This document shows, piece after piece, positions 1-64,000 of a DNA stretch of 64,000 nt. The notes under the pieces are model-generated. The model was not told the origin of the DNA, searched no databases, and saw only the letters and a list, made by a program, of their open reading frames with translations. How positions within the stretch are numbered: position 1 is the stretch's first letter; every line of letters starts with the position of its first letter. This DNA is from Bradyrhizobium sp. 195 (GTDB taxonomy: Bacteria > Pseudomonadota > Alphaproteobacteria > Rhizobiales > Xanthobacteraceae): contig NZ_CP082161.1 in NCBI RefSeq assembly GCF_023101665.1, forward strand, positions 620,001 through 684,000, written 5' to 3'. The translations under genes and the position numbers were made by a program.

Positions 1-680
1 AGCGGATGTCATTTGGGCCCGACGCCGTATTGGTGCGAATGGAAGAACAGTTCGAACATGTCTATTTTCCAATTAGTGGAGTTGTAGCCTTCCTGGTCGA
101 GATGTCGGATGGACACACGGTGGCCTCCACGCTGATGGGCTCGGAAGGAGCGGTTGGCGCTCTCTCGGTGCTCAGTTCATTACGATCGCCTGTGACGGCT
201 ACAGCCTATGTGGCCGGCAGTGCGTTGCGGATACCCTCCTCAAAATTGAAGTATGCTTTTGAGCAAAGCGCCGCGGTTAAACATGTCCTGCGACTTCACC
301 TCGGCACACAGCTTTTGCAGCTCCAGAACGTGGCGGCCTGCAACGCAGTGCATCCGGTCGAATGCCGGATGGCGCGGTGGTTGCTCGAGCTGCATGATCG
401 GGTTGCGGGCGACGTAATTCAGCTGACGCAGGAGGCGCTTGCACAGCTGTTGGGGGTGCGACGAACCACTGTGACACTAACAATGAACAAGCTTCGCGGA
501 GCTGGCTGCATCAAACCCGATCGTCGCGGACTGCTCAACATCGAGCGAACCCAACTGGAGGGTATTGCTTGCGAGTGCTATGGTGTCATGCGAGGCCGAA
601 TTGATCGCATGTGCAGTCAGGAGCTATCATGCGAAGCGGGTGGAAACGGGAAAGTTTCAATGAGGCCGAGTGAAGCATAA
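1..680 (+). CDS. Crp/Fnr-family transcriptional regulator, 5' end cut by window
   Basis: A cyclic-nucleotide-binding-like N-terminal domain (roughly residues 1-115 of the visible part) is followed by a winged-helix domain whose recognition region reads LTQEALAQLLGVRRTTVT, typical of the Crp/Fnr family. The frame is open to the left edge (a sense codon precedes the first ATG at 6), so the true start probably lies outside the window. No Fnr-type N-terminal cysteine cluster is visible, although the N-terminus is missing. The closest architecture is the redox- or stress-responsive Crp subgroup common in Bradyrhizobium. The ligand cannot be told from sequence. Confidence 0.85.
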   Translation, partial: RMSFGPDAVLVRMEEQFEHVYFPISGVVAFLVEMSDGHTVASTLMGSEGAVGALSVLSSLRSPVTATAYVAGSALRIPSSKLKYAFEQSAAVKHVLRLHLGTQLLQLQNVAACNAVHPVECRMARWLLELHDRVAGDVIQLTQEALAQLLGVRRTTVTLTMNKLRGAGCIKPDRRGLLNIERTQLEGIACECYGVMRGRIDRMCSQELSCEAGGNGKVSMRPSEA

Positions 681-1066
681 GGGCAGGCGGCTTGAGGCAT
701 GCACCAGCTACCGTTGCCGGCACGTCGCGTGATGTCCGTTCTTGCGCAAACGTAGCGCATCCCACCGCAGCTAGCGCCGTGCTCCTTTGCAATGCTTACG
801 CTGAGGAAGGAACTTCCCATCCCTTGCGATATCCCTGTTATGCACCGTCAGTGCCTGACATACCTTCGTCTGTGTTGACAATCTCAAAAAAAGTTTGAGG
901 GAGAGTCATAAACCGAACCGACATTCCCGCTTCTCGCAGCACAAAGTCATACCGGGTCGGGGCTAGATCAAGGCTCATCCAAAATCTGATCGAACACAGA
1001 GCGTGAGCTCTCGTGACGCAAGCGAGCGTTGCGAGGAATGCTTTCGCTTGAGAAAGGGAATGTTGC
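681..1066. other. Intergenic stretch without a supported gene
   Basis: This 386-bp stretch has no reading frame with convincing start signals. A TTGACA hexamer at 875-880 is followed by a small inverted repeat (CTCAAA 883-888, TTTGAG 894-899) and could belong to the phasin promoter, but no good -10 follows at 16-18 bp. I see nothing else in it. Confidence 0.5.
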
Positions 1067-1534
1067 GTGACTGAAAGCCAAATGAACTTGCCGCCGAACG
1101 GAACGAACGTTTTCGCGATGCCATGGTTGGATTTCTCGAAGGCCATGTTGCCTGGCGTGGGGCGCGAGCTTGCCGAGCAGGGCCTCGCCCGCGCACGGGA
1201 AGGGTGCGAGAAGATCAAGGTCGCATCGGAAGAGATGACGCAGGCGCTGCGTGAGACCTATTCGAGCAATGCGAGATGCACGACCGACTACGGGCTCAAG
1301 GTGTTCGAAATCTCAAACGCCAATGCCGCTTCTGCGCTCGATTTCTTCGTCCATCTGTTCGGCACCAAATCTGCGACCGACGCCTATACATTGTCGGCGG
1401 CGCAAGCCCGCAAGGCGTTCGACACCGCCTCTGACCAGAACAGGGAATTGTGGGCGCTTGCCCAGAAGCTCGCGACGGAAACGGGTGAGCCGATCAGGAA
1501 GCACTTCACCAGGGTCCTCCACCCAGGCGGCTAA
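1067..1534 (+). CDS. Phasin family protein
   Basis: 155 residues, largely amphipathic alpha-helix, with the phasin pattern: a short hydrophobic N-terminal part (MPWLDFSKAM) followed by helical segments ending in ELWALAQKLATETGEPI, the conserved phasin tail. Phasins coat polyhydroxybutyrate granules. The GTG start at 1067 is preferred because AAGGGA lies 7 bases upstream; an ATG at 1082 is the alternative. No PHB synthase or depolymerase gene is adjacent, so the role in granule coating is inferred from family membership only. Confidence 0.85.
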   Translation: MTESQMNLPPNGTNVFAMPWLDFSKAMLPGVGRELAEQGLARAREGCEKIKVASEEMTQALRETYSSNARCTTDYGLKVFEISNANAASALDFFVHLFGTKSATDAYTLSAAQARKAFDTASDQNRELWALAQKLATETGEPIRKHFTRVLHPGG

Positions 1535-1742
1535 AAGCGCGTTCAATTTCACATTCCGATTCGTTTGAAGAGGAGATCCGGCTGGTTGGAACTCGCCCAA
1601 CTGAGCGAGCACGCTCCACGGCCCCATGCTCGACCAACAAGGTGCGCGATGCCTCTCAAGGCCCGGCACCGACGAGAGGCGCATTCCAACCGGCCGTTGT
1701 TTTTCTGCAAACTACAACAAGACAAATCGCAAGGGAGGCAAC

Positions 1743-1976
1743 ATGGGAATGGTCATGGTCAAATGTCCACAAACCGGACACGCGATTCCCACTGGCATCA
1801 AGACTGATAGCGAGAGCTTTGGACGCCGCGCGGTGTTTTTCTCGCGCACCCGTTGTCCGATCTGCCGCACCGATCATTCGTGGTTCGCGCGGGAAGCCTG
1901 GGTCGACGAGCCGCGCATCCGCACCGCGAGCTGGCGTCTGGCACCGGATTACGGATGCAATGGCCGCCGGTCATGA
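1743..1976 (+). CDS. Small cysteine-containing protein, possible zinc-ribbon
   Basis: 77 residues beginning MVKCPQTGHAIPTGI after two extra residues, with a later TRCPICRTDHSW. The lone CP plus the CxxC and following histidine resemble half-ribbon zinc sites of small conserved proteins frequent in rhizobia. AAGGGAGG sits 6-8 bases before the ATG at 1743, a strong ribosome binding site. The C-terminal 25 residues look unlike the rest and the gene ends just before a transposase remnant, so the end may have been altered by an insertion. Function unknown. Confidence 0.6.
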   Translation: MGMVMVKCPQTGHAIPTGIKTDSESFGRRAVFFSRTRCPICRTDHSWFAREAWVDEPRIRTASWRLAPDYGCNGRRS

Positions 1977-2005
1977 CGCGGCGGTGCAGATGATCGACAC
2001 CTGCG

Positions 2006-2170
2006 CGCAACCTGATCGAACGGTCCTTCAACAAGATCAGGCAATGTCGTCGTGTCGCGACCCGATATGACAAGCTTGCAGCCAACTATGTGGGCGTTCG
2101 TCAAATTTGCATCAATGCGTGAATTTGGCTGCGTCGCCCAGACGTTCCAACGCGAACGGTCCCGGGCATC
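2006..2170 (+). pseudogene. IS5-type transposase C-terminal remnant, frameshifted
   Basis: Reading from 2006 gives RNLIERSFNKIRQCRRVATR followed by YDKLAANYV, the conserved C-terminal signature of IS5-family DDE transposases. The frame then stops at 2120-2122. The adjacent frame from about 2091 continues WAFVKFASMR, which fits the expected next segment (AFxxLASIR in the family), so a frameshift lies near 2088. No catalytic DDE core or terminal inverted repeats are visible around it. This is a dead fragment marking an old insertion in the otherwise gene-free stretch 1977-2325. Confidence 0.75.
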
Positions 2171-2325
2171 CCCGGGGCTGGACCGAGACGCACCGAGATC
2201 GCCCGACGCGCCGACTCGACGCCGGACGCCAGTCGATATCGGGCCCAGGATTCAAGCGCGGGATCTCAAATGATACAGTGTCTTAGATTGTAGTTCGCAG
2301 GCGACCCTCATTGAAAGGCACCGCG

Positions 2326-2673
2326 TCAAGGACGACATGACGCATGAGTTGGTGCTGGTGGACCACAGCTCAGGGCCTTGATCTTTCCAGCAGCGTTAAA
2401 CGCCAAGACCGCGTTCACTACATTTTCCCCGCTGATGTACGAGATCACTGTCCCACCTTGCGAAGGCTGAAGATCGTCCAGCTCGGCAGCGGGGTATTTC
2501 CGCATACGAGCAGCCCAGTATGCTCGGAGGCCTTCTCTGCCGGTGATAGTCAGTGCGTCACAACCGCAGTAGACCACTGCATCTTCGGCGTACATCTCGA
2601 GTATCGCTTCGACATCGCCGGCACGGTAGGCATCGAGCCAGTCGACGGCAGTGGCCATCGGGTCAAAGGACAT
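2326..2673 (-). CDS. SnoaL/NTF2-like protein
   Basis: 115 residues with the cystatin-like cone pattern of the nuclear transport factor 2 superfamily: TAVDWLDAYRAGDVEAILEM, then YAEDAVVY, the usual helix followed by the first strand. The ATG at 2673 is favoured over the longer form at 2688 because GGTGGGAGG lies just upstream. Members include polyketide cyclases, ketosteroid isomerase-like enzymes and simple binding proteins. The active-site residues do not settle which, and the gene stands alone. Confidence 0.75.
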   Translation of the reverse strand: MSFDPMATAVDWLDAYRAGDVEAILEMYAEDAVVYCGCDALTITGREGLRAYWAARMRKYPAAELDDLQPSQGGTVISYISGENVVNAVLAFNAAGKIKALSCGPPAPTHASCRP

Positions 2674-3222
2674 ACAAGCACCTCCCACCGTCCAATAATC
2701 CGAGATTTGGCCGGGGTAACCAGCTAAGTCTCTTCCAATCGATTCTTGAATTTTGATGGTCTCGCTCGGCTAGGGCTATATGCCGAAGGTCATAAGGCGG
2801 TTATTTGCCCGCCGGCCTCTGATGCCAGCATGTCGGTCTATCTTGTACTTCTGACGGGCTCAGCTGTTCTGTCGCTCGTGGCTGGCTCGATGATCCATCG
2901 CGCATGCCTTCTGCACTTCGTTAACAAGTCGGCTCTCTGGACGGGCCGATTGCCATCTATAGGTGGCCCGGATCGGGCTTTTTTCTTCATTTAACGTCTG
3001 CATCTGGCCCCGGTGGCGAAGTTCAGGATGGCTCAGATATGGTCTGCTGATCGGGGGAGGCCGGAAGTGACACGCCGCCAGTCAAACCGGAGCTGTTGAC
3101 CTCAAGCGAACGCGTAAGAAGCTTGTGCTTTGAATTGCTCCGCCCTCGAGATTTTGGTTAATCTTGACGGCGATAGCTACAGCCGCCTGCCAGACCGCAG
3201 TGTAATGAGGCACTGAAGGGGA
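2674..3222. other. Intergenic stretch with one terminator
   Basis: Contains a clear rho-independent terminator (2966-2984) but no convincing gene. A frame at 2746-2994 exists but runs straight through the terminator hairpin and its T-tract. The 200 bases before the cyclase gene are relatively AT-rich, as expected for its promoter, but no consensus pair can be picked with confidence. Confidence 0.5.
2966..2984 (+). terminator. Rho-independent terminator
   Basis: GCCCG (2966-2970), loop GAT, CGGGC (2974-2978), then TTTTTT (2979-2984). It has the canonical shape for the plus strand. No clear gene precedes it on that strand, so it may end a short unannotated transcript or insulate the cyclase gene from the left. 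Confidence 0.7.
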
Positions 3223-4647
3223 GTGAAGGGATTGGGCCGGGTAACGCTTCGACGCAAGTTAGCTGCCATCGTTGCAGCCGACGTAGCAGGTTATTCTCGT
3301 TTGATAAGTCATGACGAGACCGCCACCATTCAAATACTTTCCGCTTATCGCCAAATTGTGGATGGGCTTATCTCTGATTTCGGCGGCCGGATAGCGAACA
3401 CAGCGGGCGATAGTATTCTCGCCGAGTTTCCGAGCGCAACGGACGCGGTTGAATGTTGCGTGGCCGTTCAGCTTCGCATGTTTGAGGCTGAGAGGGGGCA
3501 GCCGGAAGACCTAGCGCTCCGGTTTCGGATAGGCATTCATTTGGGCGACGTGGTCGTTCAGGGGGATGATCTCCTCGGGGACGGAGTTAACATCGCAGCA
3601 CGATTAGAAGGCATCGCCGACCCCGGAGGTATTTGCATATCCGGAGCCGTCTTCGACCAGATCGATGGAAAGATCGGTCACCCTATCGAACCTCTTGGGC
3701 TTCAGACTCTTAAAAATATCGCGCGCCCGGTCGAAGCCTACGCAATTCAGTTACGAAGTCGCCTGGCCTCTTCAGAGACGGCAAATCCCTCCTCATCGAA
3801 GTTTCAGCAGGAGGTTCGATATTGCCGATCTGAGGACGGTGTCCGATTGGCTTATTCAGTCGTTGGCAATGGTCCCATTCTGTTGAAGTCAGCGAATTGG
3901 ATCAATCATTTAGAGCTCGATTGGGAGCTTCCTCTGTATCGTCACCTCTTCGTAGGTTTGACGAAGCGGCACAAACTCGTTCGGTATGACGCACGCGGCA
4001 ACGGCTTGTCTGATTGGGACCAAAGTGAACTGTCGCTGGACGCCTGGGTAAATGACATGGAGGCTGTCGCAGATGCAGTCGGCCTCGAACGCTTTCCTAT
4101 CTTTGGTTTTTCGCAGGGATGCGCGGTGTCGATTGCGTATGCGGTCCGCCATCCCGAAAGAGTATCCAGGCTCATCTTGTTCGGTGGCTTCGTGACCGGC
4201 AGATTCAAGAGGCCTTCGATCACCGCTGCAGACCTTGAGCGATACAAAGCTACGGCAACCCTCATCAGACTGGGATGGAGCTCTGAAGATCCAACGTTCC
4301 GACAGATGTTGGCCTCGCAACTAATACCGGGCGCTACTAAGGAACAAGCGCTTGCCTTCAATGAAATGCAACGACGGAGTTTGTCAGCGGAAAGCGCTGC
4401 CAGATACTACGAAACTGTAAGTAACTTCGACGTCCGCGACCTTCTTCCGCAGGTATCTGTCCCGACGCTCGTGCTGCATTTCAGAGATGATGCCATGGTT
4501 CCGCTGGAGCAGGGTCGGCTGATGGGCGCCGGAATAAAGGGCGCAAAATTCGTTTCCTTACCCGGCAAGAACCATCTGCCCTTGGAAAACGATCCGGGCA
4601 TGCCGCAGTTTTTCGACGAACTGGACTCGTTCCTTCGGGCAGACTAA
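3223..4647 (+). CDS. Class III adenylate/guanylate cyclase fused to alpha/beta hydrolase
   Basis: 474 residues from a GTG start. Residues 10-180 form a class III nucleotide cyclase domain: AADVAGYSRL carries the first metal aspartate, NTAGDSILAEFPS the second, and NIAARLE the Asn/Arg pair that stabilises the transition state. Residues 195-474 form an alpha/beta hydrolase with the nucleophile elbow GFSQG (Ser297), an acid in FRDDAMVP (Asp422 or 423) and GKNHLPL (His451), so both halves look active. The GAGTGAAGGG context gives only a weak ribosome site. Similar cyclase-hydrolase fusions occur in rhizobia; the hydrolase substrate and its link to cAMP are unknown. Confidence 0.88.
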   Translation: MKGLGRVTLRRKLAAIVAADVAGYSRLISHDETATIQILSAYRQIVDGLISDFGGRIANTAGDSILAEFPSATDAVECCVAVQLRMFEAERGQPEDLALRFRIGIHLGDVVVQGDDLLGDGVNIAARLEGIADPGGICISGAVFDQIDGKIGHPIEPLGLQTLKNIARPVEAYAIQLRSRLASSETANPSSSKFQQEVRYCRSEDGVRLAYSVVGNGPILLKSANWINHLELDWELPLYRHLFVGLTKRHKLVRYDARGNGLSDWDQSELSLDAWVNDMEAVADAVGLERFPIFGFSQGCAVSIAYAVRHPERVSRLILFGGFVTGRFKRPSITAADLERYKATATLIRLGWSSEDPTFRQMLASQLIPGATKEQALAFNEMQRRSLSAESAARYYETVSNFDVRDLLPQVSVPTLVLHFRDDAMVPLEQGRLMGAGIKGAKFVSLPGKNHLPLENDPGMPQFFDELDSFLRAD

Positions 4648-4834
4648 GCGGCTTCGACCGATGTCTTGCGAATGTCAGCAAGTGGCCGTTAGCCGATTCG
4701 CAGGGGCGAACTGGCCATGTCCGGTTCTGACGGCAGAACGGTACGACCTAATTCGCGGGCTAAGGGTCATGCCCGCACGCCCTGGCGCATCCGGTTTGCA
4801 TTGATGCCCAGAGTGACGACGCAGCAATGGCACC

Positions 4835-5518
4835 TCACGCGTAGGCCACCCAACCACGGAAAGTGAAGCCGGTGTAGAACAGCGTCGGCTCGGAGAAACC
4901 GGCCTCGCGCAGGATCGCCTCGTCCTGTGCAGGTGTGAGGATTTCCAGATGGTTGGTGACGGCGTTCCGCGCGGCCGCGGCCTGCTCGGGCTCGACGCCG
5001 GAGGCGGCCAGGAATGCGGAGTACCGCGACAGCCATAGCGGGCGCTCCTCATTGCCCTCGGGCGCGCTCAGATGGGCGACCACGAAAGCTGCGCGCGGCT
5101 TCAGCCGTCGGCGGACCTCCGAGGCGATGCGGCGTCGCTCCTCGACATCGACGAAGTGCAACGTCAACAGGCAGCTGGCACCGTCAAACGGTCCGCCCGG
5201 TGCATCGTCGATGTAGCCCTGATGAAGACGCGCGCGCGATGCGAGCGGGCCCAGGGTTTGCCCGGCGAGCGCCAGCATCGCCGCGGAGGGGTCCACGCCG
5301 TCGAAGCTCCAGCGCGGATGCGCTTGCGCAAACGTCTTCAACTCAAGGCCGCCGCCGGCGCCGAGGACGAGGATCCGCGCATCCTCACGCGCGCGCTCGG
5401 CCAGCAGGATCGCCGCCATCGACAGCATGGCATTGTAGCCGGGCACGAAGCGCGGCGGGCCTTCCGTGTATCGCGCCACGGCCTGCGGATCGGAGAACAT
5501 GGCTTGAATGTTGGTCAT
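4835..5518 (-). CDS. Class I SAM-dependent methyltransferase
   Basis: 227 residues. The SAM-binding motif I reads ILVLGAGGGLE, followed by the acidic strand end FDGVDPSAAML and a motif-IV-like FDGASCLLTLHFV. The fold is the Rossmann type of small-molecule methyltransferases; no substrate-specific motif is recognised. The ATG at 5518 (AAGGAC upstream) is preferred to the longer start at 5548. It lies 26 bases after the Rrf2 regulator gene on the same strand, so the two are probably one transcript under that regulator. Confidence 0.85.
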   Translation of the reverse strand: MTNIQAMFSDPQAVARYTEGPPRFVPGYNAMLSMAAILLAERAREDARILVLGAGGGLELKTFAQAHPRWSFDGVDPSAAMLALAGQTLGPLASRARLHQGYIDDAPGGPFDGASCLLTLHFVDVEERRRIASEVRRRLKPRAAFVVAHLSAPEGNEERPLWLSRYSAFLAASGVEPEQAAAARNAVTNHLEILTPAQDEAILREAGFSEPTLFYTGFTFRGWVAYA

Positions 5519-5544
5519 GGCGTCGTCCTTGCTGAATGGGCCAA

Positions 5545-6003
5545 TCACGCACCATGTGCGCGCATGCCCTGCTGCTTGCGGGACCCGAGGCGCTTGCGGA
5601 AATCCTCGCTCAGCATCGCCAGCGTCACCTCGCCGAGCCGCGACAGCAGCAGCGCCTCCGCATCGCCAAAGGCCTGATCGAGCGCGGCATTGACGGCCTG
5701 CTCGACGAGACAGCCGGGCGCCTCGGTCCGATTGCCCATGGCCAGCAGCGCCGGGCTGCCAAGCGCGGTGTAGACGTCACGCAGCGTCACCCTCGAGAGG
5801 TCGCAGGCCAGCGTCCAGCCGCCGCCATGCCCCTTCTCGGAGCGAACGTAACCGAGCTCCCGCAGGCCCGCCATGATGCGCCGGATCACCACCGGGTTGG
5901 TGTCCATCGCCTTCGCGAGGGTCTCGGATGTGAACGGGCCGGGTTGCTGCGCCATGTGCAGCAGCACGTGCAGCACGCCGGATAATCGGGAGTCACACCT
6001 CAT
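5545..6003 (-). CDS. Rrf2 family transcriptional regulator
   Basis: 152 residues. The N-terminal winged helix [20 protein letters not shown] is followed by the Rrf2 wing signature [16 protein letters not shown]. Only one cysteine (in [10 protein letters not shown]) is present, so an Fe-S cluster of the IscR or NsrR kind is unlikely. That fits the YwnA/BadM-like non-cluster members. The start at 6003 sits inside a 7-bp-arm palindrome, and a consensus-like promoter places the transcription start at or next to the ATG (see the regulatory entry). The downstream methyltransferase is its likely target. Confidence 0.88.
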
Positions 6004-6039
6004 GTAACTTAATATGTTACATATCTGTGTCGAAGTCAA
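6002..6039 (-). promoter_or_regulatory. Promoter and palindromic operator of the Rrf2 gene
   Basis: ATGTAAC (6002-6008) and GTTACAT (6016-6022) form a perfect inverted repeat around 7 bases. On the minus strand TTGACT (6039-6034), 17 bases, then CATATT (6016-6011) make a sigma-70-like promoter whose start point would fall on or next to the ATG at 6003. The operator overlaps the -10 box and the start codon, so binding would block transcription directly. That this is the Rrf2 protein's own site is inference. Confidence 0.6.
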
Positions 6040-6349
6040 CCGTTGACCTTGCCGCACCGGTGCAACCCGCGGCGAGGCCGTACGGCAGGGGCGAAGTTCT
6101 GGATTGTCGGGACAGAGGCTGCCGGGAAACGCAGCAGGCGTTGCGTGACGCGTAGGAAAGCGGACGCGATCAGAACTTGTCCGATGATGCCATCATGCGC
6201 CTGTGTTGCCCGACGGTGCAACGGCGTTCGGCCCGACGGATCAGCATTTGCGCAATCCGCCTAAGCCATTGATCCCGCTTGAGCCGGCTACTGTGCATGG
6301 GGTTGTTTTCGAGTTTTTTGTCTTGGCGGGCCAAAACACGGAGGTCACC

Positions 6350-6427
6350 ATGATGATTTGTCACGGTGACGCCGCCGCGCGCGAGCGCAACAATCGGCCA
6401 CGGCATCGCGTGGACTTTTCGTCCTGA
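6350..6427 (+). CDS. Possible 25-residue leader peptide
   Basis: A short frame beginning MMICHGDAAARERNN has an excellent ribosome binding site (GGAGG, 5 bases before the ATG) and ends 46 bases before the next gene. It is too short for homology recognition. It could be a translated leader or chance. The rest of 6023-6473 contains no other supported gene. Confidence 0.25.
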   Translation: MMICHGDAAARERNNRPRHRVDFSS

Positions 6428-6473
6428 CCTCGCGCGGCACCCGTTTTCATCCATCCATTTGTCGGAGGCGCAC

Positions 6474-6767
6474 ATGCAGGTTTACAATGTGGTCAAGTTC
6501 AAGGTGAAGCCGGGTGAGGAAGCCGCCTTCCTCGACGCGCATCGGAACGGCAAGGCCAAATGGCCGGGCCTGGAGCACGGCGTCATCATCAAGACCGGCG
6601 AGCAGACCTTCTGCCTGATCGGCACCTGGTCCAGCCAGGATGCGATGGTCGCGGCCCGAGCGGCGATGATCAAGACCCTCGACAGCTTCAGGTCCGTGCT
6701 CGAGGACCAGGGCAACGGCCGCGGCGTAACCGATGCCGTTTCGGGGGAAGTGGTGCTCGATCTCTAG
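6474..6767 (+). CDS. Small ABM-like (ferredoxin-like fold) protein
   Basis: 97 residues: MQVYNVVKFKVKPGEEAAFLDAHR, then FCLIGTWSSQDAM. The pattern of an edge strand with VKPG, a helix and a late strand with GxW is that of dimeric antibiotic-biosynthesis-monooxygenase-like proteins. The start at 6474 has TCGGAGG 6 bases upstream. No cofactor or substrate motif is present and the neighbour YgiQ gene is convergent, so function is unassigned. Confidence 0.6.
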   Translation: MQVYNVVKFKVKPGEEAAFLDAHRNGKAKWPGLEHGVIIKTGEQTFCLIGTWSSQDAMVAARAAMIKTLDSFRSVLEDQGNGRGVTDAVSGEVVLDL

Positions 6768-6784
6768 CAGGCGAGCCGCGCCCG

Positions 6785-8806
<2,022 letters not shown>

Positions 8807-8890
8807 GGCGCCAAGGGATAGGGCTCCGGCCCCGCGAATTCAACCGACGGACGCGTGAAAGATTGAGGTTCCCTGACCGATCCGGGCGCT

Positions 8891-9757
8891 TCAGCCTCCG
8901 GCGAGCGCCTGCCGGACCTCGGCCGTCGTCGCCGGTTCGCCGCCATGCTCGCGCACCCTCCGGACCGCGTCCTCGACAAGGCGAAGATTGGTCGCCGTCG
9001 AACCCAGCAGCGCATCCTCGAGCCCGACGCGGATATGTCCGCCGCGGGCGACCGCATCTGCGATCAACGGTGTGAGGTCGACGCCGAGGCCGGAGATCAT
9101 CCAGGGCGCGCCGCCGGCCTCCTCCTCGGTCAGCGTGACCAGTGCCGCAAGGCCATAAGGCTTTGGCGGAAAGCAGAACGCGAATTGCTGCGAGAACATG
9201 AAGCGGTAGACCGGCGTCTTCACACCGCTCGCGCGCGCCAGTGCCGCGCCGGCGCGGATGAAGCCCGGCTCGTAGATGGCGAAGGCGGGGTGAATTCCGT
9301 GGCGCCTGGCCACGCCAAGCCCGTGCCGGATGTGGGTCTCCGGATTGAGATAGGTCTCGGCCGGCTTGGCGTCCGCCGTGGTGGCGGTCAGGGTGAAGTT
9401 GACGCTGCCGGGATCGACCACGGCAAATTCGAGCAGGCCGCGCTCGGCTAGCGCCTCGATATGGGCGAAGCGCGCCTTGGGGTCGGCGATGTTGCCGCGC
9501 GCATCGAGGCCGGGGATCGAGGGATAAACGGGCACGTCGATCCTGGCACGAATGCCTTCGATGATCCGCGCATAGACCTGCCAATCGAAAGTCTGCGGTC
9601 CCCCGCCGTCATAGGCATGCGTGTGAATGATCGCGGCGCCGGCCTTCGCGCAGGCAATGCCCTCGGCGATGATTGCGTCGATCGTATCGGGGATACCGGG
9701 CTGAAGCGCGCGGCTCCAGGGTCCGTTCAGTGCCGCCTCGATCCAGACCTTCTGCAT
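8891..9757 (-). CDS. BKACE family 3-keto-acid cleavage enzyme (DUF849)
   Basis: 288 residues, TIM barrel. The zinc-binding motif IIHTHAYD, the PSIPGLDARG segment and the late GLEDAL motif match the beta-keto acid cleavage enzyme family, which condenses a beta-keto acid with acetyl-CoA to give acetoacetate and a CoA ester. The founder is 3-keto-5-aminohexanoate cleavage enzyme of lysine fermentation, but the family has many substrates and the neighbours (YgiQ, a transporter) do not identify this one. Confidence 0.9.
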   Translation of the reverse strand: MQKVWIEAALNGPWSRALQPGIPDTIDAIIAEGIACAKAGAAIIHTHAYDGGGPQTFDWQVYARIIEGIRARIDVPVYPSIPGLDARGNIADPKARFAHIEALAERGLLEFAVVDPGSVNFTLTATTADAKPAETYLNPETHIRHGLGVARRHGIHPAFAIYEPGFIRAGAALARASGVKTPVYRFMFSQQFAFCFPPKPYGLAALVTLTEEEAGGAPWMISGLGVDLTPLIADAVARGGHIRVGLEDALLGSTATNLRLVEDAVRRVREHGGEPATTAEVRQALAGG

Positions 9758-9915
9758 CTTGCGCCTCCCGCGCCCGTCCGAACGAACCGACGCTTGTTTT
9801 GCAGAACCGTATCATGTCGGCTGCGCGCGGTCAGCGGCATCAGGTGTGTGACGTCGTCCACATACCGGCGGGCGCCAATTACGTCATGCTCTCCTTGGTT
9901 TCGAGGGAGAGATCG

Positions 9916-10101
9916 ATGCTCGTGGTCGACATGCTGCTGATCCTGGCGATGCTGTTCTTCCTGTTCCTGCCGATCACCGATCGCAGGACGGTGCGGATGC
10001 GGCTCTGCATGCTCTGCGCGTTGCTGGCGGTGTTGTCGGTCTCGGTCACTCGTACTTATGTCGCCCCGATGCAGCTCGCAGGCCTGGTCGCGGTCCATTG
10101 A
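9916..10101 (+). CDS. Small two-helix membrane protein
   Basis: 61 residues: MLVVDMLLILAMLFFLFLPI forms one membrane helix, a basic stretch TDRRTVRMRL follows, then LCALLAVLSVSV forms a second helix. GAGGGAGAG lies 4-12 bases before the ATG at 9916, which decides this start over longer in-frame ATGs at 9814 and 9886. No family is recognised. It precedes the EamA transporter by 68 bases on the same strand. Confidence 0.5.
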   Translation: MLVVDMLLILAMLFFLFLPITDRRTVRMRLCMLCALLAVLSVSVTRTYVAPMQLAGLVAVH

Positions 10102-10169
10102 TCCCTGCAATCGTCGCATGCGGCGATCCGGCTTCTCACGGCTGCTCGCATGCAGTATTCGACGGCGCC

Positions 10170-11114
10170 ATGGGCAAGGGAACATCAGACAGCGGCGGCG
10201 TGGCCGCTGCCGGCTCTGCATCGTCCGCCGGAGCCTGGCTCGGCGCCATCGCGCTGGTCGGCTTCATCCTGGTGGCGACTGCGCAGGCGTCGAATCAGAT
10301 CCTGGCGCGCGGGCTCGCCGGATCCGTCCCGCCGTTTGCGCTCGCCTTCTTCCGCTGGAGCATCGTTGCCGTCGGGCTTGCGCCGATTGCGCTCGCCGAG
10401 ATTCGTGACGGCCGCCTCGCACTTGCCAAGAACATCTGGCCGATCCTGGCGGCCGGGTTCATGGGCATGTTTCTCTGCGGCGGCCCGGTCTACGCCGCCG
10501 GCGTATCGACGACGGCCATCCATATCGCCTTGATCATGGCGCTGTCGCCGATCACCGTGCTGCTGATCTCCGCCGTGCGCGGCATGGAACACGTCGGCCC
10601 GCTGCAATGGTTGGGCACCGCGCTCGCGCTGGCTGGCGCGCTGCTCATCATCTCCGGCGGTCATCCGCAGACGCTGATCGAACTGGAGACCGCGGCGGGC
10701 GACGGCTTGGTCGTGATCGCGATGCTCAGCTGGTCCGGCTATACTCTGCTGCAATCGCGGGCCGCGCCGCGCGCGTCCCTGCTTGCGCGCATCAGCCTGT
10801 TCGCAGCCGCCGGCGCCTTGTTCTCGCTGCCACTCGCCGCCTGGGAAATGTGGACCATGCCGGCCCAAATCTTCAGCGTCAGGGCACTCGCGGCCTACGT
10901 GTTCGCAGGGATCGTTCCTGGCCTGCTTGCGTATGCCGGCTTTGCCTGGCTCGGCGCCAAATTCGGGTCGGTGCGAACCTCGCTCGTCCTTTACCTCGGA
11001 CCGGTTGCAAGCGCCCTGTTGTCTTTCGCGATCCTCGGCGAGCCGCCAAAGCCGATCCATTTCGCCGGCGGCCTATTGATCCTTGGCGGCGTCTGGGCCA
11101 GCTTGCGCCGATAG
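10170..11114 (+). CDS. DMT superfamily (EamA) transporter
   Basis: 314 residues with about ten membrane helices in two EamA repeats. The first begins GAIALVGFILVATAQASNQI with FALAFFRW, typical of the repeat. The second ends with LVLYLGPVASALLSFAILGE, the hallmark of DMT carriers, followed by the last helix. Members export amino acids, metabolites or drugs across the inner membrane. The start at 10170 avoids a non-membrane N-terminal extension. No substrate clue in context. Confidence 0.9.
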   Translation: MGKGTSDSGGVAAAGSASSAGAWLGAIALVGFILVATAQASNQILARGLAGSVPPFALAFFRWSIVAVGLAPIALAEIRDGRLALAKNIWPILAAGFMGMFLCGGPVYAAGVSTTAIHIALIMALSPITVLLISAVRGMEHVGPLQWLGTALALAGALLIISGGHPQTLIELETAAGDGLVVIAMLSWSGYTLLQSRAAPRASLLARISLFAAAGALFSLPLAAWEMWTMPAQIFSVRALAAYVFAGIVPGLLAYAGFAWLGAKFGSVRTSLVLYLGPVASALLSFAILGEPPKPIHFAGGLLILGGVWASLRR

Positions 11115-11254
11115 TTCCATCTGGGCGCATCGTAGTTCAGACGCAGGAACCATCCGAGACGGCGAACATTCTGATCAAGGGCCCGTCTGGGCCCGGTTGC
11201 GCGCGCCTCTATTGTTTCGGCGTTCGCGGTGTCGCCTCTGGCGATGGGGGACTT

Positions 11255-11419
11255 GTGAGCACAGTCATAGAGAACTTGCTGTTGCGGAAGCAGAAGCTCG
11301 TGGAACAGCTCCAAAGGGCGCCGTCAGTCGAGGACCGCGACAAGATCGAGCACCAGCTCGAACAGATCAATACCGCGCTGGATTTTCTGGACAGGCCGGG
11401 ATCAAGGGACGCGCGATAG
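11255..11419 (+). CDS. Short coiled-coil protein
   Basis: 54 residues from GTG at 11255 with GGGGG 5-6 bases upstream. Heptad-like VIENLLLRKQKLVEQLQ and IEHQLEQINTALDFL predict a two-segment coiled coil. No known family. Its codon use matches its neighbours, and the strong ribosome site supports translation. It sits between the EamA gene and a convergent GntR gene. Confidence 0.5.
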   Translation: MSTVIENLLLRKQKLVEQLQRAPSVEDRDKIEHQLEQINTALDFLDRPGSRDAR

Positions 11420-11425
11420 GCGCGC

Positions 11426-12091
11426 TCACCCTACCTTGAGCGCTCTTGCGTAGACCGAGCCCGAATTGGTGATGTGCGTTGTCATCAATTCCTCGAAGGC
11501 GGCGAACTCGCCGCCTGCGAACAAATCGAGCAGCTTGCGATGCTCGTCGAACGACGTGCGTGTCCGGACGTCGATCGGCGAGGTCAGATTGGTGCGGAGT
11601 GCGGCGACGCGGCCGGAAACCAGCTGATAGGATTCGGCGAGGTAGCGGTTGCCGCAATGGGCGAACAGCGCCTCGTGAAAGGCGGCGTCGGCGCGGCCAT
11701 AGGCGATGTTGTCCTTCGCTGAGACCGCCGGCTCCATCGCCGCGATCGCCCCACTCATCGAGGCGATCGCACCGTCGCGATCGTGGCGATAGGCGAGCTC
11801 GGCGGCCCTAGGCTCGAGCGCGATGCGGAAGGTGCAGAGCGCGGTGATGTCTTCCGCGCTCGGCGTGAACACGAAGCTGCCGACCTGCGGGCGGATCACC
11901 ACGAGGCCTTGCGCCTGCAACTGGCCCATGGCCTCGCGCACCGGCGTGCGGCTGACGCCGAAGGAATTCGCCACCATCTCCTCGGAGATGGCGGCGCCGA
12001 GCGCGAACTCGCCGTCGATGATCGCCTGCCGCAGCCGCTGCATCACCCGTTGCGACAGCGATTTCGGCGTATCGAGCTTGAGCGAGCGCAT
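11426..12091 (-). CDS. GntR family regulator, FCD (FadR/VanR) type
   Basis: 221 residues. The winged helix SEEMVANSFGVSRTPVREAM is the GntR signature. The all-helical FCD effector domain follows (FRIALEPRAAELA, ADAAFHEALF, DEHRKLLDLF), with the conserved Asp and His positions expected to hold a metal. It lies 8 bases downstream of the FAD-oxidase gene on the same strand, so it is probably co-transcribed and controls that unit through the palindrome at 13578-13598. The effector is probably the hydroxy- or keto-acid handled by the flanking enzymes. Confidence 0.9.
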   Translation of the reverse strand: MRSLKLDTPKSLSQRVMQRLRQAIIDGEFALGAAISEEMVANSFGVSRTPVREAMGQLQAQGLVVIRPQVGSFVFTPSAEDITALCTFRIALEPRAAELAYRHDRDGAIASMSGAIAAMEPAVSAKDNIAYGRADAAFHEALFAHCGNRYLAESYQLVSGRVAALRTNLTSPIDVRTRTSFDEHRKLLDLFAGGEFAAFEELMTTHITNSGSVYARALKVG

Positions 12092-12099
12092 CTGCTCTC

Positions 12100-13512
12100 T
12101 CAGACGACTTTGCCGGGATTGAGCAGGTGATCGGGATCGAGCGCCGCCTTCAGCGTCCGCATCAGCGCGATCTCGGCCTCGCTTCGGGCATGCCCCAGCC
12201 ACTTCTTCTTCAGCGTGCCGATGCCGTGTTCGGCGGAGACGCTGCCGCCGAGCTCACGGACCAGACCGTAGATGATCGTGTCCATCTCTTCCTTCGGCTG
12301 CTGCTCGACGGAAAGGCCGGTGACCCAGGAGACCAGATGCAGATTGCCGTCGCCGATATGGCCGTAATAGACGCTCTCACAGCCCTTGATGCCGGAAGCG
12401 AGCGCCGCCTTGCAGCGCGTGACGAACTCGTCCATCCGCTTAACGGCAAGGCCGATGTCGTAGGAGATGTGCGGGCCCAGCACCTGGCCGAATTCGGCGC
12501 AGATGTCGCGCACGCGCCAGAACGCCTGCGTCTGCGCCAGCGATTGCGCCACGGCGGCATCCACCAGCAGCCCGCGCTCCATCAGCTCTTCGAGCCAGCT
12601 CTCGAACCGCGGCGCGTCCAGGCTTTCGTCGGTGCCCTGCGCCTCGACCAGCACGTAGAGGCCGTGACCCGCGCCGACCGGCGGCTTCACGCCGGCGCGA
12701 TTCGTGATCACGTCCCAATAGTCCGGCCACATCACCTCGAATGCCGACAGCAGCGGGCCGAGCCCGCTGCGCGCCGCGTCGAGCAACGCGATCACTGCGG
12801 CATAGTCCTTCAGCGCGCACAGGGCGGCCATGGTCGAGCGCGGCTTCGGGAACAGTTTCAGCACCACGCGGGTGATGATGCCGAGCGTGCCTTCGGACCC
12901 GATGAACAGATGCTTCAGATCGTAGCCGGCATTGTTCTTCATCAGCTTGTTGAGGCTGGTCATGACGGTGCCATCGGGCAACACCACTTCCAGGCCGAGC
13001 ACCAGTTCGCGCGTCATGCCGTAGCGGATCACGCGGTTGCCGCCGGCATTGGTCGAAAGATTGCCGCCGATCGCACAGGAGCCGCGCGAGCCGAGGTCGA
13101 GCGGAAAGAAGAAGCCGGCCTCGTCGGCGGCCTTCTGGATCGTCTCCAGCGGCGTGCCCGCTTTCACCGTCATCGTCGCCGAGGCAGGGTCGATCTCCTC
13201 GATGCCGGTCATGCGCTCCAGCGAGATCGCGACCCAGCCTGCTTCGGGCGATGCGCCGCGGCACAGCCCGGTCAGTCCGCCCTGCGGCACGAACGGAAGC
13301 CGCGCCTGCCGGCAGGTCAGAATCGCGTCGGCGACACCTTCCGCATCCACGGGGCGGATCACCGCAAGTGGCGTCTGCGGCAGGCTCGCGCTCCAGTCGT
13401 TGCAATTGCGCGCGGGCACGTCGGTGCCGATCAGCACGGCGGCTTCGCCGAGCTTGTCGCGCAGTGCGCCGAGCAATTGGTCGGGTCGCCCGACGGGGGT
13501 CACCATGTCCAT
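12100..13512 (-). CDS. FAD-linked 2-hydroxyacid oxidase/dehydrogenase (GlcD/D-LDH type)
   Basis: 470 residues. The N-terminal FAD-binding type 4 domain shows FVPQGGLTGLCRGA, LDLGSRGSCAIGGNLSTNAG and the GSEGTLGIITRV segment. The C-terminal FAD-oxidase cap contains YYGHIGDGNLHL and SAEHGIG, whose histidines bind the substrate carboxylate and metal in the D-2-hydroxyacid dehydrogenase group. D-lactate, D-2-hydroxyglutarate and glycolate are candidate substrates. The ATG at 13512 has GAGGAGG 6 bases upstream. The gene heads the unit with the GntR gene and is divergent from a DHDPS-family enzyme. Confidence 0.92.
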   Translation of the reverse strand: MDMVTPVGRPDQLLGALRDKLGEAAVLIGTDVPARNCNDWSASLPQTPLAVIRPVDAEGVADAILTCRQARLPFVPQGGLTGLCRGASPEAGWVAISLERMTGIEEIDPASATMTVKAGTPLETIQKAADEAGFFFPLDLGSRGSCAIGGNLSTNAGGNRVIRYGMTRELVLGLEVVLPDGTVMTSLNKLMKNNAGYDLKHLFIGSEGTLGIITRVVLKLFPKPRSTMAALCALKDYAAVIALLDAARSGLGPLLSAFEVMWPDYWDVITNRAGVKPPVGAGHGLYVLVEAQGTDESLDAPRFESWLEELMERGLLVDAAVAQSLAQTQAFWRVRDICAEFGQVLGPHISYDIGLAVKRMDEFVTRCKAALASGIKGCESVYYGHIGDGNLHLVSWVTGLSVEQQPKEEMDTIIYGLVRELGGSVSAEHGIGTLKKKWLGHARSEAEIALMRTLKAALDPDHLLNPGKVV

Positions 13513-13577
13513 GCGAGACCTCCTCAAAATCTGACTGCGCCCATGCGCGCCGTGACGCCGGAAAGAGTTTGCGTGCC

Positions 13578-13598
13578 TCTTGTATGTAAGGTACAAGA
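13578..13598. promoter_or_regulatory. Palindromic operator between FAD oxidase and DHDPS-family gene
   Basis: TCTTGTA (13578-13584) and TACAAGA (13592-13598) form a perfect 7-bp inverted repeat around 7 bases, with TTGTA/TACAA cores similar to FCD-type GntR sites. It lies 66 bases before the oxidase start and 93 before the aldolase start, suited to control both. Assignment to the adjacent GntR protein is inference. Confidence 0.55.
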
Positions 13599-13690
13599 TG
13601 AAAAGTAAAGCGAAAACAAAGCCCGGTTAAGCTTCGGAAGGTCGTTTGAGATCAGAGGCATAGTTCGGGATCCAAGCAAAGGGCAGTGTG

Positions 13691-14575
13691 ATGACCGAGG
13701 CAATTCGCGGGTTCTGGGTGGCATCGGCGACGCCGCTGGCGGCCGACGGCAGCGTAGATTCGGCAAAGCTCGCGGCTCACGCCAAGCAGCTCTTCGGCAA
13801 GGGCGTTGACGGCGTCGTGCTGTTCGGCACCACCGGCGAGGGCACCTCCTTCAATGTCGCCGAGCGTCTCGCGACCATCGAAGCCGTGCTCAAGGCCGGC
13901 GTTGCCCCGGAACGCATTGGCATCGGCGGCGGCTTTTCCGCCATCACCGACAGCATCGCCCTCTCACGCGCCGTGCTCGGCCTTGGCCTGCGTCACGTGC
14001 TGGTGCTGCCGCCCTATTTCGACCGCGGCGTCTCGCCCGAAGGCATCGAGGATGCCTTTGCCGCGATCATCGACGGCATCGCCGACGACAGGCTGCGCGC
14101 TTATCTCTACCACATCCCGCAGACGTCGGGCGTTGCGATTCCGACCAGCGTCGCCGCGAACTTGCGCAAGCGCTATGGCAAGCAGGTTGCCGGCCTGAAA
14201 GACTCCAGCGGTGACTTCAAGCAGTTCCAGGCCTTCCGCACAGCTAGCCCCGAACTCGCCATCACCGTCGGCAACGAAGCCGATATCACCCGCGCGATCG
14301 CGGCTGGCGGTGCCGGCACCATCTGCGGCATGGCCAACGTCGTGCCCGAGCTGGTCAAGGGCATGGTCGAGGGCAAGAATGTCGAAGCGCGCATGCAGGC
14401 TGCGATCGACGTCGTGCTGAAGACGCCGTCATTCACCGCGACGCTGAAGGCCATCCTGGCGGCGCAGACCGGCGACGCCGCCTGGCTGCGCGTGCGTCCG
14501 CCGCTCCGCGCATCGTCGGACGGCGCCGCGTTCAAGCGGAAGCTCGATGAGTTGACGGCTCCTGCCGTCGCGTGA
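13691..14575 (+). CDS. Dihydrodipicolinate synthase family aldolase/lyase
   Basis: 294 residues, TIM barrel. LFGTTGEGTS is the substrate carboxylate loop, YLYHIPQTSG holds the catalytic tyrosine, and AGLKDSSGD contains the Schiff-base lysine. In these enzymes pyruvate is cleaved from or added to an aldehyde. True DapA is essential and usually lies elsewhere; pairing here with a hydroxyacid oxidase and an FCD-GntR regulator points to a catabolic aldolase for a keto sugar acid or similar. The ATG at 13691 directly follows an in-frame GTG. Confidence 0.85.
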   Translation: MTEAIRGFWVASATPLAADGSVDSAKLAAHAKQLFGKGVDGVVLFGTTGEGTSFNVAERLATIEAVLKAGVAPERIGIGGGFSAITDSIALSRAVLGLGLRHVLVLPPYFDRGVSPEGIEDAFAAIIDGIADDRLRAYLYHIPQTSGVAIPTSVAANLRKRYGKQVAGLKDSSGDFKQFQAFRTASPELAITVGNEADITRAIAAGGAGTICGMANVVPELVKGMVEGKNVEARMQAAIDVVLKTPSFTATLKAILAAQTGDAAWLRVRPPLRASSDGAAFKRKLDELTAPAVA

Positions 14576-14665
14576 GATTTCGCACAAAATCGTGATACTT
14601 CGCCGCGCGACGTGTCGCGATCGCCACGACGGCGATTGGAGATTGCGGTTTGCTGCCGCTCTCTT

Positions 14666-14698
14666 CTTAGAACGATTCAACACTAGAGCGATTCAAGT
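14666..14698 (+). promoter_or_regulatory. Candidate iron-control (Irr/ICE-like) tandem motif
   Basis: Two adjacent copies, CTTAGAA CGA TTCAACA (14666-14682) and ACTAGAG CGA TTCAAGT (14682-14698), resemble the bradyrhizobial iron control element (TTTAGAA N3 TTCTAAA), the first copy better than the second. They lie 82-114 bases before the siderophore receptor start. Match is partial and control by Irr is inference. Confidence 0.4.
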
Positions 14699-14779
14699 CC
14701 GCCTACGGTTCTCTTCGCGCATCGTGGCTGTTAGACGCGCGAGCTTCAATGCCGTGTCTGACCTGGAAGTGAATCGAAC

Positions 14780-17098
14780 GTGCGTGCTCATCCGGATGGT
14801 CAACGCGTCAGCGGCCATCGTCATCGTGCCGGCAAGCGCCGTGCAGGTCTTCTCATTGGAGCAGCCGTGCTGCTCGCCGAATGCCCCTCCACCACGACGA
14901 CCGCGCAGGCGCAATCGGCTCTGCCGCCGGTGACGGTCGAGGCGCCGGCACAGCGGCCGAAACCGGCGCGCGCCTCGGAGCAGTCTCCACGCCGCACGCA
15001 GACCGCGGCGCGCCAGCGCAATCCCGCACCCGCAGCGCCGACGCTCTCGGAGCGCGCGGCCGCGGAAGCCGCCGCGCAGCAGGCCGCAAAGCTCGGCTAC
15101 CGCGCGATGCCGAGCGCGACGACGCTACGCAGCGGCGCTTCGCCGCTGGACACATCGCAGGCGGTCAACGTCGTGCCCGAGCAGGTGTTGAAGGACCAGC
15201 TCCCGCGCAACATCGACGATGCGCTCATCAACGTCTCCGGCATCACCCAGACCAACACGCTCGCGGGCAGCCAGGACGCCGTCATCCGCCGCGGCTTCGG
15301 CGACAATCGCGACGGCTCGATCATGCGCAACGGCATGCCGCTGGTGCAGGGCCGCAGCTTCAATCCCGCGGTCGAAAGCGTCGAGGTGCTGAAGGGGCCG
15401 GCTTCGCTGCTCTACGGCATCATGGACCCCGGCGGCATCGTCAACACCATCAGCAAGCGTCCGGAGCTCTACCAGCACGGCTCGGTCACGCTGCTCGGCT
15501 CGGCATTCAATGCTTCCAAGACCGGCGCCGATGGCCTGCTCGACGTCACCGGTCCGATCGGCGACCAGGGCCTTGCCTATCGCTTCATCGGCTATGGCGC
15601 CAGCGAGGACTATTGGCGCAATTTCGGCCGTCACCGCGAGATGCTGGTGGCGCCGTCGCTGGCCTGGTACGGCCAGGACACCACGGTGCAGCTCAACTAC
15701 GAGCATCGCGAGTTCATCTACCCGTTCGATCGCGGCACGGCGTTCAATCCGGTGACCAAGGCGCCGCTGGCGGTACCCGCCACGCGCCGGTTGGATGAGC
15801 CTTTCAACAACACCTGGGGCACGTCCGACCTGATCCAGGCCTCGGTCGAGCACCGCTTCAATCAGGACTGGAAGCTCTACGCCGGCTACAGCTACAACAC
15901 CGAAACCTTCAGCGCCAACCAGCTCCGCATCACCGGCATCAACTTCACGACCGGCAGGGAGACGCGCAGCAACGATGGCACGGGAAGCTCGCTCAGCAAC
16001 GTCAGCTACGGGACCTCATACATTTCCGGCAGCTTCTGGCTCGGCGACATGCGCAATGACGTCGTGTTTGGCGGCGATGGTCAGTATCGCACGATCTATC
16101 GCGACATCCTGATCCGGCAGACGACGCCCGCCTTCAATGTCTACAATCCCGTCTATGGGCTGATCGGACCGGGCACCACGGCGTCGAGCTCCGACAGCGC
16201 CCAGACCGACAAACTCGGCCAATGGTCGCTGTTTGCCCAGGACACGCTGCATCTGACTGAACGCTTCGCGCTGGTCGGCGGCGTGCGCTATATGGACTAC
16301 GATCAGATCGCCGGTCGCGGAAAACCCTTCGTCACCAACACCAACGTGTCGCAGGACAAGGTGCTTCCGCTCGGTGGTGCCATCTTCAAGCTCACGGATC
16401 AGATTTCGCTCTGTGCGAGCTACACGCAGTCGCTGAAGCCGAACTCGACGATTGCACCGATCGGCGTGGTCATCGATTCCAACGTCGCGCCCGAGGAAGG
16501 TGTGTCGTACGAGACCGGCGTGAAGTTCGATCTGAACAAGCGCATCTCCGGCACGCTGGCGCTCTACGATCTCGACAAGAAGAACGTGCAGACGACGAAG
16601 ACGAACAGCGCGGGCATCGTGGAGCTCCATACCGTCGGCCGCGCCCGCTCGCGCGGCGTCGAGCTGGACGTCACCGGCAGGCTCACCGACAGCTGGGCCT
16701 TGATCGGCAGCTATGGCTATACGGATGCCCGCGTGACGGCGTCCGAGGATCTGACATTGCTCGGCAAGAAGCTGCAAAACGTTGCCTTGAACACCGCATC
16801 GCTCTATCTGGTCTACGACTTCGGTACCGCATTGCCCGGCCAGCTCCGTCTCGGCGGCGGCGCGCGTTATGTCGGCGATCGTCCCGGCGATTCCACCAAC
16901 ACCTTTTTCCTGCCGTCCTATGTCGTCGCCGATATCTTCGCGACCTATGAGACGAGATACCAGAACACGCCCGTGATCTATCAGTTCAACGTCAAGAACC
17001 TGTTCGACACCGTCTACTATCCCTCCGCCGTCAACAATCTCAACGTCGCCATCGGCGATGCGCGGCGCGTCTCGCTGTCGGCGACGGTGAAGTTCTAG
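14780..17098 (+). CDS. TonB-dependent siderophore receptor
   Basis: 772 residues from a GTG start. The N-terminus has a basic stretch then AGLLIGAAVLLAECPS, a signal-like segment, followed by a Pro/Ala-rich linker. The plug domain shows DDALINVSGITQ, RGFGDNRDGSIMRNG and VEVLKGPASLLYG (the FhuA/FecA type), then a 22-strand barrel ending in VSLSATVKF with terminal aromatic Phe. It imports a ferric siderophore across the outer membrane using TonB. The PepSY gene begins 2 bases later and is surely co-transcribed. Confidence 0.93.
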   Translation: MRAHPDGQRVSGHRHRAGKRRAGLLIGAAVLLAECPSTTTTAQAQSALPPVTVEAPAQRPKPARASEQSPRRTQTAARQRNPAPAAPTLSERAAAEAAAQQAAKLGYRAMPSATTLRSGASPLDTSQAVNVVPEQVLKDQLPRNIDDALINVSGITQTNTLAGSQDAVIRRGFGDNRDGSIMRNGMPLVQGRSFNPAVESVEVLKGPASLLYGIMDPGGIVNTISKRPELYQHGSVTLLGSAFNASKTGADGLLDVTGPIGDQGLAYRFIGYGASEDYWRNFGRHREMLVAPSLAWYGQDTTVQLNYEHREFIYPFDRGTAFNPVTKAPLAVPATRRLDEPFNNTWGTSDLIQASVEHRFNQDWKLYAGYSYNTETFSANQLRITGINFTTGRETRSNDGTGSSLSNVSYGTSYISGSFWLGDMRNDVVFGGDGQYRTIYRDILIRQTTPAFNVYNPVYGLIGPGTTASSSDSAQTDKLGQWSLFAQDTLHLTERFALVGGVRYMDYDQIAGRGKPFVTNTNVSQDKVLPLGGAIFKLTDQISLCASYTQSLKPNSTIAPIGVVIDSNVAPEEGVSYETGVKFDLNKRISGTLALYDLDKKNVQTTKTNSAGIVELHTVGRARSRGVELDVTGRLTDSWALIGSYGYTDARVTASEDLTLLGKKLQNVALNTASLYLVYDFGTALPGQLRLGGGARYVGDRPGDSTNTFFLPSYVVADIFATYETRYQNTPVIYQFNVKNLFDTVYYPSAVNNLNVAIGDARRVSLSATVKF

Positions 17099-17100
17099 CC

Positions 17101-18282
17101 ATGGCAGCGCGGCTGGGACATACGATCAAGGCGGTCCTGTTCCAGGTTCATTCCATCGCGGGCCTGGTCCTTGCGCTGCTGGTGTCCCTGATCGCGCTGA
17201 CCGGCGCGGTCATGACTTTCGAGGACGAGATCGTCGATCACCTCAACGCCGGCATCATGCAGGTCACGCCGCGTCCGGCATCGGCGCTGATGCCGGATGA
17301 GCTGGTGGCGCGGCTGAAAGCAGGGCAGGACCTCGGCAAGGTCGCCGCCGTCACATTATCGAGCGATCCGTCGGCCGCGGTCCATGTCCGCTTCGGCCGC
17401 GACGAGCAGGGCGGAAGGCCGGCCTCGCTCTACGTCGATCCCTATGACGCGCGGGTGCTGGGCTCGCCCCGCGGCGAGACGTTCTTTGCGACCGTGCGCA
17501 GGCTGCATCGCTGGCTCCTCATCCCCGGCGACGGCAAGGGCTGGGGGCGTCCGATCACCGGCACGATCGCGCTCGGCCTCATCATCATGCTGGTGTCGGG
17601 ACTCGTGCTGCGCTGGCCGCGTCGCGCGGGCAGCGTGAAAATGTGGCTGAAACCAAATCTCGGACTCGGCGGCCGCGCCCTGCACCGGTCGCTGCACACC
17701 GTGATCGGCACCTGGGTCCTTCCGGTCTATCTGACAATGACGCTCACCGGGCTGTATTTCTCCTTTGAATGGTACAAGGACGGCGTGACCTGGCTGTTGG
17801 CGCGTCCTCCGGTCACCGCAGCGAAGATGACGACAAAGCCGCCGCGCCCGGAAGGCCGCGCCGAGCCGGCGCCGCCAATCGGATTCGATCGGGCATGGAC
17901 GACGTTCCGGCGCGAGGAAGGCGATCGGTTCTCAAGGGCCTTGCTGACGCTGCCGGCGGGGCCGGGCACGATGATACGCATCCGATCGTGGGGGAAAGCG
18001 TCGTTGCTCGAGACCACGCGCGACGAATTCCGCATCGACGCCGTCTCCGGCCAGCTGGTCTCCGCCGAGCGCTACGCCGACAAGACCCTTGGCGAAACGA
18101 TCATCGCAGCCATCTACGACATCCATCGCGGCGCGATCCTTGGCTGGCCCGGCAAGCTCGCCTTCATGATGGCAGCGATCCTGATGCCGCTGTTCGCGGT
18201 TACCGGCCTCCTGCTCTATCTGTCGCGCCGCCGGCTGCGGCAACCGGCGCCGCCACTGGCGCGGCTCGTTCCGGGCGAGTGA
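17101..18282 (+). CDS. PepSY-associated membrane protein (putative siderophore-iron reductase)
   Basis: 393 residues. Four membrane helices: near 17-38 (IAGLVLALLVSLIALTGAVM), 155-172, 200-222 and the C-terminal GKLAFMMAAILMPLFAVTG. Histidines in HSIAGL, RLHRWLL, HRSLHT and IHRGAILG fit the heme-binding pattern of the PepSY-TM family, members of which include FsrB-like ferric-siderophore reductases. Placement 2 bases after a siderophore receptor supports reduction of imported ferric siderophore at the inner membrane; that role is inferred. Confidence 0.88.
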   Translation: MAARLGHTIKAVLFQVHSIAGLVLALLVSLIALTGAVMTFEDEIVDHLNAGIMQVTPRPASALMPDELVARLKAGQDLGKVAAVTLSSDPSAAVHVRFGRDEQGGRPASLYVDPYDARVLGSPRGETFFATVRRLHRWLLIPGDGKGWGRPITGTIALGLIIMLVSGLVLRWPRRAGSVKMWLKPNLGLGGRALHRSLHTVIGTWVLPVYLTMTLTGLYFSFEWYKDGVTWLLARPPVTAAKMTTKPPRPEGRAEPAPPIGFDRAWTTFRREEGDRFSRALLTLPAGPGTMIRIRSWGKASLLETTRDEFRIDAVSGQLVSAERYADKTLGETIIAAIYDIHRGAILGWPGKLAFMMAAILMPLFAVTGLLLYLSRRRLRQPAPPLARLVPGE

Positions 18283-18449
18283 GAACTCCAGGCGGCTGGG
18301 CGAATGCTTGGAAGGTCGCTAATCATCCACGCCGCGGCTGAACTCGTCCAAGCTATCGCTTCCGGCGCCCAAGAAGCTCTTGTCTGAACTACCGTGGAAT
18401 GGTTCGATGTGCCTCGCACACGTTAAGGTGGGTGGGGACTTCGACGGAA

Positions 18450-19733
18450 ATGTCTGAACGAGACGAAATCGAAGAGACGGCGCTGCCTGCGGTGCTCGTC
18501 AGACGCAGTGATCTGCCCGTGCCGCTGACGCATCCGGCGCGAAGCTTTTTCGGTGGACTTCCCAAATTGCCTCCGCAGTTTGACTGGCCCACAACGGAGG
18601 TCAGAGCCGACGTGGCCTTGGAGACCGTTGCACTTACATTCGTCGCTCAGATCGACTTGGCTGAAGTGCCTGGAGCCAGCTGGTCGCCGCTTCCGACGCG
18701 GGGCACGCTCTTTTTCTTCTGCAGCTCGGTTTTTGTAGGCGAAGGACATCCACCGTGTCGCGTCCTCTACAGCCCGACTGACGGAGGCGCGTATGCCGAC
18801 CGCGCTCCACCGCCAGACCTGATGCCGCTGGCAGGGACCAACGGCGATCGTCAGGTCAAATGGCTCAATCCCGACGTCGATTTTCATTCCAAGGTCGAGT
18901 TCAAATATCCAATCTCATTTCTGCCGTTCCGCGACTTCTACTTCCGTGAGGATGTCGTCGGAGGCGAGCTCATGATCAAGGAATTATGCAAGGCGCTGGG
19001 TCCAGGCGGGCCGCAGGAGAATGATCTGCTTCGATTCCGAAGCGTGGCCCAATACGAAAAGGACGAGGACTGGCCTTTCAACTGGCTCCTGGTCACTTAC
19101 GTGGTTCGGTCGGTCTTGTCGCACGTCCAGCGCGATCTGACGCTTGGATATTACGGCAAGCCGCTCGCCGACGAAGCAAAGGTAGAGTTGAAGCGTCTTC
19201 GCGCCAGTGCGATCGGATGGCTCGAGCGGTGTCGGGCGCTGACCCCGATGGATGACGTCAGTCCGGACCCGAAGGCGACCTTCAGATCATGGTGGATCGA
19301 CGTCGTACAGACCTACAAGAGAATGGAAGGCCAGGTACGCACGTATGCGGGTGAAATCGTGGACGACCTCCGCAATGCCATCAATCATACGATCCGTTGT
19401 ATGTTCACCCAGGATGTCGACGCTTCCGAAGATGCCCCTCCGAGTTACGTTATGAACCTCGTGCGGCAGAATCGTTGGAAGACGCCGGAGGCGCGAGATG
19501 GAGAATATCGCCGATTTTCCACCGCGCTTCATCAGATGCTGGGATACGGCAGCGGCCCGCAGGATGCGACCGAGGTGCATTTGGAGGACATGTTGCTGCT
19601 CCAGATACAAGGTGATCTCGCTTTTTCTAATTGGCACTCCGATGTCGGCGGTGTGCTTCATTTTTGGATCGATCGGGATGCTCTTGACCGGCGCGACTTT
19701 TCGCAAGTCGTCGCTACATATGAGTGCGACTAG
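18450..19733 (+). CDS. DUF1963 (YwqG-like) protein
   Basis: 427 residues. The N-terminal 150 residues match the YwqG/DUF1963 pattern: SFFGGLPKLPPQFDWP, TFVAQIDLAEVP and the turn LPTRGTLFFFC. The C-terminus has the other family element, an LLLQIQGD segment followed by FWIDRDALDRRDFS. A long helical middle (residues 200-340) is unusual for the family, whose members are often shorter. Function of the family is unknown. The start at 18450 was chosen by the GGTGGGGA upstream. Confidence 0.75.
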   Translation: MSERDEIEETALPAVLVRRSDLPVPLTHPARSFFGGLPKLPPQFDWPTTEVRADVALETVALTFVAQIDLAEVPGASWSPLPTRGTLFFFCSSVFVGEGHPPCRVLYSPTDGGAYADRAPPPDLMPLAGTNGDRQVKWLNPDVDFHSKVEFKYPISFLPFRDFYFREDVVGGELMIKELCKALGPGGPQENDLLRFRSVAQYEKDEDWPFNWLLVTYVVRSVLSHVQRDLTLGYYGKPLADEAKVELKRLRASAIGWLERCRALTPMDDVSPDPKATFRSWWIDVVQTYKRMEGQVRTYAGEIVDDLRNAINHTIRCMFTQDVDASEDAPPSYVMNLVRQNRWKTPEARDGEYRRFSTALHQMLGYGSGPQDATEVHLEDMLLLQIQGDLAFSNWHSDVGGVLHFWIDRDALDRRDFSQVVATYECD

Positions 19734-19830
19734 CCTGATCTCTGCGCGTTGCCCTGCTCTCCGATATCGCTAGCCAACACCACCGCGATGGTTCAAAAGC
19801 CCATGGCCTGTCCTTGCTAGGGTCCATGCC

Positions 19831-21063
19831 ATGAAGCTCCCCACCGTCACCCCCGCCGATATCCGCCGCGCCCTGCTGCTGCGCGAAGAAATCGCGCTGC
19901 TCGATCTCAGATATGAGGCAGGCTTCGCGACGGGGCATCCGTTGTTCGCGGCCAATATGGCCGTCGACCGGATCGCGATTGAGGCCGAGACGCGGCTGCC
20001 GCGCAAGGACGCGGCGATCGTACTCTATGACGACGGTGAGGGGCTGGTCGCGACCGGCGCCGAACGCCTCGCCGCGCTCGGCTATATCAATATCAGCGCA
20101 CTCGACGGCGGGCTGAAGGCCTGGCGCGCGGCGGGCTATGAGGTCTTCGAGGACGTCAATTCCTACTCGAAAGCGTTCGGCGAATTGGTCGAAGCGCGGC
20201 GGCACACGCCGTCGTTCAGCGCCGACGAGGTGGCCAAGCTGATCGCCGACAAGGCTGACATCGCCATCCTCGACGTTCGCCGTTTCGACGAGTACGCGAC
20301 CATGAACATTCCGGGCTCGGTCAGCGTGCCCGGCGCGGAGCTGGTGTTGCGGGCAGGGCAGGCCGCGCCGAATCCCGAAACCACCATCATCGTCAATTGT
20401 GCCGGCCGCACCCGCTCCATCATCGGAACCCAGTCGCTGATCAATGCCGGCGTGCCCAACAAGGTGCGCGCGTTGCGCAACGGCACCATCGGCTGGACGC
20501 TGGCGCGGCACACGCTCGACCACGGCGCCGACAGGCGCGGCGCGGTCGGGCCGTTCGAGGGTGGTCCGGCCAATGCGCGCGATGTCGCCTATCGTGCCGG
20601 CGTGCGCCACATCGGCGCGAACGAGATGGTTGCGCTTGTCGCACAGGCGGATCGCACACTCTACCGCTTCGACGTGCGCGACGCTGAAGAGTATGCAGCC
20701 GGCCATCTCCCCGGTTTCCGCCATTATCCGGGCGGGCAACTCGTGCAAGAGACCGACATGGCCGCGCCGGTGCGCGGGGCACGCATCCTCCTGACCGACG
20801 ACAAGGCCGTTCGCGCTGACATGACGGCGTCGTGGCTGGCGCAGATGGGTTGGGAGGTCTATGTGCTGGACGGAGGCTATGACGGCGCGCTCGAGATCGG
20901 CCCGCCGCGGGTGCTGCCCAAGCCCGATCCGGCCCACCGTTACCGTCGGCCCTATGAAGGCACCGACATCGCGCAAGCCGCGATGCAGGCCTATCTCGAT
21001 TGGGAATACGGCCTCGTCGAGCAGCTCCGCCGCGACGGCACGCATGGGTTTTATGTGATTTAA
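19831..21063 (+). CDS. Triple rhodanese-domain protein
   Basis: 410 residues with three rhodanese-like domains at about 8-110, 125-240 and 255-365. Only the middle one keeps the catalytic cysteine loop (NCAGRTRS, Cys190). The first has LYDDGEG and the third LLTDDKAV at that place, so those are non-catalytic. A typical rhodanese start motif (LDVRRFDEYATMNIPGS) opens the middle domain. The protein probably moves sulfane sulfur in the cytoplasm, or the inactive domains serve regulation or dimer contacts. It stands alone. Confidence 0.9.
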   Translation: MKLPTVTPADIRRALLLREEIALLDLRYEAGFATGHPLFAANMAVDRIAIEAETRLPRKDAAIVLYDDGEGLVATGAERLAALGYINISALDGGLKAWRAAGYEVFEDVNSYSKAFGELVEARRHTPSFSADEVAKLIADKADIAILDVRRFDEYATMNIPGSVSVPGAELVLRAGQAAPNPETTIIVNCAGRTRSIIGTQSLINAGVPNKVRALRNGTIGWTLARHTLDHGADRRGAVGPFEGGPANARDVAYRAGVRHIGANEMVALVAQADRTLYRFDVRDAEEYAAGHLPGFRHYPGGQLVQETDMAAPVRGARILLTDDKAVRADMTASWLAQMGWEVYVLDGGYDGALEIGPPRVLPKPDPAHRYRRPYEGTDIAQAAMQAYLDWEYGLVEQLRRDGTHGFYVI

Positions 21064-21072
21064 TTCTGTTAT

Positions 21073-21209
21073 CCGTCACCCTGAGGTGGCCGCTTCTTTA
21101 GCGGCCCTCGAAGTGCGACGGCCCGGCTGCCGGCTGCACTGGGGCCGTTCATCCTTCGAGGCTCCCGGCGCGATGCCGGCATCGCGCCACTCGCACCTCA
21201 GGATGACGG
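21073..21209. repeat. Intergenic palindromic repeat (CCGTCATCCTGAGGTG type)
   Basis: Outer arms CCGTCACCCTGAGGTG (21073-21088) and CACCTCAGGATGACGG (21194-21209) match at 15 of 16 positions, and an inner CCTCGAAG / CTTCGAGG pair is nested inside. It starts 10 bases after the rhodanese stop codon and resembles repeats scattered in Bradyrhizobium intergenic regions. It may also act as a transcript end. Confidence 0.7.
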
Positions 21210-21333
21210 AGACAATGGTGGGATGCCAGGCTCCTCTATTACCTGCCATCTTCTCCCCGTATCCGACCCCTATTGTGTTGGGCCTCCTCCGCGGTCTAAG
21301 AGCTGCGGCAAAGCCGCCATTTCAGGAGACACC

Positions 21334-22578
21334 ATGCCAGCCCCAGGCCAAAGCCCTGAGCGGAGCGCCAAGGCGCTGCTGCTCGAAGGCGTCAATGACA
21401 GTGCCGTGGACCTGTTCAGGAGCGCGGGCTTCACCAATGTCGAGCGGCTGACCAAGGCGCTGGACGGTGAGGATCTGCGGCGCGCCCTCAAGGGCGTGTC
21501 GCTGCTCGGCATCCGCTCGCGCACCCAGATCACCGACGAGGTGCTCGCCGCCGCCGACCAGCTGCTCGCGGTCGGCTGCTTCAGCGTCGGCACCAACCAG
21601 GTCGATCTCATGGCGGCGCGCAAGCGCGGCATTCCCGTGTTCAACGCACCGTTCTCCAACACGCGCAGCGTCGCCGAGCTCGTGATCGGCGAGATCGTGA
21701 TGTTGCTGCGGCGGATATTTCCGCGCTCGGTGTCGGCGCATGAGGGCGGCTGGGACAAGTCGGCGACCGGTAGCCGCGAGGTGCGCGGCCGCACCCTCGG
21801 CATTGTCGGCTACGGCAATATCGGCTCGCAGCTCTCGACGCTGGCCGAGGCGATCGGCATGCGCGTGATCTATTTCGACCGCACCGACAAGCTCCGCCAC
21901 GGCAACACCGAGCCGGTCGAGAAGCTGGAAGAGCTGCTGGCGCAGAGCGACGTCGTCAGCCTGCACGTGCCGGAGACGCCGGAGACCGCGGGCATGATCG
22001 GCGAAAAGGAACTGCGGGCGATGAAATCAGGCTCGTTCCTGATCAACAACAGCCGCGGCACCGTGGTCGATCTCGACGCGCTCGCGCGCGCCTTGCGCGA
22101 CGGTCATCTCGCCGGCGCCGCGATCGACGTGTTTCCGGTCGAGCCGTCCTCGAATTCGGATCGCTTCAACAGCCCGGTGCAGGGTCTCGAAAACGTCATC
22201 CTCACGCCGCATATCGGCGGCTCCACCGAGGAGGCGCAGGAGCGCATCGGCGGTGAAGTCGCGCGAAAACTGGTCGATTATTTCATTACGGGCTCGACCA
22301 TGGGCGCGGTGAATTTCCCGGAAGTGCAGCTGCATCTGCGTCCCGCCGGCGCGCGCTTCAGTCATGTCCATCGCAACGTGCCCGGCATGCTGCGGCGGCT
22401 CAACGAGGTGTTCCTCCAGCGCGACATCAACATCGCCGCGCAATATCTGGAGACCGCCGGCGATCTCGGTTACGTCGTGCTCGACGCAGATCTCGGCGGC
22501 CAGGACTCCGCGGCGCTGCTCCAGCAGATCCGCGGCCTCGACGGCACGGTCGGCGCAAGGCTGGTATTCGAGCACTAA
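21334..22578 (+). CDS. serA: D-3-phosphoglycerate dehydrogenase
   Basis: 414 residues, the E. coli length class. Substrate-binding and NAD-binding domains include GIRSRTQIT, NAPFSNTRSVAELVIGEI, the Rossmann loop GIVGYGNIGSQ, catalytic NNSRGTVVD arginine and the TPHIGGSTEEAQ histidine. A C-terminal ACT domain (about 340-414, VPGMLRRLNEVFLQRDINIA) would bind serine for feedback inhibition. It makes 3-phosphohydroxypyruvate, the first step of serine synthesis. The ATG at 21334 has CAGGAG 5-6 bases before it. Some genomes carry a second, longer SerA; this may be one of two. Confidence 0.93.
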   Translation: MPAPGQSPERSAKALLLEGVNDSAVDLFRSAGFTNVERLTKALDGEDLRRALKGVSLLGIRSRTQITDEVLAAADQLLAVGCFSVGTNQVDLMAARKRGIPVFNAPFSNTRSVAELVIGEIVMLLRRIFPRSVSAHEGGWDKSATGSREVRGRTLGIVGYGNIGSQLSTLAEAIGMRVIYFDRTDKLRHGNTEPVEKLEELLAQSDVVSLHVPETPETAGMIGEKELRAMKSGSFLINNSRGTVVDLDALARALRDGHLAGAAIDVFPVEPSSNSDRFNSPVQGLENVILTPHIGGSTEEAQERIGGEVARKLVDYFITGSTMGAVNFPEVQLHLRPAGARFSHVHRNVPGMLRRLNEVFLQRDINIAAQYLETAGDLGYVVLDADLGGQDSAALLQQIRGLDGTVGARLVFEH

Positions 22579-22631
22579 ACAACTCCACGTTCCGGTTGCA
22601 TCTTGTGGCAACTGCTCTCACACTGCGGTCG

Positions 22632-22662
22632 AATTCGACATGGTCAAAAATCATGTCGAATT
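22632..22662. promoter_or_regulatory. Perfect 11-bp inverted repeat before patatin gene
   Basis: AATTCGACATG (22632-22642) and CATGTCGAATT (22652-22662) are perfect complements around 9 bases, and pairing extends further with one G-T. No T-tract follows on the plus strand, which argues against a simple terminator. It ends 18 bases before the GTG at 22681, suggesting an operator or a 5' leader structure. Confidence 0.5.
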
Positions 22663-22680
22663 TGAACTTCAGTCGCGTGA

Positions 22681-23709
22681 GTGTCCGCCATGGAACGGGA
22701 CGCGGTACTGATCGATCTCGCGCTTCAGGGCGGCGGTTCGCACGGCGCCTTCTCCTGGGGTGTGCTTGATCGCCTGCTGGAGGAACACTGGCTCAGCATC
22801 GCCGCGATCTCCGGAACCTCAGCGGGCGCGATGAATGCGGCGGTGCTGGCGGACGGCTGGACGGCCGGCGGGGCCGAGGGCGCGCGTGAGGCGCTCGAGC
22901 AATACTGGCGCCGTGTTTCGAAGGCAGCGGCCTTCAGCCCGCTCCAGCGCTCGCCGCTCGATCGCTTGATGGGGCGCTGGACCCTCGACACCTCGCCGGC
23001 CTACATCCTCACCGACCTGATGTCGCGTGTGCTGTCGCCCTACGATCTCAATCCGACCGGCTTCAATCCGCTGCGCGCGGTGCTGGCCGAGAGCATCGAT
23101 TTCGAACGGCTGGTGCGCTCACCGATCCAGCTGTTCATCACCGCGACGCGGGTGCGCACCGGGCGCGGCCGCATCTTCCGTAACGCGGAGATCACGGTGG
23201 ACGTGCTGCTGGCATCGGCCTGCCTGCCGACCATGTTCCGCGCCATCGACATCGACGGCGAGCCCTATTGGGACGGCGGCTACGCCGGCAACCCGACGAT
23301 CACGCCGCTCGTCCGCGAAAGCGACGCGCACGACACCATTCTCGTCCAGATCAACCCGACTGAGCGGCTGGAGGAGCCGCGGACCGCCGCGGAGATCCTC
23401 AACCGGCTGAACGAAATCTCCTTCAACTCGCCGCTGATGAAGGAGCTGCGCATGATCGCGCTGCTGCGCCAGGCGGCCGACCCCGGCAGCGGCGAGGGCG
23501 CGCGCTGGGCGAAGATGCGGACACACCGGGTCAAGAGCGACATGCTGGCGAAGTTCGGGGCCTCCTCGAAGCTCAACGCAGAGTGGGAGTTCGTCTCGAT
23601 GCTGCGCGCCGAGGGGCGCATGGCCGCGGACGCCTTTCTCCGCGAGCACGGCGCGGATATCGGCCGTCGTTCGACCGCCGATCTCGACGTCCTCCTGTCG
23701 GAGTGCTGA
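22681..23709 (+). CDS. Patatin-like phospholipase
   Basis: 342 residues. The oxyanion loop LQGGGSHGAFSWG, the nucleophile elbow GTSAG and the DGG dyad aspartate (YWDGGYAGNP) define the patatin family of Ser-Asp lipid acyl hydrolases. No signal peptide, so a cytoplasmic or secreted-by-other-route enzyme. GTG at 22681 and ATG at 22690 are both possible and neither has a good ribosome site. The decayed permease gene follows after 3 bases, so they were once an operon. Rhizobial homologues are commonly called RssA/ExoU-like. Confidence 0.92.
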   Translation: MSAMERDAVLIDLALQGGGSHGAFSWGVLDRLLEEHWLSIAAISGTSAGAMNAAVLADGWTAGGAEGAREALEQYWRRVSKAAAFSPLQRSPLDRLMGRWTLDTSPAYILTDLMSRVLSPYDLNPTGFNPLRAVLAESIDFERLVRSPIQLFITATRVRTGRGRIFRNAEITVDVLLASACLPTMFRAIDIDGEPYWDGGYAGNPTITPLVRESDAHDTILVQINPTERLEEPRTAAEILNRLNEISFNSPLMKELRMIALLRQAADPGSGEGARWAKMRTHRVKSDMLAKFGASSKLNAEWEFVSMLRAEGRMAADAFLREHGADIGRRSTADLDVLLSEC

Positions 23710-23712
23710 GAC

Positions 23713-24523
23713 ATGGGTCTCCTCGGCCTCCTCGTCGGGCTCGGGCTGCTCGTGCTGTTCGCCTTCCGCGGCTGGAGCGTGCTGCTGCTCGCGCCGTTCG
23801 CCGCACTCGTTGCCGCGCTGTTCGGCGGTGAGCCGCTGCTCGCGAACCTGACCCAGGTGTTCATGCTCAACGCCGCGGGATTCCTCGCCCAGTTCGCTGC
23901 CGCGGCTCGACGTCAGCTATCTCGCCGAGCAACGCTTCGGCGGCACGTCGCTCGCGGCCGTTGCCGGCGTGTGGTCGGTCGTGGTCGCGCTGGCTGCGGC
24001 CATCGTCACGACCATCGCGCTGAACTGGGCGCGCCTGCCGGCGCTCCGCCGGACCATGGACGCCGGGGCCAATGCGTCGGTCCTGCCCGCGTTCAGCGTC
24101 GCCAGCCTCGTCGGTTTCGGCGCCGTCGTCGCCTCGCTGCCGGCGTTCACGATCGTGCGCGACTGGGTCCTCGGAATCGAAGGCGGACCGCTGGTCTCGC
24201 TCGCCGTCGCGACCAACATCCTGGCCGCGCTGACCGGGTCGGCGTCGGGAGGCCTGACCATCGCCCTCGAGGCCCTCGGCCAGACCTATGTCGAACTTGC
24301 CGATCGTATCGGCATCGACCTCGGGCTGATGCATCGCGTGGCGGTGATCGGCTCGGGGACCCTCGACATCTTGCCGCACAATGGTGCGGTGGTCAGCCTG
24401 CTCGCGATCTGCGGCCTGACCCATCGCGACAGCTATTTCGACATCGTCATGGTGGGCATCGTGACGTCGCTGCTGGCGCTGGTGGCCGTGATCGCGCTGG
24501 GCAGCGCGTTCGGCGCGTTCTGA
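23713..24523 (+). pseudogene. Decayed GntP-type permease
   Basis: The first frame gives about 60 residues of a normal permease N-terminus (GLLVLFAFRGWSVLLLAPFA, then AAGFLAQF). From about 23905 the second frame carries the C-terminal half: YLAEQRFGGTSLAAVAGVWS, TNILAALTGSASGGLTIALE and LDILPHNGAVVSLL, ending at 24523. Together only some 265 residues remain of the usual 430-460, so about 180 residues are missing at the junction as well as the frameshift. It cannot make a working transporter. The sequence is otherwise well preserved, suggesting a recent loss. Confidence 0.8.
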
Positions 24524-24541
24524 AACGAACGTGCCGGCTGC

Positions 24542-25651
24542 CTATGCGGCGAGCCGGTCGAGCAGGGCCAGCATGACCGGTGCGTCGGGCATCGGCAGCA
24601 CGGCGTCGATCCGTTCGAGCAGGCGCGACTGCAACAGCGCATTGCGCGCCTTGCCGATGGTGCCGAGCGGCCCGCGAAAACCGTGGTCCTCCCAGGCCAT
24701 TTCGAGCAGGCTCTCGCTCATCAGGGCCTCGATCAGCTCGTCGGCCTGGCGCTCGATGCTGATGAGCGGATGGGCCGAGAACACTGTCGGCTGCGGATAG
24801 AGAATGACCGGCTTGGCCGGGGCGTTGGCCTCGAGCCGCTTCCAGCGCTCCGCGTCCTGGAGCACCCATTCGACGAGCTGGTTCTCGTAACCGACGATCA
24901 GCGGCTGCGCGCCGGCGCCGCCGGCGACATAATCGTCGAACAATTTGCCCGAGGACGGCGGCTTGAAGCCCATGCGGCGGAAGACGGTCGCGACGTCACC
25001 GTCGATCTTGCTCAGCGTGTCAGGCATCACGACGTCGCCGGACAAAAGGCTCGCCGCAAGGCCCGCGAACATGAAACCGGAGTTGGATTTGTTCGGATCG
25101 GTGCAGACCACGCGGGCGCGGCCGAACAGGTCGGCGACGCCGATTGCCGACCAGTTCTCGCCGGCGATGATGGCCTTGAGCAGTTTCGACAGGTCCACCG
25201 TGTAGCGTGGCCCGCCGGCGGGCTGGGCGATGCCACCCTTCACCAGGCCGTCAGCGATCCTGTCCCAGGAATAAAGCACGATCGGCGAATTGAAGATCAC
25301 CTGGTCGCGCGAGATCTTGATGCCGGACGAGCGGGCCACCTCGACCAGCACCGACGAGGACGGCCACAGGAATTGCGGCTTCTGGTCGAGCAGCGCGCGC
25401 TCGCGGACCATTTCGACCGACCCGGCGCGGCGTCCGTCGAGGATCAGCCCGAAGCGGCGTTCCAGCACGCTCTTGACGCGGGCATTGGCGAGAAAACCCT
25501 CTTTCTCGCCGCCCGCAAAGCCGGACAGCCGCTTCGCTTCGCCGAAGCGGCCGGCGATTTCGGGATGCTCGCGCAAATACACATAGCCGCCGGTCGCCGC
25601 CGCGCTTGCAGCGACGAGGCCGATGCCGAAGGCGCGGCGCGAGATAGCCAT
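24542..25651 (-). CDS. Tat-exported solute-binding-like protein of TelA cassette
   Basis: 369 residues. The N-terminus MAISRRAFGIGLVAASAAA is a twin-arginine signal, so the protein folds before export and may remain anchored. The body has the type 2 periplasmic-binding outline: SSVLVEVARSSGIK, VIFNSPIVLYSW, TDPNKSNSGFMFAG and VGYENQLVEW, the last two being ligand-cleft elements in molybdate/phosphate-type binders. There is no permease or ATPase nearby. Its start overlaps the XpaC-like stop codon by one base, so expression is coupled. Confidence 0.75.
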   Translation of the reverse strand: MAISRRAFGIGLVAASAAATGGYVYLREHPEIAGRFGEAKRLSGFAGGEKEGFLANARVKSVLERRFGLILDGRRAGSVEMVRERALLDQKPQFLWPSSSVLVEVARSSGIKISRDQVIFNSPIVLYSWDRIADGLVKGGIAQPAGGPRYTVDLSKLLKAIIAGENWSAIGVADLFGRARVVCTDPNKSNSGFMFAGLAASLLSGDVVMPDTLSKIDGDVATVFRRMGFKPPSSGKLFDDYVAGGAGAQPLIVGYENQLVEWVLQDAERWKRLEANAPAKPVILYPQPTVFSAHPLISIERQADELIEALMSESLLEMAWEDHGFRGPLGTIGKARNALLQSRLLERIDAVLPMPDAPVMLALLDRLAA

Positions 25652-26298
25652 CAGGAGGTTCCTCTCTTGGTCTCGACGGGCGCTGCCGGGCCGATGTCCT
25701 CGTCGAGCGAGCTTTTCAACAGCTTCAGCTCGATGTCCAGCTTGTCGAGGTCGGCGTCCTGGAGATTGGCGGCATAGCGGGTGAAGGCGCCATCGAGCCG
25801 ATCGATCATGGCACCTGTAGCGGCCAGTCGCGCCGTGTCGGGCACCGGGCTCTTCTCCAGCGCGCGATAGGCGTCGGCAATCTCGGCCGCGCGCGGCAAA
25901 TAGTAGGTCAGGAATCGGCGCACCCGGTCGAGCCGCAGCGGATCGCGCTCGATGGCGGCGAAAATGTCACGGGCGATTTGTACCAGATGACGGATGCGAT
26001 CGGCGACCGCGCGGCTTCGGATCGCCGACGCGGCATAGTCCATCTGTTCCGCAAGCGGCTCGGCCTCGGCCAGCAGCTCGTTCGCGAACTCGATCTTGCC
26101 GCGCGCGACGCCGCTGGCCTCCAGCGCGGCGAACCGGTTTCTTGGCGCAAGTGCCACGACAATGCCGCCACCGGCGACCGCGCTGATCGTAAGCGCGATC
26201 CAGAACGGCATGGCGAGCCCGATCGCGAGCGACGGCAGCAGCACTGCTGCTGCCACGCCACCCGCGATCCAGCCAAGCCCGGACGGCATCGCGGCCAT
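25651..26298 (-). CDS. XpaC-like membrane protein
   Basis: 215 residues. Two adjacent membrane helices near the N-terminus (GWIAGGVAAAVLLPSLAIGL and WIALTISAVAGGGIVVALA) are followed by a long helical cytoplasmic part with FLTYYLPRAAEIADAY, the conserved core of the 5-bromo-4-chloroindolyl phosphate hydrolysis (XpaC) family. XpaC proteins are commonly encoded beside TelA. No hydrolase active site is recognisable. Its ATG follows the upstream stop codon without a gap. Confidence 0.75.
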   Translation of the reverse strand: MAAMPSGLGWIAGGVAAAVLLPSLAIGLAMPFWIALTISAVAGGGIVVALAPRNRFAALEASGVARGKIEFANELLAEAEPLAEQMDYAASAIRSRAVADRIRHLVQIARDIFAAIERDPLRLDRVRRFLTYYLPRAAEIADAYRALEKSPVPDTARLAATGAMIDRLDGAFTRYAANLQDADLDKLDIELKLLKSSLDEDIGPAAPVETKRGTS

Positions 26299-27888
26299 TC
26301 AGTTGTATCCTCGTACAGCGCGAAACGCGTCGGTGAGACTCTTGCTGCCGTCGAACACGCGGCCTCCGGTCAGTTTCGCCAGATTGTCAAGCTGGGCACG
26401 ATCGACCTCGGAGCCGAACGTCACGCCGAACACCGGCACACGGTGACCATCCGCGCGCCAGGCATTCTCGAATGTCGACATATATCCCTGGCTCTTGCCG
26501 TCCGTCATGATGACGATGGCCGGCAGATGCTGGCCGTCGTCGAGCTGCGTCTTCATCGCGGCGAGTGCCTGCGCCGCGCAGGTATAGAAATCGGTGCCAC
26601 CGCCGGCGCGTAGTTCGAGCGCGCGCGCGAGCAGGCCGGTCTGCTCGCTCTCGTCGCCGCTGGCATGCGCCGTCCAGAGGATGTGATCGCTGAACGGCAG
26701 CACCAGGATTTCATCCGACTTGGTCCATTGCACCAGCACCTCGCGCGTGCGCGCGGGCGTGAGCAGGAAGCGCATGGCGTCGAGCAATTGCGCTTCGCCG
26801 GCGCCCTGCATGCTGCCGGAGACGTCGAGGCAGAGCGCCGTCAGGGAAGGTCGCCGCAGTGCCTCCTGATAGATCAGGAGCGCCTTCTGAATCACTGCAG
26901 GCTCCGGCGGACGGATCACGGTCACCGGCCGGGACGGATCCAGGTTCGTCTTCGGGTCAGCCGCCAGCGGCGTGGCACGGCCGAGCTCGACCCGCCGGCC
27001 GGTCCTGGCGATCTTGCCTTGCGCATCGCCGTTGAGCAGGAAGGCCTGAAGATCGGTGAAGAAGCCTTCGACCTCCTTGCCACGGCCGCGGTCGACGAAG
27101 CCCAGTGGCGAATCGGCAACCGCCACGCCGTCGGCGGGATAGATCGCGTAAAGCGGCTCATGGTTGTCGGCGGTCAGCTTGTCGTTGGTCTCCTTGATGA
27201 CGGCCTCGTAATTCCAGATCGCCTGGTAATGCGCGCCGCTGCGCTCGCCGTCGCGGTAGAGGTCGGCGAGCCAGCCGCTCGAGCCCGCGCTGCGCTCGAC
27301 GCCCTTCAGCAGCCCGCGCGCCGTCGCGAGCACCTCCGGCTTGTCGAGATCGCCGGCCTCGATCAGGTCGGGCTTGCCGATGCCGGCCGCCAGCATCGCG
27401 AGATAGGCGGCAGCTCCCGAATTCGACTGGGTCGCCGATGTCATCAGGAATTTCAGCTTGCCGCCTTGCACGGCGGCTAGGATGTCCTTGGCCGTCACCT
27501 TGGCACCGATCCAGCCCAGCGCCTCGGCCCTGGACCGGCGCACGCCGAGGATGACCGGCATCTGCACGATCGACTTGACCATCTTCACGCGCCGCGTGGT
27601 GTCGAACATGTCGATCCAGATCGAGGCGGCCGGCCAAACCGCGTCGGCGCCGGGATCGCCGGTCTTGAGGGCCAGGGCGATGTCGAGCGATCCCTGATAG
27701 CGCATGGTGCAGGTCGCGTTGCGGGACTTGCAGAACTCCTGCACCAGCGGTTCGAGGACGTCGTTTTCCGAGCCCGAGAGGATGGTGAATTGTGGCCCGG
27801 GCCCGCCGCAGCCCGACAGCATCGTGGCAATCAACGGCACTGCCGCGAGCAGCGCCAGCGATCGCCGCAGGAAGCGAAGAGTTCTCAT
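26299..27888 (-). CDS. Lipoprotein with solute-binding domain fused to von Willebrand A domain
   Basis: 529 residues. A lipobox (ATMLSGCGG, Cys about 27) ends the signal peptide. Residues 30-320 form a type 2 solute-binding domain (TILSGSENDVLEPLVQEFC, MTSATQSNSGAAAYLAM). Residues 345-529 are a von Willebrand A domain with a complete metal site: LDVSGSMQG, GGGTDFYT and MTDGKSQG. Such a fusion would sit on the periplasmic face of a membrane, bind a ligand in the first domain and a protein partner through the second. It is the second gene of the TelA unit. Confidence 0.85.
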   Translation of the reverse strand: MRTLRFLRRSLALLAAVPLIATMLSGCGGPGPQFTILSGSENDVLEPLVQEFCKSRNATCTMRYQGSLDIALALKTGDPGADAVWPAASIWIDMFDTTRRVKMVKSIVQMPVILGVRRSRAEALGWIGAKVTAKDILAAVQGGKLKFLMTSATQSNSGAAAYLAMLAAGIGKPDLIEAGDLDKPEVLATARGLLKGVERSAGSSGWLADLYRDGERSGAHYQAIWNYEAVIKETNDKLTADNHEPLYAIYPADGVAVADSPLGFVDRGRGKEVEGFFTDLQAFLLNGDAQGKIARTGRRVELGRATPLAADPKTNLDPSRPVTVIRPPEPAVIQKALLIYQEALRRPSLTALCLDVSGSMQGAGEAQLLDAMRFLLTPARTREVLVQWTKSDEILVLPFSDHILWTAHASGDESEQTGLLARALELRAGGGTDFYTCAAQALAAMKTQLDDGQHLPAIVIMTDGKSQGYMSTFENAWRADGHRVPVFGVTFGSEVDRAQLDNLAKLTGGRVFDGSKSLTDAFRAVRGYN

Positions 27889-27954
27889 GCGCGCGCCTTC
27901 ATGCAGCAGCCCTTATGCAGAAGCTTCATGGGGAAACCGTTACATGGCACGCAT

Positions 27955-29040
27955 CTAGGGAGCGGCCTTCGATATGGCGGTCTTCAACTCGTCCGTTAGC
28001 TCCGCCATGCGGCGCTCGATCCCGGCGCGCTTGGTGCGGCCCTGCTCCTGCACATCGAGCACGCCGGCGATGGTGTCGATCAGGTCGCGGTTGGTCTTCT
28101 CCAGGGTCTGGATATCGACGATACCGCGCTGCGACTGCTTCTCGATCTCGATTGCCTGGGTCTTCATCATCTCGGACGCCTGGCGCATCATCTCGTTGGT
28201 CGCGTCGGTGACGGTCTTCTGCAATTCAAGCGCGGACTTTTGCCGGTTTAGGCCGAGCAGCAGGATCATCTTCTGCTTCCACACGGGAATCGTCAGCTCG
28301 GTCGTCGCCTGAAGATTCTCGATCAGCGTCTCGTCGCCGGACTGGACGATGCGGATCTGCGGCAGCTGCTGGATGCCGATCTGGCGCGCCTGTTGCAGAT
28401 AGAAGACGCGCTTCTCCAGCCGGTCGAGCGCCTGGAGCGCATCCTGATAGGTCTGTGCGGCGAGCATGGCGTCGCTGCCCGCGCCTTGCGCCTTCGCGCT
28501 CCGCTCCATCTCGACGAGTTTGCCGCCGCGGAATTCCTCGGTGAACGCCTTGCCTGCGGCGATGTGCATGTCGAGCTGGCCGAGCGCGCCGCGGGTCTGT
28601 TCGTAGAGATCGTCGAGCAGCGCGATGTCGCGGCGCAGGACCTCCTTGTTGCGATCGAGCTCAACGCAGACGCGGTCGATCTGCGAGGCGACGTCGTTGA
28701 ACTGCTCGGTGAACCGGCGCAGCCGCGCCTCCGCCGACGAAAAAAGGCGGGTCAGAAAACCCTTGTCCTTGAGATCGGCTGGATCGAGCCCCCGCGCCTT
28801 GCCGAGGATGTCCGTCAACAGCTTGCCGGTGGCGCCGAGCTCGCGGTTCTGGGTCTGGGCGAGGATGCGGTCGGCGAACTCGACCACCGAACGCTGGGCG
28901 CGCTCGCCGAAGGTGACGAGACGTGAGCGATCCGAAATGTCGATCTCGGACTTGATGCGTGCGACCGCTGAGGCGTCCGTCGGTAACGCCGGGAGATTGA
29001 TCGTTTCGCTCACCACTCGCTCCTTGTTCTCGGCGGCCAT
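27955..29040 (-). CDS. TelA family toxic anion resistance protein
   Basis: 361 residues, almost entirely helical and cytoplasmic. Family segments include ITFGERAQ-like VTFGERAQRSVVEFAD, LDLLYEQ-like LDDLYEQTRGALGQLD, RKSALELQKTVTDATNEMM and the late ASEMMKTQAIEIEKQSQRG. TelA members are linked to tellurite and antimicrobial tolerance but their molecular action is not established. It is first in the unit, 66 bases before the lipoprotein gene. The 260-bp divergent gap to the esterase gene probably carries both promoters. Confidence 0.88.
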   Translation of the reverse strand: MAAENKERVVSETINLPALPTDASAVARIKSEIDISDRSRLVTFGERAQRSVVEFADRILAQTQNRELGATGKLLTDILGKARGLDPADLKDKGFLTRLFSSAEARLRRFTEQFNDVASQIDRVCVELDRNKEVLRRDIALLDDLYEQTRGALGQLDMHIAAGKAFTEEFRGGKLVEMERSAKAQGAGSDAMLAAQTYQDALQALDRLEKRVFYLQQARQIGIQQLPQIRIVQSGDETLIENLQATTELTIPVWKQKMILLLGLNRQKSALELQKTVTDATNEMMRQASEMMKTQAIEIEKQSQRGIVDIQTLEKTNRDLIDTIAGVLDVQEQGRTKRAGIERRMAELTDELKTAISKAAP

Positions 29041-29301
29041 GATAGCATGCCGACCCCAGAGGCAGGTAACCCCAGGTCGTATGACAGATTGATGACGGCC
29101 TGTGGATCTGGTCGTCGGCGGTGCGGCCCGAGTTCGGGGGCGGGGCAGGATTTCGTACGGAATTCAAACCTCTGCGGGGTGGGGTGGAGCCGGTCTGGCG
29201 TCCCGGAGGTTTCCGTTGATGGCGGTCGCACCATCAGCCGGGGCGATTGACGGCTGGCACGTCATGCATTGAATTGTTCGCCCGAACGATAAGCAGCAGG
29301 G

Positions 29302-30972
29302 ATGGAAACGATGGCGCGCAGGATTGCGAAGCTGAGTGTGTGGCTAGCCGGTGCCGTGGCCGCGATGGGAGCGAGCAGCGCGTTCGCCGCGACGCTGGCG
29401 GAGGATGCAGACAGCGTCTGCAAGGGCCTCGTCGGGGGCACTGAGGCCGTGAAGATCGATTCGGCGATGCTGCTGGCGCCCTCGCAGCTCGCCGTCGCCG
29501 AACGCGGGCCGACGCCGTCCGGACGCATCACGCCGGCCAATCCCGGCTTCTGCAAGGTGCTCGGCCATATCGACCCGGTCGACCCCAAGGCGCCGCCGAT
29601 CAGATTTCAGGTCAACCTTCCCGTCGAATGGAACGGTCGCTCGCTGCAATATGGCGGCGGCGGTTTCAACGGCGTGCTGATCACGGGTCTTGCGCTGCCG
29701 CCGGCCTCTCCCTTCGACAAGCCGTCGCCGCTGGCTCGAGGCTTCGTCACCTACGGCACTGACTCGGGCCACGAGACCAAGCAAGGCGAGCCGCCGCAGG
29801 TCTTTGCGCTGAATGACGAAGCCTTCGAGAATTTCGCTCACCGCGCCTACAAGAAGGTGCGCGATGCGGCTGTTGGGCTGATGGACCGCGCCTACGGCAA
29901 GAAACCCCAGAAGATGTACTTCATGGGCTCGTCCGAGGGCGGCCGCGAAGGCCTGACCATGGCGCAGCGCTACCCGGATGATTTCGACGGCATCTTCGCC
30001 CGCGTCCCCGTCATCAACTGGGTCGGCCTGCAGCACGCCGGCACGCGGTCGGGTCTCGTCACCATGGGTGCGGGCTGGATCAATCCGGCGCAGGTGAAGC
30101 TCGTCGGTGAGGCCGTGCGGGCGGCATGCGACAAGGCCGACGGCTCCGACGATGAGCTGGTTCAGGACCCCGTCGGCTGCAAGGCCGCCTTCAAGGTCGA
30201 GACGCTGCGCTGCGCCTCTGGCCAGAGCGGCGATCAGTGTCTCACCGACGCGCAGATCAGGGCGATCGAGACCCTGCACGCGACCTACAAATTCCCGTTC
30301 GCGCTCGCCAACGGCCTCGACGATTATCCGGGCTGGGGCGTCTCGGGCGAGGATACGCCGGCGATCGGGCCGACCGGCGGCTGGACCGCGTGGTGGCTCG
30401 GCACTGCGCCGCCGGCGCAGCCGCCCGCGCCCAACAACGGCATCGCCTGGATCTACGGCGCCGGCGGCATTCAATATGTCTTTGCGCGCGATCCCAAGCT
30501 CGATGTCACCACCTACAAGGTGGAGGAGCACAAGGCGCGGCTGCTCGAGGTCTCGAAGCTGATGGATTCGACCGATCCCGATCTCAGTCGCTTCCGCGCC
30601 CGCGGCGGCCGGCTGATCATGCTCGAGCACATGGCGGACTACGCCCAGAACCCCTATGCCGGCATCCGCTATTTCGAGAGCGTCGAGCGCAAGCTCGGCA
30701 AGGCCGAGACCGCGGAGTTCGCGCGGCTCTACACCGCACCCGGCGTCGATCATGTCGGCTCCGGCGCGCCGGCCAATGTCGACATGCTGAGCGTTCTGGT
30801 CGACTGGGTCGAGAAGGGCAAGGCGCCTGGCGATCTCGAGGTTATCGAGCAGAAGGTCGAGCCGCCTTCATTCGCGACCCTGCGCGCGCTGCCGCTTTGC
30901 CGCTGGCCGGCCTGGCCGCATTACAAGGCGGGTGCGGTGACGGAGGCGGCGAGCTTCACCTGCGCTCCGTGA
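29302..30972 (+). CDS. Tannase/feruloyl esterase family hydrolase
   Basis: 556 residues. A signal peptide (SVWLAGAVAAMGASSAFAAT) directs export. The mature protein follows the tannase family: LQYGGGGFNGVL, then TYGTDSGHET, the nucleophile elbow GSSEGG with Ser211, and GVDH with His484. The family normally has Cys just before the serine and just after the histidine, joined in a disulfide; here these are Ser210 and Val485, so the bridge is absent. Calcium-site and lid regions are not resolvable by eye. Likely substrate is an aromatic ester; specificity unknown. Confidence 0.87.
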   Translation: METMARRIAKLSVWLAGAVAAMGASSAFAATLAEDADSVCKGLVGGTEAVKIDSAMLLAPSQLAVAERGPTPSGRITPANPGFCKVLGHIDPVDPKAPPIRFQVNLPVEWNGRSLQYGGGGFNGVLITGLALPPASPFDKPSPLARGFVTYGTDSGHETKQGEPPQVFALNDEAFENFAHRAYKKVRDAAVGLMDRAYGKKPQKMYFMGSSEGGREGLTMAQRYPDDFDGIFARVPVINWVGLQHAGTRSGLVTMGAGWINPAQVKLVGEAVRAACDKADGSDDELVQDPVGCKAAFKVETLRCASGQSGDQCLTDAQIRAIETLHATYKFPFALANGLDDYPGWGVSGEDTPAIGPTGGWTAWWLGTAPPAQPPAPNNGIAWIYGAGGIQYVFARDPKLDVTTYKVEEHKARLLEVSKLMDSTDPDLSRFRARGGRLIMLEHMADYAQNPYAGIRYFESVERKLGKAETAEFARLYTAPGVDHVGSGAPANVDMLSVLVDWVEKGKAPGDLEVIEQKVEPPSFATLRALPLCRWPAWPHYKAGAVTEAASFTCAP

Positions 30973-31003
30973 GGCTGACAGGCCGGATGGATGACAGCGA
31001 ACA

Positions 31004-32383
31004 TCACTCCGCTGCCATCGCCTGCGCCCCGCCGAGCAGGCGCGCATTGAGCCGGCCGCCCGAGAACAGCATGTCGTCGAGGGCTTCGTCGATATCGGCC
31101 GAAACGATCGAGTTGCCGCCGTCGCGCGCCAGGCTGGCTTGCGCCAGCCTCCGCATCAGTTCCTTGATGAAGGCGCAACTCGTCCCCTCGCTGCGGCGGG
31201 CAGCCTCGATGACGATCGCGTCGTCGAGCGGCAGTCCCTTGCCATAGAGGCGCACCAGCTTGCTCCGGCCATTCTCGTCCGGGAGCGGCACTTCGATGGC
31301 TTGGTCGATGCGGCCGGGGCGACCGGCCAGGGCGGCTTCCAGATCCTGCGGCCGATTGGTGGTGAGAACGAACAGGATGTCGGCATCCTGCTTCAGTCCG
31401 TCCATCTCGTTGAGCAGCCTGTTGAGCATGGATTCTTCGCACGGCCCCATGTTGCGGGGGTCGCGCGCGATCAGGTCGACGTCCTCGATCACCACCATCG
31501 AGGGCTGCAGCAGCCGTGCCAGGCTCATATAGGCGTTGAGAAGACCTATCTGCTCGGCGGTGATAATCAGGGTCGTGTGTCCAGGCAGATGCGTTGCGAG
31601 ATAGCGGATCGTATGGGTCTTGCCTGTGCCGGGCGGTCCATAAAGCAGAATGCCCTTGCGCGTCGATTGCCCGAGCCGCCGCAACTGCTCGCGGGTGCCG
31701 ACGAACGTCAGCGCGTTGCGATCGAGCAGCCGCAGAGTCCGCTCCGGCAGGATCACCCCGTCGCGTCCGACGGTCGGCAGCCGGTGTACATTGATGCCGC
31801 GGGATTGGCCGCGGTAGTCGGAAGACTCCTCGAGCGACAGGATCTTGCCGCGATAGGTGCGCGCGGCCTGCACGGCGTCTTCGAGCTCGCCGAAGCAACG
31901 CTGCACCACGGCCGCCCCCGCGCTTCCCGCGGACACCATGATTTCGATCCGGATGCCGGGCTCGCGACGGGATTCGCGGTTGGCGCAGAGCAGGACCGCA
32001 TGGCGCAAGCCGTCCTGCTCGCAGAGCCACAAACCGTTGTCGAGGCACCGGGACGGACTGCTCTCGCCGACATCGACGTCGGAATATTGCAGCGGTGCGA
32101 TCGCCACGGCGCTCCGATCGTCGCGGAGTAGGCGTGCAAACGACAGCGTGTCGTAGTGTTCCTCGGCAAGTCCGAACAAGTCGATGTGCGCTCCAAGGAG
32201 CCTGTCGAGCGCGGCCTGGACGTCCACCCGCATGTGGCCGGGAAACTGCCGGGTGGTGGTCACGAGCATGCTGAGCGGAACTCCTTCGAAGTACGCGTCC
32301 AGAACTTCGAATGCATAGGCGAGCTCGCCTTCGGGTGCGTGCTCTTGGTCTTGCTCTTCCGCTTGCTCCTGCCTCTGCGCCAC
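31004..32383 (-). CDS. AAA family ATPase
   Basis: 459 residues from a GTG at 32383 (AGAGG 6 bases upstream); ATG at 32449 is an alternative. An unrecognised N-terminal domain of about 230 residues precedes an AAA module with Walker A GPPGTGKT, Walker B MVVIEDVD, sensor LFVLTTNRP and arginine finger AGRPGRID, the CDC48/FtsH-like layout. There is no membrane segment or zinc protease. The C-terminal small domain ends in the usual helices. The role could be unfoldase or assembly. It is divergent from the MarR gene. Confidence 0.85.
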   Translation of the reverse strand: MAQRQEQAEEQDQEHAPEGELAYAFEVLDAYFEGVPLSMLVTTTRQFPGHMRVDVQAALDRLLGAHIDLFGLAEEHYDTLSFARLLRDDRSAVAIAPLQYSDVDVGESSPSRCLDNGLWLCEQDGLRHAVLLCANRESRREPGIRIEIMVSAGSAGAAVVQRCFGELEDAVQAARTYRGKILSLEESSDYRGQSRGINVHRLPTVGRDGVILPERTLRLLDRNALTFVGTREQLRRLGQSTRKGILLYGPPGTGKTHTIRYLATHLPGHTTLIITAEQIGLLNAYMSLARLLQPSMVVIEDVDLIARDPRNMGPCEESMLNRLLNEMDGLKQDADILFVLTTNRPQDLEAALAGRPGRIDQAIEVPLPDENGRSKLVRLYGKGLPLDDAIVIEAARRSEGTSCAFIKELMRRLAQASLARDGGNSIVSADIDEALDDMLFSGGRLNARLLGGAQAMAAE

Positions 32384-32457
32384 GGCGTGCCTCTTTGTCT
32401 GCAACTGAAGCGAGTAGAACAAATATGGAACATGAGCGCGCGAGAACATCAAGCGCT

Positions 32458-32499
32458 TTGACAAGGAAATCGGCAGGCGCTATTTACTTCGCATGCGAA
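32458..32499 (+). promoter_or_regulatory. Promoter with palindromic operator at the MarR start codon
   Basis: TTGACA (32458-32463), 17 bases, TATTTA (32481-32486) make a near-consensus promoter whose start point falls at about 32493, the A of the ATG. The perfect palindrome TTCGCATGCGAA (32488-32499) has the start codon at its centre. Together they predict a leaderless, self-repressed mRNA. Binding by the MarR protein itself is inference. Confidence 0.65.
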
Positions 32500-32942
32500 A
32501 TAATACCGCCGACGCGCGGCATCACCGGTTGATCTACCTGCTGAGCGTCGCACAACGCCGGCTGCAGCGCTGGATGGCGGCGCGGCCCGAGAGCGAGGTG
32601 ACGCCGGCGCAAGCCGGGCTGTTGTTCATCCTCGGTAAGCAGGACGGCGTCCTGATGGGCGAGGCGGGCGCGGCGCTCGATCTGGGACCGGCCGGCATTT
32701 CCGGCCTCGTCGACCGCACCGAGGCTGCGAAGCTGATCGAGCGGCGGCCCGACCGCGAGGACGGACGCGCCTGGCGGATCTGGCTGACGCCGAAGGGACG
32801 GAACGCGTTGGCGCAGGCGAAGGCGGGCGCTGCCGAGATCAACGCGGCGCTGACGGACGGATTTACAGCTGCGGAGATCGACATCGTCGCGCGCTGGCTG
32901 GCGAGCATTCAAGGCAAGTTTCCGAGAAGTTCAGACGACTAA
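32493..32942 (+). CDS. MarR family transcriptional regulator
   Basis: 149 residues. The winged helix LTPKG-type region is clear: GEAGAALDLGPAGISGLVDR is the recognition part and RPDREDGRAWRIWLTPKGR the wing. The likely ligand is an aromatic acid or its CoA ester, since an enoyl-CoA hydratase gene follows after 12 bases. No Shine-Dalgarno sequence precedes the ATG, consistent with the leaderless mRNA predicted from the promoter position. Confidence 0.9.
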   Translation: MRNNTADARHHRLIYLLSVAQRRLQRWMAARPESEVTPAQAGLLFILGKQDGVLMGEAGAALDLGPAGISGLVDRTEAAKLIERRPDREDGRAWRIWLTPKGRNALAQAKAGAAEINAALTDGFTAAEIDIVARWLASIQGKFPRSSDD

Positions 32943-32954
32943 AAGGAGAGACCG

Positions 32955-33725
32955 ATGACCGAGCATGTCCGGATCGAGAACAACGGTGGAATTCTCACCC
33001 TCACACTGGCACGTCCCGACAAGAAGAACGCGCTGACCGATGCGATGTACGGCAAGCTCGCCGACGCAATCGAATCCGCCGAGTTCGATCCGTCGGCCCG
33101 CGTGATCCTGATCCGCGGCGAGGGCGACATGTTCACCGCCGGCAACGACGTCGGCGAATTTGCCGCGGTCGCAACCGGCAAGTCAGAAGGCAGCCGCAAC
33201 GTATGGCGCTTCATCCAGTCGCTGGCGCGCTGCACAAGGCCGCTGGTCGCCGCGGTGCAAGGCCGCGCCGTCGGTGTCGGCACCACGATGCTGCTGCATT
33301 GCGATCTCGTCGTGCTCGCCGACAACGCGCAATTGTCGACGCCTTTCGTCAGCCTCGCGCTGGTGCCGGAAGCCGCCTCCAGCCTGTTGATGCCGGCGCG
33401 CATCGGCCATGCCCGCGCTTATGAGATGTTCGCGCTCGGCGAGACCGTTCCCGCCAAGTCGGCGCTGGAATGGGGCCTCGCCAATCGTGTGGTGCCGCTC
33501 GACAAGCTCGATGCCGAGGCGCTCGCGCTGGCGCAACGTCTCGCCCGCCAGCCAGCCGGCGCCCTCACCGCCACCAAGCGCTTGATGCGCAACGGCGAAG
33601 CGCTGCTTGCGCAGATGCAGGCCGAGGGCGAGCAGTTCGCCCAGCGCCTGCGCACTGCCGAGGCGCGCGAGGCGTTCACGGCCTTTGCCGAGCGCCGCCC
33701 GCCCGATTTCACCAAGGTCGCGTGA
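32955..33725 (+). CDS. Enoyl-CoA hydratase/isomerase family protein
   Basis: 256 residues, crotonase fold. ILIRGEGDMFTAGNDVGEF is the first oxyanion segment, and VQGRAVGVGTTMLLHCDLVV the second. In the hydratase active site the position of the second glutamate is taken by LVPEAAS, where one Glu remains, so an isomerase or hydratase is possible. AAAGGAGAG lies before the ATG. Co-transcription with the MarR gene suggests acyl-CoA catabolism under MarR control. Confidence 0.87.
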   Translation: MTEHVRIENNGGILTLTLARPDKKNALTDAMYGKLADAIESAEFDPSARVILIRGEGDMFTAGNDVGEFAAVATGKSEGSRNVWRFIQSLARCTRPLVAAVQGRAVGVGTTMLLHCDLVVLADNAQLSTPFVSLALVPEAASSLLMPARIGHARAYEMFALGETVPAKSALEWGLANRVVPLDKLDAEALALAQRLARQPAGALTATKRLMRNGEALLAQMQAEGEQFAQRLRTAEAREAFTAFAERRPPDFTKVA

Positions 33726-33770
33726 GGGGACGGGGCCTGCCGGGAGAAGCGGCGGGTACAACCGCAGGTG

Positions 33771-33792
33771 TTTGGTTAAAGTCTTAACCAAA
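33771..33792. promoter_or_regulatory. Inverted repeat upstream of chemoreceptor gene
   Basis: TTTGGTTAA (33771-33779) and TTAACCAAA (33784-33792) are perfect 9-bp arms around AGTC, ending 54 bases before the chemoreceptor ATG. No T-tract follows. It could be an operator in the promoter; the TTAA pair spacing (4) does not fit the CtrA site (7). Confidence 0.4.
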
Positions 33793-33846
33793 CCTTGGCA
33801 TGTCGCGATGCAAGGTGGCCTCTCGTGAAGAGTAGGCCCCCGACCC

Positions 33847-35928
33847 ATGACGATGTTTAAGAAATCGGTAAGTTCGCTTCTCCTGACGCTGATGGCGCTG
33901 CTGGCCGCCGGCGCGCTGGCCTCTACGGCGACCCAGATGGTTGGGGCCTTCGGCCGCTACAGCGACAGTCTCGAGACCGAACGGCTTGCGAATGCCGACA
34001 AGGCGATCTTCCATGGCGTGCTGTCCTTGCGCAACAATCGGGGCGATGCCCAGAGTGCGCTGCTCGGCGAGGACGATCCGCGCGCCAAGCTCGGTGCCGC
34101 CGAGAAGGCGGAGCAGGCCGGCTTTGACGCCATCGTCGCGGCGCTCTCCACCGTCGAATTCGCCCGCCGCGACGAGCTCGCAAGCACGCTGAAGCAGCGC
34201 TGGAGCGAGGCCGCGCCGAAGTTCCAGCTGTTCTACGACGAGGCGAAGCTGCCGCGTGCCGAGCGCAAGGTCGAGCGCACCGCACCCTGGTACGATGGCG
34301 TCACAAAGGTGATCGAGACCGCCAATCTCGCGTCCACCGCGGTGTCGAACCGCGCCTGGACCAACGATCCCTTCATCGCCCGCATGATCCAGGCCCGCCG
34401 CCTCGCCTGGCAGGTGCGCGACCGCTACGGCATCCAATGCTCGACCCTGCGCCCGAACGTCAACACCTCCAAGCCGCTCGACGAGACCCAGAAGCAGACC
34501 GTGGCCGGCTGGAACGGCATCGTCACCGCCGGCTGGACCGGCATGGAGGAACTGCTGGCTGCGCCTGACGTGACGGCGAACCTCGTCAACGCGGCGAAGG
34601 AAGCGCGCGCCAAGACCGACGGCGTCCTCAAGCAGATCGGCGATCTCACCAAGAATTTCGACGGCAGCGGCCGTCCGGCGATGCCCGCGGCGGAATGGAA
34701 CGCGCTGTGCCAGTCGCCGTTCGCGCCCATCGTCGCTGTCGCCAACACGGCCCTCGACCAGTCGATCGCGCGTGCGGAGATGGTTCAGGCGAAAGCCCTC
34801 ACCAACCTCATCGGGCAGTCGCTCGCCTTCCTGCTCGCACTCGCCGTGACCCTGACCGGCGTGTACGTGGTGCGCAATCGCCTGATGCGCCCGGTTCGCG
34901 CCATTCTCGACGCCATCGCCCGCATCAGCGCACGCGACTATGCGACGCCGGTGCCGCAATCCCGGCATCCCGACGAATTCGGCACCATGGCCGCCGCACT
35001 CGAAAGCCTGCGCGAGAGCGCGGCGACTGCGGAACGGCTGGGCCAGGAACGCGAATCGCAGCAGGCACTGCAGCTGGCCCGCTCCGGCACCGTCGATTCC
35101 GCATGCCGCGGCTTCGACGACACCGTGCAGGCGGTCATCCAGAGCGTTGTGGCCTCGACGAGGGAGCTCGATGCTACCGCGTCCGGCGTGCGCTCGCTGG
35201 TCTCGCAATCGAGCAGCCAGACCGCAGCGGTCTCCTCCGCCGCCGAGCAGGCCACCAACAATCTCGAGACCATCGCGGCGGCGACCGAAGAACTCTCCGC
35301 ATCCGTCGGCGAGATCTCCGCGCAGGTGCAGTCCAGCGCCCGCGAGGCCCGCGAAGCCGTGTCGCAGGCCGAGCAGACCAACACGACGGTCGAGATTCTC
35401 GACCAGACCGCAAGCCGCATCGGCGAAGTCGTGAAGATGATCAACGCCATCGCCGGGCAGACCAACCTTCTGGCCTTGAACGCCACCATCGAAGCCGCGC
35501 GCGCAGGCGAGGCCGGCCGCGGTTTCGCCGTGGTCGCCGGCGAGGTCAAGAGCCTCGCCTCCCAGACGGCGACAGCGACGGAAGAGATCTCGCGTCAGGT
35601 CGAGGAGATCCAGGGCGCGACGGGACAGGCGGTGACCGCCATCCGCGCCATCGGCGGTGCCATCAGCGGCATCGATGAGAAGATGACGGCGATTGCCGCA
35701 GCCGTCGAGCAGCAGCGCGCGGCGACCACCGAGATCTCACGCAACTTCCAGCAGGCCGCGCAAGGCACCCGCGAGGTCACAGACACCATCGGCAGCGTCG
35801 CCAGGCTCAACCAGGAGACCGGCAATGCCGGCACGGTGTTGTCGGACTCCGTCAAGAAGATGTCAGCCGACGCCGATCGCCTCCGCGTCGCGGTCGAGGG
35901 CTTCTTGGGAGCGGTGAAGACCGCGTAG
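33847..35928 (+). CDS. Methyl-accepting chemotaxis protein
   Basis: 693 residues. Membrane helices at about 8-32 and 318-340 enclose a 280-residue periplasmic sensor domain of no recognised type. HAMP follows ([18 protein letters not shown]) and then the cytoplasmic signalling coiled coil with the conserved hairpin [20 protein letters not shown]. There is no CheR-tethering pentapeptide at the C-terminus (it ends in LGAVKTA). Glutamine/glutamate methylation regions flank the hairpin. The ligand is unknown and no che genes are adjacent. Confidence 0.95.
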
Positions 35929-36059
35929 TTTCGTCTCATTCTTCCATCCTGACGTCGTGCGTTCGGCATTGCCGTCGATCCGCGTGGCGGCTACATCTGT
36001 GCCGCCTCGCTCCGTGAGCGCAGCGCCAGACGTAAGACACATCAGGGATGGAGAGTTCG

Positions 36060-36998
36060 ATGCCGGTCACCCCCCACAAGGCCCAGCGCCCTTATCGCGG
36101 CGTGTTCCCGGTCGCGCCCACCATCTTCGACGAGCGCGGTGAGCTCGACCTCGAGGGCCAGCGCCGCTGCATCGATTTCATGATCGATGCCGGCTCGAAT
36201 GGCATCTGCATCCTCGCCAATTTCTCCGAGCAGTTCGTGCTCACCGATGCTGAGCGCGAAACCGTGATGCATGCAGTGCTGGAGCATGTCGCGGGCCGGG
36301 TTCCCGTGATCGTCACCACCACGCATTTCAGCTCGGCCGTCTGCGCGGCGCGCAGCCAGCAGGCGGAGGCGGCGGGCGCCGCCATGGTGATGGTGATGCC
36401 GCCCTATCACGGCGCGACCTTCCGGGTGCCGGAGAAGGGCGTCGTCGAATTCTTCAAGGTGCTCTCGGGCGCGATCGACATTCCCGTCATGATCCAGGAC
36501 GCGCCGGTGGCCGGCACGCCGCTGTCGGTCGAGCTGCTGGCGCGGCTGGCGCGCGAGTTCTCGAACATCCGCTATTTCAAGATCGAGGTAGCGGGCGCGG
36601 CTTCGAAGCTGCGCAGCCTGATCGAGGCCGGCGGCAAAGACATCGAGGGTCCCTGGGACGGCGAGGAGGCGATCACGCTGCTGGCCGATCTCGATGCCGG
36701 CGCCACCGGTGCGATGACCGGGGGCGGCTATCCCGACGGCATCCGCCAGATCATAGATCCCTATTTCGCCGGCGATCGCGAGAAGGCGAAGGCCGCTTAC
36801 GAGCGCTGGCTGCCGCTGATCAACTACGAGAACCGCCAATGCGGCCTGATCGCCTGCAAGGCGATGATGCAGGCCGGCGGCGTGATCAAGTCGGACGCGG
36901 TGCGCCATCCGCTTCAGCCGCTGCATCCGGCAACGCGCGCGGGCCTGCTGGAACTCGCCAAGGAGCGCGATGCGCTGGCGCTGAGGTGGGGGAAGTAG
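36060..36998 (+). CDS. L-2-keto-3-deoxyarabonate dehydratase-like DHDPS-family enzyme
   Basis: 312 residues. The opening YRGVFPVAPTIFDERGELDL, the loop ICILANFSEQFVL in place of the GTTGE loop, VMIQDAPVAGTPL and RYFKIEVAGAASKL with the Schiff-base lysine (IFK-type), then EGPWDGEEAITLL, agree with the L-KDA dehydratase branch as I know it. That enzyme removes water from L-2-keto-3-deoxyarabonate in non-phosphorylating L-arabinose oxidation. No other arabinose genes are in the window, so a related sugar acid remains possible. ATG at 36060 has GGAGAG upstream. Confidence 0.7.
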   Translation: MPVTPHKAQRPYRGVFPVAPTIFDERGELDLEGQRRCIDFMIDAGSNGICILANFSEQFVLTDAERETVMHAVLEHVAGRVPVIVTTTHFSSAVCAARSQQAEAAGAAMVMVMPPYHGATFRVPEKGVVEFFKVLSGAIDIPVMIQDAPVAGTPLSVELLARLAREFSNIRYFKIEVAGAASKLRSLIEAGGKDIEGPWDGEEAITLLADLDAGATGAMTGGGYPDGIRQIIDPYFAGDREKAKAAYERWLPLINYENRQCGLIACKAMMQAGGVIKSDAVRHPLQPLHPATRAGLLELAKERDALALRWGK

Positions 36999-37012
36999 AG
37001 TCACGCACTCCG

Positions 37013-37145
37013 CCCTCGTAGGGCGGGCGAAGCGACTTGTCCGCCGTAGCTCGCAGAGCGAAGGCGGAAGCGTGCCCACCGACCTGTGTGCCGTCGAGGA
37101 GCGTGGTGGGCACGGCGCTCTGCGCCTTTGCCCACCTTACGAGGG
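37013..37145. repeat. Palindromic repeat (CGTAGGGTGGGC type)
   Basis: Arms CCCTCGTAGGGCGGGC (37013-37028) and GCCCACCTTACGAGGG (37130-37145) face each other, with GTGCCCACC / GGTGGGCAC inside. Same family as 45879-45969 and 53846-53940. With the next element it fills the 400-bp gap 36999-37400, which has no gene. Confidence 0.7.
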
Positions 37146-37177
37146 CTGCGTGGAGGAAGTCGCGCGGATATACTCAA

Positions 37178-37219
37178 CCGTCGTCCCGGACAAGCTCCGC
37201 GAAGCGGAGCGCTGATCCG
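37178..37219. repeat. Short repeat of the CCGTCGTCCCGGACAAG type
   Basis: CCGTCGTCCCGGACAAG is followed by GCGAAGCGGAGCGCTGATCC, a sequence often seen between genes of Bradyrhizobium and Rhodopseudomonas. Recognition is from memory of such genomes, not from a comparison here. Confidence 0.45.
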
Positions 37220-37400
37220 CATTTCGGCCGAAGGCGTCGAATTAGCGCGGCCGGAGCCGTTTCCCGCAGCTCCGCGATGGCATATTGTACGCTCGCCAAC
37301 CGGCCCTGCGGAGAATCCCAAGACATCGCGTAATACCTCTTCATTATGCCGTTATCCCGAGCCAGGTTGGCGCGAACCGACAGAACAGGGAGGCAGTGCC

Positions 37401-38801
37401 ATGACGATGAGGCCCGATCCCACCTTCCACGCATCGCCCAAGCTTGCGATGGAGGCGCCCGCGGAGAACTTTGCGTACACGTTGCTGCTCAGTCCGGATT
37501 TCTCAAAGCCGGATGCCCTTGCGGTCATCGACGTCAAGCCGGGATCGCCGACCTACAGTCAGATCGTCCACACCGTGACGATGCCCAACAAGGGCGACGA
37601 GTTTCATCACTTCGGCTGGAATGCCTGCTCCTCCGCCTTGTCGCCGCTTGCGGGACACGCCTTCATCGAGCGACGCTATCTCATCATCCCCGGGCTGCGC
37701 TCGTCGCGGATCTACATCATCGATACCAAGCCCGATCCGACCAAAGCCAAGATCCACAAGATCATCGAGCCAGAGGAAGTCTTCAAGAAGACCGGTTACT
37801 CGCGGCCGCACACGATCCATTGTGGGCCGGACGGCATTTATGTCAGCACGCTGGGTGGCGGCGGCAAGGACGGCACCAACGGGCCTCCAGGCGTCTTCAT
37901 CATGGATTGCGAGACGTTCGAGGTCCTTGGACGATGGGAGATCGACCGCGGTCCGCAGACGCTGCATTATGACTTCTGGTGGAACCTGCCGCGCGATTAC
38001 ATGGTGACGAGCGAATGGGCGTTGCCGCCGCAGTTCGAGAACGGGATCGTCCCGGAAGATCTGCTGTCGAACAAATATGGCCATCGTCTCCACTTCTGGG
38101 ATCTTCGCGCACGTCGCAACGTCCAGACCATCGATCTCGGCGCCAACCATCAGATGGCGCTGGAGGTGCGACCGGCGCACGATCCGGTTCGCGAATACGG
38201 CTTCGTTGGCGTTGTGGTCGACACCACCAACCTCGAAGCATCGATCTGGACGTGGTGGCGCGACGGCGGGAAATTCCATGCGGAGAAGACGGCGACGATC
38301 CCGCCCGAGCCCGCGCCAAAGGAGAAGCTCCCGCCGCTGCTGCAGGGCTTTGGCGCCGTGCCGCCGCTGGTGACCGACATCGACCTGTCGATGGATGACC
38401 GGTTCCTCTATGTCTCGTGCTGGGGCACGGGGGAAATGCGGCAGTACGACGTCAGTGATCCGCGCAAGCCGAAGCTTGCGGGCTCGGTTCACATCGGCGG
38501 CATTGCACGCCGTACGGCGCATCCGAATGGCAAGGCCTTTGCGGCCGGCCCGCAGATGGTCGAGATCAGCCGCGACGGCAGGCGCGTGTACTGGACCAAT
38601 TCGCTCTATTCCACCTGGGACGACCAGTTCTATCCCGACGGAGTTCCGGGCGTCGAGGTCATGGCCAATGTCGGTCGCAACGGCGGCCTCGAGCTCGACA
38701 AGGACTACTTCGTGAGCTTCCCCGACGGATATCGCGCGCACCAGATCAGGCTCGAAGGCGGCGATTGTTCGACAGACTCGTTTTGCTACCCGTCGGTCTA
38801 G
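37401..38801 (+). CDS. SBP56 family methanethiol oxidase/selenium-binding protein
   Basis: 466 residues, beta-propeller. Family segments: DEFHHFGWNACSSAL, the SSRIYIIDTKPDP strand, SRPHTIHCGPDGIYVSTLGG, PLVTDIDLSMDDRFLYVSCWG and GGIARRTAHPNG, which carry the histidines and cysteine expected to hold copper in bacterial methanethiol oxidase. That enzyme converts methanethiol to formaldehyde, hydrogen sulfide and hydrogen peroxide. No cleavable signal peptide is evident, whereas some bacterial MtoX proteins are exported. GGGAGG lies 8 bases before the ATG. The stop overlaps the next gene. Confidence 0.88.
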   Translation: MTMRPDPTFHASPKLAMEAPAENFAYTLLLSPDFSKPDALAVIDVKPGSPTYSQIVHTVTMPNKGDEFHHFGWNACSSALSPLAGHAFIERRYLIIPGLRSSRIYIIDTKPDPTKAKIHKIIEPEEVFKKTGYSRPHTIHCGPDGIYVSTLGGGGKDGTNGPPGVFIMDCETFEVLGRWEIDRGPQTLHYDFWWNLPRDYMVTSEWALPPQFENGIVPEDLLSNKYGHRLHFWDLRARRNVQTIDLGANHQMALEVRPAHDPVREYGFVGVVVDTTNLEASIWTWWRDGGKFHAEKTATIPPEPAPKEKLPPLLQGFGAVPPLVTDIDLSMDDRFLYVSCWGTGEMRQYDVSDPRKPKLAGSVHIGGIARRTAHPNGKAFAAGPQMVEISRDGRRVYWTNSLYSTWDDQFYPDGVPGVEVMANVGRNGGLELDKDYFVSFPDGYRAHQIRLEGGDCSTDSFCYPSV

Positions 38802-39472
38802 ACGGGGGGCACGCGAGCCCGGCGCTTGGCTGGCTCTGGTTCGCTCTTGTTGCGAGCGGTCTCTACCACGGGATCAATCCGGGGATGGGATGGCCGCTCG
38901 CCGTTTCGGCCGGGCTGATGGACAAGAGCCCACGCGCGCTCTTCCGCGCATTGTGGGCACTGTCGGCCGGGCATCTTCTGGCGACGCTTCTCGTGGTGCT
39001 GCCATTCGCATTCCTGCTCGTCCTGGCCGAGTGGCAGCGTTCGATCCAGATCAGTGCGAGCCTTCTCGTCATCGCCTTCGGTGCCTATCGGTTGACCGCG
39101 CGGCGCCATCCCCGCGCGCTGGCACGAATTCCGCCGACGCAATTGGCGCTCTGGTCGTTTGCCGTTGCCATTGCTCACGGCGCCGCATTGATGCTCGTGC
39201 CGATCTATCTCGGGCTTTGCCAGGCCTTGGCCCTCGATCCCGGCCATGGGGCGGCAGAAGCACTAATGAAGGCGAATCTCGGGATGGCGGTGCTGGTGTC
39301 CCTCGTGCACGTGATCGCCATGGTCGGCGCCGGCGGATGTCTGGCGTGGCTGGTCTACCGCCATCTGGGATTGAAGTTCGTTTCGCGAAGCTGGTTCAAT
39401 CTGGATGCGGTTTGGGCGACCAGCCTCGTTCTGGTCGGCGCGGTGGCGCTCGCATTCAATCTTGCGAGCTGA
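38765..39472 (+). CDS. Polytopic membrane protein coupled to SBP56
   Basis: 235 residues with about six membrane helices. Histidines recur at helix ends: GLYHGINPGMGW, LSAGHLLATLL, AIAHGAALMLVP and SLVHVIAMVG, a layout reminiscent of metal-ion permeases such as the HupE or NicO type, although no known family is certain. The start is a TTG at 38765 (or 38783), inside the SBP56 gene by up to 37 bases, so translation is coupled. A role in copper or nickel supply to the oxidase is a guess. Confidence 0.65.
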   Translation: MFDRLVLLPVGLDGGHASPALGWLWFALVASGLYHGINPGMGWPLAVSAGLMDKSPRALFRALWALSAGHLLATLLVVLPFAFLLVLAEWQRSIQISASLLVIAFGAYRLTARRHPRALARIPPTQLALWSFAVAIAHGAALMLVPIYLGLCQALALDPGHGAAEALMKANLGMAVLVSLVHVIAMVGAGGCLAWLVYRHLGLKFVSRSWFNLDAVWATSLVLVGAVALAFNLAS

Positions 39473-39481
39473 CAGCCAATC

Positions 39482-40180
39482 CTACCGCGCCAACGCCCAC
39501 TCACCGATGATGCGGAAGCGAGCCTTGGCATCGTCCTGCTTGAATAGGGCGAGGCGATCGATCGCCAACGTGCCGAGACCAAGCGTCGCAAACCGCGTTC
39601 GCAACATTTCCAGGATTGCTCCACGGCGTTCTGAATCCAGCCGGCCGGTGAGCGTCATGTGGAAGCGGAATTCTTCCATCACGTAAGGGTAGCCCCAGCG
39701 ATCGAGATAGTCGCGCTGCCGCTCGCTCAGCTTCTCGGGTCTCCGCCGTGCACGGTCTTCCGCCGTGAGCGGGGCCCGGAACGAATCGAACTCGCGGACG
39801 CAATCGGCGGCGAGCTCTTGCAGCGCATCGACCGGCTCGGCCGGAATGACGGCAATGAAGCCGCTGATGGCATCGACGACCGGACGGATCGTTGGGATCG
39901 GTCGCGCCTTGCCGGCGAACATCGCGCAGGCGGCCACCAGCTCGGCATCAGTCCTGCCAGGCGCAAGCGTCATCGGCGCCTTCAGCGTGGCATGAAAGCC
40001 GTATTTGCGGGGATCGGCGCTGACGTCGCGCCAATCAGGCGCGACCTCCAACGCCTCGCGCGGAAACGGCAGCTCGTCGCCGGTGTAGGCATCGTAGCCG
40101 AGCAGCTCCGCGCCGAAGCGCGAGAGCGCACTGTCGTGGCCTGCGGCAAAATAGATCGCGTAACGGGGAAGACCTGTCAT
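39482..40180 (-). CDS. DUF1045 phosphonate-locus 2H phosphoesterase-like protein
   Basis: 232 residues. Two HxT motifs (YGFHATLKAPM and FRFHMTLTGRL) are those of the 2H phosphoesterase fold, which opens cyclic phosphates. DUF1045 proteins occur in C-P lyase clusters. No PhnP gene is in this window, so this protein could hydrolyse 5-phosphoribosyl 1,2-cyclic phosphate instead; that is inference. It follows the second phnM by 18 bases on the same strand and ends the leftward unit. Confidence 0.82.
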   Translation of the reverse strand: MTGLPRYAIYFAAGHDSALSRFGAELLGYDAYTGDELPFPREALEVAPDWRDVSADPRKYGFHATLKAPMTLAPGRTDAELVAACAMFAGKARPIPTIRPVVDAISGFIAVIPAEPVDALQELAADCVREFDSFRAPLTAEDRARRRPEKLSERQRDYLDRWGYPYVMEEFRFHMTLTGRLDSERRGAILEMLRTRFATLGLGTLAIDRLALFKQDDAKARFRIIGEWALAR

Positions 40181-40198
40181 TGCCCAAGCATAGCCGGT

Positions 40199-41392
40199 TT
40201 AAGCCGCGACGACAGCCTCGCGCGGCGTCGATGCCGCCGCGAGCAGTCGGGTCGCATCGGTGAGATGGACAAGCTTGCCGCCCGCGATCACCGCAATCAG
40301 TCGCGGCCTCAGCTTCACGCTGTCGTCGACCAGCAGAATGTCGGCGCGGCGACCTTCGGCAAGCACGCCGCGATCGGCAAGGCCGGTTGCGCGCGCAGGG
40401 CCGGCGGAGACCAGATTCCAGGCTTCCGTCAGCGGCAGCACGCCATCGGCGGCGAGGCGGAACGCGGCGAGCAGCTGAGCGGGGTAATAATAGTCCGACG
40501 CCAGCACCGAGCAGAGCCCCTTGGCGATCATGTCGGAGGCCTTGGTCCAGCCGGTGTGGCTGCCGCCGCGTACGACGTTCGGCGCGCCGTAGACGATGGC
40601 ATCGCCATGGCTTGCCGCCGCCCGCGCCGTCTCCTCGTTGACCGGAAACTCCGCGATCTCAGCGCCGAGCGCGCGAAACTCCCCGCGCATCGCCGGTGTC
40701 GCATCGTCGTGCGAGAGCATCCGCACTTCGGCCGCACGGGCCGCCGCGGCCAGTCGCGCCACCGAAGCCGGCACCTCGTCGGCGCGCGAGACCACGCGTT
40801 CGACCAGCCGGTCGAATTCCTCGCTGGACAGGCCAGTGCGCTCAACCATGCGGCTGCGCTTCCGCGGCTTGGCCATGTCGGCAACGGTGCCGTCCATATG
40901 GTCGTTGAAGGCGAACAGGTCGACGCGGCCCTCAGCGAGCCATTGGATGATCTCGGCCTCGGCGTCGAGATTGTAGGTCTCGTGCCGCAGATGGAAGCGG
41001 GTGTCGGCGGCGAATTGCGGACGCTGCCGCTCGATGGCCTCCATCAGCCCGCGCGCGTTGTCGGCGCTGCGCAGGCCCGGCTCCCACGAACAGGTCGTGG
41101 CGTGAAACACGGTGGTGATGCCGTTGCTGATCGCCTGGCGGTCGCTGTCGGCGAGCGCGACATCGATCGGAAAGTCGACGCCGGCGCGCGGCATCATCTG
41201 CCGCTCGAAGGCATCGCCGTGAAGATCGACGATGCCGGGCAGCACCAGCAGGTTGCGCGCATCGATCGCCAGCCGCGCCCGGCCGCGAGAGGCGTCCATG
41301 GCGGCGATGTCCTGTCCGGACACCGCCAATGAGGTTTCGACGAGTTCGGCGCCGATCAGGGCCCGGCCGCCTTCAAGGAAAATGTCTGTCAC
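40199..41392 (-). CDS. phnM: PhnM-like amidohydrolase, divergent paralogue
   Basis: 397 residues, amidohydrolase fold. [14 protein letters not shown] holds the first metal site, HLRHETYN the next, SHDDATP the metal histidine and aspartate, and [13 protein letters not shown] plus [10 protein letters not shown] are PhnM signatures. Compared with the other phnM (51425-52579) it has HGDAFERQ instead of HTDHLEAH and FNDHMDGT instead of MDHTPGQRQF, so the pocket differs. Typical PhnM removes pyrophosphate from ribosyl alkylphosphonate triphosphate. It overlaps the transferase gene by 4 bases. Confidence 0.85.
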
Positions 41393-42084
41393 GCGACCGC
41401 GCTTCGTTTGCTGGCAAGGGAACTGGCAAGGGAACCGGCATGAGAATTGGTGAGAGATCTCGTCCGTGCTTCGTATGTCGCGAGGAAATCTTCAATCCCG
41501 AGTTTGCGGAAATCCGGCAGGGCTTCACGCAACTTGTCGTGATCCCAATCCCACCACGCCAGCCGCGCAAGCCGTCCGGCGATTTCTTCCGAAAACCGCC
41601 GCCGCACGATGCGGGCCGGATTGCCGGCGACGATGGTGTAGGCCGGCACGTCCTTGGTGACGATGGCACCGGCCGCGATCACCGCGCCGGTGCCGATGTT
41701 GCGGCCCGGCAGCACGATCGCGCCGTGGCCGATCCAGACGTCGTGGCCGATGTGGACGTGATGCTGGCGCCGCCAGTCGAAGAACTCGGCATCGTCGCTC
41801 TCGCCTTCGAAATAGGCGCTGGAGCGATAGGTGAAATGCGCCTGCGTCGCGCGATGCATCGGATGGTTGCCGGGATTGATCCGCGACATCGCCGCGATCG
41901 AGCAGAACTTTCCGATGGTGGTGTAGGTGATCTGGGCGTCATTCACGACGTAGGAGTAGTCGCCCATCGCCACGTCATGCAGGATCGTGCGCGCGCCGAC
42001 CTCGGTATAGGCGCCGAGCCTGGTCTCATGCAGCTTGGCCGAGGGATCGATGGTCGGCTGGACCGAAAGAGCTTTGGCGGCCAT
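41389..42084 (-). CDS. Phosphonate-locus hexapeptide-repeat acetyltransferase
   Basis: 231 residues with left-handed beta-helix repeats ([51 protein letters not shown]) and the xenobiotic-acetyltransferase closing segment [16 protein letters not shown]. It matches the hexapeptide transferases named for phosphonate loci, probably acetylating an aminoalkylphosphonate as PhnO does in enteric bacteria. ATG at 42084 begins the leftward unit. A three-half-site Pho-box array lies 47 bases upstream. Confidence 0.85.
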
Positions 42085-42130
42085 GGTGAATCCGGACTGC
42101 GAGGGCGGGCATTCCTCTTCGAGCGACTTG

Positions 42131-42159
42131 ATGACGACATCATGACGCCGCGATGACAG
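42131..42159 (-). promoter_or_regulatory. Pho box array, leftward transferase-phnM-DUF1045 unit
   Basis: On the minus strand: CTGTCAT (42159-42153), CGCG, GCGTCAT (42148-42142), GATG, TCGTCAT (42137-42131). Each half-site is 7 bp with 4-bp spacing, the PhoB arrangement; the first matches the CTGTCAT consensus fully and the other two at 5 of 7. Confidence 0.75.
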
Positions 42160-42185
42160 GGGATGAGCTGTGTAGGATCGCCGCA

Positions 42186-42214
42186 CTGCGACGCCCGTGT
42201 CACACAAGTGTTAA
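42186..42214 (+). promoter_or_regulatory. Pho box array, phnCDE promoter
   Basis: CTGCGAC (42186-42192), GCCC, GTGTCAC (42197-42203), ACAA, GTGTTAA (42208-42214). Again three half-sites at 11-bp period, weaker than the leftward array (4, 5 and 4 of 7 consensus matches), 43 bases before phnC. Confidence 0.5.
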
Positions 42215-42231
42215 GCGCCGGCGTTAGCGGT

Positions 42232-42254
42232 GGGCTCCAGCTAATCTGGAGCCC
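42232..42254 (+). promoter_or_regulatory. Hairpin sequestering the phnC ribosome binding site
   Basis: GGGCTCCAG (42232-42240), loop CTAAT, CTGGAGCCC (42246-42254), a perfect 9-bp stem ending 3 bases before the phnC ATG. The only plausible Shine-Dalgarno, GGAG at 42248-42251, is inside the 3' arm. The structure should repress translation unless opened. Confidence 0.75.
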
Positions 42255-42257
42255 TGC

Positions 42258-43067
42258 ATGCTGGTGGTGGATGGTCTGACGTGTCGCTTCGGCGCAAAAG
42301 CCGCGGTGGACGACGCCTCGTTTCAAGTTTCCCCCGGCGGGTTCGTCGGAGTGATCGGGCGGTCCGGCGCCGGCAAGTCGACGCTGCTGCGGAGCATCAA
42401 CCGCCTGGTGACGCCGACTGATGGGCGCATCCTGTTCGACGGCATCGACGTCACCGCACTGCGCGGCAAGGAGCTGCGGCAGTGGCGGGCGCGTTCGGCG
42501 ATGATCTTCCAGCAGTTCAACCTGGTCGGCCGGCTCGATGTCCTCACCAACGTCCTGATGGGACGGCTTGCGACGATGCCGGCCTGGCGCTCGCTGTCGC
42601 AAGCGTGGCCGGAGCAGGACAAGGCGCTGGCGATGTCCGCACTCGAACAGTTCGACATCGCATCGCTCGCCGCCCAGCGCGCCGACCAGCTCTCCGGCGG
42701 CCAGCAGCAGCGCGTGGCGATCGCGCGTGCGCTGGTGCAGCAGCCCGACATCATCCTTGCCGACGAGCCGATCGCATCGCTCGATCCGCGCAACACGAAG
42801 ATCGTGATGGATGCGCTGCTGCGCATCAACAAGCATTTCGGCATCACCGTGCTCTGCAACCTGCATTCGCTCGATCTGGCGCGCAGCTATTGCGATCGCC
42901 TGATCGGCATGGCGCAGGGTCGCGTGGTGTTCGACGGGGCACCGTCCGCGCTGACCGATCACGTCGCGCGCGAACTCTACGATCTCGAAGCCGCCGATGT
43001 CATGGGCGGCATGCCTGTCCCGGCGCCCGCGGGCGTCCCCGCGCTCGGAACGGCCGCGGCCGCCTGA
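42258..43067 (+). CDS. phnC: Phosphonate ABC transporter, ATP-binding protein
   Basis: 269 residues. Walker [11 protein letters not shown]-loop FQQFNLV, signature LSGGQQQR, Walker [13 protein letters not shown] and the switch histidine [10 protein letters not shown] are all intact. The [20 protein letters not shown] segment is typical of PhnC. It energises uptake of phosphonates or phosphate esters with PhnD and the two PhnE permeases that follow. The C-terminal 20 residues are Ala/Pro-rich. Translation is probably limited by the hairpin in front of the ATG. Confidence 0.95.
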
Positions 43068-43129
43068 GCGACGTCTGTTTCTTTTGCAAGTCTTTGCGTC
43101 AACCGACCCAAACCGATGAAGAGGGTATC

Positions 43130-44065
43130 ATGATCACTCGCAGATTAATCCTTGCCGGCGCCGCCGCGCTCGCGCTCACGGCCTCCGCCTCCGCTGACGA
43201 CTGGAAGGCCAAATATCCCGAGCTGACCTTTGCGGTCGTCCCGGCCGAGAACGCCTCCGGCGTCACCGAGCGCTGGGCGCCGTTCGTGAGCTATCTCTCC
43301 AAGGAACTGGGCGTGAAGGTCACGCTGCGCATCGCCAATGACTACGCCGCGGTCATCGAAGGCCAGCGCGCCGGCAACATCCACGTCGCCAGCTACGGCT
43401 CGGCCTCGTTCGCCCGCGCCCGCCTGACCGGCGTCAAGACCGACGCCTTCGCCAACGACATCAACGCCGACGGCTCGACCGGCTACTATTCGGTATTCTT
43501 CGTAAAGGCGAGCAGCGCCTACAAGAAGATCGATGATCTCAAGGGCAAGAATCTCGGCCTGGTCGATCCGAACTCGACCTCCGGCAACAACGTGCCGCGC
43601 TTCGAGCTGGACAAGATGGGCATCCACGATGCCGACACTTATTTCAGCAAGGTCGTCTTCACCGGCAGCCACGAGAACGCGATGCTGGCGCTGTCGCAGG
43701 GCACGGTCGACGTCGCCGCCAACCAGTGGACCAGCGACGACGATTCCACGCTGGCGCAGATGCTGACCAAGGGCATGCTGAAGAATGCCGACGGCTCGGC
43801 GATGAAGAAGGACGATTTCCGCATCATCCACAAGTCGGCGCCGATCATCAACGGACCCTATGCCTACAATTCGGAGCTGCCGGAAGACGCCAAGGCCGCC
43901 ATCGCGAAAGCATTCTTCGACGCGCCGGCCAAGGACAAGGCCGCGTTCGACCGTCTTTCCGACGGCCAGAAGAAGGGCTTTCATCCCGCCACCACCAAGG
44001 ATTGGGATGGCACGATCGAGCTGATCAAGTTCGTCGACGCGCTGCGTAAAAAGAAGGCGTCCTAA
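43130..44065 (+). CDS. phnD: Phosphonate-binding periplasmic protein
   Basis: 311 residues. The signal peptide (RRLILAGAAALALTASASAD) is followed by the PhnD binding fold: LTFAVVPAENASGVTERW, VASYGSASFARARLTGV, LGLVDPNSTSGNNVP and FTGSHENAMLALSQG, which hold the serine/threonine residues that grip the phosphonate. GAGGG precedes the ATG. A terminator-like hairpin follows at 44086-44116, which would raise its output above that of the permeases. Confidence 0.95.
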   Translation: MITRRLILAGAAALALTASASADDWKAKYPELTFAVVPAENASGVTERWAPFVSYLSKELGVKVTLRIANDYAAVIEGQRAGNIHVASYGSASFARARLTGVKTDAFANDINADGSTGYYSVFFVKASSAYKKIDDLKGKNLGLVDPNSTSGNNVPRFELDKMGIHDADTYFSKVVFTGSHENAMLALSQGTVDVAANQWTSDDDSTLAQMLTKGMLKNADGSAMKKDDFRIIHKSAPIINGPYAYNSELPEDAKAAIAKAFFDAPAKDKAAFDRLSDGQKKGFHPATTKDWDGTIELIKFVDALRKKKAS

Positions 44066-44085
44066 CTATCGGGACGATGCCACTG

Positions 44086-44116
44086 GAGCCGGGTCCATCG
44101 ACCCGGCTCTTTCTTT
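44086..44116 (+). terminator. Hairpin with T-rich tail between phnD and phnE1
   Basis: GAGCCGGGTC (44086-44095), loop CATC, GACCCGGCTC (44100-44109), then TTTCTTT (44110-44116). A perfect 10-bp GC-rich stem with a slightly interrupted T-tract; probably partial termination or 3'-end protection inside the phnCDE transcript. Confidence 0.75.
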
Positions 44117-44138
44117 GACGGGACTTAATCTCAGGCCG

Positions 44139-45023
44139 ATGACGACAGCGGTTTCGATCCTTCCCGAGCAGCAGCTCGCCGTGCTCAACGCCGCCTATCG
44201 CCGGGCGGTCGGGCGCAGGCGGCTCCGCCTGCTGTCGGGGATCGTGATCTTCGCCGCGGCGTTGCTGCTCGCCGCGATCGGCGCCGAAGTGAATCTGCGC
44301 ACGCTCTTCACCTATTTCGGCAACTTCATCAGCTATTTCGACCGCATCCTCACGCTCGACAACGGCCAACGCGTCTGGACCGATGTCGGCGAGTGGCTGT
44401 GGGGCTGGCGCAAATGGCTGAAGATGCTGGGCGAGACCCTGCTGATCTCCTATGTTGGCACGCTGATCGGTGCGACCTTGGCATTCTGCCTCAACTTCTT
44501 CGCGGCCGAAAACACCTCGCCTGCACCCTGGCTGCGCTTCACGGTGCGGCGCCTGCTCGAATTCGCCCGCACCGTTCCGGGCATCGTCTTCGCGCTGATC
44601 TTCGTGATCGCCTTCGGTCTGGGACCGATGGCGGGCGTGCTCGCGATCGCCATCCACTCCACCGGCGCGCTCGGCAAGCTGTTCTCGGAGATCGTCGAGA
44701 ACGCCGACATGAAGCCTGTCGAGGGCATCCGCTCGACCGGCGCGAGCTGGCTGTCCTGCATGCGCTTTGCCGTGGTACCGCAGGTGACGGCGGGCTATGC
44801 CAGCTACGCGCTGCTGCGCTTCGAGATCAACGTCCGCGAAGCCTCCGTGATGGGCTTCGTCGGCGCCGGCGGCATCGGCCAGGAGCTCGTGGTCGCCATC
44901 CGCAAGTTCTACTATTCGGACGTCAGCGCGATCCTGCTCACCATCATCATCACCGTCTTCATCATCGACATCACCACCGGCTGGCTGCGCGGCCGCCTGT
45001 TCGGCGGGGAGGCGCGCACGTGA
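44139..45023 (+). CDS. phnE: Phosphonate ABC transporter permease 1
   Basis: 294 residues, about six membrane helices. The PhnE family segments LGETLLISYVGTLIGATLAF, LEFARTVPGIVFALIFVIAF and the cytoplasmic EAA-type loop EGIRSTGASWLSCMRFAVVP are clear, and GFVGAGGIGQELVVAI follows. It pairs with the next PhnE to form the channel. ATG at 44139 has only a weak CAGG upstream. Its stop codon overlaps the next start by 4 bases (GTGA). Confidence 0.93.
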   Translation: MTTAVSILPEQQLAVLNAAYRRAVGRRRLRLLSGIVIFAAALLLAAIGAEVNLRTLFTYFGNFISYFDRILTLDNGQRVWTDVGEWLWGWRKWLKMLGETLLISYVGTLIGATLAFCLNFFAAENTSPAPWLRFTVRRLLEFARTVPGIVFALIFVIAFGLGPMAGVLAIAIHSTGALGKLFSEIVENADMKPVEGIRSTGASWLSCMRFAVVPQVTAGYASYALLRFEINVREASVMGFVGAGGIGQELVVAIRKFYYSDVSAILLTIIITVFIIDITTGWLRGRLFGGEART

Positions 45024-45868
45024 CGAGGCCGCACGAGGTCGATACGCGAGAGCTTCGGGCGCGCTACCCCGACGTGTTCGACCGGCCCGCCTCGGCGCGC
45101 CTCGCCATGCCGGCGATGATCGTCGCGGCGTTCGCGATCCTCATTTACGGCCTCGTCGATCTCGACTTTTCGCCGTCGCGATTCATCGCAGGTCTCAGCC
45201 AGCTCGGCTGGATCAGCATGATGATGATCCCGCCCGATCCCGGCTCCTCGCTGCCGATCTACCTGAAGGCGCTCGGCGAGACTCTCTCGATCGCGCTGCT
45301 CGGCACGACGCTGGCTGCGGTGTTCGCACTTCCGGTCAGCCTGCTCGCCGCGCGCAACGTGGTGCCGTCGAAGCTCCTGCGCTTTCCGGTTCGCCGCGTC
45401 CTGGATTCGATCCGCGGCGTCGACACGCTGATCTGGGCGCTGGTGTGGATCAACGTCGTCGGGCTGGGGCCGTTCGCCGGCGTGCTCGCCATCGCGGTGT
45501 CGGATTTCGGCGCCTTTGGAAAACTGTTCTCGGAGGCGATCGAGGGCGCCGACCAGAAGCAGGTCGAAGGCATCCGCGCCTCCGGCGGCAGCCCACTGCA
45601 CGAGATCCGCTTCGGCCTGTTGCCGCAGGTCCTGCCCGTGATCGCGGGCCAGGTGCTCTATTTCATCGAATCCAACACGCGCTCGGCCACCATCATCGGC
45701 ATCGTCGGCGCCGGCGGCATCGGCCTCCAGCTTGCCGAGCAGATCCGCGTGCTGGAATGGCAGAAGGTGTCGTTCCTGATCCTGATGATCCTGGTCGCGG
45801 TCGCCGCGATCGATTTCATCTCCGGCAAGCTGCGGTTTGCGATTATTGGAAGGCGTGCTGTCGCCTGA
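45020..45868 (+). CDS. phnE: Phosphonate ABC transporter permease 2
   Basis: 282 residues from a GTG overlapping the upstream stop. Six membrane helices, with LGETLSIALLGTTLAAVFAL, LDSIRGVDTLIWALVWI, the coupling loop EGIRASGGSPLHEIRFGLLP and GIVGAGGIGLQLAEQI. It is clearly a diverged duplicate of the preceding permease, as in many PhnC-D-E-E systems. A palindromic repeat beginning 11 bases after the stop may end the transcript. Confidence 0.93.
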   Translation: MTRPHEVDTRELRARYPDVFDRPASARLAMPAMIVAAFAILIYGLVDLDFSPSRFIAGLSQLGWISMMMIPPDPGSSLPIYLKALGETLSIALLGTTLAAVFALPVSLLAARNVVPSKLLRFPVRRVLDSIRGVDTLIWALVWINVVGLGPFAGVLAIAVSDFGAFGKLFSEAIEGADQKQVEGIRASGGSPLHEIRFGLLPQVLPVIAGQVLYFIESNTRSATIIGIVGAGGIGLQLAEQIRVLEWQKVSFLILMILVAVAAIDFISGKLRFAIIGRRAVA

Positions 45869-45878
45869 CCAGCGGTGC

Positions 45879-45969
45879 CGTAGGGTGGGCAAAGCGAAGC
45901 GTGCCCACCACCTTTAACGATTGAGAGAGATCGTGGGCACGGCGCAAGTGCGCCTTCGCCCACCCTACG
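45879..45969. repeat. Palindromic repeat (CGTAGGGTGGGC type)
   Basis: CGTAGGGTGGGC (45879-45890) and GCCCACCCTACG (45958-45969) form perfect 12-bp arms, with GTGCCCACC / GTGGGCAC nested. It lies between the convergent ends of phnE2 and phnF and may serve both as a transcript end. Confidence 0.75.
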
Positions 45970-45996
45970 AGTCCGGGCTCGCCGGAAAGAGCGCCG

Positions 45997-46725
45997 CTAC
46001 GACTCTACCAAGAACTCCACGCGCTCGGCGGCAAACCGCGAGTGCTTGGTCAGCAGCGGCTTGCCCTCGAGATCGTGGTCGGTGGCATCGACCACCAGGA
46101 TCGGCCGTCCCAGCGCGAGATCGAGCCGGGCCGCGTCGGTTGCGTCGACGATGCCGGCGGTGATCCGGGTCGCGCCGCGGCGATAGTCGCGCACGCCATA
46201 ATGTTCGAGCAGTTTCGTCATCGAGCGCGTCGCTGCGAACACGGCGCCCGCGTCGGGAAACAGCACGGCCGACAGCCAGGTGGTGGAGACGCAGATCGGC
46301 GTGCGATCGGCAAGGCGGATCGCCTCGATCCGCACCAGCGGCGCGCCGGCCTTCAATCCGAGCTCCCGCGCCAGCTCGCGCGTCGCGACGTCCTCCGTTG
46401 CCTCGATCATCCGGCCATGCGGTTCGCGCCCCTCGGCGCCGACGATCTCGGAAAAGCGGGTGCGCGAGCGCAGCGGATAGGCGAGCTTCTGCGCCTCGAC
46501 ATAGGTTCCACTGCCGCGTTCGGCCCGCACCAGGCCGCGTTCGGCAAGGGCTGCGAGCGCGCGCCGCACGGTGTGGCGGTTGACGCGATAGGTCTCGGCG
46601 ATCTCCATCTCGCCCGGCAATTTGTCGCCGGCCGCAAAGCGGCCGTCGGCGATGCCGCGCTCGATGCCGTCGGCAACGAGGCGCCATAGCGCGACGCCCG
46701 ACGATGCAGTGTCTTGCATGCTCAT
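45997..46725 (-). CDS. phnF: PhnF, GntR/HutC-type repressor
   Basis: 242 residues. The GntR winged helix PGEMEIAETYRVNRHTVRRA is followed by a UTRA ligand domain (FSEIVGAEGREPHG, VRIEAIRLADRTPICVSTTW, ITAGIVDATDAARLDLAL). It is divergent from phnG, and a long palindrome over the phnG transcription start is its likely operator. The ligand is probably a phosphonate or pathway intermediate. Starts M-S-M at 46725; the second ATG at 46719 is possible. Confidence 0.92.
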   Translation of the reverse strand: MSMQDTASSGVALWRLVADGIERGIADGRFAAGDKLPGEMEIAETYRVNRHTVRRALAALAERGLVRAERGSGTYVEAQKLAYPLRSRTRFSEIVGAEGREPHGRMIEATEDVATRELARELGLKAGAPLVRIEAIRLADRTPICVSTTWLSAVLFPDAGAVFAATRSMTKLLEHYGVRDYRRGATRITAGIVDATDAARLDLALGRPILVVDATDHDLEGKPLLTKHSRFAAERVEFLVES

Positions 46726-46758
46726 ATCGCCGGTCAGCCTAGCCCAGAAATCACGGCT

Positions 46759-46787
46759 TTGTCACGAAACAGTCATGGCGCTCACTT
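46759..46787 (+). promoter_or_regulatory. Pho box array, phnGHIJKLMN promoter
   Basis: TTGTCAC (46759-46765), GAAA, CAGTCAT (46770-46776), GGCG, CTCACTT (46781-46787). The first two half-sites match the consensus at 5 and 6 of 7. A -10-like TATGAA sits at 46787-46792, 10 bases after the second half-site, the usual PhoB promoter spacing. Confidence 0.65.
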
Positions 46788-46790
46788 ATG

Positions 46791-46816
46791 AAGTTGTCTA
46801 TTATCATAGACAACTT
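46791..46816. promoter_or_regulatory. Candidate PhnF operator
   Basis: AAGTTGTCTAT (46791-46801) and ATAGACAACTT (46806-46816) are perfect 11-bp arms around 4 bases, containing the GTCTAT/ATAGAC core seen in HutC-type sites. It overlaps the -10 box and predicted start point of the phnG operon. Confidence 0.75.
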
Positions 46817-46832
46817 AGAATCGGCAAGTTCG

Positions 46833-47309
46833 GTGGATCCGGTGACGCAACACAACGACCAGCAAGCCCAGCGCAAGGCCGCGATGGCCGTGCTGGCGCA
46901 CGCGGAGGCGGGCGAGATCGCCGCCCGCCTCCGCGACTTGGCTCGCGACCTGGCCCTGCCGGCCCATCAGGATCTGCGGGCGCCCGAAAACGGCCTCGTC
47001 ATGCTGCGCGGCCGGGCCGGCGGCGACGGCGCGCCCTTCAACCTCGGCGAAGCCACGGTGTCGCGCGCGGCGGTCCGGCTTGCGAGCGGCGAGGTCGGTT
47101 TCGGCTACACGCTCGGACGCGACGGTGAGAAGGCGCGGCTGATCGCCCTGTGCGATGCGCTGGTGCAGTCCCGTGATTTCAGCGCGGCGGTCGAGCGGGA
47201 CGTTATCGCCCCGTTGCGTGAGCAGCTTATGACGAGGCGCACGCAGGCGGCGGCCGAGACCGCTGCGACGAAGGTTGATTTCTACACCATGGTGCGCGGT
47301 GAGGGGTGA
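46833..47309 (+). CDS. phnG: C-P lyase subunit PhnG
   Basis: 158 residues from GTG at 46833. RKAAMAVLAHAE, FNLGEATVSRAAVRL, GFGYTLGRD and the ending ATKVDFYTMVRGEG align with PhnG. An ATG at 46788 would be upstream of the predicted transcription start and would place residues over the operator, so an inner GTG (46833 or 46842) is more likely. PhnG joins PhnH, I and J in the C-P lyase core that makes and cleaves ribosylated phosphonates. Confidence 0.92.
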   Translation: MDPVTQHNDQQAQRKAAMAVLAHAEAGEIAARLRDLARDLALPAHQDLRAPENGLVMLRGRAGGDGAPFNLGEATVSRAAVRLASGEVGFGYTLGRDGEKARLIALCDALVQSRDFSAAVERDVIAPLREQLMTRRTQAAAETAATKVDFYTMVRGEG

Positions 47310-47313
47310 GATC

Positions 47314-47922
47314 ATGACCACGATTGCGGAACTGCCACCGGGTTTCGCCGACAAGGTGCTGTCGGCGCAATCGACCTTTCGCTCGGTGATGGACGCGATG
47401 GCGCGGCCCGGCTCGGTCCAGCGCATCGTGCCGGGAGCGGGGACGCCCGACAGGATGATGCGCGGCACCGCCGCGATCGCACTGACGCTGTTCGATCACG
47501 ACACGCCGCTCTGGCTCGACTCGCGGATGGCGGAGAGCGTGGACGTGGTGAAATGGCTGAAATTCCACACCGGCGCGCCGGTGGTGCAGGATTCCTCCAT
47601 CGCGAGCTTCGCGCTGATCAGCGATGGCGGAGCGCTTCCGCCGCTCGAACGCTTTGCGCTCGGGACGAGCGAATATCCGGATCGTTCGACCACCTTGATC
47701 ATCCAGGTCGAGCGCCTTGATGCAGGCCGCGGCTTCGAGCTGCGCGGCCCCGGCATCGACGGCGCCGCGACGCTCCAGGCGTCGATCAAGCCGTTCGATC
47801 TGTTCGAGCGCCTGCATGTCAACGAGGCGCTGTTTCCACGCGGCATCGATGTCGTGCTGGTCGCCGATGACGCCGTGGTGGCGATCCCCCGCACCACGCG
47901 CGTCGTGAGCAAGGGAAGCTGA
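47314..47922 (+). CDS. phnH: C-P lyase subunit PhnH
   Basis: 202 residues. It begins TTIAELPPGFADKVLSAQST and has FRSVMDAMARPGSVQ, typical of PhnH, then LTLFDHDTPLWLD and PRGIDVVLVADDAVVAIPRT near the end. A PLP-transferase-like fold without the PLP lysine is known for the family. It contributes to the core complex. The ATG at 47314, with GAGGGGTGAG upstream, is 4 bases after phnG. Confidence 0.93.
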   Translation: MTTIAELPPGFADKVLSAQSTFRSVMDAMARPGSVQRIVPGAGTPDRMMRGTAAIALTLFDHDTPLWLDSRMAESVDVVKWLKFHTGAPVVQDSSIASFALISDGGALPPLERFALGTSEYPDRSTTLIIQVERLDAGRGFELRGPGIDGAATLQASIKPFDLFERLHVNEALFPRGIDVVLVADDAVVAIPRTTRVVSKGS

Positions 47923-47925
47923 AGC

Positions 47926-49029
47926 ATGTATGTCGCAGTCAAAGGCGGCGAACGCGCCATCGAGAACGCTCATCGCCTGCTCGCACACAAGCGGCGCGGC
48001 GACCAAAGCATTCCGGAGCTCACGCTCGACCAGATCTCGGAGCAGCTTGGCCTCGCCGTCGACCGTGTCATGAGTGAAGGCTCGCTCTACGATCGCGAGC
48101 TTGCCTCGCTTGCGATCAAGCAGGCGCGCGGCGATCTGATCGAGGCGATCTTCCTGGTTCGCGCCTTCCGCGCCACCATGCCGCGTTTCGGTGCGAGCGA
48201 GCCGGTCGACACCGGCGCGATGCGCGTGCAGCGGCGGGTGTCCTCGACCTTCAAGGACATTCCGGGCGGCCAGATCCTCGGGCCGACCTTCGACTATACC
48301 CACCGCCTGCTCGATCCCTCGCTCGCGCAAGGTTTTGTGCCGGAGGCGCCGGCGACTGCTGATGCGTCCACGGCGCCGACGCCGCGCGTGACGGACATTC
48401 TCGGCCGCGACGGCTTGATCGAATCCTCGCCGCAGGCCGAAGATGGCGCCAGCGTCGGCGATCTCACCCGCGAGCCGCTGAACTTCCCGGCCGACCGCGA
48501 TTTGCGTCTGCAAAATCTCGCGCGCGGCGACGAAGGGTTTTTGCTGGCGATGGGCTATTCCACCCAGCGTGGCTATGGCCGCAACCATCCGTTTGCCGGC
48601 GAGATCCGCTTCGGCGAGGTCGAGGTGGAATTCGTCGCGGAAGACGCCGGCTTCGCCGTGCCGCTGGGTTCGATCGAACTGACCGAGTGCCAGATGGTCA
48701 ATCAGTTCAAGGGCTCTGCGACGGAAGCGCCGTGCTTCACCCGCGGCTATGGCCTCGCCTTCGGCCAAAGCGAGCGCAAGACCATGTCGATGGCGCTGGT
48801 CGATCGCGCACTGCGCGCCCGCGAACTCGGCGAGGAGGTGCGTGCACCGGCGCAGGACGAGGAGTTCGTGATGTCGCATTCGGACAACGTCCAAGCCACC
48901 GGCTTCGTCGAGCATCTGAAGCTGCCGCATTATGTCGACTTCCAGTCCGAGCTCGGGCTTTTGCGCAAGCTGCGTCAGGAGTTCGCGGAGGCCCAAGCGC
49001 CCGATGCCATGAAGGAGGCCGCGGAATGA
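47926..49029 (+). CDS. phnI: C-P lyase subunit PhnI
   Basis: 367 residues. MYVAVKGGERAIENAHRLLA is the conserved opening. RGDQSIPELTLDQI, GYSTQRGYGRNHPFAGEIR, and FTRGYGLAFGQSERKTMSMALVD with SHSDNVQATGFVEHLKLPHY near the end are hallmark segments. PhnI attaches ribose triphosphate to the phosphonate, displacing adenine of ATP, with PhnG, H and L. It overlaps phnJ by 4 bases. Confidence 0.95.
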   Translation: MYVAVKGGERAIENAHRLLAHKRRGDQSIPELTLDQISEQLGLAVDRVMSEGSLYDRELASLAIKQARGDLIEAIFLVRAFRATMPRFGASEPVDTGAMRVQRRVSSTFKDIPGGQILGPTFDYTHRLLDPSLAQGFVPEAPATADASTAPTPRVTDILGRDGLIESSPQAEDGASVGDLTREPLNFPADRDLRLQNLARGDEGFLLAMGYSTQRGYGRNHPFAGEIRFGEVEVEFVAEDAGFAVPLGSIELTECQMVNQFKGSATEAPCFTRGYGLAFGQSERKTMSMALVDRALRARELGEEVRAPAQDEEFVMSHSDNVQATGFVEHLKLPHYVDFQSELGLLRKLRQEFAEAQAPDAMKEAAE

Positions 49030-49916
49030 ACGCGCCCGCCTACAACTTCGCCTATCTCGACGAGCAGACCAAGCGGATGATCCGCCGCGCCATCCTGAAG
49101 GCGATCGCGATCCCCGGCTACCAGGTGCCGTTCGCCAGCCGCGAAATGCCGATGCCCTATGGCTGGGGCACCGGCGGCGTGCAGGTGACGGCGGCGATCA
49201 TCGGTCCCGCCGACGTGTTGAAGGTGATCGACCAGGGCTCCGACGACACCACCAACGCGATCTCGATCCGAAAATTCTTTGCCAAGACCGCGGGCGTCGC
49301 CACGACCACGGCGACTGACGATGCGACGGTGATCCAGACGCGTCACCGCATCCCGGAGACGACGCTGCACGAAAATCAGGTGCTGGTCTATCAGGTGCCG
49401 ATCCCGGAACCGTTGCGGTTCCTCGAGCCGCGCGAGACCGAGACGCGGCGCATGCACGCGCTGGCCGAATACGGCCTGATGCATGTGAAGCTCTATGAGG
49501 ACATCGCCCGCTTCGGCCACATCGCTACCGCCTATGCCTATCCGGTGAAGGTGAACGCGCGCTACGTGATGGACCCGTCGCCGACGCCGAAATTCGACAA
49601 TCCCAAGATGGACAATTGCCCGGCGCTGCAATTGTTCGGCGCCGGCCGCGAGAAGCGCATCTACGCGATCCCGCCTTATACGCAGGTGGTGTCGCTGGAC
49701 TTCGAGGACCATCCGTTCGAGCCCTACCGCTTCAACGCGCCCTGCGCGCTGTGCGCCGCGGAAAACTCCTATCTCGACGAGATCGTCACCGACGACAAGG
49801 GCGGCCGCATGTTTGTCTGCTCGGACACCGATTATTGCGAGGGCCGCCAGGCTGCCGGCCATCACGGCAGCCTCAGCGCCGCGCCATACAAGGAGAAGGC
49901 GGGCTCGCATGGCTGA
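49026..49916 (+). CDS. phnJ: C-P lyase catalytic subunit PhnJ
   Basis: 296 residues. The motif CX2CX21CX5C is exact: Cys240, Cys243, Cys265 hold the 4Fe-4S cluster and Cys271 is the thiyl-radical residue. Segments PGYQVPFASREMPMPYGWGT and ARYVMDPSPTPKFDNPKMDN are characteristic. It cleaves the carbon-phosphorus bond by radical SAM chemistry. The ATG lies in the phnI stop (ATGA), and the 3' end overlaps phnK by 8 bases. Confidence 0.97.
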   Translation: MNAPAYNFAYLDEQTKRMIRRAILKAIAIPGYQVPFASREMPMPYGWGTGGVQVTAAIIGPADVLKVIDQGSDDTTNAISIRKFFAKTAGVATTTATDDATVIQTRHRIPETTLHENQVLVYQVPIPEPLRFLEPRETETRRMHALAEYGLMHVKLYEDIARFGHIATAYAYPVKVNARYVMDPSPTPKFDNPKMDNCPALQLFGAGREKRIYAIPPYTQVVSLDFEDHPFEPYRFNAPCALCAAENSYLDEIVTDDKGGRMFVCSDTDYCEGRQAAGHHGSLSAAPYKEKAGSHG

Positions 49917-50706
49917 TCTCGATACCCTTGAAAACGACCAACCGCTGCTGGTCGCAAGATCTCTCAGCAAATCCTTCGGCCGCATCGCCGCCTGCCGCGA
50001 CGTGTCGTTCTCGCTCTATCCCGGCGAGGTGCTGGCGATCGTCGGCGAGTCCGGCTCGGGCAAGTCGACGCTGCTTCAGCTGCTATCGGGCCAGCTGGCG
50101 GCCAGCGGCGGCCATGTGTCCTATCGGATGCGCGACGGCGTCGCGCGCGATCTCGCCACGCTCGGCGAAGCCGAGCGGCGCTTCCTGTTCCGGACCGATT
50201 GGGGCTTCGTGCATCAGGATCCTGCGCAAGGGCTGCGCATGGCGGTGTCGGCCGGCGCCAATGTCGGCGAGCGGCTGATGGCGGTGGGCTGGAATCACTA
50301 CGGCCGCATCCGCGACACCGCATCGGACTGGCTCACGCGCGTCGAGATCGACGTCGCCCGCATCGACGATGCGCCGCGCACCTATTCGGGCGGCATGCGC
50401 CAGCGGCTCCAGATCGCCCGCAATCTCGTCACCGAGCCGCGCCTGGTGTTCATGGACGAGCCGACCGGTGGCCTCGACGTCTCCGTGCAGGCCCGCCTGC
50501 TCGACCTCCTGCGCAGCCTCGTCGCCGAGTTGCATCTCGCGGTCATCATCGTCACCCACGATCTCGCGGTGGCGCGCCTGTTGTCGCATCGCGTGATGGT
50601 GATGAAGGGCGGCCGCGTCATCGAGACCGGTCTCACCGACCAGGTGCTCGACGATCCTCGCGAGCCCTATACGCAACTCCTTGTCTCCTCGATTCTGCCG
50701 CCATGA
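49909..50706 (+). CDS. phnK: C-P lyase ABC protein PhnK
   Basis: 265 residues. Walker A GESGSGKST, the long Q-loop region FRTDWGFVHQDPAQGLRM specific to PhnK, signature YSGGMRQRLQIARN, Walker B LVFMDEPTGGLDVS and the histidine THDLAVARLL are intact. PhnK docks as a dimer on the C-P lyase core rather than acting in transport. The ATG at 49909 overlaps phnJ; the stop overlaps phnL (ATGA). Confidence 0.95.
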   Translation: MADLDTLENDQPLLVARSLSKSFGRIAACRDVSFSLYPGEVLAIVGESGSGKSTLLQLLSGQLAASGGHVSYRMRDGVARDLATLGEAERRFLFRTDWGFVHQDPAQGLRMAVSAGANVGERLMAVGWNHYGRIRDTASDWLTRVEIDVARIDDAPRTYSGGMRQRLQIARNLVTEPRLVFMDEPTGGLDVSVQARLLDLLRSLVAELHLAVIIVTHDLAVARLLSHRVMVMKGGRVIETGLTDQVLDDPREPYTQLLVSSILPP

Positions 50707-51413
50707 GCATTGCAATGTCCGCCATGATCGATATCGCCGACGCCAAGAAGACCTTCACGATGCACCTGCAGGGCGGCATCGAATTGCCGGTTGTCAGCGG
50801 CGTGACCTTCCAGGTCGATCCCGGCGAATGCGTCGTGCTGTCGGGGCCGTCGGGCGCCGGAAAATCGTCGATCCTGAAGATGATCTTCGGCAACTACCGT
50901 TGCGATTCCGGCCGCATCGGCATCCGCCATCGCGGCGCGCTGATCGATCTTGCCGCCGCCGAGCCGCGCCAGGTGCTCAACGTCCGCCGCTCGACCATCG
51001 GCTATGTCAGCCAGTTCCTGCGTGCGGTGCCGCGCGTCGCCACCATCGACGTCGTCGCCGAGCCGCTGATCGCTGGTGGCATGGCCCGGGCCGATGCACG
51101 GGCCCGCGCCGGCGAGCTGCTGCATCGTCTCAACATCCCCGAGCGGCTCTGGCAGCTTCCGCCCGCGACTTTCTCCGGCGGCGAGCAGCAGCGCGTCAAC
51201 ATCGCCCGCGGCTTCATCTCGGACCTGCCGATCCTGCTGCTCGACGAGCCGACCGCCTCACTCGATGCCGCCAACCGCACTGTGGTGGTCGAGCTTGTCG
51301 CCGAGAAAAAGCGCCAGGGCGTCGCCATGGTCGCCATTGTCCACGACGACGAAATCCGTCATCTGATTGCCGACCGTATCGTCGACGTCACCAGCTTTGC
51401 CGCCGCGGCCTGA
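50703..51413 (+). CDS. phnL: C-P lyase ABC protein PhnL
   Basis: 236 residues. Walker A GPSGAGKSS, RSTIGYVSQFLRAVPRV with the PhnL Q-loop, signature FSGGEQQRVNIARGF, Walker B ILLLDEPTASLD and VHDDEIR in place of the switch histidine are PhnL-like. The protein LHLQGG-type N-terminus (FTMHLQGGIELPVV) is also typical. It works with PhnI, G and H in the ribosylation step. It overlaps phnK by 4 bases. Confidence 0.95.
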   Translation: MSIAMSAMIDIADAKKTFTMHLQGGIELPVVSGVTFQVDPGECVVLSGPSGAGKSSILKMIFGNYRCDSGRIGIRHRGALIDLAAAEPRQVLNVRRSTIGYVSQFLRAVPRVATIDVVAEPLIAGGMARADARARAGELLHRLNIPERLWQLPPATFSGGEQQRVNIARGFISDLPILLLDEPTASLDAANRTVVVELVAEKKRQGVAMVAIVHDDEIRHLIADRIVDVTSFAAAA

Positions 51414-51424
51414 AGGAAATGGAA

Positions 51425-52579
51425 ATGAACGCCCCGAAGGATATCGTGATCGCCAATGCCAGGATCGTGTTGGCCGACCGGGTGATCGAGCAGGGCTGGC
51501 TCGCCCTTGCCAACGGCCGCATTGCCGAGATCGGTGAGGGCGGGGCCCCTGCGGGTGCGGAGAATGCCGGCGGCGATCTGATCATGCCGGGCCTGATCGA
51601 GCTCCACACCGACCACCTCGAAGCTCACTACGTGCCGCGCCCAAAAGTGTTCTGGAATCCGGTCGCCGCCGTGATCTCCTATGACGGTCAGCTCGCCACC
51701 TCAGGCATCACCACCGTGTTCGATTCGCTCCGGGTCTGGCGTGAGGACGGCGCCGAGGAAGTCGACGGCCGTGCCGGCGTGCTCGCCGCCGCGATCACCA
51801 CCGCGCGCGACGCCAGCCTGCTGCGCGCCGACCACTTCCTGCATCTGCGCTGCGAAATCCCGATGCCGAGCGTGGTCGAGGAGGCCAAGGAGCTGATCGA
51901 CCGCCCCGACGTCAAGCTGATGTCGCTGATGGATCACACCCCTGGCCAGCGCCAGTTCCGCGACGAGGTCAAGCTGCGCGACTATTACCGCGGCAAGGGC
52001 GGCGGCAAGACCGATGCCGAGCTCGACGAGCTGTTCGCAAAGCGCTTCGAGTACCAGAAGGCCTATGCCGCCACCAACATGCGCGAGATCGTGGCGCTGG
52101 CGCAGGCCTACAAGATCCCGCTCGCAAGCCATGACGACACCACCAACGAGAACGTCGCGGACGCCGTGCGCGACGGCGTCGCCGTCGCGGAGTTCCCGAC
52201 CACGCTGGAAGCCGCGCGCGGCCTGCATGAGGCCGGCATCGACATCCTGATGGGCGCGCCCAACGTCGTGCGTGGCGGCTCGCATTCCGGCAACATCGCC
52301 GCGGTCGATCTCGCCCGCGAAGGTCTGCTCGACATCCTGTCCTCGGACTACATCCCGTCGAGCCTGCTGATGGGTGCGTTGCAATTGCCCGAGCATGTGC
52401 CGGCCATCAGCCTTCCCGCCGCGATCCGCACGGTGACGAAGGCGCCGGCCGAGGCGGTTGGCCTCACCGATCGCGGCGAGGTCGCGATCGGCAGGCGCGC
52501 CGACCTCATTCGCGTGCACGTCGCAGGCCACGTTCCGGTGGTTCGCAGCGTCTGGCGCGAAGGCAGTCGCGTCGCATGA
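51425..52579 (+). CDS. phnM: RPnTP diphosphatase PhnM
   Basis: 384 residues. IMPGLIELHTDHLEAHYVPR carries the first metal site; [41 protein letters not shown] and LSSDYIPSSL follow, closely matching enteric PhnM. It removes pyrophosphate from alpha-D-ribose 1-alkylphosphonate 5-triphosphate. ATG at 51425 is preferred over 51419 by spacing to AAGGA. The stop overlaps phnN by 4 bases. Confidence 0.95.
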   Translation: MNAPKDIVIANARIVLADRVIEQGWLALANGRIAEIGEGGAPAGAENAGGDLIMPGLIELHTDHLEAHYVPRPKVFWNPVAAVISYDGQLATSGITTVFDSLRVWREDGAEEVDGRAGVLAAAITTARDASLLRADHFLHLRCEIPMPSVVEEAKELIDRPDVKLMSLMDHTPGQRQFRDEVKLRDYYRGKGGGKTDAELDELFAKRFEYQKAYAATNMREIVALAQAYKIPLASHDDTTNENVADAVRDGVAVAEFPTTLEAARGLHEAGIDILMGAPNVVRGGSHSGNIAAVDLAREGLLDILSSDYIPSSLLMGALQLPEHVPAISLPAAIRTVTKAPAEAVGLTDRGEVAIGRRADLIRVHVAGHVPVVRSVWREGSRVA

Positions 52580-53172
52580 GCGAGGCCGCTACCATGACGC
52601 AGGACGCGGCAGGCGGGATCGGACCCGGGCGGCTCGTGCTCGTGGTCGGCCCCAGCGGCGCCGGCAAGGACACGCTGTTGCGTCTGGCGCGGGCGGCGAG
52701 CGTCGATGACCCCAGCGTCGTCTTTCCGCGTCGTGTCGTGACGCGCGAATCCTCCGCCGACGAGGACAACATCGCGGTGACATTCGACGAATTCCGTCGT
52801 GCGCGCGAGCACGGCGATTTCGCTGTGCATTGGGAGGCGCACGGGCATTTCTACGCCTTGTCGACCGGGATCGACGACGATATCCGCGCCGGGCGCACGG
52901 TCGTCGTCAACGTCTCGCGCACGGTGATCTCTGCACTTCGCCAGACCTATGCGAATGTCGTGGTGGTCGCGGTCACTGCGCCGCCGGAGGTGTTGGCGGC
53001 GCGGCTTGCCGCGCGCGCGCGGCACAGCGACGGCAACATCGCCGAACGTCTCACCCGCAACGTCGATGAGGCCTCGGCGCCTGCCGATGTCACCATCCTC
53101 AACGCCGGCACCGCGGACTATCATAGCCGCCAGCTCCTGCGCGTGATCAGGAATCAAGGCTGGCAGGAATAG
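52576..53172 (+). CDS. phnN: Ribose 1,5-bisphosphokinase PhnN
   Basis: 198 residues, guanylate-kinase-like P-loop fold: VVGPSGAGKDTLLRLAR, then FPRRVVTRESSADEDNI and HWEAHGHFYALS. It phosphorylates ribose 1,5-bisphosphate to PRPP, the exit step from C-P lyase. The ribosyl phosphate expected here comes from the cyclic phosphate product, for which no PhnP is seen. A further gene follows after 22 bases. Confidence 0.93.
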   Translation: MSEAATMTQDAAGGIGPGRLVLVVGPSGAGKDTLLRLARAASVDDPSVVFPRRVVTRESSADEDNIAVTFDEFRRAREHGDFAVHWEAHGHFYALSTGIDDDIRAGRTVVVNVSRTVISALRQTYANVVVVAVTAPPEVLAARLAARARHSDGNIAERLTRNVDEASAPADVTILNAGTADYHSRQLLRVIRNQGWQE

Positions 53173-53194
53173 CCGGTACAGCAAGGAGAACGGA

Positions 53195-53806
53195 ATGTCG
53201 GTGATCGAAACGGTCGAACAGCTGGAGGCCATCTACGGCGTCATCAACGACGCCTCGACCGTGAAAGTCGCCGACCACGTCACGCCGCTCTATCGGGTCT
53301 TCATCGAGAAGGCGCCGTTTGCGGCGCTCGCCACCATTGGGCCGGAAGGGATCGACTGCTCGCCGCGTGGCGATCTGCCCGGATTCGTCCGCATCCACGA
53401 TCCCAAGACGCTGATGCTGCCGGATCGCCGCGGCAACAACCGCGTCGATTCCTTGCGCAATATCGTGCGTGATCCCAGGGTGTCGCTGATGTTCCTGATC
53501 CCCGGCTCCGGCAACGCGACCCGCGTCAACGGCCGCGCCCATCTCTCTATCGATCCCGAACTGCTGGCCTCGTTCAAGGTCGAGGGCAAGGCGCCGCGCA
53601 GCGTCATGGTGATGAAGGTCGACGAGATCTACTTCCAGTGCGCCCGCGCCATCGTGCGCTCCGACCTCTGGAATCCCGACAAGCGGGTCGACCCGAAGAC
53701 GCTGCCGACGCCCGGCCAGATCCTCGCTGAGATGAGCGAGAATAAGGTCGGTGGCGCGGAGTATGATCGCGCCTGGCCCGAGCGCGCTGCCGCGACGATG
53801 TGGTGA
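53195..53806 (+). CDS. PPOX-class FMN-binding protein at end of phn operon
   Basis: 203 residues, split-barrel flavin-binding fold of the MSMEG_1061 type: APFAALATIGPEGIDCSPRG, LPDRRGNNRVDSLRNIV, VSLMFLIPGSGNATRVNGRA and YFQCARAIVRSDLW. CAAGGAG stands 9 bases before the ATG and the gap to phnN is only 22 bases, so it is likely part of the phn transcript. A role in the pathway is not known; it may reduce or oxidise a phosphonate-derived product. Confidence 0.85.
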   Translation: MSVIETVEQLEAIYGVINDASTVKVADHVTPLYRVFIEKAPFAALATIGPEGIDCSPRGDLPGFVRIHDPKTLMLPDRRGNNRVDSLRNIVRDPRVSLMFLIPGSGNATRVNGRAHLSIDPELLASFKVEGKAPRSVMVMKVDEIYFQCARAIVRSDLWNPDKRVDPKTLPTPGQILAEMSENKVGGAEYDRAWPERAAATMW

Positions 53807-53845
53807 CCTTTCTTGAGTGAGGGTCTCTCTCCTCACGAGAAGAAT

Positions 53846-53940
53846 CGTAGGGTGGGCAAAGGCGCACTCGCGCCGTGCCCACGAACTCTCGCCGGTCGCA
53901 CGCAAATGGTGGGCACGCGCCGCTTTGCCCACGCTACCGT
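53846..53940. repeat. Palindromic repeat (CGTAGGGTGGGC type)
   Basis: CGTAGGGTGGGCAAAG at the left faces CTTTGCCCACGCTACCG at the right. The left half with its flank (53842-53895) recurs almost unchanged at 53981-54034. These and the next element make up the 718-bp gap 53807-54524. Confidence 0.7.
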
Positions 53941-53980
53941 CTCTCTCGTTTTCCTCGCCAGCTGTCTCCTTTCCATGCAG

Positions 53981-54034
53981 GAATCGTAGGGTGGGCAAAG
54001 GCGCGCTTGCGCCGTGCCCACGAACTCTCTCCGG
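53981..54034 (+). repeat. Direct copy of the left half of the preceding repeat
   Basis: GAATCGTAGGGTGGGCAAAG begins both copies, and GCCGTGCCCACGAACTCTC ends both, with three or four differences between them. The copy lies 139 bases after the first and suggests recent local duplication. Confidence 0.65.
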
Positions 54035-54050
54035 TTACACGCACTTCTTT

Positions 54051-54194
54051 CCCCTCTCCCCTTGTGGGAGAGGCTGGCTCGTCGCGAAGCGGCGAGACGG
54101 GTCAGGGGTATCTCCCCTCACGAAAAGTGTTGCACGCGGACAGATACCCCTCATCCGGCGCTTCGCGCCACCTTCTCCCACAAGGGGAGAAGGG
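54051..54194. repeat. Palindromic repeat (CCCTCTCCCCTTGTGGGAG type)
   Basis: CCCCTCTCCCCTTGTGGGAG at the left faces CTCCCACAAGGGGAGAAGGG at the right, with CTCGTCGCGAAGCGGCGAG and CTCATCCGGCGCTTCGCGCC inside. Same family as 57471-57619 and 63209-63327. Confidence 0.7.
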
Positions 54195-54385
54195 AACGGC
54201 AGCGCCGCGCGAGATGAATCCGGCTGTCCCCGCTCGTCGCGAGAGAAACGCCCCGGCGCGGCGCTGCCAAATATGGATAGCCATTTCATTGACCGATCGC
54301 CCCAATCGCTCGATAGTCACAGAGTTAACTGCTCCTCGAGCCCAAGCCGCGACATGAAAATCGATCACCAGCGCAATCCCGATGA

Positions 54386-54405
54386 CATGCATGCATGCAT
54401 GCATG
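54386..54405. repeat. Tetranucleotide repeat (CATG)5
   Basis: Five perfect CATG units. It lies outside any supported gene, about 120 bases before the small gene at 54525. No sign of phase variation in a coding frame. Confidence 0.8.
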
Positions 54406-54524
54406 ATGCGGCGCTGTGTCTCGGCGGCCACGGGCGCCTGTTGTTGTTGCTGACCGCCTCCTAGCACCTCCCAGCACCAAGAATCCCCAGACAGGAACGC
54501 CGAGCCATCGGCGAACGAGCAGCC

Positions 54525-54728
54525 ATGTCCCAGACCCAGTCGAACGCCTACATCATCGAGATCCACGACCGCGCCGCCGGCATCGTCACGCGAGATGCGC
54601 GCGGCTTCCGCTTCTTCTCCTCCGAGCGCCTGTTCGACAGTCTCGAAGGCCGCCAGTTTCGCTCGGCGCGCGAGGCCGAGCGCGCCGCACGCGCGGTGTT
54701 CTCCGAGCGGGGCCGGCGTTTGAGTTGA
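54525..54728 (+). CDS. Small protein of unknown function
   Basis: 67 residues: AYIIEIHDRAAGIVTRDARG, then FRFFSSERLFDSLEGRQF and a basic helix with AREAERAARAVF. The strand-helix pattern and codon use look coding, and I recall similar short proteins in Bradyrhizobium. CGAGCAGCC before the ATG gives only a weak ribosome site. No known domain. Confidence 0.6.
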   Translation: MSQTQSNAYIIEIHDRAAGIVTRDARGFRFFSSERLFDSLEGRQFRSAREAERAARAVFSERGRRLS

Positions 54729-55229
54729 TCAGCTCCGGCGGCGCGTCCTGGTGCGCGCTGCCTTCTTTGCTGCAGCGGACCGCACCTTGGCACCCTTGGT
54801 GTGGCTCGCCTTTCGCGCGGCGGCCGAACGCGACGCGGCGGTTCGCCGGCTTGCAGCACGCTTGCCCTGCTTCGACAGCGCGCTCCGCGATGCGGTCGAG
54901 CGCGGCTCCTTCTTCAGGACGTTCTCGACCGCGCGCGACACTTTCGGCCGGCGCTTCGGCGTGCGTTTGCCCTGGCCGACCTCGTAGGCGTATTTGGCGC
55001 TGCGGCGCGTCGCTTTCTTGGTGCGTCCCTTGCGCGGCGGCAGGTCGACGCCGGCGCGGCGCGCCTCCGACAGGCCGATGGCGATGGCCTGCTTCGTCGA
55101 GCGTGCGCCGTGCTTGCCTTTGCGGATCCTGTCGATCTCATCCTTGACGAATTCGCCGGCCTGCGTGCTTGCCGATTTGCCGGCGCGCTTGTCCTGCTTC
55201 GCTTTGCGAATGATTTCCTGTCTTGGCAT
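54729..55229 (-). CDS. DUF6496-like protein with histone-like basic tail
   Basis: 166 residues. Residues 1-75 (RQEIIRKAKQDKRAGKSAST, QAGEFVKDEIDRIRKGKHGA, RSTKQAIAIGLSEARRAG) form a conserved module found in small rhizobial proteins. The remaining 90 residues are Lys/Arg/Ala/Ser-rich repeats (AASRRTAASRSAAARKA) like histone H1 tails, suggesting DNA or RNA binding. ATG at 55229 has GAGGGAA 7 bases upstream. It abuts the convergent gene without overlap. Confidence 0.75.
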   Translation of the reverse strand: MPRQEIIRKAKQDKRAGKSASTQAGEFVKDEIDRIRKGKHGARSTKQAIAIGLSEARRAGVDLPPRKGRTKKATRRSAKYAYEVGQGKRTPKRRPKVSRAVENVLKKEPRSTASRSALSKQGKRAASRRTAASRSAAARKASHTKGAKVRSAAAKKAARTRTRRRS

Positions 55230-55297
55230 GGCCGAGTTCCCTCTGAGAGACATCGGGATATCTGACCGCAACGCATGACGCGGACGATTGATCCTTT

Positions 55298-56080
55298 TCA
55301 GTTCCGTAAGGCCGCCAGCAGTTCATCAGGCCGCTCGGCCATGATCATGTGACCGGCGCCCGGCACCACGACGGTCTTCGCATGCGGGATTGCCGCAGCG
55401 AGAGCTTTGCCGGCCTTCGCCGGTGTCATCATGTCCCGCTCGCCGAGGATCAGCGTTGTCGGCACCTTGAGGCTCGCGGCGGCTTGAAGCGCATTCGCGT
55501 AGGCATTGCAGGCCGACAAATCCCTGAACAGCACGCCGGGTTCGCAAGCCTTCAGCACCGCCTGCGCGCCGCCATGCATCCACAGGCCCGGCGCGAGACT
55601 GCCGCCGAGCTCCGCGTTGAAGCCAAGGCCCCAGATCGACACCATATCGTTTGCGTCCTGCGAGTTGGCCTCGGCTGCCTTCAGGAGATCCGGGCCGACC
55701 GTCATGGTCGCGGCGGTGCCGATCAGGCTCAGCGCGGACACCTTGTCGGGATGCCGCGCGGCGGTCTCCAGCGAGATCAGCGATCCCATGGAATGGCCGA
55801 TCAGATGCGCCTTCGAGCTACCGGCCGCGTCGAGCAGCGCCGCCGTCCAGTCGGCCATCTCGGCGATGCTGCCAAGCGATGGCCCGGCCGAACGGCCGTG
55901 ACCGGGCATATCAGGCGCGAGCACGGCAAAGCCGTGATGAGCGAACCAGCGTGTATGCAGCGCCCAGGTCGAATGGTCGAAGCCGGCGCCATGGATGAAG
56001 GCGACCGCGGGCAGGGATTTGTCGAAGTCGCGGCCGCCGGTTGCGACAAACACCTCGGTTCCGTTGACGGAGAGCTTCAT
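55298..56080 (-). CDS. Alpha/beta hydrolase
   Basis: 260 residues. HGAGFDHSTW is the oxyanion loop, GHSMGS the nucleophile elbow, GERDMMTP the acid and GAGHMIM the histidine, so the triad is complete. Substrate unknown; the fold is that of esterases and C-C bond hydrolases. It lies 3 bases after the O-acetylhomoserine sulfhydrylase gene on the same strand and is likely co-transcribed with it; it could act on an acetylated or thio-ester compound, but this is a guess. Confidence 0.87.
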   Translation of the reverse strand: MKLSVNGTEVFVATGGRDFDKSLPAVAFIHGAGFDHSTWALHTRWFAHHGFAVLAPDMPGHGRSAGPSLGSIAEMADWTAALLDAAGSSKAHLIGHSMGSLISLETAARHPDKVSALSLIGTAATMTVGPDLLKAAEANSQDANDMVSIWGLGFNAELGGSLAPGLWMHGGAQAVLKACEPGVLFRDLSACNAYANALQAAASLKVPTTLILGERDMMTPAKAGKALAAAIPHAKTVVVPGAGHMIMAERPDELLAALRN

Positions 56081-56083
56081 AGC

Positions 56084-57379
56084 TTAAACCTTTTGCGAGA
56101 TGCGCAGCGCTTGGGCGAGATCGTCGATGATGTCGCTCGCGGTCTCGATGCCGACCGACAGTCGCACCAGCTCCTCGCCGATGCCGGCAGCCTTGAGCTG
56201 TTCGGAATCCATCTGCTGATGCGTGGTCGAGGCCGGGTGGATCACCAGCGTCTTGGCATCCCCGACATTGGCGAGATGGCTGATCATGCGCAGGCTCTCG
56301 ATGAACTTGCGGCCCGCGGGTCGCCCGCCCTTGATGCCGAAGGAGATGATCGAGCCGGCGCCGCGCGGCAGGAGCTGCTTTGCGAGCTGATAGTCCGTGT
56401 GCGTCTCCAGCGAGGGATGCAGCACCCAGTCGACGGCCTTGTTGGACTTCAGTGCTTCCAGCGCGAGATGCGTGTTCTGCATGTGGCGGTCCATGCGCAC
56501 GCCGAGCGTCTCGACGCCCTGCAGCAGCTGGAACGCGTTGGTCGGCGACAGGCAGGCGCCGAAATCGCGCAGTCCCTCGGTGCGCGCGCGCATGATGAAG
56601 GCGGCCGTGCCGAACTGCTCGTCGAAGACGATGCCGTGATAGCCGCCATAGGGCTCGGTCAGCACGGCGAACTTTCCCGATGCGCGCCAGTCGAAGCGGC
56701 CGCCGTCGACGATGGCGCCGCCGATCGCGATGCCGTGGCCGCCGATCCATTTGGTCGCGGAGTGCATGACGATGTCGGCGCCGAGTTCGATCGGCCGGCT
56801 CAGATAGGGCGTGGCAAAGGTGTTGTCGATCAGCAGCGGAATCTTCGCGTCATGCGCGATCTGCGCGACCTTGGGAATGTCGAGCACCTCCAGCCCCGGA
56901 TTGCCGATGGTCTCGCCGATCACGAGCTTCGTGTTCGGCTTGATGGCGCTGCGGAACGCGTCGAGATCGCGCGGTTTCACAAACGTCGTGGTGATGCCGA
57001 AGCGCGGCAGCGTGTGCGCCAGGAGGTTGATGGTACCGCCATAGAGCGAGCTCGACGCTACGATATGGTCACCGGCGCTCAGCAGCGTCGCGATCGCCAG
57101 ATGCAGCGCGGCCATGCCGCTCGCGGTGCAGATCGCACCGACGCCGCCTTCCAGTGCCGCGAGCCGCTCTTCCAGCACGCCGGTGGTCGGATTGGAGATG
57201 CGCGTATAGATGTGGCCGGCGCGCTCCAGATTGAACAGCGCAGCCGCGTGATCGGAGTCCTGGAACACGTAGGACGTGGTCTGGTAGATCGGCACCGCGC
57301 GGGCCCCGGTCGCGGGATCCGGATGCTGGCCCGCATGCAGGCTCAGGGTCTCGAAGGCAGGCGGTTTTGGCGCGGGCAT
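56084..57379 (-). CDS. metY: O-acetylhomoserine aminocarboxypropyltransferase (sulfhydrylase)
   Basis: 431 residues, Cys/Met-metabolism PLP family. FETLSLHAGQHPDPATGARA is the typical MetY opening, YTRISNPTTGVLEERLAALE and ASGMAALHLAI follow, and SATKW carries the PLP lysine (Lys210). The extended length relative to MetB/MetC (about 380-400) fits the sulfhydrylase. It makes homocysteine from O-acetylhomoserine and sulfide. The ATG at 57379 follows the repeat region; the hydrolase gene is downstream. Confidence 0.9.
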   Translation of the reverse strand: MPAPKPPAFETLSLHAGQHPDPATGARAVPIYQTTSYVFQDSDHAAALFNLERAGHIYTRISNPTTGVLEERLAALEGGVGAICTASGMAALHLAIATLLSAGDHIVASSSLYGGTINLLAHTLPRFGITTTFVKPRDLDAFRSAIKPNTKLVIGETIGNPGLEVLDIPKVAQIAHDAKIPLLIDNTFATPYLSRPIELGADIVMHSATKWIGGHGIAIGGAIVDGGRFDWRASGKFAVLTEPYGGYHGIVFDEQFGTAAFIMRARTEGLRDFGACLSPTNAFQLLQGVETLGVRMDRHMQNTHLALEALKSNKAVDWVLHPSLETHTDYQLAKQLLPRGAGSIISFGIKGGRPAGRKFIESLRMISHLANVGDAKTLVIHPASTTHQQMDSEQLKAAGIGEELVRLSVGIETASDIIDDLAQALRISQKV

Positions 57380-57470
57380 GCGTGGCCTCGTGGGTCTGTC
57401 GGCGATGGAGGCGTTGTGCCACAAAATGGCGCGCGAAGTCAGCCCATTGACAGCGCTGCGAAAGACGGTG

Positions 57471-57619
57471 CGCTCCCTCTCCCGCTTGCGGGGGAGGGTT
57501 GGGGTGGGGGTATCGCCGCGTCGGGATTGTCGAGGATTGCAGCGGATGTCCCTGCGTGGTGAGAGCCCTCACCCGCCGCGCTCTGCGAGCGCGTCGGCCT
57601 CTCCCGCAGGCGGGAGAGG
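57471..57619. repeat. Palindromic repeat (CCCTCTCCC type)
   Basis: CGCTCCCTCTCCCGCTTGCG at the left and CTCTCCCGCAGGCGGGAGAG at the right belong to the family of inverted repeats at 54051 and 63209. It separates metY from the convergent-side end of the IclR gene. Confidence 0.65.
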
Positions 57620-57639
57620 CGAAGAAGCGCCGTCCGTGC

Positions 57640-58431
57640 TTAGCCGCGAATGGCCTGCTCGATGATCCGCGCCTCCCGCAGCAATATCTCCGCGACCTCC
57701 TGTTCGCGCCTTGGCCCGAGCCTCGTCCGAACGGCGGAGACCGTGATCGCCGCAGCCGGCTGCCCATCCGGGGTCTTGATCCAGGTCGAGATCGATTTCG
57801 TGCCCTGCACGAGGCCGATCTCTCTCATGTTGTAGCCTCGCCGCCGCGCCGTGGTGACATGGCTCATCACGGCGGCGACGTCGGTCTGGTAGGCCTCGAA
57901 CCTCTTTTCGTTGGCTGCGACGATCTTTCGCGCGTCCTGCGCCGGCATCGCGGCGAGGATGGCGACGCCCGCGCTGGAGACGCCGAGCGGCCGGCGCGCG
58001 CCGATCTCGATCGACAGCACCTGGATCGGATAGACGCCGATCCTGCGATCGACGCACAGCGTGTCGTTGCCGGTGCGAACCGTCAGGAACAGCGTGTCGC
58101 CGATCTCGGCGGAGGCACGTTGCAGCGACGGATTGGCGGCAATCAGCAGCCGCGACGGCCGCGGCCGGGCCAGCGCCAGTTCCGGCACCTGGTTGCCGAT
58201 CGCGTAGCGGCCGCTCCGCTCGTTCCGCTCGACGATGCCTTCCTCGATCAGCACGTGCACGATGCGATGCACGGTCGGTCGGGTGAGGCCGGTCGCGCGC
58301 ACGACGTCGGCCAATGGCACACCGGCCTCGCGGCCTGCGGCGAGAATGCGCAGCACCGCGAGCGCGCGGCGGATTGCCTGCGCGCCCTGCCGCGGTGCCA
58401 TCGCGTTGCGGGCTACTCTGGTTCTGTCCAT
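57640..58431 (-). CDS. IclR family transcriptional regulator
   Basis: 263 residues. The N-terminal winged helix (AIRRALAVLRILAAG, TGLTRPTVHRIVHVLIEEG, RYAIG) and the C-terminal effector domain (GDTLFLTVRTGNDTLCVDRR, GARRPLGVSSAGVAILAAMP) are canonical. It is divergent from a ring-catabolism-like operon and most likely controls it through the 17-bp palindrome that covers its own start. Because the -10-like TATTAT also overlaps the ATG at 58431, the true start may be the ATG at 58401. Confidence 0.9.
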   Translation of the reverse strand: MDRTRVARNAMAPRQGAQAIRRALAVLRILAAGREAGVPLADVVRATGLTRPTVHRIVHVLIEEGIVERNERSGRYAIGNQVPELALARPRPSRLLIAANPSLQRASAEIGDTLFLTVRTGNDTLCVDRRIGVYPIQVLSIEIGARRPLGVSSAGVAILAAMPAQDARKIVAANEKRFEAYQTDVAAVMSHVTTARRRGYNMREIGLVQGTKSISTWIKTPDGQPAAAITVSAVRTRLGPRREQEVAEILLREARIIEQAIRG

Positions 58432-58441
58432 AATATGGACA
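58406..58441 (+). promoter_or_regulatory. Promoter and IclR operator for the catabolic operon
   Basis: TGTCCAT (58425-58431) and ATGGACA (58435-58441) form a perfect inverted repeat around AAT, the spacing of IclR-type sites. TTGCGG (58406-58411), 17 bases, CATAAT (58429-58434) fit a rightward promoter, with the start near 58441 and a 130-base leader. Confidence 0.6.
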
Positions 58442-58571
58442 AGAACGCCACAATTCACTCGACAGGTAAAGCGCGCCTTTGGAAATTGCGCTCCGATCGA
58501 GGTGCCTTTCGAGTTGCCATGCGCGACGTCAGGGCATTCGACGAAATTGGAAGCGCCGCCGGGAGGTTAAC

Positions 58572-59537
58572 ATGAGATTAATCTGGATTGCCATAGCTGC
58601 CGCTACTGCGATGCTGGCCGGGCCAGCGTCGGGCCAGCAATGGCCGGCACGCAACGTCAAGCTGATCGTGCCCTATCCCGCCGGCGGCAATGTCGACAGC
58701 GCCGCGCGCATCGTCGCCGACAAGCTGCAGGAAAAGCTCGGCCAGCCCTTCGTCATCGAGAACAAGGCCGGCGCCGGCGGCATGATCGCGGGCGAGGCCT
58801 TCGCGAAATCGGCGCCCGACGGCTACACGCTGTTCGTCGGCGCCAACGGCCCGGTGCTGTTCGCGACCGAGATCAACAAGCGCGACGCCTATAACTGGAA
58901 GAAGGACTTTCTGCCGATCTCGACGATCTCGATGACGCCGCTGGTGCTCGAGGTCCATCCGTCCGTGCAGGCAACGACGCTGAAGGAGTTCATCGAGCTC
59001 GCCAAGCGCGAGCCCGGCAAGCTGACGATGGCCTCGCCCGGCCCCGGCACCACCAACCATCTGCTCAGCGAGCTGATGCAGTCGAACCTCGACGTGCAAT
59101 GGGTCACCGCGCATTACCGCGGCAATGCGCCGGCCATCAACGATCTGCTCGGCGGCCAGGTGCAGTTCGCGTTCGACCAGCTCACGGTCAGCCTGCAGCA
59201 CATCAAGGCCGGCTTGTTCCGCGCGCTCGCCGTTACCAGCCCGCACCGCCTGAAGTCGCTGCCCGACGTGCCGACCTTCACCGAGCTCGGCTACAAGGAT
59301 TTCGACGGCCAGACTTTTACGGGCCTGTTCGCGCCCGCGGGCACGCCGGCGCCGATCGTGGAGAAGCTGCACGAAACGCTTGTCGCGATCCTGAAGGACC
59401 CTGGCGTGGTCGACAAATTCGAAAAACTCGGCGGCGAAGCCACGCCGATGACGCCGGATGAATTCAGGGCCTATCTCGAGCGCGAGGACGCCAAGTGGAT
59501 TCCGGTGGTGCGCAAGGCCAACATCACGGCGAACTGA
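58572..59537 (+). CDS. TctC/Bug family tripartite tricarboxylate-type binding protein
   Basis: 321 residues. Signal peptide LIWIAIAAATAMLAGPASGQ, then WPARNVKLIVPYPAGGNVDS, the Bug ligand loop, ENKAGAGGMIAGEAFAKSAPDGYTL and the second loop ALAVTSPHRLKSLPDVPT. Such proteins bind carboxylates for TctAB carriers, but often occur without them, as here. It is first of the operon, with GGGAGG before the ATG, and probably captures the compound or its acid precursor that the following enzymes degrade. Confidence 0.92.
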   Translation: MRLIWIAIAAATAMLAGPASGQQWPARNVKLIVPYPAGGNVDSAARIVADKLQEKLGQPFVIENKAGAGGMIAGEAFAKSAPDGYTLFVGANGPVLFATEINKRDAYNWKKDFLPISTISMTPLVLEVHPSVQATTLKEFIELAKREPGKLTMASPGPGTTNHLLSELMQSNLDVQWVTAHYRGNAPAINDLLGGQVQFAFDQLTVSLQHIKAGLFRALAVTSPHRLKSLPDVPTFTELGYKDFDGQTFTGLFAPAGTPAPIVEKLHETLVAILKDPGVVDKFEKLGGEATPMTPDEFRAYLEREDAKWIPVVRKANITAN

Positions 59538-59540
59538 GCC

Positions 59541-60158
59541 ATGCGGATCGATCCCACCGAGCTCGGCGCCGAGCGCATCTACCGTCTGATGACCGGCATC
59601 GTGGTGCCGCGTCCCATCGCGTGGGTCACCAGCCTGTCGCGATCCGGCGTGCTCAACCTCGCCCCGTTCAGCGCCTTCACCTTCGTCTCGCAGAAGCCGC
59701 CGATGCTCGCCATCAGCGTCGGCCGCAAGGGCGCCGACTACAAGGACACCGCGCACAACATCCTCGATACCGAGGAATACGTCATCCACATCGCCGATGC
59801 GCCGCTGATGTCAGCGGTGCACGATTCATCGGTCGAGCATCCGCCTGAGATCAGCGAGGTCGAACATCTCGGACTCGAAACGCTGCCCTGCGAGCGCATC
59901 AAGGTGCGTCGGCTGGCGGCGGCGCCCGTCGCGATGGAATGCCGCTTTCGGCAATGCCTCGAATTCGGCGACGCCAAGAGCCGGCTCATCGTCGGCGAGG
60001 TCATGATGTTCCATATCCGCGACGGCCTCGTGAACGACGGCAAGGTTGAGACCGCCGCGCTCGACCCGATCGCCCGCATCGGCGGTCCTCGTTACGCCCG
60101 GCTCGGCGAGATCGTGACGCTCAAGACCGTGTTCCAGACGCCGAAATCGAAAGACTGA
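59541..60158 (+). CDS. Flavin reductase-like FMN-binding protein
   Basis: 205 residues, split-barrel FMN domain: VVPRPIAWVTSLSRSGVLNL, APFSAFTFVSQKPP and AISVGRKGADYKDTAHNI. These proteins supply reduced flavin to oxygenases or act on their own. In this operon it could serve an aromatic monooxygenase encoded elsewhere (the LLM gene at the right edge is on the other strand). Starts 3 bases after tctC stop. Confidence 0.88.
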   Translation: MRIDPTELGAERIYRLMTGIVVPRPIAWVTSLSRSGVLNLAPFSAFTFVSQKPPMLAISVGRKGADYKDTAHNILDTEEYVIHIADAPLMSAVHDSSVEHPPEISEVEHLGLETLPCERIKVRRLAAAPVAMECRFRQCLEFGDAKSRLIVGEVMMFHIRDGLVNDGKVETAALDPIARIGGPRYARLGEIVTLKTVFQTPKSKD

Positions 60159-60203
60159 GCGCCGCCGCCCGCCGCGCTGCCCGAACACCATTGGAGAACG
60201 ACC

Positions 60204-61064
60204 ATGCGCCTCGTAAGCTATCTCTTGGATGGAGAGCCGCGCTATGGCGCGGCCGTTGAAGGCGGCGTGATCGATCTGACCAGGCGGATCGGCCGCGACT
60301 TCTCCGATGTCCGCGCGCTGATCGCGGCCAATGCGCTCGCCGATGCGCAGGAAGCGGTAGCCGGCGTCAAGCCCGACTACGCGCTGGACGACCTCGTCCT
60401 GCTGCCGCCGGTGCTGGCGCCGGAAAAGCTGTGGTGCATCGGCGTCAATTACGCCGAGCGCAACGCCGAATATCAGGACAATTCGGACCTGCCCAAATAT
60501 CCGAGCCTGTTCGTGCGCAGCATGTCGTCGATGACGGGCTCGGGCCAGCCGCTGGAGAAGCCGAAGGTTTCGGATCAGCTCGACTACGAGGGCGAGCTCG
60601 TCATCGTGATCGGGCAGGGCGGCCGTCACATCCCGCGCGACAAGGCCTGGGGCCACATCTTCGGCATGACGCTGTGCAACGAGGGCACGATCCGCGACTG
60701 GCTGCGTCACGGCAAGTTCAACGTGACCCAAGGCAAGAATTTCGATCGCTCCGGCAGCATCGGCCCGTGGATCGTCACCGCGGACGAGCTCGACCCGCGC
60801 GGGCCGCACGACATCACCACGCGCGTTAACGGCGAGGTGCGGCAGCAGGACACGACCGAGCGGCTGATGTTCCCGTTCGATTTCATCATCTCCTATCTCT
60901 CCACCTTCGCAACGCTGAAGCCCGGCGACATGATCGTGACGGGCACGCCGACGGGCGCGGGCGCCCGCTTCAATCCACCGCGGTGGCTGAAAGTCGGCGA
61001 CGTCGTCGAGGTCGAGTCGAGCCGCATCGGCGTGTTGCGCAACACCGTCGCGGCGGAGCAATAG
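60204..61064 (+). CDS. Fumarylacetoacetate hydrolase family protein
   Basis: 286 residues. APEKLWCIGVNYAERNAE is the family entry, followed by the metal-binding LDYEGELVIVIGQGG and QGKNFDRSGSIGPWIVT, then GDMIVTGTPTGAGA. Metal ligands (Glu, Glu, Asp) look present. The FAH family includes isomerase/decarboxylases and hydrolases of ring-cleavage products (HpaG, CatD-like). Together with the next gene it suggests processing of a meta-cleavage product. Confidence 0.92.
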   Translation: MRLVSYLLDGEPRYGAAVEGGVIDLTRRIGRDFSDVRALIAANALADAQEAVAGVKPDYALDDLVLLPPVLAPEKLWCIGVNYAERNAEYQDNSDLPKYPSLFVRSMSSMTGSGQPLEKPKVSDQLDYEGELVIVIGQGGRHIPRDKAWGHIFGMTLCNEGTIRDWLRHGKFNVTQGKNFDRSGSIGPWIVTADELDPRGPHDITTRVNGEVRQQDTTERLMFPFDFIISYLSTFATLKPGDMIVTGTPTGAGARFNPPRWLKVGDVVEVESSRIGVLRNTVAAEQ

Positions 61065-61067
61065 ACC

Positions 61068-61871
61068 ATGCTGGATAGCGCCACGATCGAACGCCTTGCC
61101 GCGCGCCTCGACGAGGCCGAGCGCACGAAATCGCTGATCCCGATGTTCACGAAAGAATATCCGGATTTCAGCATCGAAGACGCCTACGCGATCCAGCGCG
61201 CCTGGACCAAACTTCAGCTCGGCCGCGGCCGCATCATCAAGGGCCACAAGATCGGCCTGACTTCGAAGGCGATGCAGAACGCGGTCGGCATCTCCGAGCC
61301 GGATTACGGCGTGCTGTTCGCCGACATGTTCTATGCCGACGCGACGCCGATTCCGTTCGACCGCTTCCACGCGCCGCGCATCGAGGTCGAGCTCGCCTTC
61401 GTGCTGAAGGCGCCGCTGCGCGGTCCCGATTGCACCATCTTCGACGTGCTCAATGCCACCGACTACGTGACGCCGGCGCTCGAGATCCTGGAGACGCGCA
61501 TGCATCGCGTCGATCCGGAAACCGGCAAGACCCGCAAGGTGATGGACACGATCTCGGATAACGCCGCCAATGCCGCGCTGGTGCTCGGCGGCCGTCCGAT
61601 CCGCCCGATGGACGCGGATCTGCGCTGGATCGGCGCGCTGCTGTTCCGCAACGGCGAGGTCGAGGAAACCGGCCTTGCAGCCGGCGTGCTCAATCACCCC
61701 GCCAACGGCATCGCCTGGCTCGCCAACCGCCTCGCGCCGCATGACGAGCATCTTAGGGCGGGCGAGGTCGTGCTGGCGGGATCGTTCACACGTCCGGTCG
61801 ACATCCGCCGCGGCGACACGTTCCACGCCGATTACGGCGCGTTCGGGTCGGTGTCGTGCCAGTTTGTCTGA
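61068..61871 (+). CDS. HpaH-type 2-oxo-hept-3-ene-dioate hydratase
   Basis: 267 residues. [54 protein letters not shown], and [18 protein letters not shown] give the hydratase family of HpaH and MhpD. The mid-part [18 protein letters not shown] [19 protein letters not shown] is closer to HpaH (2-oxo-hept-3-ene-1,7-dioate hydratase). It starts 3 bases after the FAH gene. Substrate identity beyond a 2-oxo-enoic acid is not resolvable. Confidence 0.88.
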
Positions 61872-61896
61872 ACCAATAACAAACAGGGAGCGCAGT

Positions 61897-62292
61897 ATGA
61901 CGGGTCAAACACGGCGCAAGAGCATCCATATCGGCGGCTTCAAGCACGTCAATCCGATTCCGAACGCCTGCCGCATCGGCAATCTCGTGATGTCGGGTGT
62001 CATCCTCGGCCGCGATCCCTCGACCAATGCGATGCCGGAGAGTCTCGACGCCCAATGCGCCAACATGTTCGCGCACATGAAGGCGACGGTGGAGGCCGCC
62101 GGCGGCAGCACGGACGACATCATCAAGATGACGGTGTGGCTGAAGGACCGCACGCAGCGCGGGCCCGTCAATGTCGAGTGGCTGAAGATGTTTCCGGACG
62201 AGCATTCGCGCCCGGCGCGCCACGCGCTGCCGATGGACAACATGGACGGCGGCGCGCTGGTGCAGTGCGACTTCACCGCCGTGATCGACTGA
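61897..62292 (+). CDS. RidA family protein
   Basis: 131 residues. The YjgF/RidA fold is clear from NPIPNACRIGNLVMSGVILG, MKATVEAAGGSTDDIIKMTV and ARHALPMDNMDGGALVQCDF. The catalytic arginine of deaminating RidA sits at SRPARHAL. Inside a ring-catabolism operon it may deaminate an enamine such as 2-aminomuconate-type intermediates; this is inference. CAGGGAGCGCAGT precedes the ATG. Confidence 0.85.
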   Translation: MTGQTRRKSIHIGGFKHVNPIPNACRIGNLVMSGVILGRDPSTNAMPESLDAQCANMFAHMKATVEAAGGSTDDIIKMTVWLKDRTQRGPVNVEWLKMFPDEHSRPARHALPMDNMDGGALVQCDFTAVID

Positions 62293-62305
62293 AGGAGTTT
62301 TGCGC

Positions 62306-63181
62306 ATGCCGACCTATCTGCCGTTCGATCCCAATCCGCGCCGTCCGATCAAGGCGCCGCCGCCGAAGACCGTCGACAGCCAGTTTCACGTGCTGGGTCC
62401 GATCGACAAATATCCGGAGCGTCCCGGCGCGGCCTATCGGATGCCGAGTGCAACCTGGGAAGCTGCGTTGCGCATGCACAAGCAGCTCGGCATCGAGCGC
62501 GGCATCATCGTGCAGACCACGACCTACGGCGCCGACCATGCCGTCGTGCTCGACGGCTTAGCTGCGATGGGCCCGAACTATCGCGGCTGCGCCAACGCGC
62601 TGGTGTTCGCGGAAGCGAGCGACTCCTATCTCTCCAAGCTGCATGAGGCCGGAGTGCGCGGCGCGCGCTTCAGCTTCCGCCAGGAGCTCGGCGCCGTGCT
62701 GTCCGACGCCGATTTCGCCCGCGCCATCGCCCGCATCCGCGAGCTCGGCTGGTACGTCAAGATCCAGCCCGAGAAGGACGGCATCATGTCGAGTGTTGCG
62801 AAATACGAAAATCTCGACGTGCCCGTGCTGATCGACCACATGGCGCGGCCCGACCCCGAGGCCGGCAAGGACGATCCGAATTTACGCAAGATGCTGGAGC
62901 TGTTCGCCAAGGGCAATTTCTGGGTGATGCTGTCGCTCGGCGAGAAGACCTCGAAGGCCGGCGCGCCCTACGACGACGTCATCCCGATCGCGCGCGCCTA
63001 TATCGAGGCGGCCGTCGACCGCTGCGTCTGGGCCAGCGACTGGCCGCATCCGGTGTCGGTGAAGCAGCCGCCGAACGATGCCGACCTGTTGGAGCTGATG
63101 TACCGCTACGCGCCGGACCAGACGGAGCTGGAGAAGATTCTGGTGCACAATCCGGCCAAGCTGTTCGGGTTTGCGGATTAG
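62306..63181 (+). CDS. Amidohydrolase (metal-dependent hydrolase) family protein
   Basis: 291 residues, amidohydrolase-2/PDC-lactonase-like barrel. The N-terminal metal motif reads TVDSQFHVLG, where the usual first histidine of HxH is Gln, while KIQPEKDG, DVPVLIDHMARP and the late WASDWPHP keep the other sites. Related enzymes open lactones in aromatic or sugar-acid breakdown (LigI type). The loss of one metal ligand may be functional, since several lactonases here work without a bound metal. AAGGAG precedes the ATG. Confidence 0.85.
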   Translation: MPTYLPFDPNPRRPIKAPPPKTVDSQFHVLGPIDKYPERPGAAYRMPSATWEAALRMHKQLGIERGIIVQTTTYGADHAVVLDGLAAMGPNYRGCANALVFAEASDSYLSKLHEAGVRGARFSFRQELGAVLSDADFARAIARIRELGWYVKIQPEKDGIMSSVAKYENLDVPVLIDHMARPDPEAGKDDPNLRKMLELFAKGNFWVMLSLGEKTSKAGAPYDDVIPIARAYIEAAVDRCVWASDWPHPVSVKQPPNDADLLELMYRYAPDQTELEKILVHNPAKLFGFAD

Positions 63182-63208
63182 AGTCTGGGCGCACGCCACG
63201 CGCGCAGT

Positions 63209-63327
63209 GCGCTCCCTCTCCCGCTTGCGGGAGAGGGTGGGGGTGAGGGCTCTTTCCTCTAGGGGATTGCCCCATTGCGGAGGCACCCTCTCCCCAGCCC
63301 TCCCCCGCAAGCGGGGGAGGCAGCGCA
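63209..63327. repeat. Palindromic repeat (CCCTCTCCC type)
   Basis: GCGCTCCCTCTCCCGCTTGC at the left and GCAAGCGGGGGAGGCAGCGC at the right. Located between the convergent ends of the catabolic operon and the LLM gene, 27 bases after the stop codon; may act as terminator. Confidence 0.65.
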
Positions 63328-63346
63328 CCGCCGTCGGTGCGAACGC

Positions 63347-64000
63347 TCACCCCACCGGCTGCTTCGCCACCCTCTCCCGCACCTCCGGCGCGATTTCGAA
63401 CGAGCGCAGCCGCGCGGAATGGTCGTAGATTTGCCCGGTGGTCATCAGCTCGTCCGCACCGGTCTCGGCAATCAGCGCCTTCAGCTTCTCTTCCACCATT
63501 TCGGGCGAGCCGACCGCAGAGCACGACAGCGACTGGCCGACCATGGCCTTTTCCGCCGGCGACCATAGCGCGTCCATGTCGTCCACCGGCGGCGGCAGCG
63601 GGCCTGGCGTGCCGCGGCGTAGATTGATGAACTGCTGCTGCAGCGAGGAGAACATCCGCTGCGCCTCTGCCTCGCTATCGGCGGCAAACACGTTGACGCC
63701 GATCATCGCATAGGGCTTGTCGAGCTGCACTGACGGCTCGAAGCGCGCGCGATATTCGCGCAGCGCCGGCATCATCATCTGCGGCGCGAAATGCGAGGCG
63801 AACGCGAACGGCAGCCCGAGCATCGCCGCCAGCTGCGCGCCAAAGGTGCTCGACCCCAGGATCCAGAGCGGCACCTTCGTCCCCATGCCGGGCACGGCGC
63901 GGATCGCCTGGTTCGGCTTGATATCGCCGAGCAGCGCCTGCAACTCCAGCACGTCATGCGGAAAATTCTCGGACGTGGTCGCGAGGTCGCGCCGCAGCGC
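63347..64000 (-). CDS. LLM class flavin-dependent oxidoreductase, 5' end cut by window
   Basis: At least 217 residues visible. The frame is open to the right edge, and an internal GTG at 63952 is not the true start. PLWILGSSTFGAQLAAMLGL, PFAFASHFAPQMM and CSAVGSPEMVEEKLKALIAE followed by GADELMTTGQIYD are typical of MsnO8-type luciferase-like monooxygenases with F420 or FMN. It is convergent with the catabolic operon and may or may not belong to it. Confidence 0.9.
   Translation of the reverse strand, partial: ALRRDLATTSENFPHDVLELQALLGDIKPNQAIRAVPGMGTKVPLWILGSSTFGAQLAAMLGLPFAFASHFAPQMMMPALREYRARFEPSVQLDKPYAMIGVNVFAADSEAEAQRMFSSLQQQFINLRRGTPGPLPPPVDDMDALWSPAEKAMVGQSLSCSAVGSPEMVEEKLKALIAETGADELMTTGQIYDHSARLRSFEIAPEVRERVAKQPVG

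Follow-up and report, generated by a model that had tools for sequence, protein, structure and literature searches.

A conserved gene set joining TelA and XpaC to two solute-binding-fold proteins: a putative envelope-spanning sensor or scaffold

What can two secreted proteins of the solute-binding protein (SBP) fold be doing in an operon with TelA and XpaC, in which no ABC importer genes (permease, ATPase) are found? This question is raised by the minus strand at positions 24542-29040 of the window, the 64-kb stretch of soil-bacterium DNA that was analysed, where four ORFs lie end to end: TelA, a lipoprotein in which an SBP domain is fused to a vWA domain (SBP-vWA), XpaC, and a second SBP-fold protein that we call P4. 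The intergenic gaps are 66, 0 and -1 bases, and the ORFs, their strand and this spacing agree with a preliminary description of the locus. TelA proteins are widespread and show tellurite and antibiotic phenotypes, and we know of no mechanism for them. The features are collected in Table 1.

Table 1. Features of the four-gene set, in window coordinates.
Feature	Position	Strand	Basis
TelA ORF as first called	29040-27955	-	ORF list
TelA, probable extent	27955..29013	-	GTG start 29013; PF05816
AAGGAG, probable TelA ribosome-binding site	29020..29025	-	relatives' alignment
SBP-vWA lipoprotein, 529 aa	26299..27888	-	PF13531 + PF13768/PF00092; homologues
SBP-vWA lipobox LSGC, residues 24-27	27808..27819	-	sequence and conserved Cys
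SBP domain, ModA/SBP_bac_11 type, residues 33-318	26935..27792	-	PF13531, PDB matches
vWA domain, residues 350-525	26314..26841	-	Pfam; invariant MIDAS
MIDAS DxSxS (D355, S357, S359)	26812..26826	-	invariant in 25/25 rows
MIDAS T432	26593-26595	-	invariant in 25/25 rows
MIDAS D463	26500-26502	-	invariant in 25/25 rows
SBP-vWA C-terminal tail RGYN	26302..26313	-	conservation over 25 rows
XpaC, 215 aa: predicted two-helix membrane hairpin and helical domain	25651..26298	-	PF10112, hydropathy
XpaC predicted membrane hairpin, residues 11-50	26149..26268	-	hydropathy
P4, second SBP-fold protein, 369 aa	24542..25651	-	hhalign
P4 N-terminal signal/anchor with SRR, residues 1-26	25574..25651	-	motif conservation

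The two proteins of known pairing were assigned by Pfam. TelA belongs to PF05816 (Pfam E 5e-94; 315.5 bits against a curated cut-off of 30; positions 2-331 of 332) and is predicted to be soluble. Its start had been placed at the ATG at 29040, which has to be corrected: that in-frame ATG is kept in only one of seven close relatives (L003), whereas the GTG at 29013 is kept in all seven, and the upstream alignment reveals inside the first-called N-terminus an AAGGAG in six of them and CAGGAG in the seventh, so that the GTG is probably the true start. XpaC matches Halogen_Hydrol (PF10112, E 6.2e-39; 134.4 bits against a curated cut-off of 29.8); its hydropathy profile rises over residues 11-29 and again over 32-50, with a very short linker in between, and a short membrane hairpin followed by a helical domain is predicted. 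Since almost none of XpaC would be exposed outside the membrane, how it would touch the outer proteins is a difficulty for a joint complex. The link between alphaproteobacterial XpaC and that of other lineages is weak (hhalign probability 77.5, E 1.9e-5), and it is the sole tie for the fourth gene of two genomes (G171 and G296), in which PF10112 has no match.

The lipoprotein is one of the two extracytoplasmic partners. Its N-terminal half matches SBP_bac_11 (PF13531, E 3.7e-11; 43.7 bits against a curated cut-off of 25), as do all 14 aligned SBP halves, and its C-terminal half matches VWA_3 (PF13768, E 6.1e-7). PDB sequence matches of the SBP domain include P5PA (E 3.4e-5), ModA (E 0.0015-0.004) and iron-binding proteins (E 0.013-0.06). 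With HMMER against 1amf, S40 (Ser in 25 of 25 homologues) aligns with ModA residue 12 and position 67 (10 Ser, 15 Thr) with residue 39, both of which we take to be molybdate ligands. Eight residues of this half (S40, S155, N156, G158, S203, S204, Y227 and E228) are invariant in the 25 rows, and so are D355, S357, S359, T432 and D463, in keeping with the intact MIDAS first recognized in the vWA domain. The lipobox Cys is aligned in 22 of 25 rows; two others (L065, L092) were trimmed just past it and have the Cys upstream, which leaves L093 as the sole row lacking it. At the tail, R526 is invariant, and G527 and Y528 are conserved in at least 90% of the 25 rows. By its sequence, then, this is a lipoprotein that combines an SBP domain of the ModA type with a fully preserved MIDAS.

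P4 was first guessed to be a solute-binding protein in spite of having no Pfam or NCBIfam match (best Pfam E 0.18, unrelated), and the guess is borne out by profile comparison: hhalign relates P4 to the SBP-vWA profile at E 5.3e-21 and to the SBP half alone at E 3.2e-14. PF13531 is matched by 5 of 31 P4 rows at E up to 0.1 (best 7.8e-6), the window's P4 being among the non-matching ones, so its homology to the SBP rests on hhalign. Judged by its profile, P4 is a diverged paralogue of the SBP half of SBP-vWA. Single-sequence PDB searches with P4, SBP-vWA, TelA and XpaC gave no useful match, and no SBP was found with P4 profiles against the PDB. Export of P4 by the Tat route, also proposed at first, is a conjecture. 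All 18 sequences of the initial alignment, which was alphaproteobacterial, carry an SRR motif. In the wider alignment, however, a Tat-like motif (S/T-R-R-x-F/L) is seen in only 8 of 31 rows, and the others start with an ordinary hydrophobic segment. The twin-arginine thus appears confined to alphaproteobacterial relatives, and P4 is more likely anchored in the membrane, which fits better, than freely exported. For the window's own P4 anchoring is uncertain, because no hydropathy window of its N-terminus is above the cut-off of 1.6. Parts of the SBP site are lost in many rows (Ser stands at 48 in 22 of 31 and at 234 in 17 of 31), and P4 may therefore not bind a ligand.

Whether the four genes belong together was judged from their distribution. 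P4 and full-length SBP-vWA occur in the identical 9 of 299 sampled genomes of the phylum, spread over six families and adjacent in every case; TelA is present in all nine and adjoins them in eight. The co-occurrence of the two binding proteins is thus strict in this sample, as the first description required. Of 80 named loci, 78 hold all four genes and the remaining two end at a contig edge; two gene orders are known among the loci. Full sets also exist in Variovorax, Sphaerotilus and Nonomuraea, the last of another phylum. Recurring in separate genera, families and phyla, the set is more than a chance neighbourhood. Moreover, pairwise distances within each of the four families track those within the others: the correlation r is 0.94-0.98 when 15 representatives are compared, a level reached in 0 of 999 permutations, and 0.88-0.94 among the 10 alphaproteobacterial ones. 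This comparison left out 23 of 113 loci, namely the short duplicates (L001, L082-L090, L097-L106, L113) and two loci with the P4-like gene alone (L111, L112); locus counts are not counts of independent genomes, and L091 and L047 may be the same genome. On these comparisons the four-gene set is conserved and inherited together. A class-wide search around G296 (232 genomes) returned G296 only.

Some loci depart from this pattern and speak against a four-protein complex. In G267 TelA is not beside the set: this genome has a TelA-XpaC pair elsewhere plus a separate SBP-vWA/XpaC/P4 set. A Deinococcus locus carries three of the four genes, without TelA. A P4-like protein (about 24-29% identity) is encoded on two Streptomyces plasmids, where the other three genes were not found beside it.

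The reading that we prefer, and to which we would give an even chance, is an envelope-spanning complex of the four proteins built on the TelA-XpaC pair, working as a sensor or scaffold that reports to TelA and not as an importer. The first assignment of one partner to each compartment stands. We infer the ligand, the interactions and the signal direction as follows. SBP-vWA and P4 would act at the outer surface of the cytoplasmic membrane as paired ligand clamps, probably for an oxyanion or a metal complex. Binding would alter a Mg2+/MIDAS-dependent contact that the vWA domain makes either with P4 or with some partner in the wall or envelope. Through the hairpin of XpaC and the anchor of P4, the state of the clamps would be relayed to TelA, whose action at the inner face would help the cell to tolerate toxic anions or envelope stress. 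We propose more tentatively the specific version in which the SBP was duplicated, one copy becoming a vWA-fused lipoprotein and the other anchored, with the clamps gauging the oxyanion or metal complex beyond the membrane and switching TelA on the cytoplasmic side.

A purely structural role, which we find rather unlikely although it deserves attention, would dispense with ligand sensing: the SBP folds would be protein-protein modules, the MIDAS would hold an envelope partner, and the complex would stabilize membrane or wall with TelA as an inner-face brace. The partial loss of cleft residues in P4 agrees with it, vWA domains serve for the most part in adhesion or assembly, and the conserved RGY tail of SBP-vWA resembles a docking element. 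However, the eight invariant residues of the SBP half go beyond what a mere scaffold needs.

Uptake, in which both SBPs would hand a captured ion to a permease whose gene lies elsewhere while TelA and XpaC respond, seems to us improbable. The fold is that of importer SBPs. Of 11 diverse loci, five carry ABC-type ATPase genes no farther than about 8 kb from the set; a BPD_transp_1 permease is encoded about 4 kb away at L020, and a complete ABC cassette adjoins the set at L093. The five ATPases nevertheless differ in position and kind (importer with TOBE; exporter with ABC_membrane or ABC2; oligopeptide), and at L093 a separate SBP (PF01547), belonging to the cassette, stands between it and P4. 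Importer SBPs, besides, are not normally fused to vWA domains, and the reading was marked down. One representative of each of 10 clusters of nearby genes on the same strand was run through Pfam, and neither an ABC permease nor an ABC ATPase came up (10 of 10 are not transporters), so the absence of a permease noted initially holds over these clusters, with no regular pairing between set and permease. No conserved fifth gene was found among the neighbours either. Neighbouring genes were called by a home-made GC3 rule; some of the ORFs are spurious, and in L110 the rule missed TelA and the separate SBP-vWA start.

We give very little credence to an anti-phage defence system. The spread within the genus is patchy (13 full copies and 3 fragments among 146 genomes), and the Variovorax set has a Wadjet gene a few kb away, but such a neighbour is seen at that locus only; PADLOC models matched none of the four proteins (0 families at E up to 1), and 72 candidate stretches of viral contigs, chosen by pattern matches, held no relatives of P4. 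This reading too was marked down. Least credible is a metal-insertion or protein-maturation complex with the vWA domain acting as in chelatase/CoxE-type assembly. In its favour, the Mg-chelatase subunit and BatB are among the many vWA matches; against it, no MoxR/AAA partner occurs in the set or conserved beside it, and the vWA domain would lie on the other side of the membrane from the cytoplasm, the compartment in which ATPases of that type work.

If the sensing complex is real, signals would cross the membrane by a route free of histidine kinases, ABC transporters and sigma/anti-sigma factors, two SBP folds would work together without a permease, and the TelA family, long a puzzle, would have its signal input. 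The set places TelA in a putative compartment-spanning assembly with purifiable extracytoplasmic domains of ligand-binding type, and thus the question of TelA's stimulus becomes testable.

Comparison with known systems helps to delimit what is new here. Among open-licence papers, none linking TelA to vWA or to solute- or substrate-binding proteins was found, one vault review aside. ModA, the SBP of the molybdate ABC importer, shares the SBP_bac_11 fold family with the window's SBP half, which differs in having no ModB/ModC, in being fused to a vWA domain and in being paired with a paralogue. NCBI already has a name for the same fusion, 'substrate-binding and VWA domain-containing protein', which is borne by a RefSeq protein from the Variovorax set as well as by several relatives in actinobacteria and says nothing of mechanism or partner genes. 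Because of this name, and because P4 is present in 9 of 9 genomes with full-length SBP-vWA, the initial view that two periplasmic partners make the arrangement unusual was too strong. Ter/TelA systems (Anantharaman, Iyer and Aravind 2012, in the passages citing them in PMC12054061 and PMC6225704) likewise have TelA in a predicted membrane-linked complex recognizing metals or toxic ions; as far as these passages describe them, the difference is that no Ter-family gene (TerB/C/D/E/Z type) is among the nine flanking window ORFs run through Pfam. The closest relative is the TelA-XpaC pair (xpaC-yaaN type; lmo1966-lmo1967 of Listeria), with PF05816 and PF10112 likewise adjacent; in passages of PMC12791056, a Listeria telA mutant is 4-fold more sensitive to nisin and 2-fold to tellurite. 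In the family f16 sample, TelA and XpaC are adjacent without P4 in 19 of 21 genomes having both, G267 apart, so the pairing was rightly taken as known and the two SBP proteins are an add-on. With respect to that pair, the window's XpaC follows SBP-vWA instead of preceding TelA, and the set adds two secreted SBP-fold proteins, one of them with a vWA domain.

The ORF check agreed with the preliminary description: four packed minus-strand ORFs, with 66, 0 and -1 bases between them. TelA was identified by Pfam (PF05816, E 5e-94), as were the second protein, SBP-vWA, with a solute-binding domain (SBP_bac_11, E 3.7e-11) and a vWA domain (E 6.1e-7), and the third one, XpaC (Halogen_Hydrol, PF10112, E 6.2e-39). 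For P4, the product of the fourth gene, Pfam, NCBIfam and PADLOC gave nothing significant. P4 and TelA have one match each in the 9.1 Mb genome of the window. The TelA start proposed earlier is probably not the real one, to judge from an alignment of the upstream DNA of 12 loci, seven of them close relatives. Its in-frame ATG is kept in one of the seven (L003), and AAGGAG, a likely ribosome-binding site, lies within the claimed N-terminus in six of them, with CAGGAG in the seventh. All seven share the GTG at 29013; the GTG immediately ahead of it reads GCG in L006. Because of this motif placement and codon conservation, TelA probably starts at 29013.

P4 had been described as a second solute-binding protein (SBP), and profile comparison bears this out. 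With shallow profiles, hhalign already paired P4 with the lipoprotein's SBP half (probability 88.0, E 3.1e-6); with 31 and 15 diverse sequences of P4 and SBP-vWA, the probability reached 99.4 (E 5.3e-21, 300 columns), and the P4 profile against the SBP half alone gave E 3.2e-14. A genome search with the P4 profile also matched the SBP half of one SBP-vWA (G296, E 1.2e-4). Moreover, PF13531 (SBP_bac_11) is matched directly by 5 of the 31 P4 family members (best E 7.8e-6) and appears as a precomputed domain in 2 of 120 among the P4 relatives listed; the window's own P4 has no match to it. These hhalign, genome-search and PF13531 matches show that P4 is a second SBP and, judged by its sequence, a paralogue of the SBP half of SBP-vWA.

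All 14 SBP halves of SBP-vWA match PF13531. By sequence, the nearest solved structure is the pyridoxal-phosphate-binding SBP 6wce (E 3.4e-5), and molybdate-binding ModA proteins (8zj6, E 0.0015; 1amf, E 0.0032) and iron-binding SBPs (E 0.013 to 0.06) are also among the nearest. The printed alignment to 1amf pairs S40 and position 67 of SBP-vWA with ModA residues 12 and 39, which are molybdate ligands. All 25 rows have Ser at position 40; at position 67, ten have Ser and 15 Thr. According to hhalign with SBP-vWA, the P4 position corresponding to S40 carries Ser in 22 of the 31 rows and Gly in the other 9; at S78 of P4, Ser is kept in 23 of 31. Because of the ModA-type matches and these conserved positions, a putative oxyanion-type ligand is a reasonable guess for SBP-vWA; more broadly, the ligand that we infer would be an oxyanion or a metal.

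The five MIDAS residues of SBP-vWA are invariant in 25 of 25 rows. Its lipoprotein Cys is present in 22 of the 25, two further rows are trimmed just after it, and L093 alone lacks it. The C-terminus is a conserved RGY(N/Q), in which R526 is invariant and G527 and Y528 are at least 90% conserved; few parts of the protein are better conserved than this end, which may be a docking tail. At a hydropathy cut-off of 1.6, TelA has no hydrophobic window, SBP-vWA a single one within its signal peptide, and XpaC two (residues 11-29 and 32-50) with nearly no loop between them. The window's P4 has none above 1.6. On the Tat export claimed for P4 the sequences are divided. SRR is found at its N-terminus in the window, and all 18 rows of the first alignment, which is alphaproteobacterial, have it too; in the wide alignment, however, a Tat-like start is limited to 8 of 31 rows, and the remainder open with a plain hydrophobic segment. 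The N-terminus would be a signal-anchor, Tat-routed in alphaproteobacteria, and P4 would lie on the outer face of the cytoplasmic membrane.

The two binding proteins occur together. In one even phylum sample of 299 genomes, P4 and full-length SBP-vWA (549-863 bits) were each found in nine, the same nine genomes from six families, and the genes are neighbours in each by coordinates. The chance of two identical nine-genome sets is about 2e-17 if genomes are assumed independent, which these are not. The SBP-vWA profile matched 83 other genomes only partially, mostly in the vWA domain. TelA is present in 65 of the 299 genomes (60 over cut-off), including all nine with P4; it lies beside the set in eight and on a different contig in G267. 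PF10112 is present in 34 (32 over cut-off), including seven of the nine. In the other two, G171 and G296, the fourth gene has no PF10112 match; a modest profile alignment (probability 77.5, E 1.9e-5), its two-helix N-terminus and its position link it to XpaC.

In one family of this sample (f16), TelA and PF10112 are both present in 21 genomes and adjacent in 19, as counted from listed coordinates; only G267 among the 21 has P4 or full-length SBP-vWA. G267 retains a separate XpaC-TelA pair, and its own set has lost its local TelA. Outside G267 the f16 genomes carry the pair without full-length SBP-vWA or P4, and therefore TelA-XpaC is the older, general core, to which SBP-vWA and P4 form a strictly coupled extension.

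Of 80 named genome loci found with P4 as bait, 78 carry the complete set, ordered TelA, SBP-vWA, XpaC, P4; in L007 and L017, the two that do not, a contig start truncates the locus. With such a bait, the count shows the company of P4 and not its frequency among TelA genomes. Plasmid-collection matches in Variovorax and Sphaerotilus carry P4, TelA, SBP-vWA and XpaC-like genes, annotated there as 'toxic anion resistance protein' and as 'substrate-binding and VWA domain-containing protein' or 'vWA domain-containing protein'. All four genes were also found in Nonomuraea gerenzanensis (Actinomycetota) by tblastn and ORFs, and a Deinococcus taeanensis plasmid-collection locus has P4, vWA and XpaC-like genes with no TelA beside them. 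In two Streptomyces plasmids (L111, L112) the other three genes were not found near the P4-like protein, possibly a relative with another job. Overall, 90 loci were kept and 23 left out; 86 of the 90 hold all four genes, 81 in the order TelA-SBPvWA-XpaC-P4 and five as P4-TelA-SBPvWA-XpaC. The exceptions are L007, L017, L109 and L093, the last of which lacks a local TelA; its XpaC, under that count's cut-off, was found in other searches.

No ABC permease or ATPase was found by Pfam among representatives, one for each, of the 10 neighbour clusters of 86 loci, in agreement with the permease-free arrangement described earlier. A same-strand neighbour within 100 bases is present upstream in two loci and downstream in 16. 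The representatives include PhoX, ASCH, a nuclease, a metallo-hydrolase, a nickel-responsive domain, an alpha/beta hydrolase under its cut-off and three without match. In a cluster of nine Rhizobium-type loci the neighbour is ribosomal protein S2, so that the set adjoins a core gene. Of 11 diverse loci, five (L065, L092, L093, L094, L110) have an ABC ATPase gene at most about 8 kb away, and L020 has a BPD_transp_1 permease about 4 kb from the set. Since the types and positions of the ATPases differ, they are, in our view, no more than ABC genes at their usual density would give. L093, with an importer downstream, is the sole alphaproteobacterial set without local TelA.

In the window, two partly hydrophobic ORFs next to P4, with no Pfam or NCBIfam match, look like a single transporter gene broken across two frames, or else were miscalled. 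In the diverse-locus comparison the AAA ATPase and the four genes do not form a conserved cluster.

Coordinates of the features in the window, in compared genome or plasmid loci (L) and in sampled genomes (G)
Source	Position	Strand	Feature
Window	19831-21063	+	Protein with three rhodanese-like stretches (PF00581)
Window	23713-24576	+	ORF converging on P4 3' end
Window	23969-24523	+	ORF overlapping the former in a different frame, converging likewise
Window	24542-29040	minus	Four-gene set
Window	26302-26313	minus	RGYN, extreme C-terminus of SBP-vWA
Window	29302-30972	+	Tannase/feruloyl esterase gene (PF07519, E 1.6e-174), divergent from TelA
Window	31004-32464	minus	AAA ATPase (PF00004), FtsH/proteasome-type similarity, beyond tannase gene
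L023	9195-10061		Ribosomal protein S2 (PF00318), directly downstream of P4
L093	3918-7271		Full ABC importer cassette including its own SBP, immediately downstream of set
L107 (Variovorax sp. SRS16 plasmid 2)	3515-5910 and 15268-16683		Flotillin-domain and OB-fold genes on one side of set, Wadjet JetA on the other
L111, L112	about 7764-8993		P4-like protein
G552, C141	193547-193975		P4 fragment
G653, C122	25925-26136		P4 fragment
G625, C8	76678-76788		P4 fragment

Pairwise distances of the four families correlate over 15 representatives with P4 identity below 80% (r 0.936 to 0.981; none of 999 permutations reached each value) and within the 10 alphaproteobacterial ones (r 0.876 to 0.935). This is consistent with the four families being inherited together, although shared species history alone would also yield such correlations. 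Of 146 genomes in the genus, 13 have a full-length P4 and three a fragment, probably the remnant of a lost operon; this patchiness is suggestive of both transfer and loss in place. Around G296, a search of 232 genomes from its class found P4 in G296 alone, and 72 candidate stretches of viral contigs included no relative.

A contact through the MIDAS, a direction of signalling and a function under stress are what we infer for the set. In PMC12791056, disruption of Listeria lmo1967 (TelA) is reported to have increased susceptibility to nisin 4-fold and to tellurite 2-fold; PMC9604106 treats telA, yceG and terD in Bacillus, and PMC6225704 mentions tellurite. The main text of a Psp survey (PMC11237479) mentions none of TelA, XpaC and vWA. 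A search of open-licence literature turned up no account of the four-gene set and none of the SBP duplication; the SBP-vWA fusion, which is named by NCBI, and the TelA-XpaC pair are already known.
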